Below, in pieces: positions 1-64,000 of a stretch of DNA of 64,000 nt; positions within the stretch are counted from its first letter, which is position 1, and every line of letters starts with the position of its first letter. The DNA comes from Murdochiella sp. Marseille-P8839 (GTDB lineage: Bacteria > Bacillota > Clostridia > Tissierellales > Peptoniphilaceae): positions 197,985 through 261,984 of the forward strand of contig JAIKLF010000002.1 in the NCBI GenBank assembly GCA_019753405.1, written 5' to 3'. Position numbers and translations under genes: made by a program. The notes below the pieces were generated by a model. It was not told the DNA's origin. It did not search any database and saw only the letters and a program-made list of their open reading frames with translations.

Positions 1-705
1 GCCGAATACGGTCGTGATGCATTGAAATACTTTGTTCTTCGGGAATTCAACTTCGGGGCGGATGGCAATTTCGCGATGCGCAAATTCCTGACACGTCTCA
101 ATGCCGATCTGGCCAACGATTTAGGAAACCTGCTTTCACGCAGCGTGGCCATGGTCGAAAAATATAACGACGGCATTGTTCCGGAACCGACGGCTCCGCA
201 GTCACCGGATGAGGAATTGACGGCGCTACAGGAAGAGACGCCGAAGACCTTGGAACAGGCCATGGAACATTATGATTTCCAGCGCGGCTTGGAAGCGATC
301 TGGACGCTCATTCGCCGCACCAACAAATACATTGATGAGACTGAACCTTGGGCGCTGGCGAAGGATCCCGAAAAGAAGGAACGTCTGAATACCGTGCTGT
401 ATCGTCTGCTTGACAGTTTAACGACGGTGGCGACGCTCCTTATTCCGTTCATGCCGGAGACGGCGCCCAAAATGTTTGCGCAGTTGGGTTATGCCGGAAA
501 AGGCTTTTTGCATGCCGGGGAAGTCAATCAGTTGCCCGCAGGGACGCGCGTGCAAAAAGGAGAGCCCCTCTTTCCGCGCCTTAAGATTGAAGAGGCAATC
601 GAAAAAATCGCCGATGCCAATAACCGCTTAATGGCAAGCCGCTTGGGCATCAGTGTCGAAGAACTGCTCCACCGTCAGCACGAAAAGGCGGGGGATCGTG
701 ACTGA
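1..705 (+). CDS. metG: Methionine--tRNA ligase, C-terminal part (5' end outside window)
   Basis: The reading frame is open from base 1 and gives the last 234 residues of methionyl-tRNA synthetase, which charges tRNA-Met in the cytoplasm. The start of the visible part ([19 protein letters not shown]) and the following helices ([49 protein letters not shown]) are the anticodon-binding helical domain of class I MetRS. The catalytic domain with HIGH and KMSKS lies upstream of the window. The protein ends about 35 residues after the helical domain, so the EMAPII-like tRNA-binding appendix found on many Firmicutes MetRS is absent. Its last 8 bases overlap the proposed tatD start, which suggests co-transcription with tatD, rnmV and ksgA. 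Confidence 0.95.
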
Positions 706-1645
706 ACGCATAGATCAAACGAAGACGACCGAGCGGTCGTTGCCAAACGCCGAACTTTTCCGTCCGGTCGTTGCGCCCGAGAATAAATTGTGGCTCATTG
801 ATGCGCATTGTCACCTCGATGATGACGCCTATGACGAAAAACGCGAGGACGTTCTTTCCGCGTTGGAAAACGAAGGCGTTGAGGCGGTGGTCAATCCCGG
901 CTGCGACGAAACCAGTTCCTTAAAGGCGCTCGCGCTGGCAAACCAATACGATCGCGTGTTTGCCTGCATTGGGACGCATCCGCATGAAGCCTCGAGCTAT
1001 ACATTTGAATGGGAAGCGCATATGCGCACGCTTGCCGGAGAAAAGAAAGTCGTTGCGATCGGCGAGATCGGCTTGGACTATCATTACGATTTTTCGCCGC
1101 GTGACACGCAGCGGAACGTGTTTGAACGCCAGTTGGCGCTTGCCAAGGAACTGGATTTGCCCGTGGTCATCCACAGCCGCGAAGCGTGCGAAGATACCCT
1201 GGCTATCTTGAAAAATTTCGGCTCTTCCATTCGCGCGCTGATGCATTCCTTTAATGAAGATCCGAAAATCTGGGAAGAATTGGCGGATTTCGGCTATTCC
1301 CTCTCCCTTGGCGGCATGGTGACGTTTAAGAATGCCCGTTGGCCGAAGGAGTTGGCAAAATGCGTGGCGGCCGATCGCCTGCTCATCGAGACGGACGGAC
1401 CGTATCTTGCGCCGGTACCGTATCGGGGGCGGTTGAACCTGCCTTGGTATGCCGCGCGGACGCTGGAAACTATCGCGGAACTTCGACAAGAATCGTTGCC
1501 GATGTTGGCAAAGCAGATACGACAAAACACCATCGCCTTCTTCGCTCTTCCTTTCGGAGCGAGCACTGCGGATAGCGCCTATTGCTCGACAAAGAGCAAG
1601 ATAGGCGGCGCTTCATCCGCGATCCGAAGAGGGGAGACATTCTGA
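698..1645 (+). CDS. tatD: TatD family metal-dependent deoxyribonuclease
   Basis: TatD-type TIM-barrel metallohydrolase of 315 residues, a 3'-5' DNase with proposed roles in DNA repair. Metal-binding motifs are in order: [40 protein letters not shown] and [10 protein letters not shown] chose the GTG at 698 because AAGGCGGGGG lies just upstream; an in-frame ATG at 653 would overlap metG by 53 bases, and TTG 788 (just before DAHCHL) would lose the N-terminal 30 residues. After the normal family end near QNTIAFFAL there is an unusual tail of about 30 residues, and the stop codon shares one base with the rnmV start. Function by family; confidence in the start is moderate. Confidence 0.9.
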
Positions 1646-2220
1646 TGCGCATCCGGGAAGTCATTGTCGTCGAAGGCAAAGATGACGTGGCTGCTGTGAA
1701 GGCGGCGGTGGATGCCCAGTGTCTGACGACACACGGTCATGGCTTGAATGAACGGCTGTTGCAGGATATCGAAGAGGCGGCGGAACGCTGCGGCATCATC
1801 ATCCTGACGGATCCGGATTATGCCGGAAAGCGCATTCGTCGCATCCTTACCGAGCACGTTCCGCAGGCGAAACAGGCGTATATTACCCGCGTCTCAGCGA
1901 CGAAAGGCGATGACATCGGCGTGGAAAATGCCTCGCCGGAAGCGATTCGCGAAGCGCTCAAACGCGCGCGGGCGACGCTTTGTGAAGAACGTCATGAATT
2001 TGATGCCGCGGATCTCTTTGCGCATGGTCTGGACGGTGCCCCGGGGGCGAAGGAGCGGCGCATCGCGCTGGCCGCCGCACTGGGAATCAGCTACGGCAAT
2101 GCCAAACAGATGTTGGCACGTCTCAATGATTTCGGCGTCACCCGGGAGGAGTTTGAAATAGCTATGCAGGCCGTTCATGAGGAACGACGAGAGGTTTCGG
2201 ATAACGGGGAAGTCTCCTAA
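1645..2220 (+). CDS. rnmV: Ribonuclease M5
   Basis: Ribonuclease M5 performs the final maturation of 5S rRNA precursor in low-GC Gram-positives. The 191-residue product begins with the TOPRIM signature: VVEGKDD supplies the catalytic Glu and ILTDPDYAGKRIR the Asp-x-Asp metal site. The C-terminal half (RREVSDNGEVS tail after EEFEIAMQAVHEE) is the small family-specific domain. The start at ATG 1645 is favoured over ATG 1582 because M5 proteins begin directly with the (K/R)IxEVIVVEGKDD strand and GAGGGGAG lies just upstream. It overlaps tatD by one base (TGATG), so translation is probably coupled. The tatD-rnmV-ksgA order is standard for Firmicutes. Confidence 0.93.
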   Translation: MRIREVIVVEGKDDVAAVKAAVDAQCLTTHGHGLNERLLQDIEEAAERCGIIILTDPDYAGKRIRRILTEHVPQAKQAYITRVSATKGDDIGVENASPEAIREALKRARATLCEERHEFDAADLFAHGLDGAPGAKERRIALAAALGISYGNAKQMLARLNDFGVTREEFEIAMQAVHEERREVSDNGEVS

Positions 2221-2264
2221 GATAACGAGGAACAGTCCGCCATGTAGCGATCAAGGGGGAGTGA

Positions 2265-3140
2265 ATGATCGACGAACGCCTATATATGCCTTCCGTTCTT
2301 CGTACGGTGATGAAGCGTCATCATTTGCGCTTTACGAAGTCGCTGGGCCAAAATTTTCTCATTGACGGCAATGCCGTGCGCAAGATTGTGGAAACTGCCG
2401 GAATTACCGCAGAAGACACGGTCCTCGAGGTCGGCCCGGGCATCGGCACTCTGACGCAAGCCCTTCTCGAAACGGGTGCACACGTGATTACTGTGGAGCT
2501 GGATCGCACGTTTTATCCCGTGCTGGAAGAAGCCTTTGGCGACAATCCACGTTTTTCGCTGTTGAAGGGGGATGCGCTGAAGCTTCCTCTGGAAGAGGAA
2601 CTCGAACGGCTGGCCCCCGGAGCCACGGTGCACGTGGTCGCCAACGTTCCCTATTACATTACAACGCCGCTTCTGCGTCGTTTTCTGGATGATGCGCTTC
2701 CGATCGAAACCATCACCGTGCTGGTACAGAACGAAGTGGCGGATCGCATGACGGCCGCCCCGGGAACGAAAACGTATGGCGCACTTTCGCTTTTACTGGC
2801 GCTTTATGGCAAAGCAACCAAAGCATTTACGGTTCCGCGCACATCATTTTTGCCGCCGCCAAAAGTGGACTCGGCAGTGGTACATTTGAAAAAAGATCCT
2901 CTGGGCAATCTCACCGCAACGCAGCGTGATGCCGTGAATGCCATCGTTCGGCAGGCGTTTTTGGAACGGCGAAAGATGGTAAAAAAATCACTCATGCATT
3001 CCACCGGAGCGGATGCCCAAGCCATCGAGTCGTTCCTGGTTTCGCGCGGCCTGCCAAAAACGGCGCGGGCGGAGAATCTATCGCCGGAGGATTTCGTGGC
3101 ACTTTGGAAAACTTTTGGGTATAAAGACGAGCGAAAGTAG
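2265..3140 (+). CDS. ksgA: 16S rRNA dimethyladenosine transferase
   Basis: KsgA/RsmA dimethylates two adjacent adenosines (A1518/A1519, E. coli numbering) in the 3' hairpin of 16S rRNA, a late step of 30S assembly. The 291-residue protein shows the family start KSLGQNFLIDGNAVRKIV, the SAM loop EVGPGIGTLTQALLE, the acidic ELDRTFYPVL strand and the catalytic NVPYYITTPLL motif in the usual order, and the C-terminal helical domain (AFLERRKMVKKSLM). Length is normal. ATG 2265 follows AAGGGGGA at suitable spacing. It is last in the metG-tatD-rnmV-ksgA run, about 45 bases after rnmV. Confidence 0.96.
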   Translation: MIDERLYMPSVLRTVMKRHHLRFTKSLGQNFLIDGNAVRKIVETAGITAEDTVLEVGPGIGTLTQALLETGAHVITVELDRTFYPVLEEAFGDNPRFSLLKGDALKLPLEEELERLAPGATVHVVANVPYYITTPLLRRFLDDALPIETITVLVQNEVADRMTAAPGTKTYGALSLLLALYGKATKAFTVPRTSFLPPPKVDSAVVHLKKDPLGNLTATQRDAVNAIVRQAFLERRKMVKKSLMHSTGADAQAIESFLVSRGLPKTARAENLSPEDFVALWKTFGYKDERK

Positions 3141-3166
3141 AACAGCGAAAAAGAAAGGATAATCTA

Positions 3167-3397
3167 ATGGCAGAAGTAACGATTTACACCTCACCGACCT
3201 GCGTACACTGCAAGGCGACAAAGGCGTTTATGGCGGATAACAACATTGCGTACACGGAAAAGGATGTGGCGGCGGATGCCGAGGCGCGCAAATGGATGCT
3301 CGATCGCGGCTATCGCGGTGTTCCCGTTATCGTGGTCGATGGCGAAGAAATCATCGGTTTCGATCAGAAGAAACTTAGCGAATTACTGAAGAAATAA
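3167..3397 (+). CDS. Glutaredoxin-family thiol-disulfide protein
   Basis: Small 76-residue thioredoxin-fold protein of the glutaredoxin/NrdH group. The redox active site is CVHC near residue 12, in the context TSPTCVHCKATKAF, followed by the cis-proline strand GVPVIVVDGEEIIGFD that contacts the substrate thiol. NrdH-type proteins reduce ribonucleotide reductase, while other members act as general low-molecular-weight disulfide reductases; the sequence alone does not say which. A good AGAAAGGA site precedes ATG 3167, 26 bases after ksgA, and transcription probably ends at the strong terminator directly downstream. Confidence 0.88.
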   Translation: MAEVTIYTSPTCVHCKATKAFMADNNIAYTEKDVAADAEARKWMLDRGYRGVPVIVVDGEEIIGFDQKKLSELLKK

Positions 3398-3410
3398 ACA
3401 GACAAACACC

Positions 3411-3452
3411 AAAAAAGGACGTAGGAGAAGATTCTCTCCTACGTCCTTTTTT
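3411..3452. terminator. Bidirectional rho-independent terminator
   Basis: An A-run, a GGACGTAGGAGA / TCTCCTACGTCC stem with a very short loop and a T-run form a symmetric hairpin lying exactly between the glutaredoxin gene and the convergent DUF1858 gene. It can terminate both transcripts. Confidence 0.9.
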
Positions 3453-3454
3453 GG

Positions 3455-3745
3455 TTAGCATTCGTTCAGCTTTTCCACCAGCATGTCCGGGTCAATGCCG
3501 TGTACCCAGGCGGCTTGTTCCACGGTTTCCATGAGCGAGCTGGGACAACCGATACAGCCCATGCCGATGAGCATCAAGGTCTGGATGGTGCGCGGCTTAC
3601 GCTGAATCACTTCCGAAATGAGCATATCCTTGGTGATCAGCACCTCTTTCTTTTCGCTACTTTCTTTTTCGCTGTCCGGCGAAGCGGTTACTTTATCCTG
3701 CGGGGTGATGTCCTCCGCGGTCGATTGATGTTGAAACAGATTCAT
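3455..3745 (-). CDS. DUF1858 domain protein (CxxC disulfide)
   Basis: 96-residue protein with a charged, probably disordered N-terminal half (many E, K, S) and a C-terminal DUF1858 domain: LITKDMLISEVIQRKP, then GMGCIGCPSSLMETVEQAAW and a final helix (IDPDMLVEKLNEC). This domain, also described as the hybrid-cluster-protein-associated redox disulfide domain, has a conserved CxxC followed by a helix starting with ET; its biochemical role is not known to me. The N-terminal extension of about 35 residues is longer than in typical minimal members. An AAGGAGG site sits just upstream of the start. It is convergent with the glutaredoxin gene, another small thiol protein, which may or may not be meaningful. 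Confidence 0.85.
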   Translation of the reverse strand: MNLFQHQSTAEDITPQDKVTASPDSEKESSEKKEVLITKDMLISEVIQRKPRTIQTLMLIGMGCIGCPSSLMETVEQAAWVHGIDPDMLVEKLNEC

Positions 3746-4054
3746 TGTGCCTCCTTACTACGGATACAACCTTATCACTCTTTTTATCCAAAAAAAACAA
3801 AATGAAACAAATGACGATTCATTTTGTCGGGATTCTTTGCGGAACAGCATCAGTGTAGCAAAAGGAGCCTACAGAATCAATGCGATGAGCAGGTAAGTAT
3901 GTTACTATAAAAAAGATAAGAATGACCACGGTGAAAGTCGTGTTTTAACGCTTCGACAGATGTAGGAACAAATTGTATTTCGCATCGGTCTGTCGGTTAT
4001 CCATTGGAATGCAAAAACAAAAATGCAAGGAATTGTTTTCTGGAAAGGGGAATC
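3746..4054. other. Intergenic region between divergent DUF1858 and aminopeptidase genes
   Basis: About 309 bases without a credible gene. It must hold the promoters of the two divergent genes. I see an 8-bp inverted repeat (CAAAATGA ... TCATTTTG) near 3798-3826 and a TATAAA element near 3906, neither with a convincing -35 box. No RNA gene was recognised. Confidence 0.4.
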
Positions 4055-5440
4055 ATGAAATACGAGAGAACGAATGTGTGGGAAGCCCTCACGGATGATG
4101 AATGCAAGGAAATGGAAGCCTATAGTCAGGAATACATCACATTTTTATCCCGGGCAAAAACAGAACGCTTAGCCCATGATTACATTGTGAATGCCGCGAA
4201 AGAAGCGGGATTTCTGACGCTTGACGAGGCGCTCAAGAAGGGCATTAAGCCGGGGGACAAGATTGTTGCTTCCAACCGCGGAAAAAGCGCCGCGCTCTTT
4301 GTCGTAGGCAAGGATTTATGCGAGGGCATGGACATTGTCGGCTCGCATATTGATGCGCCCAGATTGGATATTAAAGCCAATCCGCTACATGAAGACGGCA
4401 ACATGGCCTATCTTCGCACGCACTATTATGGTGGCGTGAAGAAATACCATTGGGTGAATACGCCGCTGGCCTTGCACGGTGTGCTGTTTACGAAAGACGG
4501 CAAGCGTGTCGAGGTGCACATCGGCGAGGAACCGACTGATCCGGTGTTCTACATCAACGATCTGCTCATTCATCTTTCTCGTAACCCGAACCAAAAATCC
4601 TCTGCCGAAAATATTACCGGCGAGCGGCTTCAGATTGTGATTGGCCACAGCAGCCGCGGCAAGAAGGAAGACGATAAGGATCCCATTCAGACGAATATTC
4701 TGTCCATTCTGCATGAAAAATATGGCATCGAAGAAGAGGATTTTCAGGTGGCGGAACTGGAAGCTGTTCCGGCCGGCCCGGCACGGGAAGTCGGCTTTGA
4801 CCGCTCGCTCATTGCAGGGCACGGTCATGACGATCGCATCTGCTCCTTTGCCAACCTGAAAGCCATTTTAGAAACGGAAAAGCCGGAGCGCACGACGGTC
4901 GGCCTTTTCGTGGACAAAGAAGAGGTTGGCTCCATCGGCAACACCGGCATGAAGTCTCATTTCTTCGTCAATGTGGTCGCGGAGATTATCGCCTCGGCGA
5001 AAGGCGAGTACAGCGAGCTTTATCTCAAGCGTTCGATGGCACGTTCCCGCGTGCTCTCCGCAGACGTCACTGCCGCATTTGATCCGCAATATGAAGGTAC
5101 GCAAGTCTTTGAAAAGCAGAACACGGCCCTCCTCGGTTGCGGCGTAGCCATTGCTAAGTACACGGGATCCGGCGGAAAAGGCGGCTCCAACGATGCCAAC
5201 GCTGAATTCTTAAATGATGTGCGTCAGATTTTCAAAGCCAATGGCGTGATCTATCAAACCGCTGAGCTCGGCGCCGTGGATGCCGGTGGCGGCGGCACGA
5301 TCGCCTATATTCTTGCCGAATACGGCGCGGATGTCGTCGATTGCGGCACGGCCATGCTCTCCATGCATGCACCGATCGAGTTGGCCTCCAAGGCGGACGC
5401 CTATGAAACCTATCGCGCTTATCGCGCGTTCTTGAAATAG
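4055..5440 (+). CDS. apeB: M18 family (aspartyl) aminopeptidase
   Basis: Cytosolic di-zinc M18 aminopeptidase of 461 residues that removes N-terminal (often acidic) residues from peptides. Family landmarks are present: the metal His in GSHIDAPRLD, the GHGHDDRICS segment, the catalytic Glu pair in DKEEVGSIG, SADVTAAFDP, and the C-terminal GKGGSNDANAEF and MHAPIELASK segments. ATG 4055 was chosen because GAAAGGGG lies 5 bases upstream and the protein then starts like its relatives; an in-frame ATG 51 bases upstream has no ribosome site. It is followed after 40 bases by the surface protein gene, with no obvious terminator between. Confidence 0.9.
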   Translation: MKYERTNVWEALTDDECKEMEAYSQEYITFLSRAKTERLAHDYIVNAAKEAGFLTLDEALKKGIKPGDKIVASNRGKSAALFVVGKDLCEGMDIVGSHIDAPRLDIKANPLHEDGNMAYLRTHYYGGVKKYHWVNTPLALHGVLFTKDGKRVEVHIGEEPTDPVFYINDLLIHLSRNPNQKSSAENITGERLQIVIGHSSRGKKEDDKDPIQTNILSILHEKYGIEEEDFQVAELEAVPAGPAREVGFDRSLIAGHGHDDRICSFANLKAILETEKPERTTVGLFVDKEEVGSIGNTGMKSHFFVNVVAEIIASAKGEYSELYLKRSMARSRVLSADVTAAFDPQYEGTQVFEKQNTALLGCGVAIAKYTGSGGKGGSNDANAEFLNDVRQIFKANGVIYQTAELGAVDAGGGGTIAYILAEYGADVVDCGTAMLSMHAPIELASKADAYETYRAYRAFLK

Positions 5441-5480
5441 ACACCGAGGAAATGCTGCTCACGCGAAAGGGGAAGAAAAA

Positions 5481-8400
5481 ATGAAACGCCATAAGATACC
5501 CGTAGTCCTTGCAGGCATATTGATGCTGTTGACCATGTTTTGGGCAAAACCGGCCTTTGCAGGTGACGTTCAGGTTACGAACCTGACGGACCTTAAAGAT
5601 GCGATAGAGGAGGGTAATTCAGTTACCCTAATGAACGATATTGATGTAACGGAAGAATTGACATTTCCTGCTGGCTATCATGGCGAAATTTTTTCTTCTC
5701 ATAGTACTTTACGACTGGCTGATGGTGTCAACAATATGTTTGTTATACCGGACGGCACAAAGGTAACGTTTAATAGCCTTATCTTTGATGGACAGGAACA
5801 TGGGCGTATTATTGATGCCGGCGAAGCGAACGTGACGATTAAAAACTCAACCCTTAAAAACGCAACAACGGAGCCGTTTACACAGAAGATTGTCGACGAC
5901 AAGGATACGCAACGCTATGAAGGCGGTGCGATTTATGCGGCCCATACGACGTTGAATTTGGAAGATACCATTTTTGAAAAGAACCACACGAAAGCTGTAG
6001 TGCCGAGCCCAGGCGCACCGCATGGTGGCGCCATTGTTTCCTATTCGGCAAATATTAAAATAACCGGCGGCTCATTTAAAGGCAACTATACGGGGAAAGT
6101 GGATAAAGAAAAAGCTGCTCATGGTGAGGGTGGTGCGATCAAATTGCATCCGGGATCCACATTAACCATCAATGACGCCAATGTGACTACAAAAGACATG
6201 ACAGTTTTCGAAGGCAACCACTTAGATGCTTCCGGGGATGATGGCGGAAGACAAGGCGGCGCGATCGAAGCAACGCAGTCGACAGTATCTATCTACGGTA
6301 CTACTTTTCAAATTAAAGGCCCCTTTAACACGGGCGGCGCAATCAAATTTGAAAACTGCCAGGGAAGCCACAAAGCCGTTGTCGAGAATTGTAATTTTAC
6401 AATACTGCCAAACCAAGGTGATTGGGGATTTGGCGTTGCCGGCGGTGCGATAACATCAGAAGGATCTATCCTGTCAATTAATAAGTCTTCGTTTAATACG
6501 GGTGAGGGCACTCGAGTAGTTGAAGCAGGGGGGTTAATTCAAGTCGTTAAAGATGGTGAATTTAATCTTACTAACTCAACACTTACAGGATCCGGTGCGT
6601 GGTTTAATGGTAACAGACATACGGCCAATACCGGTGGAGCAATCTGCTTCTATGACGGATCGACAGTTACGGCAAATATTGAAAATACAACTATCAAAAA
6701 CTTTATGGTAGATGGTGCCGGTGCCGGAATATCGGTGGCGAAGGCTGCAGGTCATGAAGCCGAAGTCAAGTTGACCATGACAAATACTACTATCGAGAAC
6801 ACAGCTGCTTATGTTTGGCAGGGAACTGCACATGGCGGCGCGATGTTTGTAGGAAAAGGCAACACGGTAACGATTAATGGTGGAAAAATCTCTTCTCAGA
6901 CCGCATCAAACAATGCCGGCGGTATCTTTAATGAAGGTTCTGTTACGATCACAGGTAGCGATAAGGGCACTGCTCAGATAACCGGAAATGCTGCCTACCA
7001 AATGGTTGGTGGAATTTATAATGATGGATATCTGAAGATTGACAATGCTACCTTTAGTGGCAACAAAAAAGGTGACTGGTCTACCGGTGATGCACATGTA
7101 CTTGATAAAACTGAAATGGGCGGAATCAATATCTACGCGGATCAAGACGTTATTATTACCCCGGAAGCAAAATTTGACGAAAATGATATTCGTGTCCTGG
7201 ATGGGCAATCCAAGATCCTTTTGACCGGACCATTAAAGAACAAGATTAATGTTTCTATCAGTGAGAAGAAAAAAACGCACAGTGATCCAAAGAGCATTTT
7301 TGACCGCTATTCCGAGACACAGGAAAGATACATCGGCTATACAGTGGCAGGTGGAACAGAAGGCTACATGCCAACCGCTGCAGACGCCCAAAAAATCCAT
7401 TATGTATCAAAAGATGCAAGTCAGCCCATTGCAGCTGTCGATGATCATACGTCAATTGGAAAATGGGATTATGTATTTAATCCGGAAGCAAAGACCGTTG
7501 TTTTAGGCCAGCGTGCCAAGATGACATACCATGCGAATTATAATGATAAGAATGCAAAATTCGAGGATGGATCGAAGGAAAAAGAGCAACTTTACACCTT
7601 CTTTGGTTCCGGAAACGGTGAGCCCAAGGTTTCCGTGAATGACGTTGCCGTTACCTATCTGACCGAATTGGAAGAGAAGCCGGTTTCTAAGTGGATTTTT
7701 GACGGATGGTATAACCATACGCCAAAACAGCCGCCTGTTGACGACGCCGGATGTGCGGATTTCCGAAACACGAAGAAGAATAATAATGTTGCTGATTACA
7801 AGGTAAACTTTGCCGACGCCTATTTTACGAACACAGAGGCCAAGATTACTGCTATTGTTAACCCCAATGAGTTGCACGTCTATGCCGGTTGGAAGCCGCT
7901 CGAAATTAGATTGGAAAAAGTTTGGGAAGATGCAACGGCGAAAACAAAAGCACAGCAGGCTACAATAACCCTTACTTCCGATCCGGCGGGCACGAATGAA
8001 AGCTTTACTGCGGATAGAAATACGCTCACGAAGACATACGATGAACTGGACAAGTATCTCGAAGATGGTAAAACAGAAATCAGGTATACGGTGGATGAAC
8101 CCTCCGTTCCGGACGGTTATACCAAAACAGTTGTAGAGAAAGCAAGCAACGATGGTTCTGTTGTGAACTACTCGGTGACGAATACGAAGAAAGACAAACT
8201 CTACAAGGTTGTTCATGAATTTAAAGCAGCCGAGGGCATGACGGTTGCTTTACCGCAGGATATTAAAAATTGGACGCCGGCGGATCAAAACGATAAGACC
8301 GACGGAACAACAGTAAAACCGTCAGATTTTGCGAACAAAGCGTACAACGATACGGTTAATGACGGGAAATGGGAATTTGTATCTTGGAATAAGACGGAAG

Positions 8401-9128
8401 ATACGATAAATGGTGCCGACGTTAAATTTGTGGGAACATGGAAATTTACCAAGACACCACCGACGCCGCCGAAACCGAAAAAAATCAACATTCCGGTCCA
8501 AAAGGTTTGGAATGATCAGGACGACAAAGATAAAAAGCGTCCGATGGAAATCACCGTGCAGCTTCTTGCCAACGATCAACCGGTAGAAGGAAAGACCTTG
8601 CAGCTGACAGCAGGTAATCAGTGGACGGCCAGTTTTGAAGGCTTAGATGAGAAGCTTACAACGGGAACCGAGATTGTCTATACCGTCGAGGAGACTCCGG
8701 TTCCGAATGGTTATACGGCAAGCATTTCCGGTGATGCGAAGAACGGTTTCACAATCACAAATAGCTATACACCGAATCCGACCCCGAATCCGAATCCAAA
8801 CCCGGATCCGAACCCCAATCCGGATCCAAACCCCAATCCGGATCCGAATCCCAACCCGAATCCGAACCCGACGCCGGATCCGAAACCGAACCCGGAACCG
8901 AAGCCGAATCCGGAACCGAAGCCGACACCTGAGCCGACGCCGCAGCCGGAACCAACGCCGAATCCGACGCCGACACCAAAACCGGAACCGAAGCCGGAGC
9001 CAAAACCGATAGCGCCCCCGAAAAAACCGGAAGCGCCGAAAACTGGGGAGGAAATTCAGTTGGTAATGGGCACGGTAATGACGCTGCTGTCCGCAGGTGC
9101 ATATCTTGGAATGAAGAAGAAAAAATAA
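5481..9128 (+). CDS. Large cell-wall-anchored surface protein (beta-helix, Cna-B, SHIRT domains)
   Basis: 1215-residue secreted adhesin-like protein. A Sec signal peptide occupies residues 1-28 (cleavage after KPAFA). Residues about 40-600 are a right-handed beta-helix with many GGAI/GGAIxF turns typical of polymorphic outer-surface repeats. Residues about 680-805 resemble an InlB-type repeat (FDGWYN...VYAGWKP). A Cna-B domain covers 805-900 (LEKVWEDA, YTVDEPSVPDGY), a SHIRT-like domain 903-995 (GKWEFVSWNK, ADVKFVGTW), and a second Cna-B 1000-1095 (VQKVWNDQ, YTVEETPVPNGY). A Pro-rich NPNP/DPNP/PEPKP linker leads to APKTGEE (1185-1191), a hydrophobic helix and KKKK. The sorting motif has Ala where Leu is usual. 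AAAGGGGA precedes the start. Likely role: attachment to host or to other cells; the ligand is unknown. Confidence 0.88.
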   Translation: MKRHKIPVVLAGILMLLTMFWAKPAFAGDVQVTNLTDLKDAIEEGNSVTLMNDIDVTEELTFPAGYHGEIFSSHSTLRLADGVNNMFVIPDGTKVTFNSLIFDGQEHGRIIDAGEANVTIKNSTLKNATTEPFTQKIVDDKDTQRYEGGAIYAAHTTLNLEDTIFEKNHTKAVVPSPGAPHGGAIVSYSANIKITGGSFKGNYTGKVDKEKAAHGEGGAIKLHPGSTLTINDANVTTKDMTVFEGNHLDASGDDGGRQGGAIEATQSTVSIYGTTFQIKGPFNTGGAIKFENCQGSHKAVVENCNFTILPNQGDWGFGVAGGAITSEGSILSINKSSFNTGEGTRVVEAGGLIQVVKDGEFNLTNSTLTGSGAWFNGNRHTANTGGAICFYDGSTVTANIENTTIKNFMVDGAGAGISVAKAAGHEAEVKLTMTNTTIENTAAYVWQGTAHGGAMFVGKGNTVTINGGKISSQTASNNAGGIFNEGSVTITGSDKGTAQITGNAAYQMVGGIYNDGYLKIDNATFSGNKKGDWSTGDAHVLDKTEMGGINIYADQDVIITPEAKFDENDIRVLDGQSKILLTGPLKNKINVSISEKKKTHSDPKSIFDRYSETQERYIGYTVAGGTEGYMPTAADAQKIHYVSKDASQPIAAVDDHTSIGKWDYVFNPEAKTVVLGQRAKMTYHANYNDKNAKFEDGSKEKEQLYTFFGSGNGEPKVSVNDVAVTYLTELEEKPVSKWIFDGWYNHTPKQPPVDDAGCADFRNTKKNNNVADYKVNFADAYFTNTEAKITAIVNPNELHVYAGWKPLEIRLEKVWEDATAKTKAQQATITLTSDPAGTNESFTADRNTLTKTYDELDKYLEDGKTEIRYTVDEPSVPDGYTKTVVEKASNDGSVVNYSVTNTKKDKLYKVVHEFKAAEGMTVALPQDIKNWTPADQNDKTDGTTVKPSDFANKAYNDTVNDGKWEFVSWNKTEDTINGADVKFVGTWKFTKTPPTPPKPKKINIPVQKVWNDQDDKDKKRPMEITVQLLANDQPVEGKTLQLTAGNQWTASFEGLDEKLTTGTEIVYTVEETPVPNGYTASISGDAKNGFTITNSYTPNPTPNPNPNPDPNPNPDPNPNPDPNPNPNPNPTPDPKPNPEPKPNPEPKPTPEPTPQPEPTPNPTPTPKPEPKPEPKPIAPPKKPEAPKTGEEIQLVMGTVMTLLSAGAYLGMKKKK
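8773..9030 (+). repeat. Proline-rich coding repeat (NPNPDP / PEPKP)
   Basis: In-frame short tandem repeats of ccgaatcc/ccggatcc-type hexamers encode a NP/DP/EP/KP spacer across the wall-spanning part of the surface protein. Near-identical 18-base blocks (aacccggatccgaacccc and variants) are adjacent, so unit number could vary between strains by slippage. Confidence 0.8.
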
Positions 9129-9161
9129 AGCTCCATTCTTCACAAGGAAAGTGAAGTGATG

Positions 9162-9206
9162 AAATCCCCGAGCTACGTGGAGAAGCGTAGCACGGGGATT
9201 TTTTGA
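9162..9206 (+). terminator. Rho-independent terminator of the surface protein gene
   Basis: Long imperfect stem AATCCCCG-a-GCTACG pairing with CGTAGC-a-CGGGGATT, loop TGGAGAAG, then T6. It lies about 35 bases after the stop codon. Confidence 0.9.
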
Positions 9207-9300
9207 TGGGAGCTAACCCTCTAAGGTCTGCTTGCGATAGGTCTTTTCAAGTGATCTTAATATTTAGCCCTGTAAATCTTTATTTTTATTGTGCGGAAAG

Positions 9301-9465
9301 TGGTGGTGATTTAACGAAAACGCCGTACCGCCACCATCGTTTTTGCCCTCGGCGATGGTGGTGATTTGGCGAAAATGCTATACCACCACCATCGTTTGTG
9401 CCTTTGACAGTGGTGGTGGTACGACGATAACGCACTTTCCTCACCATCGCTGCAATATGGAAATA
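9301..9465. repeat. Three-unit tandem repeat, period 55 bp, with internal dyads
   Basis: TGGTGGTG occurs at 9301, 9356 and 9411, spaced by exactly 55 bases, and the rest of each unit is similar (GAAAA-CGC/TGC centre, then ACC-CCACCATCG). Each unit contains an inverted repeat: TGGTGGT with ACCACCA in unit 2, with one G-T pair in unit 1 and a mismatch in unit 3. No open frame runs through it. It may be an array of binding sites or of RNA hairpins. Confidence 0.75.
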
Positions 9466-9591
9466 GCTTGCAGTTGGCGGTTAGACAGCACCTTATTACT
9501 ATAGAGAGGCTCCGAAAGAGAGACTCCGAAACGTGTACATTTGTAAATGATGTGAGATCAAAAACGGGAGATAGAATTTTCTATATGTTAT

Positions 9592-9634
9592 CCTATTGAT
9601 GGCGAGTTAACCCACCATCAATAGGGGGCGTTTT
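9592..9634 (+). terminator. Terminator-like palindrome
   Basis: Perfect 11-bp stem CCTATTGATGG / CCATCAATAGG, 12-base loop, followed by GGGCGTTTTT. No coding gene is seen upstream for over 350 bases, so it may end an untranslated transcript or be a remnant of a mobile element. Confidence 0.5.
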
Positions 9635-10029
9635 TCCATGTATGTTAACCACCCTAAGGTCTGCATAGGAAGCCGATTCGATTTATATCAATAGCACTTC
9701 ATTTGTACCGGCAAATCCTCGTAGCTGTAGAAAGACAAGCACGAATAGAAGCGTTCGTTGTTATTACGATGACTCCGCTCCGCACTGTAATAGGAAGATT
9801 GCTCGCGGAAACCGAAAATCCGGAACGATGGGTTTCAACGGCATTGAAATCTCGTTGCCAAAACATGTGGCAGATACCGCTGCGTTTTTGCTATACTGGT
9901 TGACGTAGAGAGAATCCTTTCTTGGTTTGGCTGATACTTTCATTGCACAGGACTTCTCACTATATTTTTTCTTCGTGGTCTCACATCAATTGTATTTCTA
10001 CATTCATGAGAAAAATAGGGATAGGAAGA

Positions 10030-10057
10030 TTGTGTTTTTAGCCAGATTTATTAGAAT
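10030..10057 (+). promoter_or_regulatory. Candidate promoter for cas3
   Basis: TTGTGT (-35) and TAGAAT (-10) separated by 16 bases, about 50 bases upstream of the cas3 start, which has a strong AAGGAGG site. Confidence 0.45.
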
Positions 10058-10103
10058 TAGAGATGAAAAGGTTTACGCATAAATCATTCTCTAAGGAGGG
10101 CTT

Positions 10104-12527
10104 ATGCTTCTCGCACATAAAAATCAGAAGAGCGGAGCAGTTCAATCATTGGAAGAACATCTCCTGCATACGGCATCACTTTGTGCGGAATTGGGACGTG
10201 AAGTAGAGTTAGAGCACTTTTCCTTTTTGCTTGGACTTTTGCATGATTTTGGAAAACGCAGTAAAGCATTTCAACATAAAATACAAGAAAACACAAACGA
10301 TAAAGTGGTGCACTCAAATGAAGGGGCAACCATATTTTTCTTTTCTTGCCAAGATCTTGATATTATGAAGTTTGCAGAAAAAGATATTTGCCAAGCTTTT
10401 GTGGAAATTGGTTGCTATGTCATTACGGCGCATCATGGACTTTATGATATTCCAAAACAAGATAAAGAACAGCACTGGAGCAGTGCTGTTCTTTTACGTT
10501 CGTCGCGTGATAAAGAACACCCGAGCGAGGAAGCCATGCGTTTATTGCAAGACATTTATGTAAAGAGCGATTATGGCAAGACGGAGAGCTGGGATGCTTG
10601 TTTAACCCACGCACTGCGCGAATTTAAAGAAAAATATAGAATCCTTACAGAATTGGCAAAAAAATTTTCAACGGAAGACGAAGAAACGGCGTTATCTTTT
10701 TATTTAGGCCTTTTTGTTCGTCTGCTACTCTCTATACTGAAGCGCGCAGATGTTTTTGACACCATTAATGCCTTTGGCCCCATCATTCATAAAACGGAAG
10801 CAGATCCGGCATTATTTGAAAAGTATTCTTATCGTGTTGAAGAGCGTTATGCCCAATTTCCAAAACCGGAAAGTCCAATCAATAAGGCAAGGGCATTTAT
10901 CGCCTCTGAAGCGAAACGGAATGGACAAATTTTTCCTTCCGGTATTTATAAATTCAATGTGCCGACCGGAGCCGGCAAAACATTAGCTTCCTTGTCTTAT
11001 GCTGTGGAACAACTCCAACATTGCGAAAAAAAGAAAATGCTTTATGCGACAGCATTTCTTTCTGTGCTTGAACAAAATGCAGCTGAAATCCGTTCCGTTC
11101 TGGGGGAAGAAGGGGTTTTAGAACATCATTCGAACATTGTCGACGAACGACCTCATCAAGATGAAACGGAAGCTGAGAGCGTGGAAAATACGCAGGCGGA
11201 ATACCTGCTGAATACATGGGATGCACCGGTTGTTTTGACAACGATGGTACAATTTTTTAACACTTTACTGAAACAAAAAGCCTCTAATATTATGCGTTTT
11301 TCCAATCTGGCGAATAGCGTGATTATTTTAGATGAAGTCCAGTCGCTTCCTTTAGAAGTTACCTATCTGTTCAATTTGACATTAAACTTCTTAGCACATG
11401 TGATGCATTGTAATCTTGTGCTTTGTACAGCAACACAACCCTTATATAATGCAAAAGCGATAGCCCATCGGATGGCGTATCATTCACAAGAAAGCGAAGA
11501 AGAAATAGCCGTACTTTCCGAAGCACAACGCTTGAGTTTTAAACGCGTCCATATTTTAAAATTGAATGAGGAAAAAAGATTTCAAACATTGGATGATCTA
11601 TATGACTTTTTGCAAGAATGTGCAGACAAGTCCCGCCTGGTTATCGTAAATACTAAAAAAGCTGCACTCATGATATACAAAGCTGTGAAAGACATTTCTC
11701 CTGAAAACGCTTTTTATCTCAGTACCGATCTTTGCGCAGCACACCGTCATGACGTATTTCAAACGATGCATCAAAAGCTGAAGGAAAAAGAGCCTATTCT
11801 TTGTGTCAGCACACAGTTAATAGAGGCAGGGGTTGATGTGGACTTTGCCGTAGTCGTCCGCTCATTGGCAGGTATTGACTCCATTGTTCAAGCCGCGGGA
11901 CGGTGCAATCGCGAGGGAAAACGAGACAGTGGAGAGATGAAACTGATCAACCTGCCGAGCGGAATTGAAAATCTCAAATCGTTGGAATCGATCGAAAGAA
12001 AGAAAAGTATTACGAGGCAGCTTCTGTTTAAACAGAAGGGTGAATTGGATATTCTGCAATTCAATGACACATTTTTCAAGAAATACTTTAGCGAGGCTCC
12101 GATTGAAATGACGTATCCCTTAGAGAAGGAAAACAGCTCATTGCTGCAATGGCTTTCAAAAGGGAAAAATTACGGTCTTAATACATGCCTGCGACAGAGC
12201 TTCTTAGCGGCAGGAAGTGAATTTGCTTTAATTAAAGACGAGGCGAAACATGCCATCGTTTATTATCGAGATTCGGAACCCATGATAGAGGAACTGATAG
12301 AATTGGCGGCGAAATATGAAGAGAATTACGATGCCGAGTCATTATCACAACTTCGCTATTTACTAAAAAAGCTGCAGCTCTATACAGTTCCTGTGTATAA
12401 AAATGAGCTGCAGAAAGGGGCTTACTTGAGCTTGCTTCATGGACGTATATGGATTCTGCCAAAACCATACTACAAGCCTTTATATGGAAAAGCGCATGAC
12501 GAGGATGCGCAGGTACTTCTGTTGTGA
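10104..12527 (+). CDS. cas3: CRISPR-associated helicase/nuclease Cas3 (type I-C)
   Basis: Cas3 is recruited by Cascade to R-looped target DNA, nicks it and degrades it processively. The 807-residue protein has an N-terminal HD nuclease domain (EEHLLHTASLC, LLHDFGKRSKAFQ near residue 50, TAHHGLYD) and an SF2 helicase: Walker A PTGAGKT at 288-294, motif II DEVQ at 410-413, SLPLEVTYLF, ATQPLYN, motif V STQLIEAGVDVDF and motif VI AAGRCNREG. No truncation is seen. It is separated from cas5c by 170 bases that contain a palindrome, a crRNA-like element on the minus strand and the promoter of the rest of the operon, so cas3 is probably transcribed independently. Confidence 0.96.
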   Translation: MLLAHKNQKSGAVQSLEEHLLHTASLCAELGREVELEHFSFLLGLLHDFGKRSKAFQHKIQENTNDKVVHSNEGATIFFFSCQDLDIMKFAEKDICQAFVEIGCYVITAHHGLYDIPKQDKEQHWSSAVLLRSSRDKEHPSEEAMRLLQDIYVKSDYGKTESWDACLTHALREFKEKYRILTELAKKFSTEDEETALSFYLGLFVRLLLSILKRADVFDTINAFGPIIHKTEADPALFEKYSYRVEERYAQFPKPESPINKARAFIASEAKRNGQIFPSGIYKFNVPTGAGKTLASLSYAVEQLQHCEKKKMLYATAFLSVLEQNAAEIRSVLGEEGVLEHHSNIVDERPHQDETEAESVENTQAEYLLNTWDAPVVLTTMVQFFNTLLKQKASNIMRFSNLANSVIILDEVQSLPLEVTYLFNLTLNFLAHVMHCNLVLCTATQPLYNAKAIAHRMAYHSQESEEEIAVLSEAQRLSFKRVHILKLNEEKRFQTLDDLYDFLQECADKSRLVIVNTKKAALMIYKAVKDISPENAFYLSTDLCAAHRHDVFQTMHQKLKEKEPILCVSTQLIEAGVDVDFAVVVRSLAGIDSIVQAAGRCNREGKRDSGEMKLINLPSGIENLKSLESIERKKSITRQLLFKQKGELDILQFNDTFFKKYFSEAPIEMTYPLEKENSSLLQWLSKGKNYGLNTCLRQSFLAAGSEFALIKDEAKHAIVYYRDSEPMIEELIELAAKYEENYDAESLSQLRYLLKKLQLYTVPVYKNELQKGAYLSLLHGRIWILPKPYYKPLYGKAHDEDAQVLLL

Positions 12528-12556
12528 CGAAACTTATAGGAAAAAATTTCGTCACC
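12528..12556. promoter_or_regulatory. Hairpin at the cas3 3' end
   Basis: GTGACGAAA ... TTTCGTCAC forms a perfect 9-bp stem that begins within the cas3 stop region. There is no T-run, so termination would be weak in the + direction. On the minus strand the same hairpin lies directly after the crRNA-like element and could define or protect its 3' end. Confidence 0.5.
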
Positions 12557-12604
12557 CCAATCATATAATAAAAATTTCAATCCACATCGTCTAACGCGAT
12601 GATG
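12550..12604 (-). ncRNA. Predicted crRNA-like regulatory RNA (CreR-type) targeting the cas5c promoter
   Basis: On the minus strand the 12 bases GTGGATTGAAAT (12585 to 12574) are identical to the 3' end of the array repeat. They are preceded by a small hairpin (CATCG-CGTTAGA-CGATG) that ends exactly 11 bases before the spacer junction, as in the array repeat, so Cas5c could process it. The following bases (TTTTATTATATGATTGGGG...) act as a spacer: 11 contiguous matches, 15/16 and 17/21 overall, to the minus strand of the cas5c promoter (12671 down to 12651), next to TTC (complement of 12672-12674), the usual type I-C PAM. An extended -10 (TGGTAAAAT, 12617 to 12609) would start the RNA at the hairpin. 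Known CreR RNAs sit between cas genes and repress cas promoters through Cascade. Expression is inferred. Confidence 0.8.
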
Positions 12605-12631
12605 AATCATTTTACCACAAAAATGATTGAA
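12605..12631. promoter_or_regulatory. Inverted repeat between the crRNA-like element and the cas5c promoter
   Basis: AATCATTTT-accaca-AAAATGATT is a perfect 9-bp dyad. It overlaps the proposed extended -10 of the minus-strand crRNA-like RNA and could be an operator for it, or a weak terminator. Confidence 0.4.
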
Positions 12632-12639
12632 TTTGGTAC

Positions 12640-12667
12640 TTGAAAAATTTAAACACAATAATATAAT
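12640..12667 (+). promoter_or_regulatory. Promoter of the cas5c-cas8c-cas7c-cas4-cas1-cas2 operon
   Basis: TTGAAA (12640-12645) and a perfect TATAAT (12662-12667) with 16-base spacing. It is followed 20 bases later by AGGAGG and the cas5c start. The -10 box lies inside the segment matched by the crRNA-like spacer on the minus strand. Confidence 0.75.
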
Positions 12668-12697
12668 AAAAGAAAGATAAAAGAAAAGGAGGTAATA

Positions 12698-13429
12698 ATG
12701 GAACGTTCAAAAGATTTCTATATGCGCTTGTACGGAGACTATGCTCTCTTTACGGCGCCGGAATCAAAGGGCGGAGGGGAACGAATTTCGTATTCTGTTC
12801 CTACGCAACAAGCACTGCATGGCATCGTTGATGCCTGCTATTTCAAACCCACGATTCGAAATTGTGTGGAGGAAGTCAAAGTGATGCATCCCATTCGCAC
12901 ACACACGTTTGGCGTTCGAGCACTGTATAACAACGGCAAACCGGGCCTAAATTATGTAACAGCGCTTGAAAACGTCGAATACCTGGTGAAATTTCATTTT
13001 GAATGGAATCCGGCACGCCCAGACTTGGCCGGCGATCGTAACATGAAAAAGCACGAAGCCATTGTTGAAAGAAGCTTACGCCACGGTGGGAGAAGAGATG
13101 TTTTTTTAGGCGCCAGGGAATTTGTCGGAAACATTGAAGCACTGGACGAAGCAAGCTACCACGAAGCACAGTCTTTTTATGATGGACAAACGATTCACTT
13201 TGGGATTATGTTTCAATGCTTTGAATATCCTGAAGAATCAGGAGGAGCTTTACAGTCTTATTTTGCTCCGATCGTTATGGAAAATGGGATTATTCATTGG
13301 AAACCCAAGGAAGAATGTCCGATTCATAATACGCTGTCTGGCTATACTTTCCGAACCGCCAACGCGGTTAAAAGTGCCGAAGAGGAATGGAATGCGATGA
13401 CCGCGTTTTTTAAAGAGGGGCGATTATGA
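12698..13429 (+). CDS. cas5c: Type I-C Cas5 (pre-crRNA endoribonuclease)
   Basis: In type I-C systems, which lack Cas6, Cas5c (Cas5d) cuts the pre-crRNA at the 3' base of the repeat hairpin, stays bound to the 11-nt 5' handle and joins Cascade. The 243-residue protein starts with the ferredoxin-like fold (MRLYGDYALFTAPESKGGGE, YSVPTQQALHGIVDACY), as in the family, and shows conserved FGVRALYNNGKPG and FLGAREFVGNIEAL segments. An AAGGAGG site precedes ATG 12698. It overlaps cas8c by 4 bases (ATGA). Confidence 0.94.
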   Translation: MERSKDFYMRLYGDYALFTAPESKGGGERISYSVPTQQALHGIVDACYFKPTIRNCVEEVKVMHPIRTHTFGVRALYNNGKPGLNYVTALENVEYLVKFHFEWNPARPDLAGDRNMKKHEAIVERSLRHGGRRDVFLGAREFVGNIEALDEASYHEAQSFYDGQTIHFGIMFQCFEYPEESGGALQSYFAPIVMENGIIHWKPKEECPIHNTLSGYTFRTANAVKSAEEEWNAMTAFFKEGRL

Positions 13430-15372
13430 GCGTATTCACCGATTTATATAAAGCCTACGAACAAGCCGAACAGGAAGGATTGGTAGATAACCGAAAAGAA
13501 ATGGTTAAAGTTCTACCCATCTATCACGCTTCGATGACGGTTCGGGATGATAAGTCTACCAGCCCTAAAGTTCTGCAAGTCATTTTAAGCGATGATGCAG
13601 AAGTAATCGATGCCATGTTTGCTACGCCGATGACAACTCTGATTTTTCCTGTCACTCGAGATTCGGTTGCCCGTTCCGGATCAAATCCGCCGCCACATCC
13701 TTTGACGGACAAACTATCCTATGTTTTAGCGGGTAGCGATGAAGAAAAACATGAAGCATATCTTGATATCTTACAGCAATTTTACGAACATGCAGATGAT
13801 GAAAAGGTACAGCACTTTTTAAAAATCATCTTGATGTTCGCACGCAAGCCGGATGCTCTCGATGAAATTCTTCCCTGCCTATTTGCTACGTATGAAGTAC
13901 ATGAGGGGACGAAAGGCAAAGGATTAGACATCATAGATACTTCAGAGGAAAAAGCGAAATCTTACAACTCGGAAAGCATTTTTGTTGAATTTGCTGTTTC
14001 ATCTTTGGAGGAGGAACGCACCCTTTCTGTCACAAACTATGTTGAACTGCATCGAGCCTATATTCGTTACTATGAAAAACAGGCGAAGCAGGAGGATATG
14101 GGAGTATGTAATATCAGCGGTGAATATCAGGAGCTTACGGACAAACACCGTGGCCTTCTGGGAAACGCCAAATTAATTTCTGTCAGCAATTCCAAAGAAA
14201 CCTATTTTGGTCGCTTCCAAAAGGGCTCGGATATCTTGCGCGTCGGCAGGGAAACTTCAGAAAAAATCCATTTGGCACTTAAGTTTTTTCTCGAGAACCC
14301 CAAGTCTTCTCTTTGGCTGGGAGAACAACAGTTCCTTATCAATTGGTTTACGGATGACTTCACCAATGAACGTGATTTTAAAGTAACAGCTCAAGATAAT
14401 CCCGAAGCCTTTACCGGAAAAGAAGGTGAAGAAAATATCAAAAGAGAAATTATTACCGATCAAAATGCCGAGTTTACCAAATCTTATTTGATAGGGAAAT
14501 CCACACTGGATCCGGACAATTACTATACTGCCATGATCTTAGACAAGGCAAGTAATGGACGTATTTCGATCAAATATTATACAAGGGTACGCACGAGCCA
14601 GCTCATCGATCGTCTATGCCAATGGCAGACCGATTATTCATGGAAAAAATACAATGCCAAGGAGAAGAAATGGGTCATTGCTAGTCCTCCGCATCTTCAG
14701 TTGATATATACCGCTTACGGTATTGAACGTGATGAAATGTTGCAGGTTGATAAGGACTCTTATTTAAAGGACCTCAATCGAAAGCTCATAGTCAATATGC
14801 TGGAGGGGCGTGGCATCAACAAAGGAATGATTCAAGCTTTAAAACTCAATATTCGGCAACGCTTAAAGTACGCCAATTACAAAAACTGGCGCCAGGTACT
14901 TTATGTTGCACTGGCAGTTTTAAGCAAAGGGCACAAGGAGGAATGGTATATGAGACCAGCAGAAAAACAGTCCTATTCCTATCTGTATGGGAGGTTGCTC
15001 GCCATTTATGAGATGACAGAAGCCAGTCTGTACAGTATGGATACGAAAGAAGCAAACGCGGCAAATCCTGGGGGCGAAACAAAAAAATCGAATTATCGTC
15101 TGACCAATGCGGAAAGACTGTGGACTGCCTATGTTAATGCCCCATTCAGCACGCTGAAGCTATTGGACACCAAAACAAAAGTATACGAAAGAAAACTCAA
15201 AACCGATCATCCGGGGATGCTCATCAAATTGCAGAAACAGAAGGATGAAATCTTTCGTTTATTAGATCCGATCCAAGAGAAGGCTCAAAATCCGAATAAA
15301 GCATTGGATTCCGAATTTATTTTTGGTTACCAGGCACAAAAAGCAGCACTGTACGCTAAGGAGGAAAAGTAA
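13426..15372 (+). CDS. cas8c: Type I-C Cascade large subunit Cas8c (Csd1)
   Basis: Csd1/Cas8c is the PAM-reading large subunit of type I-C Cascade. The 648-residue length and the start (FTDLYKAYEQAEQEGLV, LPIYHASMTVRD) fit the family, as do CNISGEYQELTDKHRG and the internal SNSKETYFGRFQ stretch. The C-terminal helical part (LWTAYVNAPFSTLKLLD), which provides the small-subunit-like function by internal translation in some systems, is intact. It is coupled on both sides (ATGA with cas5c; one-base overlap with cas7c). Confidence 0.93.
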   Translation: MSVFTDLYKAYEQAEQEGLVDNRKEMVKVLPIYHASMTVRDDKSTSPKVLQVILSDDAEVIDAMFATPMTTLIFPVTRDSVARSGSNPPPHPLTDKLSYVLAGSDEEKHEAYLDILQQFYEHADDEKVQHFLKIILMFARKPDALDEILPCLFATYEVHEGTKGKGLDIIDTSEEKAKSYNSESIFVEFAVSSLEEERTLSVTNYVELHRAYIRYYEKQAKQEDMGVCNISGEYQELTDKHRGLLGNAKLISVSNSKETYFGRFQKGSDILRVGRETSEKIHLALKFFLENPKSSLWLGEQQFLINWFTDDFTNERDFKVTAQDNPEAFTGKEGEENIKREIITDQNAEFTKSYLIGKSTLDPDNYYTAMILDKASNGRISIKYYTRVRTSQLIDRLCQWQTDYSWKKYNAKEKKWVIASPPHLQLIYTAYGIERDEMLQVDKDSYLKDLNRKLIVNMLEGRGINKGMIQALKLNIRQRLKYANYKNWRQVLYVALAVLSKGHKEEWYMRPAEKQSYSYLYGRLLAIYEMTEASLYSMDTKEANAANPGGETKKSNYRLTNAERLWTAYVNAPFSTLKLLDTKTKVYERKLKTDHPGMLIKLQKQKDEIFRLLDPIQEKAQNPNKALDSEFIFGYQAQKAALYAKEEK

Positions 15373-16208
15373 TGAACAAAGTAGATTTTATTGTAACTGT
15401 CGTCGTAAGAAATGCTAACCCTAATGGTGATCCACTTGCGGGAAACATGCCACGAACAGATTCTTTCGGCTATGGCGAGATCTCTGATGTTTGCATTAAA
15501 AGAAAAATACGAAACCGCTATCAGGACTTTGGCAATGATATTTTTGTAAAAGCAAAGGAACGTATTGATGACGACTGTGATTCTTTAGAAAAACGTTATA
15601 AAAAACACTTTAAGTCAAGTGATTCAGATGAGGATATTGAAAAAGGATTCAATGAAAAATGGATTGATGTTCGAGCCTTTGGACAAGTAATAACATATGT
15701 TAGTAAGTCGATTGGTATTCGTGGTGCTGTTTCTATCGGTATGGCTAAATCATTACGTCCTATAGAAATATCAAGCCTTCAAATTACCAAGAGCACAAAC
15801 GGAATGGATAAAGGAAAGAATGGAAAATCAAAAGATACTATGGGTATGAAGCACTCGGTCGATTTTGGCGTATATGTCTTTAATGGTGCCATTAATTCGT
15901 ATTTTGCTGATAAAACTGGCTTTTCAAAAGAGGATAAAGAACAGTTGAAAGAGGCCTTGCGTACATTATTTGTCAACGATGCATCTTCTGCCCGTCCGGA
16001 CGGCTCGATGGAAGTTAAAGACATCTATTGGTTTGAGCATTCCTGTCCAATCGGCGATGTATCCAGCGCAAAAATTCGAGAACTGCTGGAATATGAAGAG
16101 AATGCCACGGCAAAAAATTATGAGGATTATCAGATTCATCTTAACGAAGAAAAGCTGCACGAATACGAGGAGAAGGGATTGCGCTGCGAAAAAATTGAGG
16201 GCATCTGA
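15372..16208 (+). CDS. cas7c: Type I-C Cascade backbone subunit Cas7c (Csd2)
   Basis: Cas7c polymerises along the crRNA spacer to form the Cascade backbone. The 278-residue protein shows the family start VDFIVTVVVRNANPNGDPLAG, DVCIKRKIRNRYQDFG, WIDVRAFGQVITY and the typical GAVSIGMAKSLRPIEI core. The MKHSVDFGVYVFNGAINSYF strand and the C-terminal DASSARPDGSMEVKDIYWFE complete it. Its base composition is noticeably AT-richer than the flanking housekeeping genes, as for the whole locus, consistent with horizontal origin. Confidence 0.95.
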   Translation: MNKVDFIVTVVVRNANPNGDPLAGNMPRTDSFGYGEISDVCIKRKIRNRYQDFGNDIFVKAKERIDDDCDSLEKRYKKHFKSSDSDEDIEKGFNEKWIDVRAFGQVITYVSKSIGIRGAVSIGMAKSLRPIEISSLQITKSTNGMDKGKNGKSKDTMGMKHSVDFGVYVFNGAINSYFADKTGFSKEDKEQLKEALRTLFVNDASSARPDGSMEVKDIYWFEHSCPIGDVSSAKIRELLEYEENATAKNYEDYQIHLNEEKLHEYEEKGLRCEKIEGI

Positions 16209-16210
16209 TC

Positions 16211-16897
16211 ATGTATGCTGAGGATCAGTTCCTAATGCTTAGCGGCATTCAGCACTTTTTCTTCTGTAAAAGGCAATGGGCATTGATACATCTGGAACAA
16301 CAATGGGCAGAAAACTACAGTACTGCTGAAGGCGAAATTCTTCATGAACGCGCCGATAAACCAATGCTACATGAAAAGCGCGGGGATATTTTTTATTCCC
16401 GCGCCATGCCTGTTTCTTCGGCTACTCTCGGGCTATCCGGGATTCTGGATGTCGTCCTATTTGAAAAAGACGAGGCAGGCATTTCACTCCCGCATCACAG
16501 AGGCAAATGGCGCCCTTATGTGATCGAATACAAACGTGGTAAGGAGAAACCCGATAATCGGGATAGAGTTCAATTGGGCGCAGAAGTAATGTGCCTAGAA
16601 GAGAAGCTTGGCATCGCTATAGATGCGTCGTATTTATACTATTTTAAAACGAATCGTCGTATCAATATTCCTATTGATCTTGCTTTACGCGAAGAGGTAA
16701 GGCAGCTGGCAAAAGAGATGCATGATGCATATGCATCAGGGAAAACTCCGGTGGCAGGATTTTATAAACATTGTGCATTGTGCTCATTAAGAGATGTTTG
16801 TCTGCCACGACTCACGAAGAAAAAACGATCCGTTTATAATTATTTATACGGAGTAGATAATGAAGAAGCTGTTGAACACGTTATTTGTGACACATGA
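16211..16897 (+). CDS. cas4: CRISPR-associated exonuclease Cas4
   Basis: RecB-family Fe-S nuclease that works with Cas1-Cas2 to select PAM-flanked prespacers and orient their integration. The 228-residue protein has the N-terminal Cys in FFFCKRQWALIHLEQQW, the nuclease residues in GILDVVLFE and YVIEYKRGK (the D and ExK signature), QLGAEVMCLEE (QxxxY-like helix region) and the C-terminal Cys cluster HCALCSLRDVCLPRL for the iron-sulphur cluster. Its 3' end overlaps cas1 by 38 bases, where cas1 has its own ribosome site. Confidence 0.94.
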   Translation: MYAEDQFLMLSGIQHFFFCKRQWALIHLEQQWAENYSTAEGEILHERADKPMLHEKRGDIFYSRAMPVSSATLGLSGILDVVLFEKDEAGISLPHHRGKWRPYVIEYKRGKEKPDNRDRVQLGAEVMCLEEKLGIAIDASYLYYFKTNRRINIPIDLALREEVRQLAKEMHDAYASGKTPVAGFYKHCALCSLRDVCLPRLTKKKRSVYNYLYGVDNEEAVEHVICDT

Positions 16898-17891
16898 GGA
16901 TGCCTATCTATCTAAAGAAGGTGAAAATGTCGTCATTCGAGCGGATAAGATAACGCTGGGACGATTCCCGATTCATATTTTAGAGTCAATCCTTTGCTTT
17001 TCATATGTTGGAATGTCTCCGGCTTTAATGAAATTGTGCAATGAGCATCATGTGTTGGTGAGTTTCCTCACTCCGCAGGGACGTTTTTGTGCACGGCTCG
17101 TTGGCGTTGAAAATGGAAATGTGCTTTTACGACGTCAACAGTACCGCCTTGCGGATAAAGACGCGGCTATTGAGTATGTTCGTAATATCGTATATGCAAA
17201 GGGGCTGAACTCCAAAAGAGTGCTGGCACGCACGCTTCGTGACAATGCAGAAGATGTTGATACGGCGCGAATACAAGTGGTAATGCAAGAAATTGATAGC
17301 GCCTTAGAACGCATCAAAAACGCAGGAAGTATCGATTCGTTACGGGGAGAAGAGGGGCTAATGGCTAAGCACTATTTTGATGTTTTTGACGAGATGATTC
17401 TACAGCAAAGAAAAGATTTCTATTTTGTGGGGCGTAACCGCCGCCCACCGCAAGATCCCGTCAACGCTCTACTGTCTTTCTTTTATACGTTACTCTGTCA
17501 GGACTGTATGAGCGGTTTGGAAGCGGTTGGTTTGGATCCTTACGTTGGATTTTTGCATGTGGATCGCCCGGGTAGAGTTTCTCTTGCTTTGGATTTGATG
17601 GAGGAATTGCGCGCTTTTATTTGTGATAGATCCGTACTGTCCATGATCAACTTAAAAATCATTTCAATGAAAGACTTTGAGTTCAAAGAAAATGGAGCTG
17701 TCTTACTAAAGGAGAGAAGCCGCAATAAGGCTCTTGCGTATTGGCAAAAACAAAAACAAATTGAAATCACGCATCCCTTTTTACAAGAAAAAATTCAAAG
17801 AGGCCTTTTACCCTATGTGCAAGCGATGCTATTGAGTCGTACAATACGAGGAGACCTAGAAAGCTATCCTCCTTTTGTAATGCGTGCTTAG
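16860..17891 (+). CDS. cas1: CRISPR integrase Cas1
   Basis: Cas1 is the spacer-acquisition integrase. The 343-residue protein begins LNTLFVTHEDAYLSKEGENVV (type I-C style) and contains the catalytic segment with Glu in FYFVGRNRRPPQDPVNALLSF, then His in VGFLHVDRPGRVSLALDLMEE (HxxxxGRxSLxxDLxE). GGAG lies upstream of ATG 16860, inside cas4. Transcription with cas4 and cas2 is implied by overlap and a 9-base gap to cas2. Confidence 0.96.
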   Translation: MKKLLNTLFVTHEDAYLSKEGENVVIRADKITLGRFPIHILESILCFSYVGMSPALMKLCNEHHVLVSFLTPQGRFCARLVGVENGNVLLRRQQYRLADKDAAIEYVRNIVYAKGLNSKRVLARTLRDNAEDVDTARIQVVMQEIDSALERIKNAGSIDSLRGEEGLMAKHYFDVFDEMILQQRKDFYFVGRNRRPPQDPVNALLSFFYTLLCQDCMSGLEAVGLDPYVGFLHVDRPGRVSLALDLMEELRAFICDRSVLSMINLKIISMKDFEFKENGAVLLKERSRNKALAYWQKQKQIEITHPFLQEKIQRGLLPYVQAMLLSRTIRGDLESYPPFVMRA

Positions 17892-17900
17892 GAGGCAAAT

Positions 17901-18194
17901 ATGTGGGTTTTGATCACTTATGACGTCAACACAAAAAGTCCGACGGGCGAAAAAAGACTTCGTCAAGTAGCAAAAGCGTGTGTCAACTATGGCCAGAGAG
18001 TGCAGAACTCCGTTTTTGAGTGTAGTGTGACGCCGGCTCAGTTTCGTCTTATTCAAGACAAACTGTCTAAGATCATTGACAAAGAAAAGGATAGTGTCCG
18101 TTTTTATCGCTTGGGCAAAGAAGGCGATCGGAGAATCTCATCGATGGGGAAGAACGATACCTATAACCCGGATAAGGACCTCCTACTCATGTAA
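17901..18194 (+). CDS. cas2: CRISPR adaptation protein Cas2
   Basis: 97-residue ferredoxin-fold partner of Cas1 in the integrase complex. It begins with the classic strand MWVLITYDVNTKSP carrying the conserved Asp, continues with KACVNYGQRVQNSVFECSVT and ends DRRISSMGKN...LLM as in the type I-C subgroup. TAGGAGG precedes ATG 17901. The array leader starts directly after its stop codon. Confidence 0.96.
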   Translation: MWVLITYDVNTKSPTGEKRLRQVAKACVNYGQRVQNSVFECSVTPAQFRLIQDKLSKIIDKEKDSVRFYRLGKEGDRRISSMGKNDTYNPDKDLLLM

Positions 18195-18317
18195 GAACCG
18201 GCGATGCTCATAATCTAACGCTAGGTTCGCGTGTTCTAAGACCGTTTTTTGTTTTTTTTTCATGCTATAATTAATGCAAACATTAAGTTTTACCGCAAAA
18301 AACGTTGCAATTTTGCG
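18195..18317 (+). promoter_or_regulatory. CRISPR leader with extended -10 promoter
   Basis: AT-rich 123-base leader between cas2 and the first repeat. It contains a long T-tract (18245-18260) and TGCTATAAT (18263-18271), a perfect extended -10 box about 47 bases before the array, and then ACGTTGCAATTTTGCG abutting repeat 1, where integrase recognition would be expected. There is no good -35 box; the TGn extension probably compensates. Confidence 0.7.
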
Positions 18318-18950
18318 GTCGCGCCCTTCAGGGGCGCGTGGATTGAAATATCGTGACCGACACTTTTGTCTTTCGTCCTTCTCCCGGTCGCGCCCTTCAG
18401 GGGCGCGTGGATTGAAATGCCTGTAAGGCTTGTTTCGCATCCATCGTCATGCTGTCGCGCCCTTCAGGGGCGCGTGGATTGAAATTTTTCTGTCCGAACC
18501 ATCAGCTGTTTTCCCCAGGTCGCGCCCTTCAGGGGCGCGTGGATTGAAATCATGATATATACCGCAACTCGCCCGGCAGAGCTTTTAGTCGCGCCCTTCA
18601 GGGGCGCGTGGATTGAAATGTTTTTGGCCATCCGTTAAGGCCTGCTCGTTTGAGTCGCGCCCTTCACGGGCGCGTGGATTGAAATTCTGTCCCCTTCGGG
18701 TACTTGTACTCGCTTGTAGGTCGCGCCCTTCACGGGCGCGTGGATTGAAATCCTTACCATTACGGACCTGCAGGACCTTATGGCAAGTCGCGCCCTTCAC
18801 GGGCGCGTGGATTGAAATCTGCACCTCTTTAATTGACCAGCCTGCTTCAAAGGTCGCGCCCTTCACGGGCGCGTGGATTGAAATATAGAGCGCATCGCCT
18901 ATCGCTTTTGCAAGATCAGTCGCGCCCTTCACGGGCGCGTGGATTGAAAT
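18318..18950 (+). CRISPR. Type I-C CRISPR array, 10 repeats of 32 bp
   Basis: Ten 32-base repeats start at 18318, 18387, 18454, 18519, 18588, 18654, 18720, 18787, 18853 and 18919. Each reads GTCGCGCCC-TTCAg/c-GGGCGCG-TGGATTGAAAT, i.e. a 7-bp stem, 5-base loop and 11-base handle. Nine internal spacers measure 37, 35, 33, 37, 34, 34, 35, 34 and 34 bases. Repeats 1-5 have G at the last loop base and repeats 6-10 have C; the stem is unaffected. After repeat 10 there are 32 further spacer-like bases and then only GTCGCG before unrelated coding sequence. The leader is on the cas2 side. Spacer targets could not be determined here. Confidence 0.98.
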
Positions 18951-18982
18951 TGCATCCATCCCATCTTTCTTCTTTTCCAAAC

Positions 18983-19078
18983 GTCGCGGACGTCGGCATC
19001 GTCGGCGATCTCTTCCAGATTGTGCCGAAGCTGACCGAGAAGGTTAAAGAAGACCGCGCGAAGAACGCGGAGCAATAA
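18983..19078 (+). pseudogene. etfA: 3' remnant of electron transfer flavoprotein alpha subunit gene
   Basis: Reading in frame from the broken array end gives VADVGIVGDLFQIVPKLTEK and a charged tail to TAA 19078. This matches the C-terminus of EtfA, whose FAD-domain end reads VADyGIVGDLF-x-(I/V)-(V/L)PxLtE. The rest of the gene is absent, and the upstream bases are CRISPR spacer sequence. The bases GTCGCG are shared by the repeat start and the etfA codons for V-A, so the junction may have formed by recombination at short homology. A downstream terminator probably belonged to the etf operon. Confidence 0.8.
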
Positions 19079-19120
19079 CAAAGTAGTCAAGGTCATCGAG
19101 ATGACCTTTCGCAAAGAAAA

Positions 19121-19155
19121 CCCTGCGTGCCGATCGGTGCGCAGGGCTTTTTGCT
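19121..19155 (+). terminator. Rho-independent terminator
   Basis: CCCTGCG ... CGCAGGG stem with an inner CCGATCGG palindrome, followed by CTTTTTG. It lies 42 bases after the etfA remnant and would also end array transcripts. A second small hairpin AAGGTCAT-cgag-ATGACCTT lies just before it at 19090-19109. Confidence 0.85.
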
Positions 19156-19229
19156 TTATTTTTTGTGATTGCTACGCTTTCTTTCGTCTGATAGAGTAAG
19201 TTGAAGTATAAATGTGAAAAGGAGACAAC

Positions 19230-20006
19230 ATGAAGTATCATCACGCCATTGTTCGCAAACCTGCTCGATCCATGGTTGAAGGCATTACGACCGGCATGTT
19301 CAGCACGGAAACGCCGGTATATGAAAAAGCACTGTTGCAGCACGATGCCTATGTTTCCGCACTCCAGGAACTGGGCGTGGAAGTGCTGGTGTTAGAGCCG
19401 TTGGAACAATATCCCGATTCATGCTTTGTGGAAGATCCGGCAGTGGTCATGAAGGAATGCGCCATTGTCACCAATTCCCCGGCAACAACGCGCCACGGCG
19501 AAAAACAGGAAATCCTCGCTGCCCTACAAAAGTATTATCCTCCTGAACAAATTTTTGCGCTTACTCCTCCGGCAAATATGGAAGGAGGAGATGTATTACA
19601 AGTGAACAATCGGTTTTACATTGGGCTTTCCGATCGTACCAATGCGGAAGGCGTACGTCAGTTTTCCGACATTGTTGCACCATACGGCTATACCGTTACT
19701 GCAGTTCCAGTAACGGAAGGGTTGCATTTGAAGGACTTTGCGGTATATTTGGATCATCGGGATCTTCTGGTGAGCGAGATAATGAACGAGCAGGATGCCT
19801 TTGCTGATTTTAATCGTTTTGTCGTTCCCCGGGAGGAGCTATACGCTATCAATAGTTTATGGATCAATGGTACGGTATTGGTTCCCAAGGGCAATCCGAT
19901 TACGCAGAAGCATATTGAAACCACGGGTTATCCGGTCAAAGTGGTTGATACCGATGAGTTCAAAAAAATTGACGGCAGTCTGACCTGCCTCTCTCTACGA
20001 TTTTAG
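19230..20006 (+). CDS. ddaH: Dimethylarginine dimethylaminohydrolase (DDAH) family amidinohydrolase
   Basis: 258-residue guanidine-group hydrolase of the DDAH/arginine deiminase superfamily. DDAH converts N-omega-methylated arginines to citrulline and methylamines; bacterial members may also act on related guanidines. Family features are PDSCFVEDPAVV, ATTRHGEK, NMEGGDVLQVNNRFYIG, SDRTNAEGVRQF, the catalytic His in LHLKD (H166) and the nucleophile Cys in SLTCLSLRF (C253) at the extreme C-terminus. A GAAAAGGAG site precedes ATG 19230. It is a single-gene unit with its own terminator. Substrate preference is inferred from the family only. Confidence 0.88.
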   Translation: MKYHHAIVRKPARSMVEGITTGMFSTETPVYEKALLQHDAYVSALQELGVEVLVLEPLEQYPDSCFVEDPAVVMKECAIVTNSPATTRHGEKQEILAALQKYYPPEQIFALTPPANMEGGDVLQVNNRFYIGLSDRTNAEGVRQFSDIVAPYGYTVTAVPVTEGLHLKDFAVYLDHRDLLVSEIMNEQDAFADFNRFVVPREELYAINSLWINGTVLVPKGNPITQKHIETTGYPVKVVDTDEFKKIDGSLTCLSLRF

Positions 20007-20015
20007 ATGAAAAGA

Positions 20016-20050
20016 AAAACCACGTCTTCGATGAAAAGACGTGGTTTTTT
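20016..20050 (+). terminator. Rho-independent terminator of ddaH
   Basis: AAAACCACGTCTT / AAGACGTGGTTTT stem, 7-base loop and T6, ten bases after the stop codon. Confidence 0.92.
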
Positions 20051-20095
20051 CTTTGCGAGGGTTATCTGTATTCGTTTTGTATTGCAATGACTACT

Positions 20096-20257
20096 CGTCA
20101 ATCATGGAAATAAAATATCGCTAAATACGGCAACTAAAATTCGCCAACCATGGTAATAAAGAACCGCCAACCATGGCAATACAGAACCGCCAATCGTGGT
20201 AATAGAAGACCGCCAATCATGGTAATGATTTTTTGCCAATCGTGGTAATTTTATTGA
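20096..20257. repeat. Seven tandem 23-bp repeats upstream of the ATPase gene
   Basis: Units begin with CGYCAA (or variant) at 20096, 20119, 20142, 20165, 20188, 20211 and 20234, so the period is exactly 23 bases throughout. The consensus is CGCCAAyCATGGTAATArAG plus three bases; units 3 and 4 contain the palindrome CCATGG. Unit 2 is degenerate. An inverted-sense TGGCGAAATTT follows at 20262. The array ends about 60 bases before the ATPase start, where the promoter should be, so binding of a protein to an iteron-like operator is the simplest reading. The remaining bases of this 309-base intergenic region hold only the ddaH terminator. Confidence 0.85.
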
Positions 20258-20315
20258 AGAATGGCGAAATTTCAATATAATAAGAAGTAGAAATACAGAT
20301 TGTGAGGTAGCGAAA

Positions 20316-21590
20316 ATGGGCATGTATCGCAAGCGAGTGGCGGATGCCATTTTGGTGAGAAAATTAGAAGGAAAAGGTGCGGTTCTTATTGAAGGACCAA
20401 AATGGTGCGGTAAAACGACGACAGCTGAACAGATAGCGCAAAGCATCCTCTATATAGACGATCCAAGTCGAATTGAACAAAATAAGATGATGGCGCAAAT
20501 CAATCCGAAGAGGCTTCTGGACGGAAATACGCCACGTTTGATTGATGAGTGGCAATTAGCGCCAAAACTGTGGGATGCCATCCGCTTTGAAGTGGATCAT
20601 CGAAAACAACTCGGGCAATTTATTCTTACCGGATCTGCCGTACCGGTAGATACAGAAGAAATCATGCATTCCGGAACCGGACGTTTTGCATGGCTTACCA
20701 TGCGCCCGATGAGTCTGTATGAATCCGGTGATTCCACAGGCGATGTGAGTTTGGGAGACCTTTTTGAAACCCCGAAAGTCATTGATGGAGAGTCCCCCCT
20801 CGATTTGGACCGTCTTGCCTTTCTCATCTGCCGAGGCGGATGGCCGAAAGCGGTGGACATGAGAGAGGATCTTGCCTTGGATCAGGCGATAGATTATTAC
20901 GATGCGGTCGTTCGTTCAGATATTCATCGGGCCGATGCAGTGCAGAAAAATACAGAACGCGTAAAGCGACTTATGCGATCATATGCACGGAATCAGGGGT
21001 CACAAATTCCGAACACACGGCTTGCTCAAGATGTTTCGACAAAAGGAGAGATTCCTATTGATGAAAAAACGGTCGCCACGTATTTGGATGCCTTGAGAAA
21101 AATCTTTGTAGTTGAGGATATGGCAGCTTGGAATCCTAATTTGCGCTCAAAGACAGCGATTCGTTCATCCGATACGCGCTATTATGTTGATCCTTCCATC
21201 GCTGTAGCCGCCCTTGGCATTGGTCCGAAGGATTTGATCGCGGACCTCAATACGTTTGGTCTTCTGTTTGAAACGATGTGTGTCCGTGATTTGCGTATCT
21301 TTGCCAATGCCCTAAACGGTGATGTTTTTCACTATCGTGACAAGGATGACTTGGAATGCGATGCAGTTGTTCATCTCCGTGATGGATCATACGGCCTTAT
21401 CGAGATTAAACTGGGAGGAGGTCACCTTATTGAACAAGGTGCGGAAAGCCTGCTGAAGCTCAGCGCGAAAATTGATACGGAGAAAATGAAATCCCCCTCT
21501 TTTTGCGCGGTGCTTATCGGCGTCGGTGACTATGCCTATCGGCGTAAAGATGGCGTGTATGTGGTGCCTTTGGGATGTTTGAAAAATTAA
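20316..21590 (+). CDS. AAA (AAA_14) ATPase with C-terminal DUF4143 domain
   Basis: 424-residue protein of the widespread bacterial family that joins an AAA_14 ATPase to DUF4143. Walker A is GPKWCGKT at 27-34; the Walker B-like strand is PRLIDEWQLAP; sensor region FILTGSAVP; then RFAWLTMRPMSLYESG. The C-terminal part (TYLDALRKIFVVEDMAAWNP, YVDPSIAVAALGI, GLLFETMCVRDLRIFA, and YRDKDDLECDAVVHL...GLIEIKLGG) is DUF4143 with a PD-(D/E)xK-like EIK motif. Biological role is not established; members occur in variable numbers as stand-alone genes and have been suspected to be mobile or defence related. GAGGTAGCG precedes the ATG. Confidence 0.88.
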   Translation: MGMYRKRVADAILVRKLEGKGAVLIEGPKWCGKTTTAEQIAQSILYIDDPSRIEQNKMMAQINPKRLLDGNTPRLIDEWQLAPKLWDAIRFEVDHRKQLGQFILTGSAVPVDTEEIMHSGTGRFAWLTMRPMSLYESGDSTGDVSLGDLFETPKVIDGESPLDLDRLAFLICRGGWPKAVDMREDLALDQAIDYYDAVVRSDIHRADAVQKNTERVKRLMRSYARNQGSQIPNTRLAQDVSTKGEIPIDEKTVATYLDALRKIFVVEDMAAWNPNLRSKTAIRSSDTRYYVDPSIAVAALGIGPKDLIADLNTFGLLFETMCVRDLRIFANALNGDVFHYRDKDDLECDAVVHLRDGSYGLIEIKLGGGHLIEQGAESLLKLSAKIDTEKMKSPSFCAVLIGVGDYAYRRKDGVYVVPLGCLKN

Positions 21591-21592
21591 CA

Positions 21593-21630
21593 AAGAAGGC
21601 CTTTAACCGAAACCGGAAAAGGGCCTTCTT
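21593..21630. terminator. Inverted repeat between convergent ATPase and iolR genes
   Basis: AAGAAGGCC / GGCCTTCTT stem with a 20-base interior that itself contains CCGAAACCGG. T-rich sequence follows on the minus-strand side, so it may serve either gene. Confidence 0.6.
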
Positions 21631-21693
21631 CACTTAGGAGAAGAACGTAGCACCATACGTTCCCATTTTGCTTTTTCTACGATCCTGCTTTCT

Positions 21694-22473
21694 TTACACA
21701 CTTGCAATATATAAACGAACCTGATTGTCATCACAATATTGTACATAATCTTGACGAGGAACAGAGTCGGTGATGATGCCGTCAAAATCACGGATTTCTG
21801 CAAAAGTTTTTAAGGCAACATGATCAAACTTGGAGCTATCTACAAGGAGATATTTCATACGACTATAGGCAATAATCTTTTTTTTGATCTCAAATTCTTC
21901 TAAAGAAGAATTACTTGCGCCATGAGCAAGGTCAATGGCTGAGCAAGCCATAAAGGACTTTAGCACAGAGTTATAGGCTTCAATAGCTTCAAGGCATGAG
22001 GCTCCAACCAAAGAAGCAGTTTTGCTTTTTACAAGTCCGGGCAGTCCTACAACCGTTAGATTGGGATATTCCAGGCCGCGTAATAACACCAAAATGCTAT
22101 TGGTAATGACGGTAATATGATGAAATGGACGGAGGAAATCCATAATGGGAACCGTGGAGCTTCCGGTATCGATAAAAATGATATCATTTTCCTCGATGAA
22201 AGAAGCGGCTTGCTTGGCAATGATTTGTTTTTCTAAGGCATGCGCAGAGTGCCGTTCTTCGTAGGATTTTAAAAGGAACGAACCTTCTTCGGTATTTTTT
22301 ATTGATCGTGCTCCGCCGTAAACTTTTTGAATACTCTTTTCGGCAGCTAACGTATCCAGGTCGCGTCGAATCGTGCTCAGAGATACCTGAAATTGATCGC
22401 ACAACTCGTCAATAGTTACAAGACCATTTTGATCAATAAATTTTTCCAACTCTAATAAGCGCTCTTTTTTCAT
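21694..22473 (-). CDS. iolR: DeoR-family transcriptional repressor, IolR-like
   Basis: 259-residue DeoR-type regulator. The N-terminal winged helix (ERLLELEKFIDQNGLVTIDE, VSLSTIRRDLDTLAAEKSIQ, KVYGGARS) binds DNA, and the DeoRC sensor domain (IIFIDTGSSTVPIMDFL, ITNSILVLLRGLE, HGASNSSLEEFEIKK, LLVDSSKFDHVAL) binds a sugar phosphate. The YVQYCDDNQVRLYIA end resembles Bacillus subtilis IolR (YTQYCNEHQI), whose inducer is 2-deoxy-5-keto-gluconate 6-phosphate. It is transcribed divergently from the iolJ-iolC operon, which makes that compound. Three 11-bp direct repeats lie in the shared intergenic region. Regulation of the operon is inferred from these facts. Confidence 0.85.
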   Translation of the reverse strand: MKKERLLELEKFIDQNGLVTIDELCDQFQVSLSTIRRDLDTLAAEKSIQKVYGGARSIKNTEEGSFLLKSYEERHSAHALEKQIIAKQAASFIEENDIIFIDTGSSTVPIMDFLRPFHHITVITNSILVLLRGLEYPNLTVVGLPGLVKSKTASLVGASCLEAIEAYNSVLKSFMACSAIDLAHGASNSSLEEFEIKKKIIAYSRMKYLLVDSSKFDHVALKTFAEIRDFDGIITDSVPRQDYVQYCDDNQVRLYIASV

Positions 22474-22518
22474 GTTTCATCCTTATCAACGTGCCCTATT
22501 TATGAACATATTGCTCTA

Positions 22519-22550
22519 AATCTACTCACAATCTACTCACAATCTACCAT
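22519..22550. repeat. Three 11-bp direct repeats, candidate IolR operator
   Basis: AATCTACTCAC at 22519 and 22530 is followed by AATCTACCAT at 22541, giving an exact 11-base period, one helical turn. It lies between iolR and the operon promoter. Confidence 0.6.
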
Positions 22551-22610
22551 AAGAATCCATACATAGGCAATAGAAATGCGTTAATAGGGTGTAAAAACGT
22601 AAAAATTAGA

Positions 22611-22639
22611 TTGACACAACAGGAAAACATTTGTAGTAT
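22611..22639 (+). promoter_or_regulatory. Promoter of the iolJ-iolC-TRAP operon
   Basis: Perfect TTGACA (22611-22616) and TAGTAT (22634-22639) with 17-base spacing, about 57 bases before the iolJ start. Confidence 0.75.
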
Positions 22640-22695
22640 ATGAGTATATTGAATGAAAAACACTCAATTAGTTCACAACAAGAAAGGAGGAATGG

Positions 22696-23541
22696 TTGAA
22701 GGTTACATTGACAACGTTGCTGGAAAAAGCAGAGAAAGAAAATTCCGCCGTCGGCTGTTTTACGGTGCCAAATATGGAAATTCTGATGGCTGCCGTTGCA
22801 GCAGCAGAAGAGAAGCAATGCCCGATTGTGATCCAGATTGCGGAAGGAAGGCTGGCTCATTCGCCTCTGCATTATCTTGGCCCGATGATGGTACGTGCAG
22901 CAGAGGAGGCAAAAGTGCCGATCTGCGTCCACTTAGATCATGGACTGACCGAAGATGCTATTCAGCAAGCGCTTGATTTGGGATTCAGCTCGGTCATGTA
23001 TGACGGTTCACGGAATGATATTGCTGAAAACATTGCAAGGACGCAACGCGTTACTGAAATAGCCAAGCGATATGGAGCAACAGTAGAAGCGGAAATTGGA
23101 GCTATCGGCGGAAAAGAGGCGACAGATAACGTAGAAACGGTGAAGTATTCCTCCCTTGCCGACGTGAAAAGGTTTTCGAAAGAGTGCGATGTTGATGCTT
23201 TGGCTGTCGCTATCGGCAATGCGCATGGTCATTACAAAGGAGTGCCAAAATTGAACATGGAGCTGCTTGAGCAATTGGCGGAAGCTTCCGCATTTCCGTT
23301 GGTTTTACACGGCGGAAGCGGCATTACCGCCGAGCAGTTTCGTGCATGTATTGGACACGGCATTCGCAAGATCAACATTGCCACCAGTGTCCTGGACGCC
23401 TATGTCGAAGGTCTGCGTGAAGCCATAAAAGAAAATCCTTTATGTACGTACTACCAAGTCAATGAATTTGGTCGAAAGTATGCGAAGGAAGAGGTGAAAC
23501 GGCACATTACCGTTTTCAACAACAAGGAGGTATTAGCGTGA
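22696..23541 (+). CDS. iolJ: Class II aldolase, 6-phospho-5-dehydro-2-deoxy-D-gluconate aldolase type
   Basis: 281-residue zinc-dependent class II aldolase of the FbaA/GatY/IolJ family. Metal and substrate residues sit in VPICVHLDHG, SVMYDGS, VEAEIGAIGG, VAIGNAHGHYKG and LVLHGGSGI with INIATSVLDAY at the phosphate site. IolJ splits DKGP into dihydroxyacetone phosphate and malonate semialdehyde. The start is taken as TTG 22696, preceded by AAAGGAGG; the nearby ATG 22692 is in another frame that soon leaves the family sequence. Assignment to IolJ rather than fructose-bisphosphate aldolase rests on the next gene, iolC, and the operon's mmsA. Confidence 0.82.
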   Translation: MKVTLTTLLEKAEKENSAVGCFTVPNMEILMAAVAAAEEKQCPIVIQIAEGRLAHSPLHYLGPMMVRAAEEAKVPICVHLDHGLTEDAIQQALDLGFSSVMYDGSRNDIAENIARTQRVTEIAKRYGATVEAEIGAIGGKEATDNVETVKYSSLADVKRFSKECDVDALAVAIGNAHGHYKGVPKLNMELLEQLAEASAFPLVLHGGSGITAEQFRACIGHGIRKINIATSVLDAYVEGLREAIKENPLCTYYQVNEFGRKYAKEEVKRHITVFNNKEVLA

Positions 23542-24554
23542 AGTATATCGAGTTTCCCCAGGATCGTCCCATTGATTTGATTGCGCTGGGACGCATTGCG
23601 GTAGATTTCAACCCCATCGATTACAACCGTCCGCTGGAAGATAGTGTAGAGTTTCGGAAATATGTTGGCGGTTCACCTTCCAATATTGCCATCGGCTTGG
23701 CCCGATTAGGCAAAAAAGTGGGGTTCATCGGAAAAATTTCTGATGATCAGATGGGAACATTCGTCGAGAATACATTTAAAGCGGAAGGCATTGATACCTC
23801 ACAAGTCGTTCGTGCGACCGGAGGAGAGAAGATCGGGCTCACTTTTACGGAGATTTTAAGCGAAACCGAGAGCAGCATCCTCATGTACCGCAAAGAAGTA
23901 GCAGATTTGAAACTTGACGTGGATGAGGTGGATGAGGAGTACATTAAGAAGGCGAAGGCTATTGAAATTTCAGGCACAGCGCTTTCCGAATCGCCCTCGC
24001 GTGAAGCGGCACTGAAAGCCATGTTTCTTGCACTAAAACACGGCACGAAAATCATTTTTGACATTGATTATCGCGCGTATTCCTGGAAAAACGACGATGA
24101 AATTGCAATTTACTATTCCATTGTAGCGTCACATGCCGATGTCATTTTAGGCTCAAGAGAAGAGTTTAATAAAGCGGAAAGATTAATCGCGCAGGGAATG
24201 AACGATCGTCAGAGCGCTGATTACTGGTTGGGTCGCGGTGCCTCTATTGTAGTGATTAAACATGGAAAAGAGGGATCGACAGCGTATACAAAAGACGGTG
24301 AAAGCTATTCCATTAAACCGTTCCCGGTTAAAGCATTAAAAGGCTTTGGTGGCGGAGACGGCTATGCCGCAGCATTTCTGTATGGGCTGTTTGAAGGAAT
24401 GGATATGATCGACTGTCTGGAAATGGGCAGCGCAGAGGCGGCTATGTTGGTAGCTAGTCACGCATGTAGTGCAGACATGCCGACACTGGAAGAACTTCGT
24501 GAATTCATTACTCATGAAAAAGCGGAATATGGAGAGATGGTGGCACGCGTATAA
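23538..24554 (+). CDS. iolC: 5-dehydro-2-deoxygluconokinase
   Basis: 338-residue PfkB-family kinase closely resembling IolC, which phosphorylates 2-deoxy-5-keto-D-gluconate. Recognisable segments: DLIALGRIAVDFNPIDYNRP, the first PfkB signature KYVGGSPSNIAIGLARLGKK, ILMYRKEVADL, SGTALSESPSREA, FDIDYRAYSW and VVIKHGKEGS. The catalytic loop reads GFGGGDGYAAAF at 269-280, with Asp274 as the base; the more usual motif is GAGDx. GTG 23538 overlaps the iolJ stop by 4 bases and follows AACAAGGAGG, so the pair is translationally coupled. Confidence 0.9.
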   Translation: MKYIEFPQDRPIDLIALGRIAVDFNPIDYNRPLEDSVEFRKYVGGSPSNIAIGLARLGKKVGFIGKISDDQMGTFVENTFKAEGIDTSQVVRATGGEKIGLTFTEILSETESSILMYRKEVADLKLDVDEVDEEYIKKAKAIEISGTALSESPSREAALKAMFLALKHGTKIIFDIDYRAYSWKNDDEIAIYYSIVASHADVILGSREEFNKAERLIAQGMNDRQSADYWLGRGASIVVIKHGKEGSTAYTKDGESYSIKPFPVKALKGFGGGDGYAAAFLYGLFEGMDMIDCLEMGSAEAAMLVASHACSADMPTLEELREFITHEKAEYGEMVARV

Positions 24555-24616
24555 CCGACATGCGCGGTAACGCAAAAGCAGGAATGATCGTGAACAAAGA
24601 TGGAAAGGGGAAAAGA

Positions 24617-25735
24617 ATGAACGGGAAAAAATTATGGACACTCCTCATGGCTGCTGCTTTAGCAGTCGGCTTAACCGCTTGTGGAGGAGATAAGCCGGCG
24701 GAGGAAAAGAAGGCCAACACACCTTCCGAAACCAAAACGGATGCTAACGCTGAGTGGGACGCCAAAACGGAAATTGAACATGCCTTAGCAACTTTGGAAA
24801 CCGGAGACCCGGTACCGAATGTAGAAGAAAAGACCTTAACGCTTTCTACGCACTGCACCGAATTGGACTCCAACTATGTGTATGCCACGGCCTTCAAGAA
24901 TGCGGTCGAAAAACTTTCTGACGGTAAAATGAAGATTACTGTGTATGGAAATGGACAGCTTTTTGGACAGGCGGATGCGTTGCAGGCTACTCAGCAAGGT
25001 ACGCTGGATATTGCCAACTCCGACACGGCTCTTTTGGCCAATTACAACCCCAAGGCCAGTATGTTGGACTTGCCGTATCTGATTAAAAATCGTGATCAGG
25101 CGACGAAGTTGGTAAAAGACGAGGAAATTAACAAAGAAATTTCAGCTTGGATTGAGGATTCCGGTATGCATTTACTATCCTTTATGCCGCTTAATTTCCG
25201 CAATGCCTTAATGAAAGATGCGAATATCAATTCGTTTGAAGGCTTCAAAGGCATCACCATGCGTACACCAGAAGAACCGCACACGATTGCTGCTTTCCGT
25301 GCGTTTGAGGCAAATCCGACGGTCATTCCTTCCGGCGAAGCGTACACCGCCGTTCAGACCGGCGTTGCTGATGGCTTAGAAGGCCATGCCGAGTATATGG
25401 TTTTGCAGAAATTCTATGAGGTTGCGAAGAACTATGTCCAGACGAAACACGTCTTCACCTTTACGGACTATGTCATGAGCAAGAAGATTTATGATGGTTT
25501 GTCGGATGCGCAGAAACAGGTTATTGATCGCGCGGCATCCGCGGCGTTGGATGTTTTCCTTAACTACACGGACAAACTCTTCCCCGCCATGGAAGATAAG
25601 CTGAAAACTCTCGGTGTCACATTTACCGAAGTTGATCTGAAGCCCTTTATTGAATCGGTACAGAGCTACAACGATGATTACATTCAAAAGAATGATCTGA
25701 AAGGAATTTATGAGAAAGTGAATTCCTACGAATAA
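24617..25735 (+). CDS. dctP: TRAP transporter solute-binding lipoprotein DctP
   Basis: 372-residue extracytoplasmic binding protein of a TRAP carboxylate transporter. It begins with a lipoprotein signal (KKLWTLLMAAALAVGLTAC), Cys24 being the lipidated residue, followed by a Lys/Glu-rich linker. The mature domain shows DctP features: KMKITVYGNGQLFGQADAL, ALLANYNPKASMLDLPYLI, the substrate-anchoring Arg in FRNALMKD and ITMRTPEEPHTIAAF, PSGEAYTAVQTGVADGLEG and VFTFTDYVMSKKIYDGLS. ATG 24617 is preferred over the upstream in-frame ATG because AAAGGGGA precedes it and the signal sequence starts there. TRAP systems import organic acids such as sialic, uronic or aldonic acids with sodium. The ligand here is unknown, but context points to a sugar acid. 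Confidence 0.92.
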   Translation: MNGKKLWTLLMAAALAVGLTACGGDKPAEEKKANTPSETKTDANAEWDAKTEIEHALATLETGDPVPNVEEKTLTLSTHCTELDSNYVYATAFKNAVEKLSDGKMKITVYGNGQLFGQADALQATQQGTLDIANSDTALLANYNPKASMLDLPYLIKNRDQATKLVKDEEINKEISAWIEDSGMHLLSFMPLNFRNALMKDANINSFEGFKGITMRTPEEPHTIAAFRAFEANPTVIPSGEAYTAVQTGVADGLEGHAEYMVLQKFYEVAKNYVQTKHVFTFTDYVMSKKIYDGLSDAQKQVIDRAASAALDVFLNYTDKLFPAMEDKLKTLGVTFTEVDLKPFIESVQSYNDDYIQKNDLKGIYEKVNSYE

Positions 25736-25747
25736 GCAAGGTGTAGA

Positions 25748-25777
25748 AACAGGCTCTGCTCCATCGCAGAGCCTGTT
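25748..25777 (+). promoter_or_regulatory. Intercistronic hairpin between dctP and dctQ
   Basis: AACAGGCTCTGC-tccatc-GCAGAGCCTGTT is a perfect 12-bp stem with no T-run. Such hairpins after binding-protein genes commonly stabilise or attenuate the message so that more binding protein than permease is made. Confidence 0.7.
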
Positions 25778-25797
25778 ATATCCCAGAAAGGTTCATT

Positions 25798-26214
25798 ATG
25801 ACGAAACTTCTCGATAAAGTACGAAAACTTACAAATGGAATTGTTATTTTCTTTTTCGCCCTTGTCGTCATTGTCGTATCCGCACAAGTATTTGCTCGCT
25901 TTGTTCTCAGAACATCCATTCGCTGGGCGGATGAGTTTTCCCGTTTTGCTTTTGTGTGGGTGATCTATTTAGGCGGAGCGATTACGATTCGCGATGGACG
26001 TAATGTCTGCTTCGATCTTTTTCTGGACGCACAGCAAGGAAAGAAATGGAAAGTGATGTATACGGCGGTCTTCTTGGCATCTACGCTCTTTCTGGTGCTG
26101 GTGACCTATTTTGGTGTTTTGGTTTGTCAATCTCTTGCAGCAGAAACCTCACCCATTATGCAGTTGCCGATGTCAATGGTCAGTCTTTGTATTCCCATTG
26201 GCGGGTACTCATGA
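25798..26214 (+). CDS. dctQ: TRAP transporter small permease DctQ, apparently frameshifted near the 3' end
   Basis: Small membrane subunit of the TRAP transporter. Visible are TM1 (NGIVIFFFALVVIVVSAQVFA), the family motif ADEFSRFAFVWVIYLGGA in TM2, TM3 (YTAVFLASTLFLVLVTYFG) and the beginning of TM4 (LPMSMVSLCIPIGG). The frame then stops at TGA 26214 after 138 residues. In the next frame the expected TM4 end and tail continue (VLMIFEEIASYLRHK...) to a TAA that overlaps the dctM start codon (TAATG). One extra base in the GGCGGG run near 26200 would explain this. It could be a real mutation, a programmed shift or a sequencing error. Confidence 0.82.
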   Translation: MTKLLDKVRKLTNGIVIFFFALVVIVVSAQVFARFVLRTSIRWADEFSRFAFVWVIYLGGAITIRDGRNVCFDLFLDAQQGKKWKVMYTAVFLASTLFLVLVTYFGVLVCQSLAAETSPIMQLPMSMVSLCIPIGGYS

Positions 26215-26285
26215 TTTTTGAGGAAATCGCCTCCTATCTGCGGCATAAAGACGATCGAACCGCAATCGAACAGGAGGTACAATAA
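26200..26285 (+). other. Out-of-frame C-terminal coding tail of dctQ
   Basis: From about 26200 the frame one base away from dctQ reads GG-VLMIFEEIASYLRHKDDRT and ends EQEVQ-TAA. The hydrophobic start completes the fourth DctQ helix, and the stop shares a base with the dctM ATG, the usual arrangement for dctQM pairs. Confidence 0.7.
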
Positions 26286-27559
26286 TGCTGTTAATGGCGT
26301 TTATTATCTTTTTAGTTTGTCTGTTCATTGGCGTGCCGATTGCCTTCTCTCTTGGCGTAGGTTCTATGTTAGCAATCCTCATTGATGGCAGCGTTTCGCC
26401 TATGCTGGTGGCACAGAAACTCTTTACCGGCGTAAACTCGTTTTCTCTTATGGCGATTCCGTTTTTCATGCTCGCCGGCGAATTGATGGAAGCGGGCGGT
26501 ATCTCGGAAAAACTTGTGAATATTGCAAAGGCTTTTGTGGGACATCTCACCGGAGGTATTGGTATGGTGGACATCGGTACGAGCACCTTATTTGCCGGTG
26601 TGTCCGGGTCGGCCGCGGCGGATACCGCAGCGGTTGGATCGATGCTGATTCCTTCAATGTTGAAAGATGGTTATCCGCGCGGCTTGGCCGCTGTGATTCA
26701 GGCTACTGCGGGATCTCTTGGTCCAATCATTCCGCCCAGCCTGACGATGATCATCTATTGTTCACTGACCAACCTCTCCATTGGGGAAGCCTTCATGGCC
26801 GGTGTTATCCCAGGTTTAATCATCGCGTTCGGAACCGGATTTGTAACTTGGCACTATGCAAAGAAGTTGAATATTAAAGGCGGAAAAAAATATACGTGGA
26901 AAGAACGAGGACAAGCCCTCAAAGACGGGTTTTTTGCGATCATCATGCCCATCATTATCATCGGTGGGATTGTTGGCGGATTGTTTACGCCGACGGAATC
27001 CGGGGCGATTGCATGCATCTATGCGCTCATTATTTCCATGTTTGTGTATAAGAAACTGAAATTGAGCATGCTGCCGGGCGTCTTGCTCAAATCGGCTTCC
27101 ATGACAGGAATGTGTCTCTTAATTGTTGCCGGTGCTTCGATTTTTAGCTGGTTGGTGGCTTACGAGCAATTCCCGTCCATTATCATTAATTTCTTTACCA
27201 GTTTAACGGACAGCAAATACGTCATCATGATCCTATTGGTGCTGTTTTTGCTCTTTGTCGGCATGTTCATTGAAACTCTGTCTGCAACGATTATTTGTGC
27301 ACCGATTCTGATGCCGGTTGCCTTGCAGTACGGTATTGAGCCCATTCAGTTCGCGCTGATTATGGTTATCACACTGGTCTATGCCGGCGTGACGCCTCCG
27401 GTAGGCGGCGTGCTCTTTATTACCATGGGCATTGCCAAAGCGAAGATGAAAGATGTCCTGCCATACTTGCCGGCGTATTTGATTGCTGTGGTCGTGTCTA
27501 TTCTTCTGTTTATCTTTGTACCGCAAATTGCTTTGTTCCTGCCGCATTTGCTGTTCTGA
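26285..27559 (+). CDS. dctM: TRAP transporter large permease DctM
   Basis: 424-residue polytopic membrane subunit that forms the ion-coupled pathway of the TRAP transporter. Recognisable DctM features are FLVCLFIGVPIAFSLGVGS, SFSLMAIPFFMLAGELMEAG, GGIGMVDIGTSTLFAGVSGS, DTAAVGSMLIPSMLKDGYP, GSLGPIIPPSLTMIIYCS, FTPTESGAIACIYALI and MFIETLSATIICAPILMPVA. It starts within the TAATG overlap with the dctQ tail. The next gene begins 12 bases after the stop. Confidence 0.93.
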   Translation: MLLMAFIIFLVCLFIGVPIAFSLGVGSMLAILIDGSVSPMLVAQKLFTGVNSFSLMAIPFFMLAGELMEAGGISEKLVNIAKAFVGHLTGGIGMVDIGTSTLFAGVSGSAAADTAAVGSMLIPSMLKDGYPRGLAAVIQATAGSLGPIIPPSLTMIIYCSLTNLSIGEAFMAGVIPGLIIAFGTGFVTWHYAKKLNIKGGKKYTWKERGQALKDGFFAIIMPIIIIGGIVGGLFTPTESGAIACIYALIISMFVYKKLKLSMLPGVLLKSASMTGMCLLIVAGASIFSWLVAYEQFPSIIINFFTSLTDSKYVIMILLVLFLLFVGMFIETLSATIICAPILMPVALQYGIEPIQFALIMVITLVYAGVTPPVGGVLFITMGIAKAKMKDVLPYLPAYLIAVVVSILLFIFVPQIALFLPHLLF

Positions 27560-27571
27560 TTGGGGGAGAAG

Positions 27572-28408
27572 ATGAAATTTGATTTTCAACAAAAAGTTGT
27601 TGCGATTACCGGTGCCGGAGGCATTCTGTGCAGTGAAATGGCTATGTTTTTAGCGAAACAGAATGCGCGTGTATGCCTTCTGGACATTGATGTTCAGGCC
27701 GTAACCGAATTGCAGGAAAAGATTCGGAAAGCGGGAGGAGAAGCATTGGCCATTGCGTGTGATGTGTTGGACGAAGAGGCGATTCGAAAAGCACATGAGA
27801 CCATATTAAACACGTATGGGCCGGTGAACTTTTTAATCAACGGTGCCGGAGGAAATCATCCGAAGGCGACAACAACAAGCCCGGTGTTTTCAAAAGAACA
27901 ACTTGGTCAAGAGAAGACCTTCTTTGATTTAAGCAAACCGGATTTTACGTTTGTTTTTGACATCAATTTCATGGGCGCATTTCTTGTCATCAAGGAATTT
28001 GCCAAGGATATGTTGGAAAGCGAAGATGCGGCGATCATTAATATTGCGTCGGTGAATAGCTTCTTGCCTTTAACGAAAATTCCGGCCTATTCTGCAGCAA
28101 AAGAAGCCTTGAGTAATTTTACAAAGTGGCTTGCCATGTATTTTTCGGCCGTGCCCATTCGGGTGAATGCTATTGCGCCGGGCTTTTTGCTAACAAAACA
28201 GACAAAGCCGCTCTTCTATGAAGAAGACGGAAAGACGCCAACCAAACGATTAAGCCAAATTATCGAAGGTACACCAATGAAGCGTCTCGGCGTACCGGAG
28301 GAGTTGCTGGGAACCATCGGCTATCTTTTGGACAAGGAGTTGTCCGGCTTTGTAACGGGAGCCATAATTCCCGTGGATGGCGGCTATACCGCTTATAGTG
28401 GGGTGTAA
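27572..28408 (+). CDS. SDR family oxidoreductase, UxuB-like (aldonate/ketoaldonate type)
   Basis: 278-residue short-chain dehydrogenase. The cofactor loop is ITGAGGILCSEMA near residue 12, with Asp in LLDIDVQAV favouring NAD(H), then NGAGGNHPKATTTSP, INIASVNSF (Ser) and the catalytic AYSAAKEAL (YxxxK). The insert after NGAGGNHP and the C-terminal VTGAIIPVDGGYTAYSGV are typical of the SDR group containing fructuronate reductase UxuB. That suggests oxidation or reduction at a carbon of a six-carbon sugar acid. ATG 27572 follows GGGGGAGAAG; the in-frame TTG 27560 lies inside that site. Exact substrate unknown. Confidence 0.8.
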   Translation: MKFDFQQKVVAITGAGGILCSEMAMFLAKQNARVCLLDIDVQAVTELQEKIRKAGGEALAIACDVLDEEAIRKAHETILNTYGPVNFLINGAGGNHPKATTTSPVFSKEQLGQEKTFFDLSKPDFTFVFDINFMGAFLVIKEFAKDMLESEDAAIINIASVNSFLPLTKIPAYSAAKEALSNFTKWLAMYFSAVPIRVNAIAPGFLLTKQTKPLFYEEDGKTPTKRLSQIIEGTPMKRLGVPEELLGTIGYLLDKELSGFVTGAIIPVDGGYTAYSGV

Positions 28409-28409
28409 C

Positions 28410-29432
28410 ATGAAGGCAATTCAAATTTTAGAAAAACAGAATATTCAGGTAGTAGAAGTAGATGAGCCAAAAATGCGTCCGAATCACAGCAAAATTAAAG
28501 TGCTGTCGATGGGCGTCTGCGGGTCGGATGTACATGCCTATGCCGGAAAAAGTCCGAATGTGCAGTATCCCGTGATCATCGGGCATGAGATTGTTGGCGA
28601 AATTATAGAGATTGGCGAAGGGGAGAACCCTCGTCAACTGCGCGTTGGCGATCGTGTAGTTCTCAATCCGTATCTGTACTGTGGAACCTGCTACGCCTGT
28701 GAACAAGGACAAACCAATGCCTGCTCCTCGCTCAAATGCCTCGGTGTCCAAACTGACGGCGCGATGTGCGATACCTTCGTTCATCCGACGAAACTGATGA
28801 TTAAGGTGCCGGATACGATTGACAACGAATTAGGCGCGGTAATTGAGCCGACGGTGATCGCTCTTCATGCATTGCACCGTATGGAAGCAAAAGCAGGGGA
28901 GCATGTGGTGATCATTGGCGCAGGGTGTATTGGGCTTCTTACCGCCATTGTAGCCAAGGCAAAGGGACTGAAGGTAATTGTTGCCGATGTGGTTGATGAG
29001 CGTTTGGAGGTTGCAACATCTCTCGGCGTTGACGGCACAATCAATCCGATGAAGGAAAATGCCGTGGAGAAGCTGTCGGCATTGACAAACGGCAGAATGG
29101 CGGAATGCGTTTGCGAGATGTCCGGCTCTGCAGCGGGTGTTCGCAGTGTTTTAGATTATGCCGCATCGACAGGAAGAATCGCTCTTACCGGTTGGCCGGA
29201 TCGTGAAGTGGAACTTCCCACTGCTGTAATTACGAGAAAAGAATTGAAGATTCTCGGTTCCCGTACAGGTGTCACCGAAGAATTTGAAGAAGTGGTTTCC
29301 ATGATTGAAGAAGGGAAAATTGATCCGCGCAAGATTATTTCCCGTGTCGTTGACTTCAACGAGTTACCGGAAACTATCGCAGCGCTGGACAAAGACCCCG
29401 GTATGGCAATAAAGGTGGTCGCGCTGCGTTAA
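28410..29432 (+). CDS. Zinc-dependent alcohol/polyol dehydrogenase (MDR family)
   Basis: 340-residue medium-chain dehydrogenase of the sorbitol/threonine/idonate dehydrogenase type. The catalytic zinc ligands lie in GVCGSDVHAY (Cys) and GHEIVGEI (His-Glu); the structural zinc Cys cluster is CGTCYACEQGQTNAC; the Rossmann loop is VVIIGAGCIGLLTAIVA with Asp in VIVADVVDERL (NAD preference). ATG 28410 lies one base after the SDR stop; the longer frame from 28377 would start within the SDR gene. In this operon it would oxidise a hydroxyl of the imported sugar acid before IolC acts; this is inference. Confidence 0.83.
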   Translation: MKAIQILEKQNIQVVEVDEPKMRPNHSKIKVLSMGVCGSDVHAYAGKSPNVQYPVIIGHEIVGEIIEIGEGENPRQLRVGDRVVLNPYLYCGTCYACEQGQTNACSSLKCLGVQTDGAMCDTFVHPTKLMIKVPDTIDNELGAVIEPTVIALHALHRMEAKAGEHVVIIGAGCIGLLTAIVAKAKGLKVIVADVVDERLEVATSLGVDGTINPMKENAVEKLSALTNGRMAECVCEMSGSAAGVRSVLDYAASTGRIALTGWPDREVELPTAVITRKELKILGSRTGVTEEFEEVVSMIEEGKIDPRKIISRVVDFNELPETIAALDKDPGMAIKVVALR

Positions 29433-29531
29433 AGAAAGTCGCCGTAACGATGGATAGATTTCTTCGTCGGCTATCCCTTTTGGCGAATAGACCGAGAAGA
29501 AAGATAGGAATCAAAAAGGCAAGGAGAAAAA

Positions 29532-31049
29532 ATGAACGAAGTCAAAAAAATGAAGTATTGCGTAAATGGAGAATGGAAAACATCCAAAGCAGAAAAATAT
29601 TATGACGTGACGGACTCCAGTACCGGCGAACTGCTGGCGCAGGTGCCCAGCTGTACAAAAGAAGAGGTCGAAGAGGCGATCGCTTCCGCTCACGAGGCTT
29701 ATAAGAGCTGGTCTGCACTGTCTTTAAGCCGCCGTACACAATATCTGTTTACCTGGCGAAATGTGCTGATGGATCATCTTGAAGAATTAACGGTGCTTTG
29801 TGCAAAAGAATTGGGCAAGAACCTGGCCGAAGCACGAGGAGATGTTTTAAAGGCGATTGAACCGACGGAATTTGCCACGGGAATTTCCTTTGCTTCTCAA
29901 GGACATGCATCTCTCAACGTCACAACCGGCTACGATACGGCCACGTATCGTGAACCGCTCGGTGTAGTCGGTGGAATTGTTCCGTTCAACTTCCCGGCGA
30001 TGATTCCCTGGGGATGGATGGTTCCGGTTGCACTGGCAACAGGAAATACGGTTGTTCTCAAGGCAAATACGCAGACGCCGCTTACATCCATGCGTATGTT
30101 GGAACTCTTTTATGAAGAAGCCAAATTTCCCAAGGGCGTGGTGAACTTGGTGACATGCAGCCGTCATGAGGCGGAGCTTTTGCTGACCGATCCTCGCGTA
30201 AAGGCGATCACATTCGTCGGCACGACAAAGGTCGGCAAGCATATTTATTCGGTCGCTTCTGCCAACGGCAAGCGCGTACAGGCACAATGCGAAGCGAAGA
30301 ACCATGCTCTTCTGTTGGAAGACGCCGACCTGGAAAGCGCGACCAAAGCGATTATCAACTCCACGTACGGCTGTGCCGGCATGCGCTGCATGGCGCTTCC
30401 GGTCATTGTCGTCCAGGAGAGCATTGCAGATCGCTTTGTCGAGCTGCTCAAAGAAAAAGCACAAGCTATGAAAGTGGGCTGCGCTTACGATGAGAATACG
30501 GATTTGGGTCCTGTTGTTTCGCAGGAACACAAAGATTCGATTGTGCGCTGGATTGACCAAGGAGTTAAAGAGGGCGCTGAACTGGTGCTGGATGGACGAG
30601 ATATCGTTGTACCGGGCTATGAAGGTGGCTATTTTGTTGGCCCGACTATTTTCGACCATGTCACGGAAGAAATGTCTGTGGGAACACAGGAGATTTTTGG
30701 ACCGGTTACCCTTATTAAACGGGTGAGGGACTTCGAAGAGGGATTGAAAGTCATGAATGATAATCCCTTTGCGAACGGTTCGGTTATCTTCACGCAGAGC
30801 GGATACTATGCACGCGAATTTGAAATGCGCACGGATGGCGGCATGGTAGGAATCAATGTTGGCATTCCCGTACCGACGGCCTATTTCCCGTTCTCCGGAA
30901 ATAAAGATTCGTTCTTTGGCGATTTGCATGTGCTTGGAGCGGATGGTGTACGTTTCTATACGCGCGCAAAAACCGTTACCAAACATTGGTTCGATGATCG
31001 TTCTAAGTATAGAGAAGTCGGCACATGGGAAGGTTCCGTCGACCGCTGA
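29532..31049 (+). CDS. iolA: CoA-acylating (methyl)malonate-semialdehyde dehydrogenase
   Basis: 505-residue aldehyde dehydrogenase of the MmsA/IolA type, which turns malonate semialdehyde into acetyl-CoA, CO2 and NADH. Characteristic segments are YREPLGVVGGIVPFNFPAMI, WMVPVALATGNTVVLK, FVGTTKVGKHIY, AKNHALLLEDADLESA and the catalytic Cys in YGCAGMRCMALPVIVV, where the RCMA context is specific to the CoA-acylating group. NPFANGSVIFTQSG and IPVPTAYFPFSGNKDSFFGD complete it. It uses the product of the IolJ aldolase and so closes the pathway. An AGGAG site precedes the ATG, about 100 bases after the dehydrogenase gene. Confidence 0.9.
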   Translation: MNEVKKMKYCVNGEWKTSKAEKYYDVTDSSTGELLAQVPSCTKEEVEEAIASAHEAYKSWSALSLSRRTQYLFTWRNVLMDHLEELTVLCAKELGKNLAEARGDVLKAIEPTEFATGISFASQGHASLNVTTGYDTATYREPLGVVGGIVPFNFPAMIPWGWMVPVALATGNTVVLKANTQTPLTSMRMLELFYEEAKFPKGVVNLVTCSRHEAELLLTDPRVKAITFVGTTKVGKHIYSVASANGKRVQAQCEAKNHALLLEDADLESATKAIINSTYGCAGMRCMALPVIVVQESIADRFVELLKEKAQAMKVGCAYDENTDLGPVVSQEHKDSIVRWIDQGVKEGAELVLDGRDIVVPGYEGGYFVGPTIFDHVTEEMSVGTQEIFGPVTLIKRVRDFEEGLKVMNDNPFANGSVIFTQSGYYAREFEMRTDGGMVGINVGIPVPTAYFPFSGNKDSFFGDLHVLGADGVRFYTRAKTVTKHWFDDRSKYREVGTWEGSVDR

Positions 31050-31113
31050 TCGATGGTCTCTTTCCCAAGGCCATGCAAATGGCCTGAACAATAGAGCATT
31101 CCTTTGTCGAAGA

Positions 31114-31146
31114 GAAACAGGACGCCGTGGCGTCCTGTTTTTCTTT
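31114..31146 (+). terminator. Rho-independent terminator of the iol-TRAP operon
   Basis: ACAGGACGCC-gt-GGCGTCCTGT followed by TTTTCTTT, 65 bases after iolA. Confidence 0.92.
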
Positions 31147-31166
31147 ATGTATGCGGAAAATAGCGC

Positions 31167-31694
31167 TTACGTTTTCTTCCTTTGTTTCTCCCATGCCAAC
31201 AGCTGAGCCTTTCGTTTCAATCCGCCCGCATAACCGGTTAGTGCGCCCTTTGCACCGATCACACGATGACAGGGGATAATGAGGAGAATGGGATTGTGCG
31301 CAACAGCGTTGCCGACGGCTTGGGCGGACATGGTGGGACGGTTCAATCGTTTTGCCGCCTGCAGGGCAACATCACCATAGGTCACCGTTTGTCCATAGGG
31401 AATTGTAAGCAGAATCTCGTAGATGACGTGGCGAAAAGGCGTTGTCATAGTCGCGAGTGGCGGAAGAAAGTCGGGCAGTTGGCCGGAAAAATAAAGATTC
31501 AGCCAGCGTGTTGTCTCTTGAAAGACGGGCTGGTTCAAATATTCCGATGATCCAGAAACGGAAAAATGCTCCTCGAAGCGCAGTGCGTGAAGAGCATTTT
31601 CATTGAATGTGATTCGGATCGTGCCGAGCGGAGAAGAATAAAATCCCGTCATCACGGGAGTGGTCGGGAAAACCCGAAAAACCTCAGCCTTCAT
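31167..31694 (-). CDS. ogt: Methylated-DNA--[protein]-cysteine S-methyltransferase
   Basis: 175-residue O6-alkylguanine-DNA alkyltransferase, a suicide repair protein. The acceptor Cys is in LLIIPCHRVIGAKGALTGYAGG; upstream are the HTH part (IPYGQTVTYGDVALQ, QAVGNAVAHNP) and an N-terminal ribonuclease-like domain (TGFYSSPLGTIRITFNE). The start is set at 31694, which overlaps the end of feoA by 11 bases; the ribosome site is weak, so coupling to feoA is likely. A longer frame to 31757 would run deep into feoA. Confidence 0.88.
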   Translation of the reverse strand: MKAEVFRVFPTTPVMTGFYSSPLGTIRITFNENALHALRFEEHFSVSGSSEYLNQPVFQETTRWLNLYFSGQLPDFLPPLATMTTPFRHVIYEILLTIPYGQTVTYGDVALQAAKRLNRPTMSAQAVGNAVAHNPILLIIPCHRVIGAKGALTGYAGGLKRKAQLLAWEKQRKKT

Positions 31695-31959
31695 GTTCTG
31701 CGCATGGACGCGCCTGGAGCAGAAACGGCTGTGCACTTTCCGCGACCGGAGCGACATCTATCTTTTGCGCCAACTCACGACTGATGCCGAGGCGTGTTTC
31801 CTTGACCACAACAATATAGTTTCCTTGCGTTTCATTCACCAATCGAATTTGACTGCCGGGAACAAATCCAAGATTCATCAGCTGTTTTTGCAGTTTTTCG
31901 CGTCCTCCGATATGTACAATTTCATAGGTTTCACCCGGATTTGCTAAGAAAAGTTTCAT
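31684..31959 (-). CDS. feoA: FeoA-like SH3 domain protein
   Basis: 91-residue FeoA-type protein. The fold is seen in LANPGETYEIVHIGGREKLQ, LMNLGFVPGSQIRLVNE and NYIVVVKETRLGISRELAQK, followed by a short tail. FeoA proteins assist the ferrous iron transporter FeoB or form the C-terminal domain of iron/manganese regulators. No feoB is nearby, so the job here is uncertain. GAAAGGATG precedes ATG 31959. It probably forms a two-gene unit with ogt. Confidence 0.83.
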   Translation of the reverse strand: MKLFLANPGETYEIVHIGGREKLQKQLMNLGFVPGSQIRLVNETQGNYIVVVKETRLGISRELAQKIDVAPVAESAQPFLLQARPCAEHEG

Positions 31960-32089
31960 GATACATCCTTTCAACATCCATAACATAATGGCGATTACTC
32001 TTCGCCAACAACTTCACGCAAATCATTCTATGTCCATGACGAGATAATGCCGGACGGCACCGGAAAACTCATCCATTGCCCAAGAAATA

Positions 32090-32105
32090 GTTAGCTTTAT
32101 CTAAC
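32090..32105. promoter_or_regulatory. Short inverted repeat, possible metalloregulator site
   Basis: GTTAG-ctttat-CTAAC lies about 130 bases upstream of feoA. It is loosely similar to DtxR-family boxes (TTAG...CTAA). This is weak evidence from one short dyad. The rest of 31960-32142 shows no gene. Confidence 0.25.
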
Positions 32106-32142
32106 ATGATTTTACGCAGGGATGCGCTTGACGTCAAGGGGG

Positions 32143-32340
32143 ATGTATTTGCACAAACAAATTTATGAGATGTATTGCGGCAACGAAAAACTCTCACAGC
32201 TGGTGAGAGAAATTTCTTGGACGAGCAATTTGCTGATTATGTCCGAATGCAAGACCGACAAACTGCGCGAATTGACCGAGCTTACGCTGGAAAAACCTCT
32301 GGAAATGCGACAAAATAGAACCGGGAGGAAAGAAAGATGA
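32143..32340 (+). pseudogene. Fragment of a DUF1016 (YhcG-type) nuclease gene
   Basis: The frame encodes LHKQIYEMYCGNEKLSQLVR and continues EISWTSNLLIMSECKTDKLREL, which matches the N-terminal helical domain of DUF1016 proteins (QFYxxYP...LxREISWxHNLxILxKCK). Everything before and after this block is missing, and the last 18 residues are unrelated. The intact family members, of about 350 residues, carry a C-terminal PD-(D/E)xK domain. An AAGGGGG lies immediately before ATG 32143, and the stop overlaps the next start by 4 bases, so the remnant may still be translated. Confidence 0.7.
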
Positions 32341-33488
32341 AGCAATGGACCATACATGCTACGGCGGCCTTCGGGCTGGAAGCGGTGGTAAAAAGACAAT
32401 GCGAAGCACTCGGGTTCGGCCCCTGTTGTATTGAGGAGGGACATGTACTGTTTCCCGGCGACGTCGAGGACGTGATGCGGGCAAACTTGTATTTGGCCAG
32501 TGCGGATCGTGTGCTGTTGGAAGTGGGGCGTTTTCGTGCCGAAAGTTTCGACGCGTTATTCGAAGCGACGAGGGCGCTGGACTGGACGAGTTATTTGCCG
32601 TGCGACGCCCGTTTTCCGGTGCGTGCGAAAACCGTACAATCCCAATTGGCTTCGCCGTCCGATGTGCAGAAGCTGGTCAAAAAAGCGGTGGTCACCGCAT
32701 TACAGCGTCGGGATCCGCTGGAACATTTTCCGGAAGACGGCGCACTATTTCCCATCGACGTGACCATTCGCCACGACGAATGTGTGGTGTGTTTGGATAC
32801 GACCGGCGAGGGCTTGTTCAAACGAGGCTATCGACGGGAAAAAGGTGGCGCGCCGCTGAAAGAAACCATGGCGGCCGCGCTTATTGATCTTTCCGTCTGG
32901 ACACCGGATCGGCCGTTTGCGGATGTTTTTTGCGGATCGGGCACACTTGTGATCGAAGCGGCGCGTAAAGCGAGAGGAATTGCTCCGGGGCTGGATCGCT
33001 CTTTTCTCTTTTTGCATTGGCCGTGGATCAATGCGCAACGGTACAGGGAATTGCGCCGCGAAGCGTTGGCTGCGGTTAAGACGGATCTTGAAGCCGATAT
33101 GCTCGGCTTTGACATCGATCCGGCCATGGTTCAGATCGCACGACACAACGCCGACGAGGCGGGCGTTTCGGATATGGTGCGCTTTGTGAAGCGGGATATG
33201 CGCCAAGTCGGATTTAGTGAGAATTTCGGCGTTCTCGTGACCAACCCGCCGTACGGAAAGCGCCTTTCTCCTGTGGAAGGCGTGGATGCGCTGATGCGCG
33301 ACTTCGCACGGCGATTTTTAACTCTGCGCACGTGGTCGACATATGTTCTCACCGCCATGCCGGATTTCGAGACGCTGACCTTGCATGAAGCGGGAAGAGA
33401 AGCAACCAGACGACGGAAACTGTTTAATGGTGGAGAAGAAACAACCTATTATCAATTTTTAGGCCCCGATCCGAAATTGTTTCGCTAA
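32337..33488 (+). CDS. THUMP-domain class I rRNA methyltransferase (RlmL/YpsC-like)
   Basis: 383-residue SAM-dependent N2-guanine 23S rRNA methyltransferase of the RlmL/YpsC family. Residues 1-160 hold the ferredoxin-like and THUMP regions (HATAAFGLEAVVKRQCEALG, DVQKLVKKAVVTALQRRDP). The catalytic part has FADVFCGSGTLVIEAA (SAM loop), LGFDIDPAMVQIARHNA and the base-binding NPPYGKRLS. Family members methylate G2445 (E. coli numbering). The C-terminal RlmK-like domain present in E. coli RlmL is absent, as is normal in Firmicutes. GGAGGAAAG precedes ATG 32337. Confidence 0.9.
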   Translation: MKQWTIHATAAFGLEAVVKRQCEALGFGPCCIEEGHVLFPGDVEDVMRANLYLASADRVLLEVGRFRAESFDALFEATRALDWTSYLPCDARFPVRAKTVQSQLASPSDVQKLVKKAVVTALQRRDPLEHFPEDGALFPIDVTIRHDECVVCLDTTGEGLFKRGYRREKGGAPLKETMAAALIDLSVWTPDRPFADVFCGSGTLVIEAARKARGIAPGLDRSFLFLHWPWINAQRYRELRREALAAVKTDLEADMLGFDIDPAMVQIARHNADEAGVSDMVRFVKRDMRQVGFSENFGVLVTNPPYGKRLSPVEGVDALMRDFARRFLTLRTWSTYVLTAMPDFETLTLHEAGREATRRRKLFNGGEETTYYQFLGPDPKLFR

Positions 33489-33563
33489 TGAACTGTGCGG
33501 ATTCTCCGTCGCAAAGGCCTCCGCTATGATAAGATAATGACGGGAACGGCGAGGGAGGAGCGC

Positions 33564-34655
33564 ATGAAAAATACCACAATAAAAGAGCAGACCTTTCTTA
33601 CCGATACCACTCTTTTGAATGCGATGGAAGATTATGTGCGCGTCGTCGATCGTAGGGGACGTATTCTCTTTGAAAACGAGGCGCTTTTACGTTTTAATCA
33701 GGTAGAAAGCAAGGGAAGGCCAATTTTTCCGCTGTCCACCGCAACAGGGCCGTTTCTTGAGCACACCGTCACAAGAACGGAGTTTTGTGTTGCCGGACAC
33801 GTGTTTTCTGTAATGAACTCGCCCATTTATGAAGATGGGGAAGTCGCTGCAGCCATACAAGTGTTTCGCGACACCACCATCCAGAACAACATTACCATGC
33901 AGCTAATGAATCGGGACCGAAAATGGCAAAAAGAAATTGCTTTGGCGCGGACTATTCAGACGAAAATGCTGCCACGTATGAAGTCATTCGGGCATTTGCA
34001 ATTCGACTTTGCCTACATGCCCAGTGAAGAGCTTTCCGGCGACTTCTTTGATTTTGTGCCTCTGGGGAAGGGGCGGCTGGGCTTCTATATTTCCGATGTG
34101 GTTGGCCACGGTGTATCTGCTTCGATTTTGACCATGTTCGTCCGACAGACTATGCGTTCTATTCTGGAAGAAGAAAAAATTCGTGAACCCGCACAGGTTT
34201 TGCATGCGCTGCGCGATCGATTTTATGAAATCCAAATGGACGACGGACAATATTTTTCCCTGTTTTATGCCGTCTTTGACACCGTTGAAAATACCTTGAC
34301 GTACGCCAATGCCGGGCACCATTGTTTGCCCATGGTGGAAAGCGATGGGGATTTGGATGTTTTGTTTGCCACAGGCAAACTCATTTCGCCGGTCCCCCTG
34401 GAAGGGTATACCTATCAACAGCACGTTCGTCCCATGCATAAAGAAGAGCGTTTTCTTTTCTTTACCGACGGGGCGGTGGAAGCGAAGAACGCATTGGGCG
34501 TCGAATACGGCGAAGAAAATCTGCGCCGTTTATTGCGCAGCAAAAAAAAGAACACGTTAGCGACGATTGTACATGATTTGCGCCAATATACAGGAGAGCA
34601 ACTCAAGGATGACATTGCGATTGTCTATGTTGAGAATCAAAGGAGGAAAGCATGA
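33564..34655 (+). CDS. PAS-like sensor fused to a PP2C/SpoIIE-type phosphatase
   Basis: 363-residue signalling protein. Residues about 15-110 form a PAS-like domain (LLNAMEDYVRVVDRRGRILF, ENEALLRFN, VFSVMNSPIYEDGEVAAAIQ), joined by a helix (RDRKWQKEIALARTIQTKML) to a SpoIIE/RsbU-type PPM phosphatase: SEELSGDFFDFVPLG, GFYISDVVGHGVSASILTMF, YANAGHHCLPMVE, RFLFFTDGAVEAKN and LKDDIAIVYVE carry the metal Asp residues. Such proteins dephosphorylate anti-anti-sigma factors, but none is encoded nearby. No membrane segment is seen. GGGAGGAG precedes ATG 33564. It overlaps pgi by 4 bases (ATGA). Confidence 0.85.
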   Translation: MKNTTIKEQTFLTDTTLLNAMEDYVRVVDRRGRILFENEALLRFNQVESKGRPIFPLSTATGPFLEHTVTRTEFCVAGHVFSVMNSPIYEDGEVAAAIQVFRDTTIQNNITMQLMNRDRKWQKEIALARTIQTKMLPRMKSFGHLQFDFAYMPSEELSGDFFDFVPLGKGRLGFYISDVVGHGVSASILTMFVRQTMRSILEEEKIREPAQVLHALRDRFYEIQMDDGQYFSLFYAVFDTVENTLTYANAGHHCLPMVESDGDLDVLFATGKLISPVPLEGYTYQQHVRPMHKEERFLFFTDGAVEAKNALGVEYGEENLRRLLRSKKKNTLATIVHDLRQYTGEQLKDDIAIVYVENQRRKA

Positions 34656-35926
34656 AGCTGGACTTGTCACAAGCCGGAAAGGCGAAGGCTCGGGAAGAAA
34701 AGAAAGAACAGGTGTTGGCCGCCCTCAACACGCTGGTGCAAAAGAACGGCGCGGGCAATGACTTTTTAGGTTGGGTGGATCTGCCGGAACAGGTGGATCA
34801 AAAAGAACTGTCGCGCATCCGTGAAGCGGCAAAACGCATTCGCAATGAAGCGGAGGCGCTGGTGGTCATCGGCATCGGCGGATCGTATCTCGGTGCCCGT
34901 GCGGTGATTGAGGCGCTTTCCCCATCGTATGAAAAGGGAAAACCGGAAATTCTTTTTGCGGGTAATCAGCTTAGCGCCGAGGAAACCGTGGAACTTTTAG
35001 CGCATCTTAAGGGAAAGACCTTTGCGATCAATGTCATCTCCAAATCCGGGACGACCACCGAACCGGCTGTGGCGTTTCGTCATTTCAAGGCATTGCTCGA
35101 AGAAAATGTCGGCAAAGAAAAAGCCAAGTCTCTCATCTTTGCCACAACCGATCGGAAGCGCGGTGCCCTCAAGACTTTGGCCGATGCAGAAGGCTATGAA
35201 ACCTTTGTTGTTCCGGATGACATCGGCGGACGTTTTACCGTCCTGACGGCTGTAGGTCTGTTGCCGATTGCTGCGGCGGGCATCGACGTGGATGCACTGA
35301 TTGAAGGCGCAAGAACGATGCGAAAAACGGTACTTGAGGCTAATTTTGAAACGAATCCGGCGCTTCGCTATGCTGCCTCCCGTTTGGCGCTCATGGAAGA
35401 AGGAAAAAACATCGAAATTCTCGTGTCGTATGAACCGAAGATGCACTACATCCAGGAATGGTGGAAACAATTGGCGGGCGAGAGTGAAGGCAAAGAGGGC
35501 AAAGGCCTCTTTCCGGCATCCGTCAGCAATACAACCGACCTGCATTCCTTGGGGCAGTGGATTCAGGAAGGGCCGCGCATCCTATTTGAGACGGTAGTGT
35601 GGTTTGCCGAAGTCGATAAGGACGTGGCCGTGCCCAGTACAGCGGATAATCTGGACGGGCTGAACTATCTGGCCGGTAAGTCCATGCATGAAGTGAATGA
35701 ACAGGCCATGGAAGCGACGCGTCAGGCGCATTATGACGGCGCGGCGCCCAATCATCTGCTGGTTTTCCGCAAACTGGATGCGGAAAATCTCGGCGCTATG
35801 CTCTATTTCTTTGAAACGGTCATTGGTATTACAGGTTATGCCATGGGCGTTAACCCCTTCAATCAACCGGGCGTGGAGCAGTACAAGACAAATATGTTTC
35901 AACGCTTAGGTAAACCGGGCTATTAA
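34652..35926 (+). CDS. pgi: Glucose-6-phosphate isomerase
   Basis: 424-residue phosphoglucose isomerase interconverting glucose 6-phosphate and fructose 6-phosphate. Landmarks: VVIGIGGSYLGARAVIEAL, VISKSGTTTEPAVAFR (phosphate loop), VVPDDIGGRFTVLTAVGLLP, the catalytic Glu in QEWWKQLAGESEGKEGKG, the His in TTDLHSLGQWIQEG and the PGI signature end NPFNQPGVEQYKTNMFQ. Length is normal for the shorter Firmicutes form. Its start overlaps the phosphatase stop, so the two are co-transcribed. Confidence 0.96.
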   Translation: MKLDLSQAGKAKAREEKKEQVLAALNTLVQKNGAGNDFLGWVDLPEQVDQKELSRIREAAKRIRNEAEALVVIGIGGSYLGARAVIEALSPSYEKGKPEILFAGNQLSAEETVELLAHLKGKTFAINVISKSGTTTEPAVAFRHFKALLEENVGKEKAKSLIFATTDRKRGALKTLADAEGYETFVVPDDIGGRFTVLTAVGLLPIAAAGIDVDALIEGARTMRKTVLEANFETNPALRYAASRLALMEEGKNIEILVSYEPKMHYIQEWWKQLAGESEGKEGKGLFPASVSNTTDLHSLGQWIQEGPRILFETVVWFAEVDKDVAVPSTADNLDGLNYLAGKSMHEVNEQAMEATRQAHYDGAAPNHLLVFRKLDAENLGAMLYFFETVIGITGYAMGVNPFNQPGVEQYKTNMFQRLGKPGY

Positions 35927-35978
35927 TAAGAGCGCATTCGTAACCGCTTTTTCCTACGGAACTTCATAAGGAGGAAAT

Positions 35979-36686
35979 ATGGCCACACCACATATTGAAG
36001 CAGAAAAAGGTGCAATTGCGGAAAAAATCCTGTTGCCGGGCGACCCGTTGCGCGCAAAATTCATTGCCGAGACGTATTTGACCGATGCGGTTTGCTTTAA
36101 TCGCGTGCGCAATATGCTGGGCTATACCGGCCTCTATCACGGAGAGCGCGTCTCCGTCATGGGCACGGGCATGGGCATGCCTTCGCTGTCCATCTATGCA
36201 CATGAACTCATTCATGCGTATGGCGTAAAGACGTTGATTCGTGTGGGTTCGGCGGGCGCGATGCGTGAGGATCTGCATCTCTATGACCTCGTTCTTGCCC
36301 AGGGAGCCTGCACCGATTCGCGTATCGCTTTTCCCTATGCTTTAAACGGAACGTATTCCGCCATCGCGTCCTGGAATCTGCTCTCGCGTGCCGCAAAGGC
36401 CGCCGATGCACAGGGAAAAACCGTACATGTGGGCAATGTGTTTTCCACCGATGTTTTTTATAATCCGCTGAACAGCAGTGAAGCCCATTGGAAAAAATGG
36501 GCAAATATGGGCTGCTTGGCCGTGGAAATGGAAACGTACGCGCTCTACGCTCTGGCAGCCTCCGCAGGCGTCGATGCGCTGGGCATTCTCACCATTTCCG
36601 ATTCTCTTGTCAGCGGCAAGGAAACCACCTCCGAAGAACGACAGAATAGCTTTCACGCCATGATGAAAATTGCACTGGCCGTGTAG
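35979..36686 (+). CDS. deoD: Purine-nucleoside phosphorylase DeoD
   Basis: 235-residue hexameric-type phosphorylase that splits purine (deoxy)nucleosides into base and (deoxy)ribose 1-phosphate. Motifs: [76 protein letters not shown] (Glu for ribose) and [18 protein letters not shown] with catalytic Asp. An AAGGAGG site precedes the start. It is followed by deoC, whose product uses deoxyribose 5-phosphate, forming a nucleoside-salvage pair. Confidence 0.96.
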
Positions 36687-36721
36687 TCTGAAGAATGAAA
36701 CAAAATAGAAATGAGGAAACT

Positions 36722-37369
36722 ATGCAGATCAATCGCATGATCGATCACACGTTGCTCAAACCCGACGCACAGCCGGAAGAAATTGAAAAATTGTGTGTTG
36801 AGGCATTGCAGTATCACTTTTATTCCTGTTGTGTAAACGGCTCCTTTGTCGCACAGGTGCACGGACGTCTTGCCGGGTCGGATGTGAAGACGTGCTGTGT
36901 GGTCGGATTCCCTCTTGGCGCGATGTCAACGGCGGCAAAAGCGGCCGAAGCGCGCGATGCGGTAGCCAACGGTGCCGATGAAATCGATATGGTAATTCAT
37001 GTGGGTGCGCTCAAACGCGGGGACACCGAATACGTGCGCGAAGATATTGCTCAGGTCAAGGCCGCTTGTGGCAATCGCATCCTGAAAGTCATTCTGGAGA
37101 CGTGTCTGTTGACCGACGAAGAAAAATCGCTGGGCTGCGTTTTGGCCATTCAGGGTGGCGCAGACTTTGTGAAAACCTCTACCGGGTTCTCGACAGGCGG
37201 TGCGACGGTGCACGATGTGCGCCTGATGAAGGAAACGGTAGGCGACAGCGCCGAAGTCAAGGCTTCCGGCGGCATTCATACCGCAGAAGAAGCGATGGCC
37301 ATGATTGAAGCCGGAGCGACGCGCATTGGCGCCAGCGCAGGCATCGCCATTGTGGAAGGCATGAAGTAA
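36722..37369 (+). CDS. deoC: Deoxyribose-phosphate aldolase
   Basis: 215-residue class I aldolase that cleaves 2-deoxyribose 5-phosphate to glyceraldehyde 3-phosphate and acetaldehyde. Features: RMIDHTLLKPDAQPEEIEKL, CCVVGFPLGAMSTAAKAAEA, NGADEIDMVIHVGALKRGD, KVILETCLLTDEEK, the Schiff-base Lys in FVKTSTGFSTGGAT and VKASGGIHTAEEA. ATG 36722 follows TGAGGA; the longer frame from 36695 starts right after deoD with no ribosome site. The pair deoD-deoC is 35 bases apart. Confidence 0.95.
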   Translation: MQINRMIDHTLLKPDAQPEEIEKLCVEALQYHFYSCCVNGSFVAQVHGRLAGSDVKTCCVVGFPLGAMSTAAKAAEARDAVANGADEIDMVIHVGALKRGDTEYVREDIAQVKAACGNRILKVILETCLLTDEEKSLGCVLAIQGGADFVKTSTGFSTGGATVHDVRLMKETVGDSAEVKASGGIHTAEEAMAMIEAGATRIGASAGIAIVEGMK

Positions 37370-37385
37370 CGAATTCGAGGAAAGC

Positions 37386-37853
37386 ATGCATCAACAAGAA
37401 GACGTTCAGCTGCTCAACATGGTGATGCTCAAGCGTGCGGACGGCGCTGTTTTGGTGTTGGATAAAGTCAAAAAAGAAGGTTGGGAAGGGCTGACGTTTC
37501 CGGGCGGAAAAGTGGAACCGAACGAGAGTCTGACCGAGGCCATGCGCCGTGAAGCGTGGGAAGAAACCGGTCTCACTCTCGGTCGCGTGGATCTCGTCGG
37601 CATGGTGCATTGGCTGCATCAGGATAAACCTTTGCGCCAACTGGGACTCTTATATCGTTGTGAAGACTTTTCCGGCGACGTGGTTGCCGGGCCGGAAGGC
37701 AGTTTGCAGTGGGTGTCGTTTTCTTCTTTTCTGGCTACCCAACCCAAGAGCGATTCCATGGATGAGATGCTGGAAATTTATCAGGGAAAAGCGAAAGAGG
37801 TGTTGATCACCGTCAACGACGGAAAAAAGGGCGAGGTCACCTTCATTCGGTGA
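37386..37853 (+). CDS. Nudix hydrolase (8-oxo-dGTP diphosphatase-like)
   Basis: 155-residue Nudix protein. The complete Nudix box GGKVEPNESLTEAMRREAWE-ETGL carries the metal-binding REAWEE glutamates, preceded by EGLTFPGGK as in the MutT/YtkD-type subgroup. Such enzymes clean the nucleotide pool or process related diphosphates; the substrate is not predictable here. CGAGGAAAGC precedes ATG 37386, 16 bases after deoC, suggesting one operon through the sirtuin gene. Confidence 0.87.
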   Translation: MHQQEDVQLLNMVMLKRADGAVLVLDKVKKEGWEGLTFPGGKVEPNESLTEAMRREAWEETGLTLGRVDLVGMVHWLHQDKPLRQLGLLYRCEDFSGDVVAGPEGSLQWVSFSSFLATQPKSDSMDEMLEIYQGKAKEVLITVNDGKKGEVTFIR

Positions 37854-37880
37854 TGATGCACCAAACCAAAGGAGGAAGCC

Positions 37881-38618
37881 ATGGAATTTACAGACGCGAT
37901 GAAAAAAGCGAAAGCCTGGATCAAGGAGAGCTCCCACATCGTCTTTTTCGGCGGTGCCGGCGTTTCCACGGCTTCGGGTATTCCAGATTTCCGTTCGGAA
38001 AACGGCCTCTATCACACCATGAAGCGTGAGCATTCTCCGGAATATTATTTTAGTCATGAATTTAGCGTCGAAGATCCTGACGGCTTTGCGGATTTTACTC
38101 GTGAATGCATCGCCAGCTATCAGGTGCCGCCAAGCGGCGCCCATTTGGCGTTGGCGCGCCTGGAGCAGGAAGGAAAACTGGATGCGGTGGTGACACAAAA
38201 CATCGACAGTCTGCATCAGCGTGCCGGAAGCAAGCGCGTTTTTGAAGTACACGGAAATATGGCCCGCATCTACTGTCCCGCTTGTGGACATCATCTGCCC
38301 GTGGAAGAATTTATGGCCGGAAAGGGACGGGCGCTGTGCCCGATTTGTGGGGGCATTATGCGCCCGGACGTGGTCCTCTATGGGGAACCGCTCAATGAAG
38401 ACGTGTTTCTCGGTGCCATTCAGGCCATTGCCAAAGCCGACACGCTCATCGTGGGCGGTACATCGCTTGTCGTCTATCCGGCGGCAGGTCTCTTGAATTA
38501 TTATCGCGGCCATCAATTTATTCTTCTGAATCGCGACCCTACACCGGCGGATTCGCGGGCGGATATTGCGATACACGGCAACATCGCCGAAATTTTACCG
38601 GCTTTGGTGGAAGATTGA
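37881..38618 (+). CDS. cobB: NAD-dependent protein deacylase, Sir2 family
   Basis: 245-residue sirtuin. The NAD site is seen in FFGGAGVSTASGIPDFRSENG, the catalytic region in VVTQNIDSLHQRAGS and the His in FEVHGNMARIYCPACGHH. Two CxxC pairs (CPACG, CPICGG) bind zinc, followed by IMRPDVVLYGEPLN and VGGTSLVVYPAAGLL. It deacetylates or deacylates lysines, classically acetyl-CoA synthetase, coupling metabolism to NAD. AAAGGAGGAAG precedes the ATG. It ends 66 bases before dnaE. Confidence 0.94.
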   Translation: MEFTDAMKKAKAWIKESSHIVFFGGAGVSTASGIPDFRSENGLYHTMKREHSPEYYFSHEFSVEDPDGFADFTRECIASYQVPPSGAHLALARLEQEGKLDAVVTQNIDSLHQRAGSKRVFEVHGNMARIYCPACGHHLPVEEFMAGKGRALCPICGGIMRPDVVLYGEPLNEDVFLGAIQAIAKADTLIVGGTSLVVYPAAGLLNYYRGHQFILLNRDPTPADSRADIAIHGNIAEILPALVED

Positions 38619-38684
38619 AAAAGTGAGGAAAGAGCGAAGCGGATTATTTGTCGCTGATGAGGCGAACACGGACAGGAGGGACCG

Positions 38685-41600
38685 GTGACCTTTACACACC
38701 TCCATTTGCATACACAATATAGCCTGTTGGACGGCTTTTGCCGTATTGACCGGTTGATGGAGACTGTCCGTGACCAGGGGATGGAAGCAGTAGCCATCAC
38801 AGACCACGGCAATATGTTCGGCGTAATTCAATTCTATAAGGCCGCCAAGGCGGCGGGCATCAAGCCAATTATCGGGTGCGAGATCTACGTGACGGAAGAC
38901 CGTTTCAATCGCAAGGATCGCACGCGTTATCATTTGGTTTTATTGGCCGAGAATGAGACCGGCTATCACAATCTGATGAAAATTGTCTCCACCGGCTGGG
39001 TGGAGGGCTTTTACTATAAGCCCCGCGTAGATTTTTCTACTTTGGAAAAATATCATGAAGGATTGATCGCACTGTCGGCATGCCTTGCCGGGGAGTGCGC
39101 CCAACGCGCCCTGGACAGCTCCTATGATGTGGCGAAAGAAACGGCGCTGCGCTACGAACAGCTTTTCGGTAAGGATCACTTTTTTCTGGAGATTCAACAT
39201 CATGAATTGCGCGAAGAGGCGACGGTCGCCCGTATTTTTGCGCGCATTCATGAAGAAACGGGGATTGGCTTAGTAGCGACCAACGACTGCCACTATCTTC
39301 GTCAGGAAGATGCCGAAGCGCACGATGTTTTGCTGTGTATTCAAACCGGCGCCACCATTGACCAGGAAAAGCGGATGCGCTTTCCGAACGATTCGTTTTA
39401 TTTGAAAAGTCCGGAAGAGATGGAAGCCGTTTTGGGCGATTACGACGGCGCGATCGCCAATACGGCGCGTATTGCTGCGCGTTGCAACGTCGAGATTCCT
39501 TTCCATGAGCCGCATTTGCCCAACTTTGAAGTGCCCGGCGGGGAAGACCACGAAACCTTTTTGCGTCGGCTGGTTCGGGAAAACCTGAAGAAAAAATATC
39601 CGGATTCCGCCGAGGCTGTTGCACGTGCCGAGCATGAGCTGGATGTCATTTCTTCCATGGGCTTTGTGGATTATTTTCTTATCGTGTCCGACTTTGTGCA
39701 TTTTGCGAAGACGCATGGCATCTCCGTTGGACCGGGTCGCGGTTCCGCCGCCGGATCCATTGTGGCGTATGCTTTGGACATTACCGGTATTGATCCGTTG
39801 CGTTTTGATCTCCTTTTTGAGCGTTTTCTCAATCCCGAGCGCGTATCCATGCCGGACATTGACATCGATTTTGATGATGTGCGCCGGGAAGAAGTGATCG
39901 ATTACGTCAAACAACGTTATGGTGCTGAAAAAGTGGCACAGATCGTCACCTTCGGGACGCTGGCGGCCAAGATGGCCATTCGAGATGTCGGCCGGGTGCT
40001 GGATATGCCGCTCGGTACCGTCGATCGCATTGCCAAAGCCGTTCCCAATGCGTTAAAGATGACGCTTGATCGGGCTTTGGAAGAAAGCCCCGATTTCCGA
40101 CAGATTTATCAGGAAAATGAAATGCATCATCGTCTGGTGGATTTGGCTCGCGCCATTGAAGGAATGCCGCGTCACACGTCCACACACGCGGCAGGTGTTC
40201 TCATTGCCGGCGAGGCAGTGGAGAATCTGGTACCGTTGTCGACAAATAGCGGCCAGGTGACGACGCAATACAATATGATTGAGCTGGAAGAGCTGGGGCT
40301 TCTCAAGATGGACTTTCTGGGTTTGCGCAACCTTACCGTCATTGACGACGCCCTGGATATGATTGAAAAACGCACGGGAACGCGTCCGGATTTGGATCGC
40401 ATGGACATTAACGATCCCGAAGTGCTCAAGCAGTTCCAAGATGCCGAAACCATCGGCCTCTTTCAATTCGAATCGCCGGGGATGCGTCGCTTCCTTTCGC
40501 AGCTGAAGCCCACGCGTTTTGATGATCTGGTGGCCGCGAACGCTTTATTCCGTCCGGGCCCCATGGAACAGATTCCGACCTATGTCGAGGCAAGGCATAA
40601 TCCGGCACTAGTGCGGTATCTGGATCCGGCACTGGCGCCGATACTGGAAAAAACCTACGGCGTCATTGTTTATCAGGAACAGGTCATGCAGATTGTGCAG
40701 CAACTGGCCGGCTATACGCTTGGCGGTGCGGATAATTTGCGCCGTGCCATGTCTAAGAAAAAAATGGCCGTCATGGAAGAAAACCGGGAATATTTTGTGC
40801 ACGGCAAAACAGGATCAGACGGGACCGTTACGATTGAAGGATGTGTGCGCCGCGGCATTCCCGCTACGGTTGCGAATGAGATCTTCGACCAGATGATTGC
40901 CTTTGCCAAGTATGCGTTTAATAAATCGCATTCTGTGGCCTACTCGTTCTTGGCGGTGCAGACCGGCTATTTGAAGCGATACTATCCCTGTGAGTATTTT
41001 GCCGCGTTGCTCTCCAGTGTGATGGGAGATTTTTCCAAGATGTCGCTTTACATTCGTGAAGCGGAACGTATCGGCGTAAAATTGCTGCCCCCGGATGTGA
41101 ATGCGTCCTTCGGCAAATTTTCCGTGGAAGAAAACGCCATGCGTTTCGGCCTTTTGGGCATTAAACATGTCGGTAGCGCCATTGTGGAAGCGACGGTGAA
41201 AGCGCGAAAAGACGGTCCGTTCACGTCTCTGGAAGAGTATATGCGCCGCATATGCGATGTCGACAGCAATGCGCTGAATCGCAAATCCATGGAAAGTTTT
41301 ATTTATGCGGGTGCTTGTGACGGATTCGGTACGCATCGCGCCCAGATGATGGCGGACTTGGAGATGTCCCTTTCCGGCATTCAAACGGCACATCGGCAAA
41401 ACCTCAGCGGTCAGCAATCGCTCTTCGGCGCGTTTTCCGCTTTGGAAGATCCGGGCGGATGGCGTACAAAGCCGGTTCCGGAATATGGTGTTCCCGAACG
41501 GCTTGCCTACGAAAAGGAGGTGTTGGGCGTCTATCTTTCCGGACATCCCTTTGCGCCATATGAAGCGGCGTTTGCACCTTTCCAGACCTTTTCGACGGAG

Positions 41601-42236
41601 GAATTGTTGGAAGAGGAAAATCGCGATCACTTGGATGGCCGAAAAGTACGCTTTGCGGGCATTGTGCGCGGAAAGCGTGATTTGCTGACCAAGAAACAGG
41701 AGGCAATGTGCTTCCTTGAAGTGGAAGATCGCACAGGAAGTCTACGTTGTGTGGTTTTCCCGCGCGTCTATGCCTCGTATCGCGATCGCATTCACATGGA
41801 AGAACCCTTGCTGTTAAGCGGTTCGCTGCAGGTGCGGGAGGACGAAGTCAATTTATTAGTGGATCGGGTTTGGGCCAAGGACGAGCTACCGTCCGTACCA
41901 AAAGCGCAAAGGGAGCCTAAGGCATCCATCTCGTTATCGTCAACGGAAACCGCGGTGGCGGCATCCGAGGGAACAGAAGCGAAAACCGAAGGGAGCGCGA
42001 AACTGTATGTGCGCCTGCCAAAGCAGGATCGTGAGGATTATGCGGCGATGACGGCCATTTTGCAAAAGCATCCCGGATCGGTTCCGGTGATTGTCTATTT
42101 TATGGATCAGGAAAGAGCCTATTCCATCCCGAAAGGGTATTATGGAGATGGTACTTCCGCTTTATTGGAGGAGCTCACACAGCGCTTCGGCGAGCGCAAT
42201 GTCGTGTTCAATGAGATACAGGAGGATACAGAATGA
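38685..42236 (+). CDS. dnaE: DNA polymerase III subunit alpha
   Basis: 1183-residue replicative polymerase DnaE (the DnaE1/E. coli-like length). Domains in order: PHP domain 1-210 (FTHLHLHTQYSLLDG, ITDHGNMFG, LSACLAGE), palm with the catalytic Asp triad (GPGRGSAAGSIVAYALDITG, PDIDIDFDD), FETIGLFQFES-like finger region, YQEQVMQIVQQLAGYTLG, FNKSHSVAYSFLAVQTGYLK, helix-hairpin-helix and an OB domain (VRFAGIVRGKRDLLTKKQE, EVEDRTGSLRCVVF). The C-terminal 100 residues are variable. Start is GTG 38685 with AGGAGGG upstream. It is coupled by ATGA to pfkA, and pyk follows, the classical Firmicutes dnaE-pfkA-pyk operon. Confidence 0.96.
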   Translation: MTFTHLHLHTQYSLLDGFCRIDRLMETVRDQGMEAVAITDHGNMFGVIQFYKAAKAAGIKPIIGCEIYVTEDRFNRKDRTRYHLVLLAENETGYHNLMKIVSTGWVEGFYYKPRVDFSTLEKYHEGLIALSACLAGECAQRALDSSYDVAKETALRYEQLFGKDHFFLEIQHHELREEATVARIFARIHEETGIGLVATNDCHYLRQEDAEAHDVLLCIQTGATIDQEKRMRFPNDSFYLKSPEEMEAVLGDYDGAIANTARIAARCNVEIPFHEPHLPNFEVPGGEDHETFLRRLVRENLKKKYPDSAEAVARAEHELDVISSMGFVDYFLIVSDFVHFAKTHGISVGPGRGSAAGSIVAYALDITGIDPLRFDLLFERFLNPERVSMPDIDIDFDDVRREEVIDYVKQRYGAEKVAQIVTFGTLAAKMAIRDVGRVLDMPLGTVDRIAKAVPNALKMTLDRALEESPDFRQIYQENEMHHRLVDLARAIEGMPRHTSTHAAGVLIAGEAVENLVPLSTNSGQVTTQYNMIELEELGLLKMDFLGLRNLTVIDDALDMIEKRTGTRPDLDRMDINDPEVLKQFQDAETIGLFQFESPGMRRFLSQLKPTRFDDLVAANALFRPGPMEQIPTYVEARHNPALVRYLDPALAPILEKTYGVIVYQEQVMQIVQQLAGYTLGGADNLRRAMSKKKMAVMEENREYFVHGKTGSDGTVTIEGCVRRGIPATVANEIFDQMIAFAKYAFNKSHSVAYSFLAVQTGYLKRYYPCEYFAALLSSVMGDFSKMSLYIREAERIGVKLLPPDVNASFGKFSVEENAMRFGLLGIKHVGSAIVEATVKARKDGPFTSLEEYMRRICDVDSNALNRKSMESFIYAGACDGFGTHRAQMMADLEMSLSGIQTAHRQNLSGQQSLFGAFSALEDPGGWRTKPVPEYGVPERLAYEKEVLGVYLSGHPFAPYEAAFAPFQTFSTEELLEEENRDHLDGRKVRFAGIVRGKRDLLTKKQEAMCFLEVEDRTGSLRCVVFPRVYASYRDRIHMEEPLLLSGSLQVREDEVNLLVDRVWAKDELPSVPKAQREPKASISLSSTETAVAASEGTEAKTEGSAKLYVRLPKQDREDYAAMTAILQKHPGSVPVIVYFMDQERAYSIPKGYYGDGTSALLEELTQRFGERNVVFNEIQEDTE

Positions 42237-43192
42237 AGACGATTGGCATACTCACGTCGGGCGGCGATGCGCCGGGCATGAATGCGGCGATTCGTGCCGT
42301 GGCACGTACCGCTTTTGATGCCGGCCTGCGCGTCAAAGGCATTCGCTACGGTTATGACGGATTGATGAGCGGAGATATTTATGAAATGAATGTTTCCAGC
42401 GTTGCCGATATTATTCAAAAAGGCGGAACGATTTTAGGTTCCGCGCGTTCCGAAGAATTTCAAACGCCGGAAGGACAGGACAAAGCCGTGCGCATTCTGC
42501 AGCAATTCGGCGTCGACGGTCTGGTGGTCATCGGCGGAGACGGCTCATTTCAGGGTGCGGCACAATTGCATCAGCGCGGTATTCGCACGGTAGGTATTCC
42601 GGGAACCATTGACAATGACCTGGGGTATACCGACTATACCATCGGGTTTCATACGGCCGTCGAGACGGTTATTGAATCCATCGGTAAATTGCGCGACACA
42701 TCCAACTCGCACGGTCGTGCCAACATCATTGAAGTGATGGGACGTCATTGCGGTGATATCGCTCTCTATGCGGGTCTTGCCGGCGGAGCGGAAACCATCA
42801 TCGTGCCGGAACACGCCTTTTCCATGCAGGAAATTACCGATCGTATTATTCGTGGGCGAAAGCGCGGAAAACGCCATCACATTATCGTTTTTGCCGAGGG
42901 AACGGGCGAACCCTACAATATGCGAAAAGAGATTGAAGCGAAAACCGGTGTGGAAACCAAACTCACCATTTTGGGCCACGTGCAGCGCGGCGGAAGCCCA
43001 AGTTTTACCGACGCGAAATTAGGCTGTGTCATGGGCTATCGCGCCGTGAAAGAATTGTTGGCCGGATCCAGTTCCGTTGCCGTCGGCGTACGCGGAGAAG
43101 AAATCTTCACCATGCCGATTTTGGAAGCCGTTGCGGTGAAACACACCTTTAATCAGGAATTGTACGAAATGGCGCAAGTGCTGTCCAGCTGA
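42233..43192 (+). CDS. pfkA: ATP-dependent 6-phosphofructokinase
   Basis: 319-residue PfkA that phosphorylates fructose 6-phosphate, the committed step of glycolysis. Motifs: ILTSGGDAPGMNAAIRAVAR (ATP), GGTILGSARSEEF, VVIGGDGSFQGAAQLHQRG, the catalytic Asp in PGTIDNDLGYTDYTIGFHTA, IEVMGRHCGDIALYAGLA and LGHVQRGGSPSFTDA. Gly-rich GGDGS indicates ATP rather than pyrophosphate use. It overlaps dnaE by 4 bases and is followed after 11 bases by pyk. Confidence 0.97.
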   Translation: MKTIGILTSGGDAPGMNAAIRAVARTAFDAGLRVKGIRYGYDGLMSGDIYEMNVSSVADIIQKGGTILGSARSEEFQTPEGQDKAVRILQQFGVDGLVVIGGDGSFQGAAQLHQRGIRTVGIPGTIDNDLGYTDYTIGFHTAVETVIESIGKLRDTSNSHGRANIIEVMGRHCGDIALYAGLAGGAETIIVPEHAFSMQEITDRIIRGRKRGKRHHIIVFAEGTGEPYNMRKEIEAKTGVETKLTILGHVQRGGSPSFTDAKLGCVMGYRAVKELLAGSSSVAVGVRGEEIFTMPILEAVAVKHTFNQELYEMAQVLSS

Positions 43193-43203
43193 AAGGAGTG
43201 CCG

Positions 43204-44964
43204 ATGAAGCGAACAAAAATTGTCTGTACCATAGGTCCCGCTTCGGAAGAGGCGAACTGCTTAAAAGCGTTGGTCAAAGAAGGAATGAATGTTGCGCGCC
43301 TGAATTTCTCACATGGCACGCATGAGGAACAGAAACGAAAACTGGAAACGTTGCATCGGGTGCGTGAGGAATTGCACGTGCCGCTTGCCATCGCTTTGGA
43401 CACCAAGGGGCCGGAAATTCGTATCGGGACGTTTGAGAATGACGAAGCGATCGAACTTTCGACCGGCGATGCGTTTACGCTCACTACGCGGAACGTGGTG
43501 GGAACCAAGGAAATCGTACATATCTCCTATGCCGGTCTTCCGGAGGACGTCGCACCGGGAACGCGCATTCTCATTGACGACGGTCTGGTCGAACTGGAAG
43601 TGCTTTCCGTGGAGAACGGCACGGAAATTCATTGTAAAGCCAACAATAACGGCGTACTTTCCAACCGTAAAGGTGTAAATGTGCCGGCGACGGATATTCA
43701 GCTTCCGGCATTGACGGATACGGATTGTGACGACATTCTGTTCGGTTTGCAGGAAGGCATCGAAATCATTTTCGCCTCCTTTATTCGCTCCGCGAAAGAT
43801 ATTTTAGCCATCCGAGCGCTTTGTGAAGAACATGGCGGCGAAAAGGTGCTCATTTTTGCCAAAATTGAGTCCCAACAGGGTGTGAACAATCTGGACGATA
43901 TTTTGCATGTTGCCGACGGCATTATGGTTGCGCGCGGCGATCTGGGCGTTGAAATTCCCACGGAACGCGTGCCGCTGGTCCAAAAACAGATCATCCGTAA
44001 AGCCAATTTAGCCGGCAAGCCGGTCATTACCGCTACGCAAATGCTGGACTCCATGCAGCGCAATCCCCGTCCGACGCGTGCGGAAGTCAACGATGTCGCC
44101 AATGCGATTTTAGACGGCTCGGATGCGGTCATGCTTTCCGGAGAAACGGCTGCGGGAAAATATCCGATGGAAGCGGTGCGTCAGATGCGCGTTATTGCCG
44201 AAACGACGGAAAAATCACCGGATTTTCTGCGTACCATTGAAGATCGAGATATGTGGGTGAGTATTGATGTCTCGAGCGCCATCTCCCGTTCCACATGCAT
44301 TATTGCGCAACAGATCCAACTTGCCGCGATTGTGGCTTCGACGGCCAGCGGATTTACCGCTCGTCAGATCTCTCGGTACCGCCCCGTGACACCCATTATC
44401 GCGGTAACGCCGGACGAGTCGGTTTATCACCAATTAGCATTAGTTTGGGGCGTTTCCCCGGTGCTTTCCACCGTATCCAAAGAAACGGATGAACTTATTG
44501 AACGTTCGATTATGGCGGCACTTTCCACGGGCATATGTCATCAGGGGGATCAAATCGTGCTCACTGCCGGCATTCCCGTCGGTCGAGGCGCGTCCACGAA
44601 CTTCATCAAAGTGCATACGATTGGCGATATTGTTGTTTCCGGCACCGGCATCGGTACGGGTATTGTCTCTGGCAACGTCGTTCATGGCTCAACGGTGGAC
44701 GAAATCAAGAATTCTTTTGTTCCAGGTAGCGTCCTTGTTTGCCGAACGACCGGAACGGATATGATTGCATACATTGAAAAAGCAGGCGCCGTCGTTGTGG
44801 AAGAAGGCGGACTGACGTCCAATGCGGCCATTCTCGGCAGGCATTACAACATTCCGACCATTGTGGGCGCGACGGACGCTTATGCACTGTTGGAAGAAGG
44901 TGAAGAAGTTACGGTCGATGCTTCGACCGGGGTGGTATATAAGGGGATTCAGGCGTTCGCTTAG
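43204..44964 (+). CDS. pyk: Pyruvate kinase with C-terminal PEP-utilizer-like domain
   Basis: 586-residue pyruvate kinase making ATP from phosphoenolpyruvate. The barrel shows RTKIVCTIGPASEE, NVARLNFSHGTHEE, ALDTKGPEIRIG, ILIDDGLVELEV, FAKIESQQGVNNLDDIL, GIMVARGDLGVEIPTERVPL, ITATQMLDSMQRNPRPTRAE and SDAVMLSGETAAGKYP. The last 110 residues are the extra domain seen in Bacillus-type enzymes (SFVPGSVLVCRTTGTDMIAY, VVEEGGLTSNAAILGR, PTIVGATDA). ATG 43204 is preferred to GTG 43198, which lies within the AAAGGAGTG site. Confidence 0.96.
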   Translation: MKRTKIVCTIGPASEEANCLKALVKEGMNVARLNFSHGTHEEQKRKLETLHRVREELHVPLAIALDTKGPEIRIGTFENDEAIELSTGDAFTLTTRNVVGTKEIVHISYAGLPEDVAPGTRILIDDGLVELEVLSVENGTEIHCKANNNGVLSNRKGVNVPATDIQLPALTDTDCDDILFGLQEGIEIIFASFIRSAKDILAIRALCEEHGGEKVLIFAKIESQQGVNNLDDILHVADGIMVARGDLGVEIPTERVPLVQKQIIRKANLAGKPVITATQMLDSMQRNPRPTRAEVNDVANAILDGSDAVMLSGETAAGKYPMEAVRQMRVIAETTEKSPDFLRTIEDRDMWVSIDVSSAISRSTCIIAQQIQLAAIVASTASGFTARQISRYRPVTPIIAVTPDESVYHQLALVWGVSPVLSTVSKETDELIERSIMAALSTGICHQGDQIVLTAGIPVGRGASTNFIKVHTIGDIVVSGTGIGTGIVSGNVVHGSTVDEIKNSFVPGSVLVCRTTGTDMIAYIEKAGAVVVEEGGLTSNAAILGRHYNIPTIVGATDAYALLEEGEEVTVDASTGVVYKGIQAFA

Positions 44965-44988
44965 GAAAAAGAAAACGAGGGAGAAAGA

Positions 44989-45708
44989 ATGACGAAGTTT
45001 ATTACGGAAGAATCGTTTTGGACGCTGTTTCCGGAAGCAGAAATCGGTGTTGTGGTCTTGGAGAATGTGAAGAATACGGATGCGGTCTATACCGAACATC
45101 CGGAATTGAAAGAAGAGTTGCAAAAAGCCAACCAAAAGGCTTTACAGTGGTTGGACACTACGCCCATTAGTCAAAGCAAAGTGATTGCGGTCTGGCGCGA
45201 GGCCTTTCAAAAATTCAAAAAGAAAAAAGGCAATCGCTCTTCAATTGAAGCGCTGCTTACCCGTGTTCACAAAGGAAATGAGATATCCTGCATCAATCCA
45301 CTTGTAGACATTTATAATATGGCATCCCTTACCTATGCACTGCCGGTCGGTGGCGAAGACATAGACTGTTTCGTGGGAGATTTGCGCCTGACGGTCTCTG
45401 AAAATGGAGGCGATGCTTTTCTCGCGCTGGGGGATGCAGAGAACAATCCCACGTTGCCCGGCGAACTGTGCTACCTGGATGATGCCGGAGCGGTCTGCCG
45501 TTGCTGGAATTGGCGTGATGGTCAGCGCACCATGCTTACGGAAAACACGAAGAAGGCATTTTTGATCGTAGAAAGCGTTGATCCGACACGCCATGCCGAT
45601 TTACTTGCCATTCTTGATCGACTGGCCGAAGACGGGAAGCGTTATTTGGGCGCGGAAGTAGCGGTAAAGACGGTTCTTACGGCGGAGAACAGAGAAGTAG
45701 AAATTTAG
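44989..45708 (+). CDS. B3/B4 tRNA-binding domain protein (PheT B3/4-like)
   Basis: 239-residue stand-alone version of the B3/B4 domain of phenylalanyl-tRNA synthetase beta chain. The hallmark stretch is SIEALLTRVHKGNEISCINP followed by LVDIYNMASLTYALPVGGED and LAILDRLAEDGKRYLG. In PheT this domain edits mischarged Tyr-tRNA; free-standing bacterial proteins may edit or bind tRNA, but their role is not established to my knowledge. An AGGGAGAAAG site precedes ATG 44989, 24 bases after pyk. Its stop overlaps the convergent tdk stop by 4 bases. Confidence 0.85.
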   Translation: MTKFITEESFWTLFPEAEIGVVVLENVKNTDAVYTEHPELKEELQKANQKALQWLDTTPISQSKVIAVWREAFQKFKKKKGNRSSIEALLTRVHKGNEISCINPLVDIYNMASLTYALPVGGEDIDCFVGDLRLTVSENGGDAFLALGDAENNPTLPGELCYLDDAGAVCRCWNWRDGQRTMLTENTKKAFLIVESVDPTRHADLLAILDRLAEDGKRYLGAEVAVKTVLTAENREVEI

Positions 45709-46328
45709 AGAAGATCCGCATCCAGACTTGCTAAAGGCACTTCACCCAGTTTTCTTCGTTCCGCCAAAAAGCATTGTCCACAGACGGCCTCGTATTCGAT
45801 GGTGGCGCTGTTGTCGATGCACACCTGGTTACCTTCAAAAACGGTTTGGCCGTTCACCCGGCGGATGTTCATGATGGCTTTGCGCCCGCAATGACAGATG
45901 GTTTTGAGCTCTTCTAAGGAATGGGCAAGCTCCAAGAGACGCTGACTGCCCGGGAAGCCTTCTCCGCGAAAATCGGTGCGCAGGCCATAGCAGATGCAGG
46001 GGATATCGGCATCCATTACGGCGACAAAAAGCTGTTCGACATGTTGCCGAGTAAGAAATTGCGCTTCATCGACCAAGATACAGTCGATGGGGCGCTTTTT
46101 ACTTTCTTCCTGCACCAGCACGCGACAATCCGTATCTTCTGTTATGGTGCGATCAACGCGCCGTCGAACACCGAGACGGCTGACAATTTCATCCTCGCCT
46201 TTGGTATCCACGCCCGGCTTCAGCAACAGGACATGCATCCCGCGTTCTTCATAGTTGTAGGCAACCTGCAAAAGCAGTGTCGATTTACCGGAATTCATTG
46301 CGCCGTAGCGAAAATACAGTTTAGCCAT
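45705..46328 (-). CDS. tdk: Thymidine kinase
   Basis: 207-residue type II thymidine kinase of nucleotide salvage. The P-loop is YGAMNSGKSTLLLQ, followed by LLKPGVDTKGEDEIVSRLG, the Walker B/DEAQ strand CILVDEAQFLTRQHVEQL and YGLRTDFRGEGFPGSQRLLE. Zinc Cys residues are in CHCGRKAIMN and VCGQCFLAER, with YEAVCGQCF as usual. The start is set at ATG 46328, after AAAAGGGGAC; the frame extends 12 codons further upstream without a site. Confidence 0.95.
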   Translation of the reverse strand: MAKLYFRYGAMNSGKSTLLLQVAYNYEERGMHVLLLKPGVDTKGEDEIVSRLGVRRRVDRTITEDTDCRVLVQEESKKRPIDCILVDEAQFLTRQHVEQLFVAVMDADIPCICYGLRTDFRGEGFPGSQRLLELAHSLEELKTICHCGRKAIMNIRRVNGQTVFEGNQVCIDNSATIEYEAVCGQCFLAERRKLGEVPLASLDADLL

Positions 46329-46402
46329 ACGTCCCCTTTTCTCTCTCCTCTGCACGAACTCCATATACTATAACATGTTGCATAGAAAATACGCGCGGAT
46401 TC

Positions 46403-46430
46403 ACCGGAAAGGTCACGAGACCTTTCCGGT
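46403..46430. promoter_or_regulatory. Perfect 12-bp inverted repeat between divergent tdk and ctpA
   Basis: ACCGGAAAGGTC-acga-GACCTTTCCGGT. It lies between the two divergent promoters: an extended -10 TGtTATAAT for ctpA at 46448-46456, and TGtTATAGT on the minus strand at 46376-46368 for tdk. There is no T-run and no upstream gene needing termination on either strand. Confidence 0.55.
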
Positions 46431-46447
46431 ATGGTATTGGCGTTCCG

Positions 46448-46456
46448 TGTTATAAT
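46448..46456 (+). promoter_or_regulatory. Extended -10 promoter of ctpA-uvrB-uvrA
   Basis: TGTTATAAT, a perfect TATAAT with the TGn extension and no good -35 box, 33 bases before the ctpA start. Confidence 0.55.
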
Positions 46457-46489
46457 GAACGGGACAGTTTCAGAGAAAAGGAGACGACG

Positions 46490-47695
46490 ATGAAAAAATT
46501 TGGGAAAACCATACTGCTGTTGCTCCTCCTGGTTTCGGTTGGCAGCGGCGGATTTATTTTGGGTCACAATATGGAAGGCTATCCGGTCGGTACGGCATCG
46601 GCCGACTGGGAAACCGATCAGCGCATCATGAAAAACTTGGACATGTATCGCAAAGCCATCCAGAGCGATTATCTCTTTTCCTATAAGCCGGAAGATCTCG
46701 AAACCGGTATTTATAAGGGCCTGTTTTGGGGACTGAACGATCCCTATTCGGAATATTATACGCCGGAAGAATACCAGCGCCTGATGGAGGACACCAGCGG
46801 AAAATTTGCCGGCGTCGGCCTGGTTATTACTGCAGGCGACGACAATTTGATTACCGTGGTTTCCCCGATAGCCAATACACCGGCCGCACGCGCGGGTGTG
46901 AAGGCGGGAGATAAGATTATTGAAGTGGACGGCGTCACCTATACGGGACAGGATCTGCAGGAAGCTACGGATCAGATGCGCGGCGAGCCGCAAACACCGG
47001 TTGATTTGACGGTCCAACGTGTGATTCAGGGCAAAACGCAGACGTCGCATGTGCGCATCATTCGCGAAATGATAAAAGTGGATACGGTGATCAGCAAACT
47101 GCTGCCGGACAATATCGGCTATCTGCAATTAACCTCATTTGATGAAGAAACCGCCAGCGATTTTGAAAAGGCGTGGAAAGACCTCGAAAAACAGGGAGCG
47201 AAACGCTTCGTCATCGATTTGCGCAACAACCCTGGCGGTCTGTTGGACACTTGTGAAGACATTGCAGATCTTCTTCTGGGCAAAGCGACCATCGTCACGA
47301 CAGTGGACAACAAGGGCCACGAAGAGAAGAGCGAATCGGATGCGGAGCAATTTACAGAGCCCCTTGTTGTTCTCGCTAACGGCGGATCGGCTTCCGCCTC
47401 GGAAATTCTCCTGGGTGCCTTGCGGGACAATAAACGCGCCAAATCCATCGGGGAGACGACCTTCGGAAAAGGCATTGTGCAGCAAATTTATCCTCTTGGC
47501 GAAGACGGAAAAGATGGCGGATTTAAGCTGACCATGGCCGAATATCTTACACCAAACGGAGAAAAGATTCACGGCAAAGGTATCACACCGGATATTATCG
47601 TGAAAGCGCCGGAAGACGCGAAAGGCACCGGTCCGGACTTTTTGGAGGAGGACCCGCAGCTGAAGCGTGCGATTGAAGAAGTGAAGGGCTTATGA
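46490..47695 (+). CDS. ctpA: S41 family C-terminal processing peptidase with PDZ domain
   Basis: 401-residue membrane-anchored serine protease facing outside the cell. An N-terminal hydrophobic segment ([20 protein letters not shown]) serves as signal anchor. Helical linker ([20 protein letters not shown]) precedes the PDZ domain ([36 protein letters not shown]) and the S41 core: [16 protein letters not shown], catalytic Ser in [20 protein letters not shown] and Lys in [16 protein letters not shown]. CtpA-type enzymes degrade or mature secreted proteins. AAAAGGAG precedes ATG 46490. It overlaps uvrB by 4 bases, an arrangement common in clostridia. Confidence 0.94.
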
Positions 47696-49686
47696 GCGGT
47701 TTTCAGCTTGAATCCAAGTTTCAACCGACAGGCGACCAACCACAGGCCATAGAAACGCTGGTGGAAGGAGTACGCCGCGGAGACCGTTACCAGACCTTAC
47801 GCGGGGTAACCGGATCGGGCAAGACGTTTACGATGGCGAATATCATTCAGGCCGTTCAACGTCCGACACTGGTGCTCGCGCACAATAAAACATTGGCTTC
47901 GCAGCTCTGTTCGGAGCTGCGGAGCTTCTTCCCAAACAATGCGGTGGAGTATTTTGTTAGCTATTACGATTATTATCAGCCGGAAGCCTATGTGGCCGCG
48001 ACGGATACCTACATTGCCAAAGACTCTTCCGTGAACGATGAAATTGATAAATTGCGCCATTCGGCCACGATGTCTCTCTTTGAACGACGAGATGTGATCA
48101 TCGTGGCCTCGGTGTCGTGCATTTACGGTCTTGGCGATCCGGAAGACTATCTGGAACTGACCGTTTCCGTGCGTCCGGGCATGACCATGGACCGCGACGA
48201 TTTCCTGCGCAAACTCGTCTCTATTCAATATGTGCGCAATGATGTGGCCTTTCAGCGCGGAACCTTTCGGGTACGCGGCGATGTCGTGGATATTTTTCCG
48301 GTATCTTCCGATGAAGAGGCCATCCGGGTCGAGTTTTTCGGGGATGAGATTGACCGTATTTTGGAGATTAATTCTTTAACGGGAGAAATTTTGCGTGGCC
48401 GAAGTTATTACATGATCTATCCGGCAAGCCACTATGCAACGACGAAAGAAAAACTCAAACGCGCCATTGTGCGCATTGAAGAGGAACTGCAACAGCGTCT
48501 GAGCGTTTTGCAAAGCGAAAACAAGCTGGTAGAAGCGCAGCGACTCGAACAGCGCACACTCTACGACTTGGAAATGTTGACGGAAGTCGGCTTCTGTTCC
48601 GGTATTGAAAACTATTCCGCGCCCATGAGCGGTCGACCGCCGGGATCTCGGCCGTATACCCTCATTGATTATTTTCCGAAGGATTTTCTTCTCATGGTGG
48701 ATGAAAGTCACCAGACGATTCCGCAAGTGCGCGGGATGTACAATGGCGACCGCGCGCGCAAGCAAAACTTGGTGGATTACGGTTTCCGTTTGCCTTCGGC
48801 ATTGGATAACCGTCCCCTTAAATTTGATGAGTTTGAAGCGTTGGTTCCGCAAGCGATTTTCATGTCCGCCACGCCGGGACCGTATGAAAACGAACACGCG
48901 ACACAGACGGTCGACCAGATTATCCGGCCGACAGGACTGCTGGATCCGCTGGTAGAAGTGCGACCGACGAAGCACCAGATTGACGATTTGATGGCGGAGA
49001 TCCAAAAAACCACCGAACGCGGGGAGCGCACCTTGATTACTACGCTGACCAAGAAGATGGCCGAAGACTTGACCAAGTACCTCGAAGAAGCGAAAGTGAA
49101 GGCCATTTATCTGCATTCCGATGTCGAGACGCTCAAGCGCATGGAAATTCTGCGTGAATTGCGCCTGGGAACCTATGACGTGCTCATCGGTATCAACCTC
49201 CTTCGTGAGGGACTGGATTTGCCGGAAGTATCCCTGATTGCCATTCTGGATGCGGACAAAGAGGGGTTCTTGCGTTCCGAGACGTCGCTCATTCAGACCA
49301 TCGGCCGTGCAGCACGAAATGTCAACGGCCACGTCATTCTTTACGGTGACCAAATAACGGATTCCATGGCGGCTGCGATGGAAGAAACCAAGCGTCGCCG
49401 TGCCATACAGCAGGCCTACAATGAGGAACATGGCATCATTCCTACGACCATCCAAAAAGAAATTCATGCCCGTATCTCCACCGAAATTGCTGCAGAAGAG
49501 CTTAAAGAGTATCAGGGCGAGTTGCCGACCGAAGAAAAAGAAAGCTATTCGCGTGAAGATCTGACAAAAATGATCACCACGATGGATGTGGAGATGCGTC
49601 GTGCTGCGGAAGAATTGGATTTCGAACGCGCAGCACGCCTGCGCGATGCGATTCGTGCAATGAAGCGCGAATATGGCCTTTCCTAA
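47692..49686 (+). CDS. uvrB: Excinuclease ABC subunit B
   Basis: 664-residue UvrB, the damage-verifying helicase of nucleotide excision repair. Features: Walker [16 protein letters not shown], the beta-hairpin [38 protein letters not shown] (motif II), [50 protein letters not shown] and the C-terminal UVR domain ([20 protein letters not shown]) that binds UvrC. It is coupled to ctpA upstream and uvrA follows after 24 bases. Confidence 0.97.
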
Positions 49687-49710
49687 GCGAATGCCATAGA
49701 AAGGACAACC

Positions 49711-52548
49711 ATGACTCTCGAGAATATCGTCATACGCGGTGCGCGCGTCAACAATTTGAAAAACCTGGACTTGACGCTGCCGCGAAATAAACTGATTGTA
49801 ATGACCGGGCTTTCAGGTTCCGGAAAAAGCTCGTTAGCCTTTGATACGATTTATGCTGAGGGACAGCGCCGCTATGTGGAGAGTCTTTCCAGCTATGCGC
49901 GCATGTTTCTTGGCCAGATGGATAAACCGGATGTGGATCTCGTGGAAGGGCTGTCACCGGCCATTTCTATCGACCAGAAAACGACCAACCGCAACCCCCG
50001 CTCCACCGTGGGCACGGTGACGGAAATTCATGACTATTTGCGCCTTCTTTACGCCAAAGTGGGCAAGGCGATCTGTCCGGTATGCGGCGAGCCCATTCGC
50101 GCCATGGCGGTGGATCAGATCGTCGAAGAAGTGATGGCGTTTCCCGAAAAAACGCGCTTTCTGGTGTTGTCGCCTGTGGTACGCGATAAAAAAGGTCGGC
50201 ATGATAAGATCTTCACCAACTTGGAGCGCCAGGGCTTTACTCGCGTGCTGGTGGATGGAGAAATGTATAATCTCGGCACACAGCCGGAATTGGATAAAAA
50301 CACCAAGCATTCCATCGCGATTGTCGTGGATCGTCTGGTGCGTCGCGACGGGATGCGCTCGCGGCTTGCCATGTCCATAGAAACAGCGCTGAAACAGGCA
50401 AACGGCAGCTGCGCCATTCAGGTTGTGGACGGAGAACTGCACCGCTATTCCTCGAAACTCGCCTGTCCCAATGGACACATGGTTATCGAAGAAATTGAGC
50501 CGCGCCTGCTTTCCTTTAACAGTCCCCAGGGAGCCTGTCCCGATTGCAACGGTATCGGCTTTCATATTGCCGTGGATGCCAAACTCTGCATTCCCAATCC
50601 CGATCTTTCCATCGATGAGGGGGCGATTGCACCGTTTGCGACTTCTGCGAAGGGCACATACTATTACGAGATGATTCACGCGCTCTGTGCACTTTATGAT
50701 TGGCCGACGGATCGGCCCATCGGCGAGGCTCCAAAAAAAGTCACCGATGCCATCCTTTATGGCACAAAGGGGAAAAAGCTGCGTTTCCGTTTTGACTCGC
50801 ATTTTTCCGGCCAAAAAACCTATTATGATGCCTGGGAAGGCGTCATTCCCAATTTAACGCGCCGCTATCACCAGACCAATTCCGATTTTATGCAGCAGCG
50901 CATTCGCGAATACATGGCGGAAAACACCTGTGAAACCTGTCATGGGGACCGTCTTCGTCCGGAAGCATTGGCCATCCACATCGGCGGAAAGAACATTGCC
51001 GAATTTAACCGGATGTCCATTCATGAGGCGCTGACTTGGGTCGACACGCTCACCTTTTCGGAAGCGGAATCCATTATCGCGCGCCCGATTCTTAAGGAAG
51101 TGAAGGCTCGTCTCCAATTTCTGGTGGATGTCGGTCTCGACTATTTAACGCTGGACCGCTATGCGGCGACGCTTTCCGGCGGAGAGAGTCAGCGCATCCG
51201 TCTGGCCACGCAAATCGGTGCCGGACTGGTAGGTGTCGTCTATGTGTTGGATGAACCGTCCATCGGCCTGCACCAGCGCGATAACGATCGCTTGCTCGGC
51301 GCCTTAAAAAATCTGCGCGATCTGGGCAATACCTTAATTGTGGTGGAACACGATGAAGACACCATGCGCGCGGCCGACTGGATTGTGGATATCGGCCCCG
51401 GAGCCGGAATTCAGGGAGGTACTCTGGTCGCGGAAGGCACCTTTGATGACATCTGTGCCAATCCGAACTCCATCACGGGCGATTATCTTGCCCACCGCAA
51501 ATTTATTCCCGTGCCGGCAGAACGCCGTCAACCCACGGGATGGATGGAGGTATTGGGTTGTCAGGAAAACAACCTGAAAAACATCGATATCCGTTTGCCG
51601 TTGGGCGTCTTGACGTGCATTACGGGGGTGTCGGGCTCGGGCAAGAGCTCCTTTGTGGAAGGCATATTATACAAAGTGCTGGCCAATCGGTTGAATCAGG
51701 CGCATATGCGTCCGGGCGCCTATCGCAGCATTCGCGGTGAAAAGGCGTTGGATAAAGTCATTGAAATTGACCAGTCTCCCATCGGGCGCACGCCACGCTC
51801 CAATCCGGCAACGTATACGAAGGTTTTTGATCTCATTCGGGACGTTTTTGCGCAGACGAACGAAGCGAAAATTCGCGGCTTTGATAAGGGACGCTTTTCC
51901 TTCAACGTGAAGGGCGGACGTTGCGAGGCCTGTCGAGGGGATGGCACCATCAAGGTGGAGATGCACTTTCTTCCGGACGTCTACGTACCGTGTGAAGTCT
52001 GCCACGGACATCGGTACAACCACGAAACGCTGCAGGTGCACTACCGAGGCAAAACCATCTCCGACGTGCTGGAGATGACCATTGAAGAAGGACTGGAATT
52101 TTTCCGCAATCACAAGGGGATTGCCCGCAAGCTGCAAACGCTAGTGGACGTAGGCTTGGGATATCTCAAGATCGGTCAGCCGTCGACGGAGCTTTCGGGC
52201 GGTGAAGCCCAGCGTGTCAAATTGGCGGCGGAGTTGGGCAAAGTCTCCACAGGTAACACCATTTATATTTTGGATGAGCCCACCACAGGGCTGCACGTGG
52301 CGGATATCGATAAGCTCATCAAGGTCTTTACGCGCCTGATCGAGCAGGGAAATACCATTGTCGTCATTGAACACAATCTGGACGTCATCAAGGTTGCGGA
52401 TTATCTGGTTGACCTGGGCCCGGAAGGCGGAGACGGCGGTGGCCAAATTGTGGCGGAAGGTACGCCGGAAGAAGTCTGCCGTGTGAAAGCGTCTTATACC
52501 GGAAAATATCTGGCTCCGCTTCTGGAACGCGATCGGACGGAAAAATAG
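49711..52548 (+). CDS. uvrA: Excinuclease ABC subunit A
   Basis: 945-residue UvrA, the dimeric ATPase that finds bulky DNA lesions and loads UvrB. Two ABC cassettes are complete: Walker [18 protein letters not shown] and [17 protein letters not shown], signatures [18 protein letters not shown] and [17 protein letters not shown], and Walker [17 protein letters not shown] and [16 protein letters not shown]. Zinc fingers are [17 protein letters not shown] and [15 protein letters not shown]...[10 protein letters not shown]. Length and order are normal. AGAAAGGAC precedes the ATG. Confidence 0.97.
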
Positions 52549-52561
52549 GGAAGGAACAAGA

Positions 52562-53161
52562 ATGCAGTTTTTGCGCCGTGCACAATTAAAAAAAGTGATG
52601 CGCGGTCCGAAGGGAAAAAAGCGTCCAATGGCGGTCGCCTGTTTTTCGCGTCGGGTGGTTGATCGGCATTATATGCGACGCGCTTTGCACTTGGCGTACC
52701 GGGCGGCAGAAATCGGCGAAGTGCCGATCGGTGCTGTTTTAGTTCGTCGCGGCGTCGTCGTGGCGGAAGGAATAAACCGCGTCGAACGGGATCACAACGG
52801 TCTTGCCCATGCGGAATTGCTTCTTTTGGAGGAGGCAGGGCGTCAATATGGAAGACGATTGACCAATATGACCCTCTACGTCACGCTGGAGCCGTGTGTC
52901 ATGTGTGCCGGCGCCATCCTTCATGCTCGGCTCGGTCGTCTCGTTTATGGTGCGGATGATCCGGAACGCGGCGGTTGCGGATCCCAGTTCGCTATTCCGC
53001 AACACACAAAAAATTTACATCACGTCATCCTTCGGAAAGGTATCCTAGCAGAGGAAGCGAAACAATTACTGCAGGATTTTTTTCAGGCGCGACGCGCCCA
53101 AGCGAAAGAGAGGAACGTCGATGGAAAACAGGGAGGACAGGGCACCCATGATGGAAAATAA
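52562..53161 (+). CDS. tadA: tRNA-specific adenosine deaminase
   Basis: 199-residue deaminase that converts A34 to inosine in tRNA-Arg(ACG). The zinc/catalytic motifs are LAHAELLLLEEAG (HAE) and TLEPCVMCAGAILHARLGRL (PCxxC), with ADDPERGGCGSQ after it. The body starts at about residue 39 (HYMRRALHLAYRAAEIGEVP); the preceding 38 basic residues (KKVMRGPKGKKRPM...) are longer than usual and could come from an early start, but GGAAGGAACAAG precedes ATG 52562. The 3' end overlaps the CPBP gene by 41 bases. It follows uvrA by 13 bases. Confidence 0.92.
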   Translation: MQFLRRAQLKKVMRGPKGKKRPMAVACFSRRVVDRHYMRRALHLAYRAAEIGEVPIGAVLVRRGVVVAEGINRVERDHNGLAHAELLLLEEAGRQYGRRLTNMTLYVTLEPCVMCAGAILHARLGRLVYGADDPERGGCGSQFAIPQHTKNLHHVILRKGILAEEAKQLLQDFFQARRAQAKERNVDGKQGGQGTHDGK

Positions 53162-54158
53162 CGTCGAAGGGGAAGAGAATAAAACAGAAGAAAAAGAAAA
53201 AGCCGAAGCAGAGAAAAAAGCACGCAAGGTTGTAACCAATAAAATCTTAAAGCGCATGATCCTTGTGTATGTTTTTTACACTCTCCTGATGATTCTGTTT
53301 TCTGTTCTTCGGCAACACGTCGAGGGAAGTTTTGGCGAAAATGCTACACCGGCGCGTCTTGTGCAACTCTTCAGCACCATGACCACGGTCTTTTTGTTTG
53401 CGGGCTTTGCCGTTTATATCTTTGAAGTACCTTTTGCTTCTTTCTTTCAACGATCCGACCGTCCCGTTTTGCACTATGGCATCGGCTTTTTACAGGGCTT
53501 TGTACTTTTTTCCGTCTTGGTCGGCATTAATGTAGCGCGGGGAACGATTCGCTTCGAGGGTGCTGGCAGCCTACATCCTCTGCTTTTGCTTCTCTTTTTG
53601 GTGGGATTCATGCTTCAGAGTTACTCCGAAGAGCTCATGATGCGTGGCTTCGTGCAACGCCTCCTTCTCGAACGCTTCGGTCTATGGATTGCGCTTTTTG
53701 CCCCCTCTATCGCATTCGGCCTCTTGCATTTGGGCAACCCGCATATCTCTCTTCTGCCTGTGATCTCCACCATGTTCATTGGTCTGGCTTTTGCTTTGCA
53801 GACCTTTCTGACCGGGGATCTGTGGATGTCCTCCGGCTTGCACTGCGCGTGGAATTTTTTCATGGGTGCTTTTTATGGCTTGCCGGTTAGCGGCATGGCA
53901 TTTAGTGAATCGGCCGTTCGCTTTTCTCTTCATGAAAACGGTCTTTGGACGGGCGGCGCCTACGGCATGGAAGCTTCCTTATTGGCGACCGTCGTTATTG
54001 TTTTGTTTACGGCGATGCTTTTCCTGCGTTTTATGCGTTCCGGCGCGTACCGTTCGTATCTCGAACCCGGCAGCAATGAGCGTCTCTTGCGTTATGTCGG
54101 CGTAGCGACGAAGGAAATGAAGACGACAAGTGACAACGCCGCAGACGATATAGCTTAG
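53121..54158 (+). CDS. CPBP family intramembrane metalloprotease
   Basis: 345-residue polytopic membrane protein of the CPBP (CAAX protease and bacteriocin-processing) family. After a highly charged N-terminal 45 residues (Glu/Lys-rich) come about eight membrane segments. The metal motifs are YSEELMMRGFVQRLLLERFG (EExxxR), FGLLHLGNP (His) and SGLHCAWNFFMGAFYG (second HxxxN). Members process peptides or cleave membrane proteins and sometimes give self-immunity to bacteriocins; the substrate is unknown here. GAGAGGAAC lies before ATG 53121, inside tadA; a pair of ATGs at 53148/53151 is the alternative. Confidence 0.87.
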   Translation: MENREDRAPMMENNVEGEENKTEEKEKAEAEKKARKVVTNKILKRMILVYVFYTLLMILFSVLRQHVEGSFGENATPARLVQLFSTMTTVFLFAGFAVYIFEVPFASFFQRSDRPVLHYGIGFLQGFVLFSVLVGINVARGTIRFEGAGSLHPLLLLLFLVGFMLQSYSEELMMRGFVQRLLLERFGLWIALFAPSIAFGLLHLGNPHISLLPVISTMFIGLAFALQTFLTGDLWMSSGLHCAWNFFMGAFYGLPVSGMAFSESAVRFSLHENGLWTGGAYGMEASLLATVVIVLFTAMLFLRFMRSGAYRSYLEPGSNERLLRYVGVATKEMKTTSDNAADDIA

Positions 54159-54205
54159 GCTGACGCGGACATCTTTTAAAGAAGGTTGCTCTTGGCAATA
54201 GAAAT

Positions 54206-54235
54206 AAGGCGGCCCGGAGGCCGCCTTGTTTATTA
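54206..54235. terminator. Bidirectional terminator between CPBP and ppk genes
   Basis: AAGGCGGCC-cgga-GGCCGCCTT followed by GTTTATT on the + side and preceded by A-rich sequence (AGAAATAA) on the other. The two genes converge on it. Confidence 0.8.
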
Positions 54236-54248
54236 TAGAATCGCTGTA

Positions 54249-56696
54249 TTATTTTCCCGACAGAAGATCTTTTAGCCATTGCCGGAAGCTGCGACGCTGT
54301 TTTTCGTTGGCGTGCGGGGAGGGATCTGCAACATTCTCCGGATTCGGCCGGGTCTCTTCTGCGTTTTGTGTCTCCGGCGTAGAATTGACGTCGGTGTGGC
54401 GAACAACCTCTTCCGACACAGAAGCATCGTCCGTTTTCAACACTTCCGGGTGGTGAATAAGGTAATCCATCTTCTTTGCATCAACGGCCTCGCGTTCTCG
54501 TAGAAGTGCCAACCTTGCTTCTTCCGCATCCTTATGGCCTTCATATCCCTGCCGTTCCGGTCTATTGCGCAATCGCTCACGCTGACGACCGGCGTTATCC
54601 TCCGCTTCTTCCATGAAACGGGACTGGGCGGAAATGCCATGATCTCCCGTCACACGACGATAGGAGCCATCCGGCAACAATTCTCGTGCTTTCACATCAT
54701 CCATAAGAAAAACATCCAGGATATGGCTGATCCGCGAACGAATGGCTTCCTGCTGAATAGGTACTGCAATTTCTACGCGGTTGACAAGGTTGCGCGTCAT
54801 GAGATCGGCGGAAGAGATATACATATCCTCGCGGTTTGCGCCGAAGCAATAAATGCGATGATGCTCCAGAAAGCGACCGACGACGGACAGAACCCGGATA
54901 TTCTCGGTTTTCCCGGGAATGCCGGGAAGGAGACAGCAGATACCGCGTACAATCATCACAATATGCACACCGGCGTTAGAGGCTTCGGAAAGCTTATCCA
55001 TCAGATCGCGCTCGGTAATGGAATTGCACTTGAGTAGAATGCTTGCTTCTTCGCCATTTTTCGCCCGCAGAATTTCACGGTCAATGAGGGTCAACAACAT
55101 CGGCTTAATGCCGGTCGGCGCGACACATAGTTTATCGTAGCGGCCGTCCAGTTTACTGATGAGCATATTTTTGAAAAAGGTGCCGGCGTCCGCGCCGATG
55201 CGCTCATCTGCAGTGAAATAGCTCAAATCGGTGTACTGCTTGGCCGTTTTTTCATTGTAATTACCGGTGCCGATTTGAGTGATCGTGCGCACTTTTCCTT
55301 CCCGATAGAGGGTGATATGGCAGATTTTCGAATGTACTTTGTAATCTTCGATGCCGTAAATGACTGTACAGCCGGCCTGCTCCAGGCGTTCGGAGTAGTC
55401 AATATTGTTTTCCTCGTCAAAACGGGCACGCAGTTCCATCAGTGCCAGCACATCTTTACCATTTTCTGCCGCCATGGATAAATATTCCGCCACTTTTGAG
55501 ATGGACGCCATTCGATAAATGGTAATCGAAATGGAAATCACCGAAGGATCATGAGCGGCTTCTTTTAACATGCGCAGGAAGGGCTCCATGGACTCGTATG
55601 GGTAGTGCAACAATTTGTCTTCTTGGAAGACCTGGTCAATAATGGGCACGTTGGGCAAGAACATGGGGGACGGCTGGGGAGAAAACGGCCGATAGCAAAG
55701 CTGATCCTTTTGCTTTGGCGTCAGCACATCTTCAATCGCAAAAACATATTTCATGCGCAACGGTGCCTTGCTGAAATAGACCTGCGTATTGTCGAGACGA
55801 TGATATTTCAACAGAAATTTTATCGACGACTTGGGCAGCGTGCCCTGAATTTCCAGACGAACCGGTGCGAGACGATTGCGCTTCTTGATCGCCTTTTTCA
55901 TCGCCTGCAAGAGGTTGCCTTCCATCTCGTCAATGCCGTCATCCAGGTCAATGTCCGCATTGCGCGTGAGGGAAATAACGGCAGCGTCCATGATCTTAAA
56001 GCCGCTAAGAAGCGCGGCCGCCTGATCCATAATGACTTCTTCCAACAAGACAAACGAACAGCTGTTTGGAAGAAAGATGATGGAAGGAATCCAGGTTGGT
56101 ACGCCGATCAATGAATAATATGCGGCTCCCTTGGCGTCCACCACGTCGCAGAAGATGTAGAGCATTTGGTTAAGCATATGAGGGAAAGGATGGCGCGCGT
56201 CAATAATCAATGGTGAGAGAAGAGGCAACACGTTCGCTTCATAGTACTCTTGAATGAATTTCGCTTCGCTCTTCGTCAGATTTTCCATCTTTTTATGATG
56301 GACGCCGGCAAGCTCCAATGCATCACTTAATTTGGCAAAGGCAGCATCGCGTTCGGCATAGAGCTTCGGTATTTCGTCAAAGACATGCGCAAGCTGTTCA
56401 TCGACGGTCCAGCCCGTCTTGTTGTCTATGGCGTCGCCTTTCCACTCCTTCAGATTCATCAGCGATCCCACGCGCACGCGGAAAAATTCACTGAGGTTGC
56501 TCGTGAAAATCGCGATAAATTTATAGCGCTCGTAGAGTGGGACGCGCGGATCCGTACTCTCCTGTAAAACATGGCGATTAAATTCCAGCCAGGACAACTC
56601 ACGGTTTTGGGTAAAGCCGGTATCCGTGGCTTGGTTTTTGTTGTATTTTGCGCTCTTAGCGGTGTCTTTCGACTTTTCGGTATTTACTTCACGCAT
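54249..56696 (-). CDS. ppk: Polyphosphate kinase 1 with long charged C-terminal tail
   Basis: 815-residue PPK1, which reversibly makes polyphosphate from ATP. Core motifs: NRELSWLEFNRHVLQES at the N-terminus, YYEANVLPLLSPLIID, HPFPHMLNQ, LLHYPYESMEPFLRMLKEAA, ALMELRARFDEENNI, YGIEDYKVHSKICHI (the phosphorylated His is the H in VHSK), GTGNYNEKTAKQYTDLSY and RIYCFGANREDMYISSADLM with the second His. The core ends near residue 690; the last 115 residues are a Glu/Arg/Asn-rich tail without recognisable domain (EEARLALLREREAVDAKKMD, RRSFRQWLKDLLSGK). GGGAGGG precedes the start. Confidence 0.94.
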   Translation of the reverse strand: MREVNTEKSKDTAKSAKYNKNQATDTGFTQNRELSWLEFNRHVLQESTDPRVPLYERYKFIAIFTSNLSEFFRVRVGSLMNLKEWKGDAIDNKTGWTVDEQLAHVFDEIPKLYAERDAAFAKLSDALELAGVHHKKMENLTKSEAKFIQEYYEANVLPLLSPLIIDARHPFPHMLNQMLYIFCDVVDAKGAAYYSLIGVPTWIPSIIFLPNSCSFVLLEEVIMDQAAALLSGFKIMDAAVISLTRNADIDLDDGIDEMEGNLLQAMKKAIKKRNRLAPVRLEIQGTLPKSSIKFLLKYHRLDNTQVYFSKAPLRMKYVFAIEDVLTPKQKDQLCYRPFSPQPSPMFLPNVPIIDQVFQEDKLLHYPYESMEPFLRMLKEAAHDPSVISISITIYRMASISKVAEYLSMAAENGKDVLALMELRARFDEENNIDYSERLEQAGCTVIYGIEDYKVHSKICHITLYREGKVRTITQIGTGNYNEKTAKQYTDLSYFTADERIGADAGTFFKNMLISKLDGRYDKLCVAPTGIKPMLLTLIDREILRAKNGEEASILLKCNSITERDLMDKLSEASNAGVHIVMIVRGICCLLPGIPGKTENIRVLSVVGRFLEHHRIYCFGANREDMYISSADLMTRNLVNRVEIAVPIQQEAIRSRISHILDVFLMDDVKARELLPDGSYRRVTGDHGISAQSRFMEEAEDNAGRQRERLRNRPERQGYEGHKDAEEARLALLREREAVDAKKMDYLIHHPEVLKTDDASVSEEVVRHTDVNSTPETQNAEETRPNPENVADPSPHANEKQRRSFRQWLKDLLSGK

Positions 56697-56946
56697 TTTG
56701 CCCTCCCGGGTAGTCTATTATTAAGGCCTCTATCGGTATTATATCCTTAGTCCACCGGTAACCCACGTGTTTAGGTAAGAACCAGGTAAAATTGATTGTA
56801 TTTCCGTCTTTATTCGGACACTTGAGTAGGAGGGCGGAAGAAAAGTTTGGTATACTGACGAAGGAACATAGAGAAAAAAGGGATGCACGCCGTTGCCGCA
56901 GGGGCGGCGACAGGGAGGCGCGTGTAAGGAAAAGAAAAGAGGACCA

Positions 56947-57819
56947 ATGAACAAAACGATACTTCTACCGAATGGACATCCGTTACGCCTGATCGCTTCC
57001 GATATGGACGGCACGATCCTCCGTTCGGACTTAACAATTGAACCGCGTACAAAAGAATTGCTCATCGCCTGGCAGAAGGAAGGCATCCGGTTGACGCTCA
57101 TTTCCGGACGACCTATTCAGAGCATGATGCGTTATGCCCGCGAGTTGGAAATGGATCACCACGAGGGCGTCATCATCGGCGCGAACGGTGGACATGCCTA
57201 TCAGCTGGGCGTGGAGAAGGAACTTTGGCGTCATACGTTGACGATTGCCTCGGCACAGCATTACTTTCAGCTGTGGAAGCCGTTTTTATTGACGTTGATC
57301 GCCTATGGACGCGAGAAAATTTATGTGGATGTGCCGAAACGGGAAGGACTTACCTACTTCGGGATGTCCATGGAAAAGGGACTGGAACGCATTGAAAAAG
57401 TGACGACAATGAAAGTCGAACACTATGACCTGAGTACACCGCTTCCGGAGGAACCGGTAAAAGCTTGTGTTTTAGGTGACCGTTCGCTGATTTTGAAGGC
57501 ACAGGCCATGGTGAAAGATGATTATGAAGCCGATATTTACGGCGCCTTTTCCGCGGAAACGTATTTTGAGGCCATGATGCGCGGCATCAACAAGGGTACG
57601 GGATTGCAGGAATACGCGGATCGCTATGACATCTTGCCGGATGAGATGGTGGCGTTTGGGGACGAAGATAATGACATACCGATGTTGGCGTATGCCGGGG
57701 TGAGCGTGGCGATGGAAAAAGCCTCCGATCGTGCGGCATCAACGGCGAAGTACCGCACGGGATCGAATAATGCCGGCGGAATTTACCAGTTTTTGTCGCG
57801 TCTTACGCAGGAAAAGTAG
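56947..57819 (+). CDS. Cof-type HAD-superfamily sugar-phosphate phosphatase
   Basis: 290-residue HAD hydrolase of the Cof/YidA (IIB) group. Motif I ASDMDGTILRSD carries the nucleophile Asp, motif II is TLISGRPIQSMMRY, the cap runs from GGHAYQLG to about residue 200, motif III Lys lies near GINKGTGLQEYAD and motif IV is FGDEDNDIPMLAYAG. These enzymes dephosphorylate sugar phosphates or cofactors with broad specificity. ATG 56947 follows AAGAGGACC; an upstream in-frame start has a poor context. TGGTATACT at 56848-56856 could be its extended -10. The stop overlaps the convergent MaoC-like gene by 17 bases. Confidence 0.9.
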   Translation: MNKTILLPNGHPLRLIASDMDGTILRSDLTIEPRTKELLIAWQKEGIRLTLISGRPIQSMMRYARELEMDHHEGVIIGANGGHAYQLGVEKELWRHTLTIASAQHYFQLWKPFLLTLIAYGREKIYVDVPKREGLTYFGMSMEKGLERIEKVTTMKVEHYDLSTPLPEEPVKACVLGDRSLILKAQAMVKDDYEADIYGAFSAETYFEAMMRGINKGTGLQEYADRYDILPDEMVAFGDEDNDIPMLAYAGVSVAMEKASDRAASTAKYRTGSNNAGGIYQFLSRLTQEK

Positions 57820-58696
57820 TTAACCATTTCAGGTTACAGACGAGGAGCACATTGCCCTTGGTATCACAAAGATTTGCCGTATAGTAAAGAACAGTGCGTC
57901 CATCCGACGCGGGTTCTTTTTTTATGCGCGCAATGGATGGAACGATGGTACACTTCGCTCGTACCGGCAAGAGCCAGCGCGCACGGAGAATCTCGAGGGT
58001 GCCGTCATTAGCAGATGCACCTTCTTTTTCGTGGACGATCCTACGGCATAGGCCAAGAAGGCGCGCCATGGAATGCAATCCCGAGGCGATCAGCTCCCCG
58101 AAGGGGCCTTCCGCGGATGCCTTACGATCTACATGAATCGGGCGATCATCAAAGGCCAAACCGAAGGCAATGATTTCTTCCTCCGTAAGTGTAAACGGTG
58201 CGGGATACCACGTTTGTTCGGCCTTCCGTTCTGTTTTGTTTGCCTTAGAAACAGATGTCGATTGGGAATCGGGCACAGCCGGTGCGCGCAGCAGCATCTT
58301 TCCGGTTATTTCCATTTTCAGGAGGGGCAAGCGGTCTTTGTCTACGACGTCAAGCAAAAAGGATACGCTTCCGGCATCACCGCCGGAGAAGATGCGCTTA
58401 CGGGAAATGGTGACGGTACCGATCAGCGTTTCGCCGACCGAAACCTTTCGATACCAGCGGGCAAAGTCAATACTCATACCGGCTACCATTCCACCAGCGT
58501 CCGTTTTCGTATCCACCCATTTTCCCCAGACGGCGGTCGCCACGTGCCAGGGAGAAAGGCCGGGAAAGAGCGTACCGCCTTCAAACTGCGCGGAAAACGC
58601 CAAACGATCCTGTTCATCAAGGCGTATTGGCGCGATCGGAAATGTCTCGCCGACGGCAAAGTCGTCAAAATAGCGCATTCGCTTTATCGTAGACAT
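57803..58696 (-). CDS. MaoC-like double-hotdog dehydratase-family protein
   Basis: 297-residue protein with two hotdog-fold halves. The N-terminal half begins MRYFDDFAVGETFPIAPIRL and has LFPGLSPWHVATAVWGKWVD; the C-terminal half (WYPAPFTLTEEEIIAFGLAF, DDRPIHVDRKASAEGPFGEL, IASGLHSMARLLGL) carries the MaoC hydratase signature, with D-x-x-H-xD and GLHSMA where R-hydratases have a similar Asp/His pair. Such proteins hydrate or dehydrate acyl thioesters, but no acyl-metabolism genes are nearby. The start is set at ATG 58696, after GAAAGGATCTCCC. The tail end converges on the HAD gene. Confidence 0.82.
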   Translation of the reverse strand: MSTIKRMRYFDDFAVGETFPIAPIRLDEQDRLAFSAQFEGGTLFPGLSPWHVATAVWGKWVDTKTDAGGMVAGMSIDFARWYRKVSVGETLIGTVTISRKRIFSGGDAGSVSFLLDVVDKDRLPLLKMEITGKMLLRAPAVPDSQSTSVSKANKTERKAEQTWYPAPFTLTEEEIIAFGLAFDDRPIHVDRKASAEGPFGELIASGLHSMARLLGLCRRIVHEKEGASANDGTLEILRARWLLPVRAKCTIVPSIARIKKEPASDGRTVLYYTANLCDTKGNVLLVCNLKWLTTFPA

Positions 58697-58765
58697 GGGA
58701 GATCCTTTCTTCAGCAGAGATACCGTTTTGTTTTCGCTTATCGAATAGAACATCAGCACATCCGT

Positions 58766-58794
58766 TTCAAAGCGGCGGTAAAATTCGATATAAT
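58766..58794 (+). promoter_or_regulatory. Candidate promoter of guaA
   Basis: TTCAAA and a perfect TATAAT (58789-58794) with 17-base spacing, giving a leader of about 105 bases before the guaA start. A GC-rich dyad CTACCCGCGCGGGTGTAG sits just before the ribosome site. I did not recognise a purine riboswitch core. Confidence 0.55.
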
Positions 58795-58905
58795 GAATCC
58801 ATCAAGCGCGCCCTTTCACGTCGAAAACCTTCGGTTCCGGCATGCTAAGGCCTTGCGGTTGCTTACTTATCTACCCGCGCGGGTGTAGTGCAAACAGGAG
58901 GAATT

Positions 58906-60456
58906 ATGCTTCAAACAGAAACGCTTCGTCAGGAAAAGATCCTGATTCTGGATTTCGGCGGACAATATAAACAACTCATCGGTCGTCGGGTGCGGGAAGA
59001 ACACGTCTATTGTGAGATTAAACCCTGTACGACATCGCTTTCGGTGATCCGGGAAGGACAATATGCCGGCCTGATTCTTACCGGCGGCCCGGACTCGGTC
59101 TATGATCCGAAATCTTTGCAGGCGGATGAGGGCATCCTGTCGCTGGGCATTCCTGTTCTCGGCATCTGCTACGGCGCACAGTGGATTGCGTACCACACAG
59201 AGGGCAAGGTAGAGAAGGCCGGTGTTCCGGAATACGGCAAAACGGAGACGACATTCGACCTTTCCTCGCCTCTCTTTCAGGAGATGCCGGAAACTTCCGT
59301 TGTCTGGATGAGCCATGGTGATCAAATTCTCGCCCTGGGCGAAGGATTTTCCGCCATCGCACATTCCGCCAATTGCCCGGTGGCGGCCTTTGGCAATGAC
59401 CGTCGTGGTCTCTACGGCATGCAGTTTCATCCCGAGGTGGAGCATACGGTTTATGGCCGGCAATTGCTTCACAATTTTCTCTATGGCATCTGTGGTGTGA
59501 CGGGACAGTGGAAAATGTCGACATTCGCTTCGCAGACCATTTCACATTTGCAAGAAACGTTGGCAGGAAAAAAAGCGCTTTGCGCCTTTTCCGGCGGCGT
59601 GGACTCGTCGGTGGCGGCGCTTCTCGTTCATAAAGCGATCGGCAAGAATCTGACCTGTGTTTTCGTGGATCACGGCCTTTTGCGCAAGGATGAGGCGGAT
59701 ACGGTTGAGCGCGTATTTAAGGAAGAATTCGGACTCAATCTGATTCGCGTAGACGCTTCAGAACGCTTTTTGCACTTGCTGGACGGGGTTACCGATCCGG
59801 AAAAGAAGCGCAAAATTATCGGCGAGCAGTTTATTCGCGTATTTGAAGAAGAGGCGGCCAAGATCGGCGAGGTGGATGTCCTTGTTCAGGGCACGATTTA
59901 TCCGGACGTCATCGAATCCGGCGTAGGTGGCGCCGTCATCAAATCGCACCACAACGTTGGCGGTCTGCCGAAAAATGTCCGTTTTCAGGAGCTTGTAGAA
60001 CCCTTGCGCGATCTCTTCAAGGATGAAGTGCGCGCCGTCGGCACCGAGCTCGGCATTGCTGAGGATCTCGTCTGGCGTCAGCCGTTCCCGGGCCCCGGTC
60101 TTGCTGTGCGCATTCTGGGAAACATCACCCGCGAACGCATTCGCATCGTCCAGGATGCCGATGCCATCTGGCGCGAAGAAATCAAGAACGCCGGCCTCCA
60201 TCGCACCATCGGTCAATACTTTGCCGTCCTCACTGACATTGCCACCGTCGGCGTCATGGGCGATCATCGCACCTACGACTGTGTCCTCGGTCTACGCGCC
60301 GTCACTACCAACGACTTCATGACCGCCGAGTGGGCCCGCATTCCTTACGATGTTCTCGACCGCGCCTCCAACCGCATCGTCAACGAAGTCGACGGCGTCA
60401 GCCGTGTCGTCTACGACATTACCGGCAAGCCCCCTGCGACGATTGAGTGGGAGTGA
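58906..60456 (+). CDS. guaA: GMP synthase (glutamine-hydrolysing)
   Basis: 516-residue GuaA, converting XMP to GMP with glutamine nitrogen. The class I amidotransferase domain has [12 protein letters not shown], the nucleophile Cys in [14 protein letters not shown] and His/Glu in [11 protein letters not shown]. The ATP-pyrophosphatase domain has the P-loop [42 protein letters not shown] and [14 protein letters not shown], and the dimerisation domain ends [12 protein letters not shown] 58906 follows AGGAGG; GTG 58888 is too early. From about 60100 onward codons become strongly C-ending, unlike the first 1.2 kb. guaA 3' ends are known integration sites for genomic islands. Confidence 0.96.
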
Positions 60457-60575
60457 TTAGTCTATGAAACAAGTGTCAACAAAAAAACTGAATTTCTCTC
60501 ACGTTTTTGGGCCTGCGCTAGTATAAATGGACATTAATATACACTAAGTCACACGAAAGGAAAGCACATTATAAG
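60457..60575. other. Boundary between guaA and AT-rich accessory cassette
   Basis: Base composition drops sharply after the guaA stop. A TATAAA (60522-60527) in GCGCTAGTATAAATGG may be the promoter of the reverse transcriptase gene; its ribosome site CGAAAGGAAAG lies a little far from the ATG. No integrase or clear attachment repeat was seen. Confidence 0.4.
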
Positions 60576-62168
60576 ATGGTTTCGGTATTTACCTCAGGTA
60601 ATAAAAAGTATACAGATTTTATGGATGAAATCTCTTCCGACGAACTATACGAGGGGCTCCTTGCACACGGCTTTTTTGCCGAAAAGCTCCCACCTGTATT
60701 TACCGCTGTTCCATTTTTTAATTATTGCCAAACGTTGTCTGCTCCGTTTGAAGCAGGCTGGAATGAATACATAACCTTTCGGGTAATGCGTAATATCAGC
60801 ATACCACGGCTTATGGGAATTCCGAATCCTTTTAAGTATCAAATAGCGTGTTCTGAACTTAGGGATAACTGGTATAAGCTGAGAGACCATTTTCATGCGC
60901 AGACAGATGGGCATAGTTATCGTGTCAGCCGAATTCATGTTCGCAAAGAGTATGACAAAAAGCGTATCTTTGAGATGAATTATAAAAATTGGCGAGTAGA
61001 TGGTAATCCAGAGTTGGATTTGCTGATGCATGACAACAAAACAAGTCGATTCATCGTTCAGGCGGATATCTCCACATGCTTTCCTAGTATTTACACGCAT
61101 TCGATACCTTGGGCTTTGGTGGGAAAAGAAATAGCAAAGCAAACAGTTCACGAAGATACTTGGTATAACAGGATTGATCAGGTTTGTTCAGACATGCGCA
61201 ATGGGGAAACGCACGGGCTTCTTATCGGACCACATGCATCAAATCTGCTTTCAGAAATTATTCTCACTGTAGTAGATAAAAAGCTATATGATAAGGGCTA
61301 CCGTTATGTTAGAAATATAGATGACTACGATTGTTATGTTGATAGTTATGATGCAGCGCAACGTTTTCTACGAGATCTTGAAGAAGCCCTTCGTGAATTC
61401 GATTTGCCTTTGAATCACAAAAAGACGAAGGTAATTGAACTCCCTATTGGTATGGAGAAAAATTGGAAGCATCAACTGAGCGATTTACCCAAGGTGGGTG
61501 AGTCAGGAATGGTTGAGTATCCACAGGTTAACACGTTTATTGATACAGCCTTAACGCTTGCAACGGCAACAGGTGATTTTGCAATTATCAATTATGCTAT
61601 TAAAAAGCTGAGAGGAGCAAAGCTTTCGGGTAATGGAAAAAAGCTGGCTGCAAAACGAATCATGCATATGGCAACACTCTATCCTTATCTTTTACATTTA
61701 CTAGAAGAATACGTGTTCGCACCACATGATGTAGATGCAAGTGATATAAAAGTACTTTCAGATACAGTATATCGTAATGCAGTCAATCAAAATGATTATG
61801 AGAGCCTGTGCTATTCGATTTATTTTGCAATTCGCTTCGACTTTGTGCTTGAGGAATTTGAAAACAACTATGTCAGGGCACAGGACTATGTAATTAAGAG
61901 TAAAGATTGCCTGCTGCTGATTATGACATGGATTTACTTTATGAAACAGAATCATTGGAAAAGAGACGCAACACAGGTAAAGCCGCTTAACAAAGTGGCC
62001 ATGGAGTTGACAAACACAGACATGGATCGTTACTGGTTGTTCTGCTACGAAGCTTTGTCTTCGGGTAGTTTACCGGGCCAATGGAGCTCAATGAAGCAAG
62101 CGGGAATAAGCTTTATCAGAAAGGAAATAGTAGATGACGCTACCTCGACTAACATCGAATCAAATTGA
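60576..62168 (+). CDS. Reverse transcriptase of the Abi/unknown-group (UG) type
   Basis: 530-residue RNA-directed DNA polymerase. Palm motifs: RFIVQADISTCFPSIYTHSI with Asp164, THGLLIGPHASNLLSEIILT, then the YxDD-box variant YVRNIDDYDCYVDSY (Asp249-Asp250) and FDLPLNHKKTKVIEL. The C-terminal 200 residues are helical (LRGAKLSGNGKKLAAKRIMH, YESLCYSIYFAIRFDFVLEE) and resemble the alpha-rich domain of AbiK/AbiA/UG defence RTs rather than a group II intron maturase: no maturase X or HNH domain is seen. Its end overlaps the next gene by 35 bases. A role in phage defence is inferred from the type and the neighbour. Confidence 0.85.
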   Translation: MVSVFTSGNKKYTDFMDEISSDELYEGLLAHGFFAEKLPPVFTAVPFFNYCQTLSAPFEAGWNEYITFRVMRNISIPRLMGIPNPFKYQIACSELRDNWYKLRDHFHAQTDGHSYRVSRIHVRKEYDKKRIFEMNYKNWRVDGNPELDLLMHDNKTSRFIVQADISTCFPSIYTHSIPWALVGKEIAKQTVHEDTWYNRIDQVCSDMRNGETHGLLIGPHASNLLSEIILTVVDKKLYDKGYRYVRNIDDYDCYVDSYDAAQRFLRDLEEALREFDLPLNHKKTKVIELPIGMEKNWKHQLSDLPKVGESGMVEYPQVNTFIDTALTLATATGDFAIINYAIKKLRGAKLSGNGKKLAAKRIMHMATLYPYLLHLLEEYVFAPHDVDASDIKVLSDTVYRNAVNQNDYESLCYSIYFAIRFDFVLEEFENNYVRAQDYVIKSKDCLLLIMTWIYFMKQNHWKRDATQVKPLNKVAMELTNTDMDRYWLFCYEALSSGSLPGQWSSMKQAGISFIRKEIVDDATSTNIESN

Positions 62169-62946
62169 ACAGATTGCACGTGTCATAGGGGACACTGAGA
62201 CTGGACTCACAGGGACTGAGATCGGTCACCATCTTGCTCAGTGCCACATGGCTGATCCGAATCCCAGTCTAACAAAGTGGAAGCGTCTGTACAATGCTTT
62301 TTGCGTTGCGGTAAATGAAAGCGGCTCGGCAAATGCTATTTTTCAGTTTATACAGCAGTGTATGGAGCCCGCTCAAGGGCTAAATAATATCGAACGATAT
62401 AGCATTGTGCGGCTTGAACTCAACAAGGTCTTGATGCTTGTAGGGATCGAAATAAAGGACGATGGACAGTTCTATTCTGTTTCAAAAGCGCAAAGCCTTG
62501 GAGAAGTCCAGAGACGGACAAAAGAATTGCGCAAAAAGTTAACTGGCTATGGCGTACATTCAGAAGTGTTGAAGTGTTGCCGTGATGAATTGTTAGCACA
62601 GGATTATTTTCATGCTGTTCAAGAAGCGGCAAAAAGTCTGTGTGATCGAGTTAGGACAATGTCAGGGCTAACAACGGATGGGGCAGCGTTATTCAATACC
62701 GCTTTTGCAGTTAATAGCCCATACATTGCATATAATTCATTGCGTACAAGTAGTGAACAAAATCAGCAGAATGGGCTTAAGGAAATGCTCTGCGGCGTAA
62801 CTCACATGGTCAGAAATGTTACTGCTCACGAGTTGAGACTTCGCTGGGATGTGAACGAGAAAGATGCAGTGGATATCTTAACTCAGATTTCATATCTTCA
62901 TAGGTTATTGGATATGTGCATAACCGTACCGAGGGTGTTACTATGA
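62134..62946 (+). CDS. TIGR02391-type protein with HEPN-like Rx4H motif
   Basis: 270-residue protein. The C-terminal 85 residues (GAALFNTAFAVNSPYIAYNS, EQNQQNGLKEMLCGVTHMVR, NVTAHELRLRW, ILTQISYLHRLLDMC) match the TIGR02391/Ymh-type helical family as I remember it. R227-N-V-T-A-H232 is an Rx4H motif, the signature of HEPN ribonucleases used in abortive infection. The N-terminal 180 residues are helical (LTSNQIEQIARVIGDTETGL, CCRDELLAQDYFHAVQEAAK). It starts inside the reverse transcriptase gene and is coupled to the next gene by ATGA, so the three form one unit. Function is inferred. Confidence 0.8.
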   Translation: MTLPRLTSNQIEQIARVIGDTETGLTGTEIGHHLAQCHMADPNPSLTKWKRLYNAFCVAVNESGSANAIFQFIQQCMEPAQGLNNIERYSIVRLELNKVLMLVGIEIKDDGQFYSVSKAQSLGEVQRRTKELRKKLTGYGVHSEVLKCCRDELLAQDYFHAVQEAAKSLCDRVRTMSGLTTDGAALFNTAFAVNSPYIAYNSLRTSSEQNQQNGLKEMLCGVTHMVRNVTAHELRLRWDVNEKDAVDILTQISYLHRLLDMCITVPRVLL

Positions 62947-63140
62947 AAATAGAAATGAAGCGATTCGGAAAAACCTTCGAACAAGAGAAAGATAAGCAAA
63001 AGAGAAATAATGCTCTTTTTGGGGTAATTGTTTTCCTTATTATCTCCATTGTGGTGGTTACCCTTATATCGATCGGTGTTGAAACTGCTATCAGATATTG
63101 TGTTGTTCTTGGCAGGAAGAGACTTGGGTTGTGTCAGTAG
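62943..63140 (+). CDS. Small single-pass membrane protein
   Basis: 65-residue protein with a basic, charged N-terminus (KRFGKTFEQEKDKQKRNN) and one membrane helix (ALFGVIVFLIISIVVVTLIS), then a short tail. Unrecognised. The ATG overlaps the TIGR02391 stop (ATGA), so it belongs to the same operon. Its 3' end overlaps the next open frame by 10 bases. The two could alternatively be one gene split by a frameshift near 63110, because the next frame's GRxETW..YWGG stretch would continue naturally. Confidence 0.6.
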   Translation: MKIEMKRFGKTFEQEKDKQKRNNALFGVIVFLIISIVVVTLISIGVETAIRYCVVLGRKRLGLCQ

Positions 63141-63508
63141 TTTCATACTGGGGTGGTATTATCGGCGGCGTAGTTTCCGGCATACTTTCTTTTCTTGGTG
63201 TCTTTTATACGATTCGATATTACAAAGAATCAGATGCACAGAAAGAAAGAGCAGCAATACAGCCGTTCCTTTTGGTTGAACTCGCGCAAGATCCACGGCA
63301 TGAGTTAAGTACTGGATTTAGCCTTGGAAACCGTACCGATGATAAAGAAAAAAAGAAAACTATTAATGTAATTATAAAGAATATAGAACACGGGTTCGCA
63401 AAAACATTAGTCATCCACACAGGGTTTAACGTGGGAGGGAATGCATTTAATAGAGTTATTACTGTTGGGGGGGGGCGCATATACATTCTTCGTTCTAAAC
63501 AAGGATAA
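63131..63508 (+). CDS. Membrane-anchored protein truncated at a G9 tract
   Basis: From GTG 63131 the frame gives VSYWGGIIGGVVSGILSFLG, a Gly-rich membrane helix, then FYTIRYYKESDAQKERAAIQ, PFLLVELAQ and a soluble domain (KKTINVIIKNIEHGFAKTLV). This layout is common in small membrane proteins near phage and defence genes. The frame passes through nine G residues (63467-63475) and stops after 11 more codons. With one G fewer it would continue through a plausible 50-residue end. AGGAAGAG lies 9 bases before the GTG. No function is known to me. Confidence 0.6.
   Translation: MSVVSYWGGIIGGVVSGILSFLGVFYTIRYYKESDAQKERAAIQPFLLVELAQDPRHELSTGFSLGNRTDDKEKKKTINVIIKNIEHGFAKTLVIHTGFNVGGNAFNRVITVGGGRIYILRSKQG
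63467..63475 (+). repeat. Homopolymer G9 inside the last operon gene
   Basis: Nine consecutive G bases in coding sequence. Eight would restore the frame to the longer C-terminus. Tracts of this length are prone to slippage and to sequencing error. Confidence 0.9.
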
Positions 63509-63644
63509 TCTTCAAGACGGCGTTTCTTTTTCTCTGCAGTATATTGACTCAATGACAAATGAGTATGTACAAGAGTACACCATAAAAACAGTGCACAGCG
63601 CCATCAATATTGAGTGTGGTTATCCTCGATTGATAAAACAATAA
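63476..63644 (+). other. Out-of-frame C-terminal part of the G9 gene
   Basis: In the frame reached by losing one G the product continues GGGAYTFFVLNKDNLQDGV and then SFSLQYIDSMTNEYVQEY, ending IECGYPRLIKQ-TAA. The alternating hydrophobic pattern fits a beta-rich domain continuing from FNVGGNAFNRVITV. Confidence 0.6.
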
Positions 63645-63924
63645 TATTCTTCTCTGTGCGTGTGCCGTAATGTTTAATTTCCCAAATTGTATCCGGTACC
63701 CCCAAAAACCGTGACAACACAATGACAACAGGAATTATGATACACAGTAATTCTTTGATAATCTAAGTAATCCTGATAATCGGAGCTAAACGGTCTATAC
63801 AAAATCGTTTAGATTACGGTTTCGGGGAGCGAATGGGAGTAATTAAAAACAGGCTGTAAAGCCTTATAAATAGCCGTTTTGTGAGCGTTGTGCTTGCAAA
63901 ACGCTTGCAGATTTTAGAAATACG
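63645..63924. other. AT-rich non-coding stretch after the RT cassette
   Basis: No credible gene. A 7-bp dyad (CTAAACG ... CGTTTAG, about 63787-63812) and the related near-repeats CGTTTTGTGAGCG and CAAAACGCTTGCAG (63880-63911) suggest structured RNA or a mobile-element end. Confidence 0.35.
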
Positions 63925-63958
63925 TCACCTAAAGAGTAATTCTTTGGGTGATTTTTTT
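63925..63958 (+). terminator. Rho-independent terminator
   Basis: TCACCTAAAGA / TCTTTGGGTGA stem with one G-U pair and T7. It lies 280 bases downstream of the last frame, so it may end the RT operon transcript or a separate small RNA. Confidence 0.8.
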
Positions 63959-64000
63959 GTAATTAACAATGCTACAGGGGGGCGTAGCATTGTTAATTAC
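63959..64000. repeat. Perfect 17-bp inverted repeat at the window edge
   Basis: GTAATTAACAATGCTAC and its exact complement flank the 8-base loop AGGGGGGC. The dyad ends exactly at the last base of the window, so it may be longer. It could be a transposon or island end, or a dispersed palindromic repeat. Confidence 0.7.

Follow-up and report, generated by a model that had tools for sequence, protein, structure and literature searches.

The window analysed here, a stretch of 64,000 nucleotides from Murdochiella sp. Marseille-P8839, carries a CRISPR-Cas locus that is assigned to type I-C because Cas5c, Cas8c and Cas7c all exceed their curated cut-offs (TIGR01876, TIGR01863 and TIGR02589). On the plus strand, cas3 (10104..12527) is followed by cas5c, cas8c and cas7c (12698..16208, with cas5c at 12698-13429), which form the Cascade operon, then by cas4, cas1 and cas2 (16211..18194) and by an array with ten 32-nt repeats (18318..18950). 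A gene for a surface-type protein of 1,215 residues (5481-9128), with an 18-base repeat tract near its end, adjoins the cas locus, and short direct repeats occur at 20096-20239 (23-base spacing) and 9296-9449 (55-base spacing). Between cas3 and cas5c, on the opposite (minus) strand, lies a guide element whose putative repression target is the Cascade operon.

The guide element and its target

Read from the sequence, the element is a one-repeat guide gene (minus strand, 12617-12558) composed of an extended -10, a hairpin, a type I-C handle and a guide. The extended -10, TGGTAAAAT (12609..12617), predicts a transcription start near 12602, and a -10-like hexamer stands at a comparable distance in many relatives, though not in all. 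The repeat-derived hairpin CATCG-CGTTAGA-CGATG (12585..12601) has a 5-bp stem with arms at 12601-12597 and 12589-12585, and this stem stops exactly at the start of the 11-nt 5' handle TGGATTGAAAT (12574..12584), which is identical to the end of the array repeat; the predicted Cas5c cut falls at the handle boundary, 12585/12584. The promoter-like extended -10 and the hairpin are the only features of RNA production seen at the element. The guide itself occupies 12557..12573 (positions 1-17). Its RNA could end at a 12-bp hairpin that begins at guide position 19 (12524..12555) and has no T-run behind it or, farther downstream, at a terminator-like stem with a T-run (12492..12510). A search of 12400-12800 against Rfam returned no family.

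The original prediction had singled out this lone repeat end, and direct reading bears out both its coordinates and the placement of the hairpin: the minus-strand 12-mer GTGGATTGAAAT (12585-12574) is identical to the last 12 bases of the array repeat. It has 11 copies in the 1,676,217-base genome, ten in the array and one in the guide element, while the reversed 12-mer pattern, used as a control, has none. A repeat-derived handle is accordingly found outside the array and inside the cas locus, as in CreR RNAs.

Read from 12671 downwards, the minus strand agrees with the guide at 11 of the first 11 bases, 15 of 16 and 17 of 21, figures that were reproduced as first given; position 6 is paired and position 12 is mismatched. 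The target (12656..12671) is preceded by the PAM TTC (12672..12674) and covers the -10 box of the predicted cas5c promoter (12640..12667, plus strand), in which TTGAAA (12640-12645) and TATAAT (12662-12667) are separated by 16 nt and score 11/12. The TTC together with the 11-base seed has a single genomic copy, which lies at the cas5c promoter. The proposed protospacer is thereby confirmed, and with it a limited, PAM-adjacent match of the guide to its own cas promoter, which is a further mark of CreR.

The position of the target bears on a different reading, in which the element serves as antitoxin guide in an addiction module and the targeted promoter drives a toxin instead of the cas operon. 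Such CreTA and CrePA modules have in common with the element one or two ectopic degenerate repeats and Cascade-guided promoter repression but, as described in the parts of PMC9458426 and PMC12737573 that deal with them, they target a toxin, whereas the guide of Murdochiella targets the cas5c promoter. The same guide layout does target a promoter before a small hydrophobic frame at four Streptococcus loci (L042-L045, see below). In Murdochiella, however, the PAM at 12674 is separated from the cas5c ATG (12698) by 23 bases that contain the ribosome site. Since these leave no space for another gene, the toxin expected of a CreTA or CrePA module has no room before cas5c, and a toxin output at this locus was rejected as very improbable.

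Relatives of the element and co-variation with the target

Relatives were sought around Cas5c matches, which were found in 26 of 130 family genomes, 30 of 249 order genomes and 33 of 398 genomes drawn from the phylum (overlapping sets), and an alignment-based scan of named genomes gave 42 loci, including those of Anaerococcus, Peptoniphilus, Urinicoccus, Fenollaria, Streptococcus, Enterococcus and Trichococcus. Within Murdochiella itself, the four other genomes searched gave no Cas5c match, so that all comparisons are with loci outside the genus. After removal of same-contig repeats, 84 type I-C loci were available. Each was examined over at most -4500 to +200 around cas5c; the examination started from -1500 in 15 family loci, and the bases available upstream numbered 186, 2,250 and 44 in L055, L112 and L150. 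Left out were 13 named-genome loci on contigs already in the family-genome set, the shorter versions of loci that were used at greater length, L031, which duplicates L081, and fragments in G196 (L039) and G473; L150, with its 44 upstream bases, was omitted from the tree.

A scan of other I-C loci for isolated handles had been suggested with the original prediction, and it succeeded. Isolated handles of the form G[TC]GGATTGAAA occur 41 times near cas5c in the 84 loci, and in 37 of these elements the guide has a matching site, flanked by TTN, no more than 700 bases away. The same test is passed by 5 of 2,220 random guide starts and by 11 of 2,698 starts shifted by 4-40 bases. The four handles for which no match was found within 700 bases are those of L117, L137 and L144 (at -2590, -2660 and -159), which may guard other targets, and the second handle of L119 (G642). 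The latter belongs to a second lone repeat at -98 before cas5c, on the plus and hence sense strand within the cas5c leader, and its spacer has no match nearby.

The Cas5c tree has 83 rows, of which 37 carry the element and 46, by the criteria used and within the stretches examined, lack it. Carriers are clustered: the tree shows 17 changes, compared with an average of 27 after shuffling, and in one well-supported group 27 of 34 rows have the element. The position of the target differs between groups: 19-75 bases upstream of cas5c in 15 family loci (L009-L030), about 80 bases upstream of it in the Streptococcus loci L049, L050, L051, L053, L054 and L055, and directly upstream of a reading frame of the 800-residue class in L048, L072, L073, L078, L120 and L142. 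This frame is Cas3 in all three loci tested (L048, L072 and L078). In L127 (G315), where the element region spans -3295 to -2823 before cas5c, the guide target is a promoter-like site before an 85-residue frame upstream of the element. The lone repeat of L043, about -480 before cas5c, comes close to a complete array repeat (GTCGCACTCCTCACGAGTGCGTGGATTGAAAT), and its stem differs from that of the array repeat by one paired change, as if recently derived. In Fenollaria massiliensis (L031/L081), cas5c is split in two and the stretch that holds the guide-gene promoter in the sister locus L017 is missing; this locus looks decayed.

The hairpin is weak by itself. The best fold of the naked guide RNA is a shifted hairpin that captures handle bases, the canonical stem reaching -3.7 kcal/mol, whereas the short piece in its best fold reaches -4.9 kcal/mol and the array repeat -14.6 kcal/mol. 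Across the relatives, a perfect stem of at least 3 pairs (G-T allowed) adjoins the 11-nt handle in 36 of the 37 elements and one of at least 4 pairs in 32, compared with about 43% and about 21% in shuffled sequence. Twelve different outer stems are found; their outer three pairs form in 12/12 cases with their own arms, a figure partly built in because stems were found by pairing, and in 14/132 with swapped arms.

The pairing of guide and target was studied in 31 loci chosen by handle and match, with positions 6 and 12 excluded from the score. When the site was chosen anew on all 16 positions, the same site was retained in 30 of the 31, and the count of 37 among 41 starts from the handle alone. 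Six further elements (L114, L119, L120, L125, L127 and L142) were picked on the read positions and are kept outside the position table.

The 31 loci have 24 distinct guides, and each guide finds its match within its own locus, next to TTC or TTT and mostly just before cas5c or cas3. The match extends to at least 13 of 15 read positions in 29 loci (L023 being counted at its TAC site). With guides placed on swapped loci, a score of 13 is attained in 17 of 900 trials and never exceeded, and shuffled guides reach at least 13 in 20 of 3,100. In 15 hand-chosen pairs of related loci, 48 read positions have changed on both sides and are still paired, against 11 other changes; positions 6 and 12 of the same pairs show 2 paired double changes against 14 others. 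An example is provided by L044 and L045: their Cas5c proteins are nearly identical, but 11 of 14 read positions are different between the two loci, in guide and target alike. Guides that failed to vary with the promoter in related I-C loci had been named as evidence against the prediction; what is found is conservation of the element with joint change of guide and promoter, as in CreR.

This maintenance of pairing also decides against a relic, that is, a functionless degenerate repeat or a self-derived spacer. Absence of the element from 46 of the 83 tree loci and the decayed appearance of L031/L081, with its cas5c in two pieces, would fit such an origin. Stem arms and guide-target pairs nevertheless stay paired despite changes of letters, and a self-derived spacer would be expected to match over about 33-35 bases as opposed to the 16 seen here. 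The relic reading was rejected on the strength of the maintained pairing and deserves very little credence.

Skipped guide positions and probable pairing within Cascade

A feature absent from the original prediction emerged from the position table. Mismatches at guide positions 1-18 over the 31 loci number 0, 0, 0, 1, 0, 21, 0, 2, 0, 0, 0, 26, 5, 1, 3, 8, 13 and 21. Position 6 is thus mismatched in 21 of the 31 loci and position 12 in 26, while positions 1-5 and 7-11 together have 3 mismatches in 310, and the pattern persists when sites are selected on all 16 positions. The PAM is TTC in 28 loci and TTT in 2; in L023, the site flanked by TAC has the longer match and the site flanked by TTC the full seed.

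These observations weigh on the possibility that the element acts as an ordinary antisense or regulatory RNA with no need of Cascade for its pairing, a reading for which the short complementarity near a gene start could be invoked. The match, however, covers the -10 box and for the most part precedes the predicted start, a TTC or TTT is needed alongside it, and a mark at positions 6 and 12 is not known to us from any antisense RNA or transcription-factor site. Cascade flips out every sixth base, as described for type I-E (PMC5965380), and positions 6 and 12 correspond to such bases. Since these two positions are skipped, the sequence by itself speaks for an R-loop rather than for antisense pairing, and judged by this evidence the skipping is the evolutionary footprint of Cascade pairing. 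Cascade-free pairing, rejected on account of the two skipped positions and the flanking TTC or TTT, is highly improbable.

The chance that the element is a Cascade-inhibiting repeat mimic akin to the RNA anti-CRISPR Racr is practically negligible, and this identity was rejected: Racrs are likewise solitary repeat units engaging Cas proteins, with one tested I-C case, but the portion of PMC10651486 that presents them describes inhibitors encoded by phages and plasmids, whereas the element lies in a cellular cas locus, the bases that follow it are constrained by their pairing, and an exact scan of viral contigs with a 27-base stretch of it gave no match.

Proposed autoregulation and its place among known systems

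The element is very probably a CreR-type RNA by which the I-C Cascade would repress its own operon without cutting by Cas3. This was the substance of the original prediction, which is supported by the features of the locus that are typical of CreR and by the outcome of the co-variation analysis. That the predicted repression would depend on the effector finds indirect support in the skipped positions. As the guides of relatives each match their own locus, the element likely lets the CRISPR machinery lower its own production. Transcription of the minus strand would start near 12602, and cleavage by Cas5c at the foot of the hairpin would generate the 11-nt handle. Cascade loaded with this guide would then occupy the site that adjoins TTC and covers the -10 box, and would block RNA polymerase, the approximately 16-17 paired bases being presumably insufficient to license Cas3. 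If array crRNAs abound, or if Cascade is in short supply or blocked, the guide would no longer obtain its share of Cascade and repression of the operon would be lifted.

Several reports are consistent with this scheme. In E. coli, limited PAM-proximal pairing allows Cascade to bind, while interference requires at least 18-25 bp (PMC5904413). Type I-C Cascade directed at a -10 element beside TTC represses the target gene, and TTC and TTT both serve as I-C PAMs, according to the relevant passages of PMC10865793. In a type I-C system, self-killing required 27 bp (PMC8406640); because the match between guide and target fades at base 16-17, short of this length, repression is expected here rather than cutting. 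A T-tailed terminator-like stem begins at guide position 16-18 in 10 of the 37 elements, and the RNAs of these 10 probably end there.

CreR has been reviewed as shown for types I-B, I-E and V-A (PMC13131331). Of the subtypes named with the original prediction (I-A, I-B, I-F and V-A), I-B and V-A agree with the relevant part of this review, which has I-E in place of I-A and I-F. The features shared with CreR are a repeat-derived RNA outside the array, a limited match to a cas promoter and a predicted self-repression by the effector (PMC13131331, PMC12737573, PMC12948488). The Murdochiella case differs from CreR, as presented in the sections of these sources that describe it, in belonging to type I-C, in which crRNA is made by Cas5c and not by Cas6, and in the single repeat of the I-C elements, with a terminator that begins at guide base 16-18 in some relatives. 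The one-repeat, Cas5c-dependent I-C form would be a variant of CreR. A literature search yielded no report that was recognised as an I-C CreR; two primary surveys lay beyond its reach, and absence from print is not implied. Shmakov et al. (2023, NAR 51:8150) reportedly predicted crRNA-like elements in type I and V-A systems, namely standalone repeats that resemble the present one in their partial match to cas promoters. The long-form tracrRNA is also said to repress the cas promoter of Cas9 by means of a built-in guide, in this case in a type II system.

A second output may exist in the family. At L042-L045 (Streptococcus catagoni, S. pseudoporcinus, S. suis 614 and S. plurextorum), the guide-targeted promoter is followed, before cas5c, by a hydrophobic frame of about 33-37 residues, which is alike within L042/L043 and within L044/L045 and has a terminator-like stem behind it in L042/L043. 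These loci look like a small peptide gene guarded by a guide, according to the logic of CreTA and CrePA, within an I-C cas locus. A Pfam search of five small reading frames, including those of L042-L045 and the 85-residue frame of L127, returned no family. The chances are even, in our estimation, that the elements constitute a Bacillota-wide family of I-C one-repeat guides, with about 17 used bases, reading steps of 5 bases with bases 6 and 12 skipped, often a hairpin or terminator behind the guide, and two outputs switched in the course of evolution. On this same even estimate, one output would be self-repression of the cas operon, in Murdochiella, in most elements of its family and in several Streptococcus, and the other, in L042-L045, the guarding of a gene within the cas locus that encodes a small hydrophobic peptide. 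If this is true, these four loci would contain an addiction module of type I-C.

Type I-C ranks with the most common CRISPR subtypes, and its minimal Cascade relies on Cas5c itself to produce the crRNA. The finding provides a rule by which similar guides can be searched, namely a lone handle, a TTC and a match at positions 1-5, 7-11 and 13-16. The predicted repressor guide would control the operon that encodes its own processing enzyme, which makes testable how type I-C systems balance the supply of Cas proteins against array crRNAs and anti-CRISPRs.
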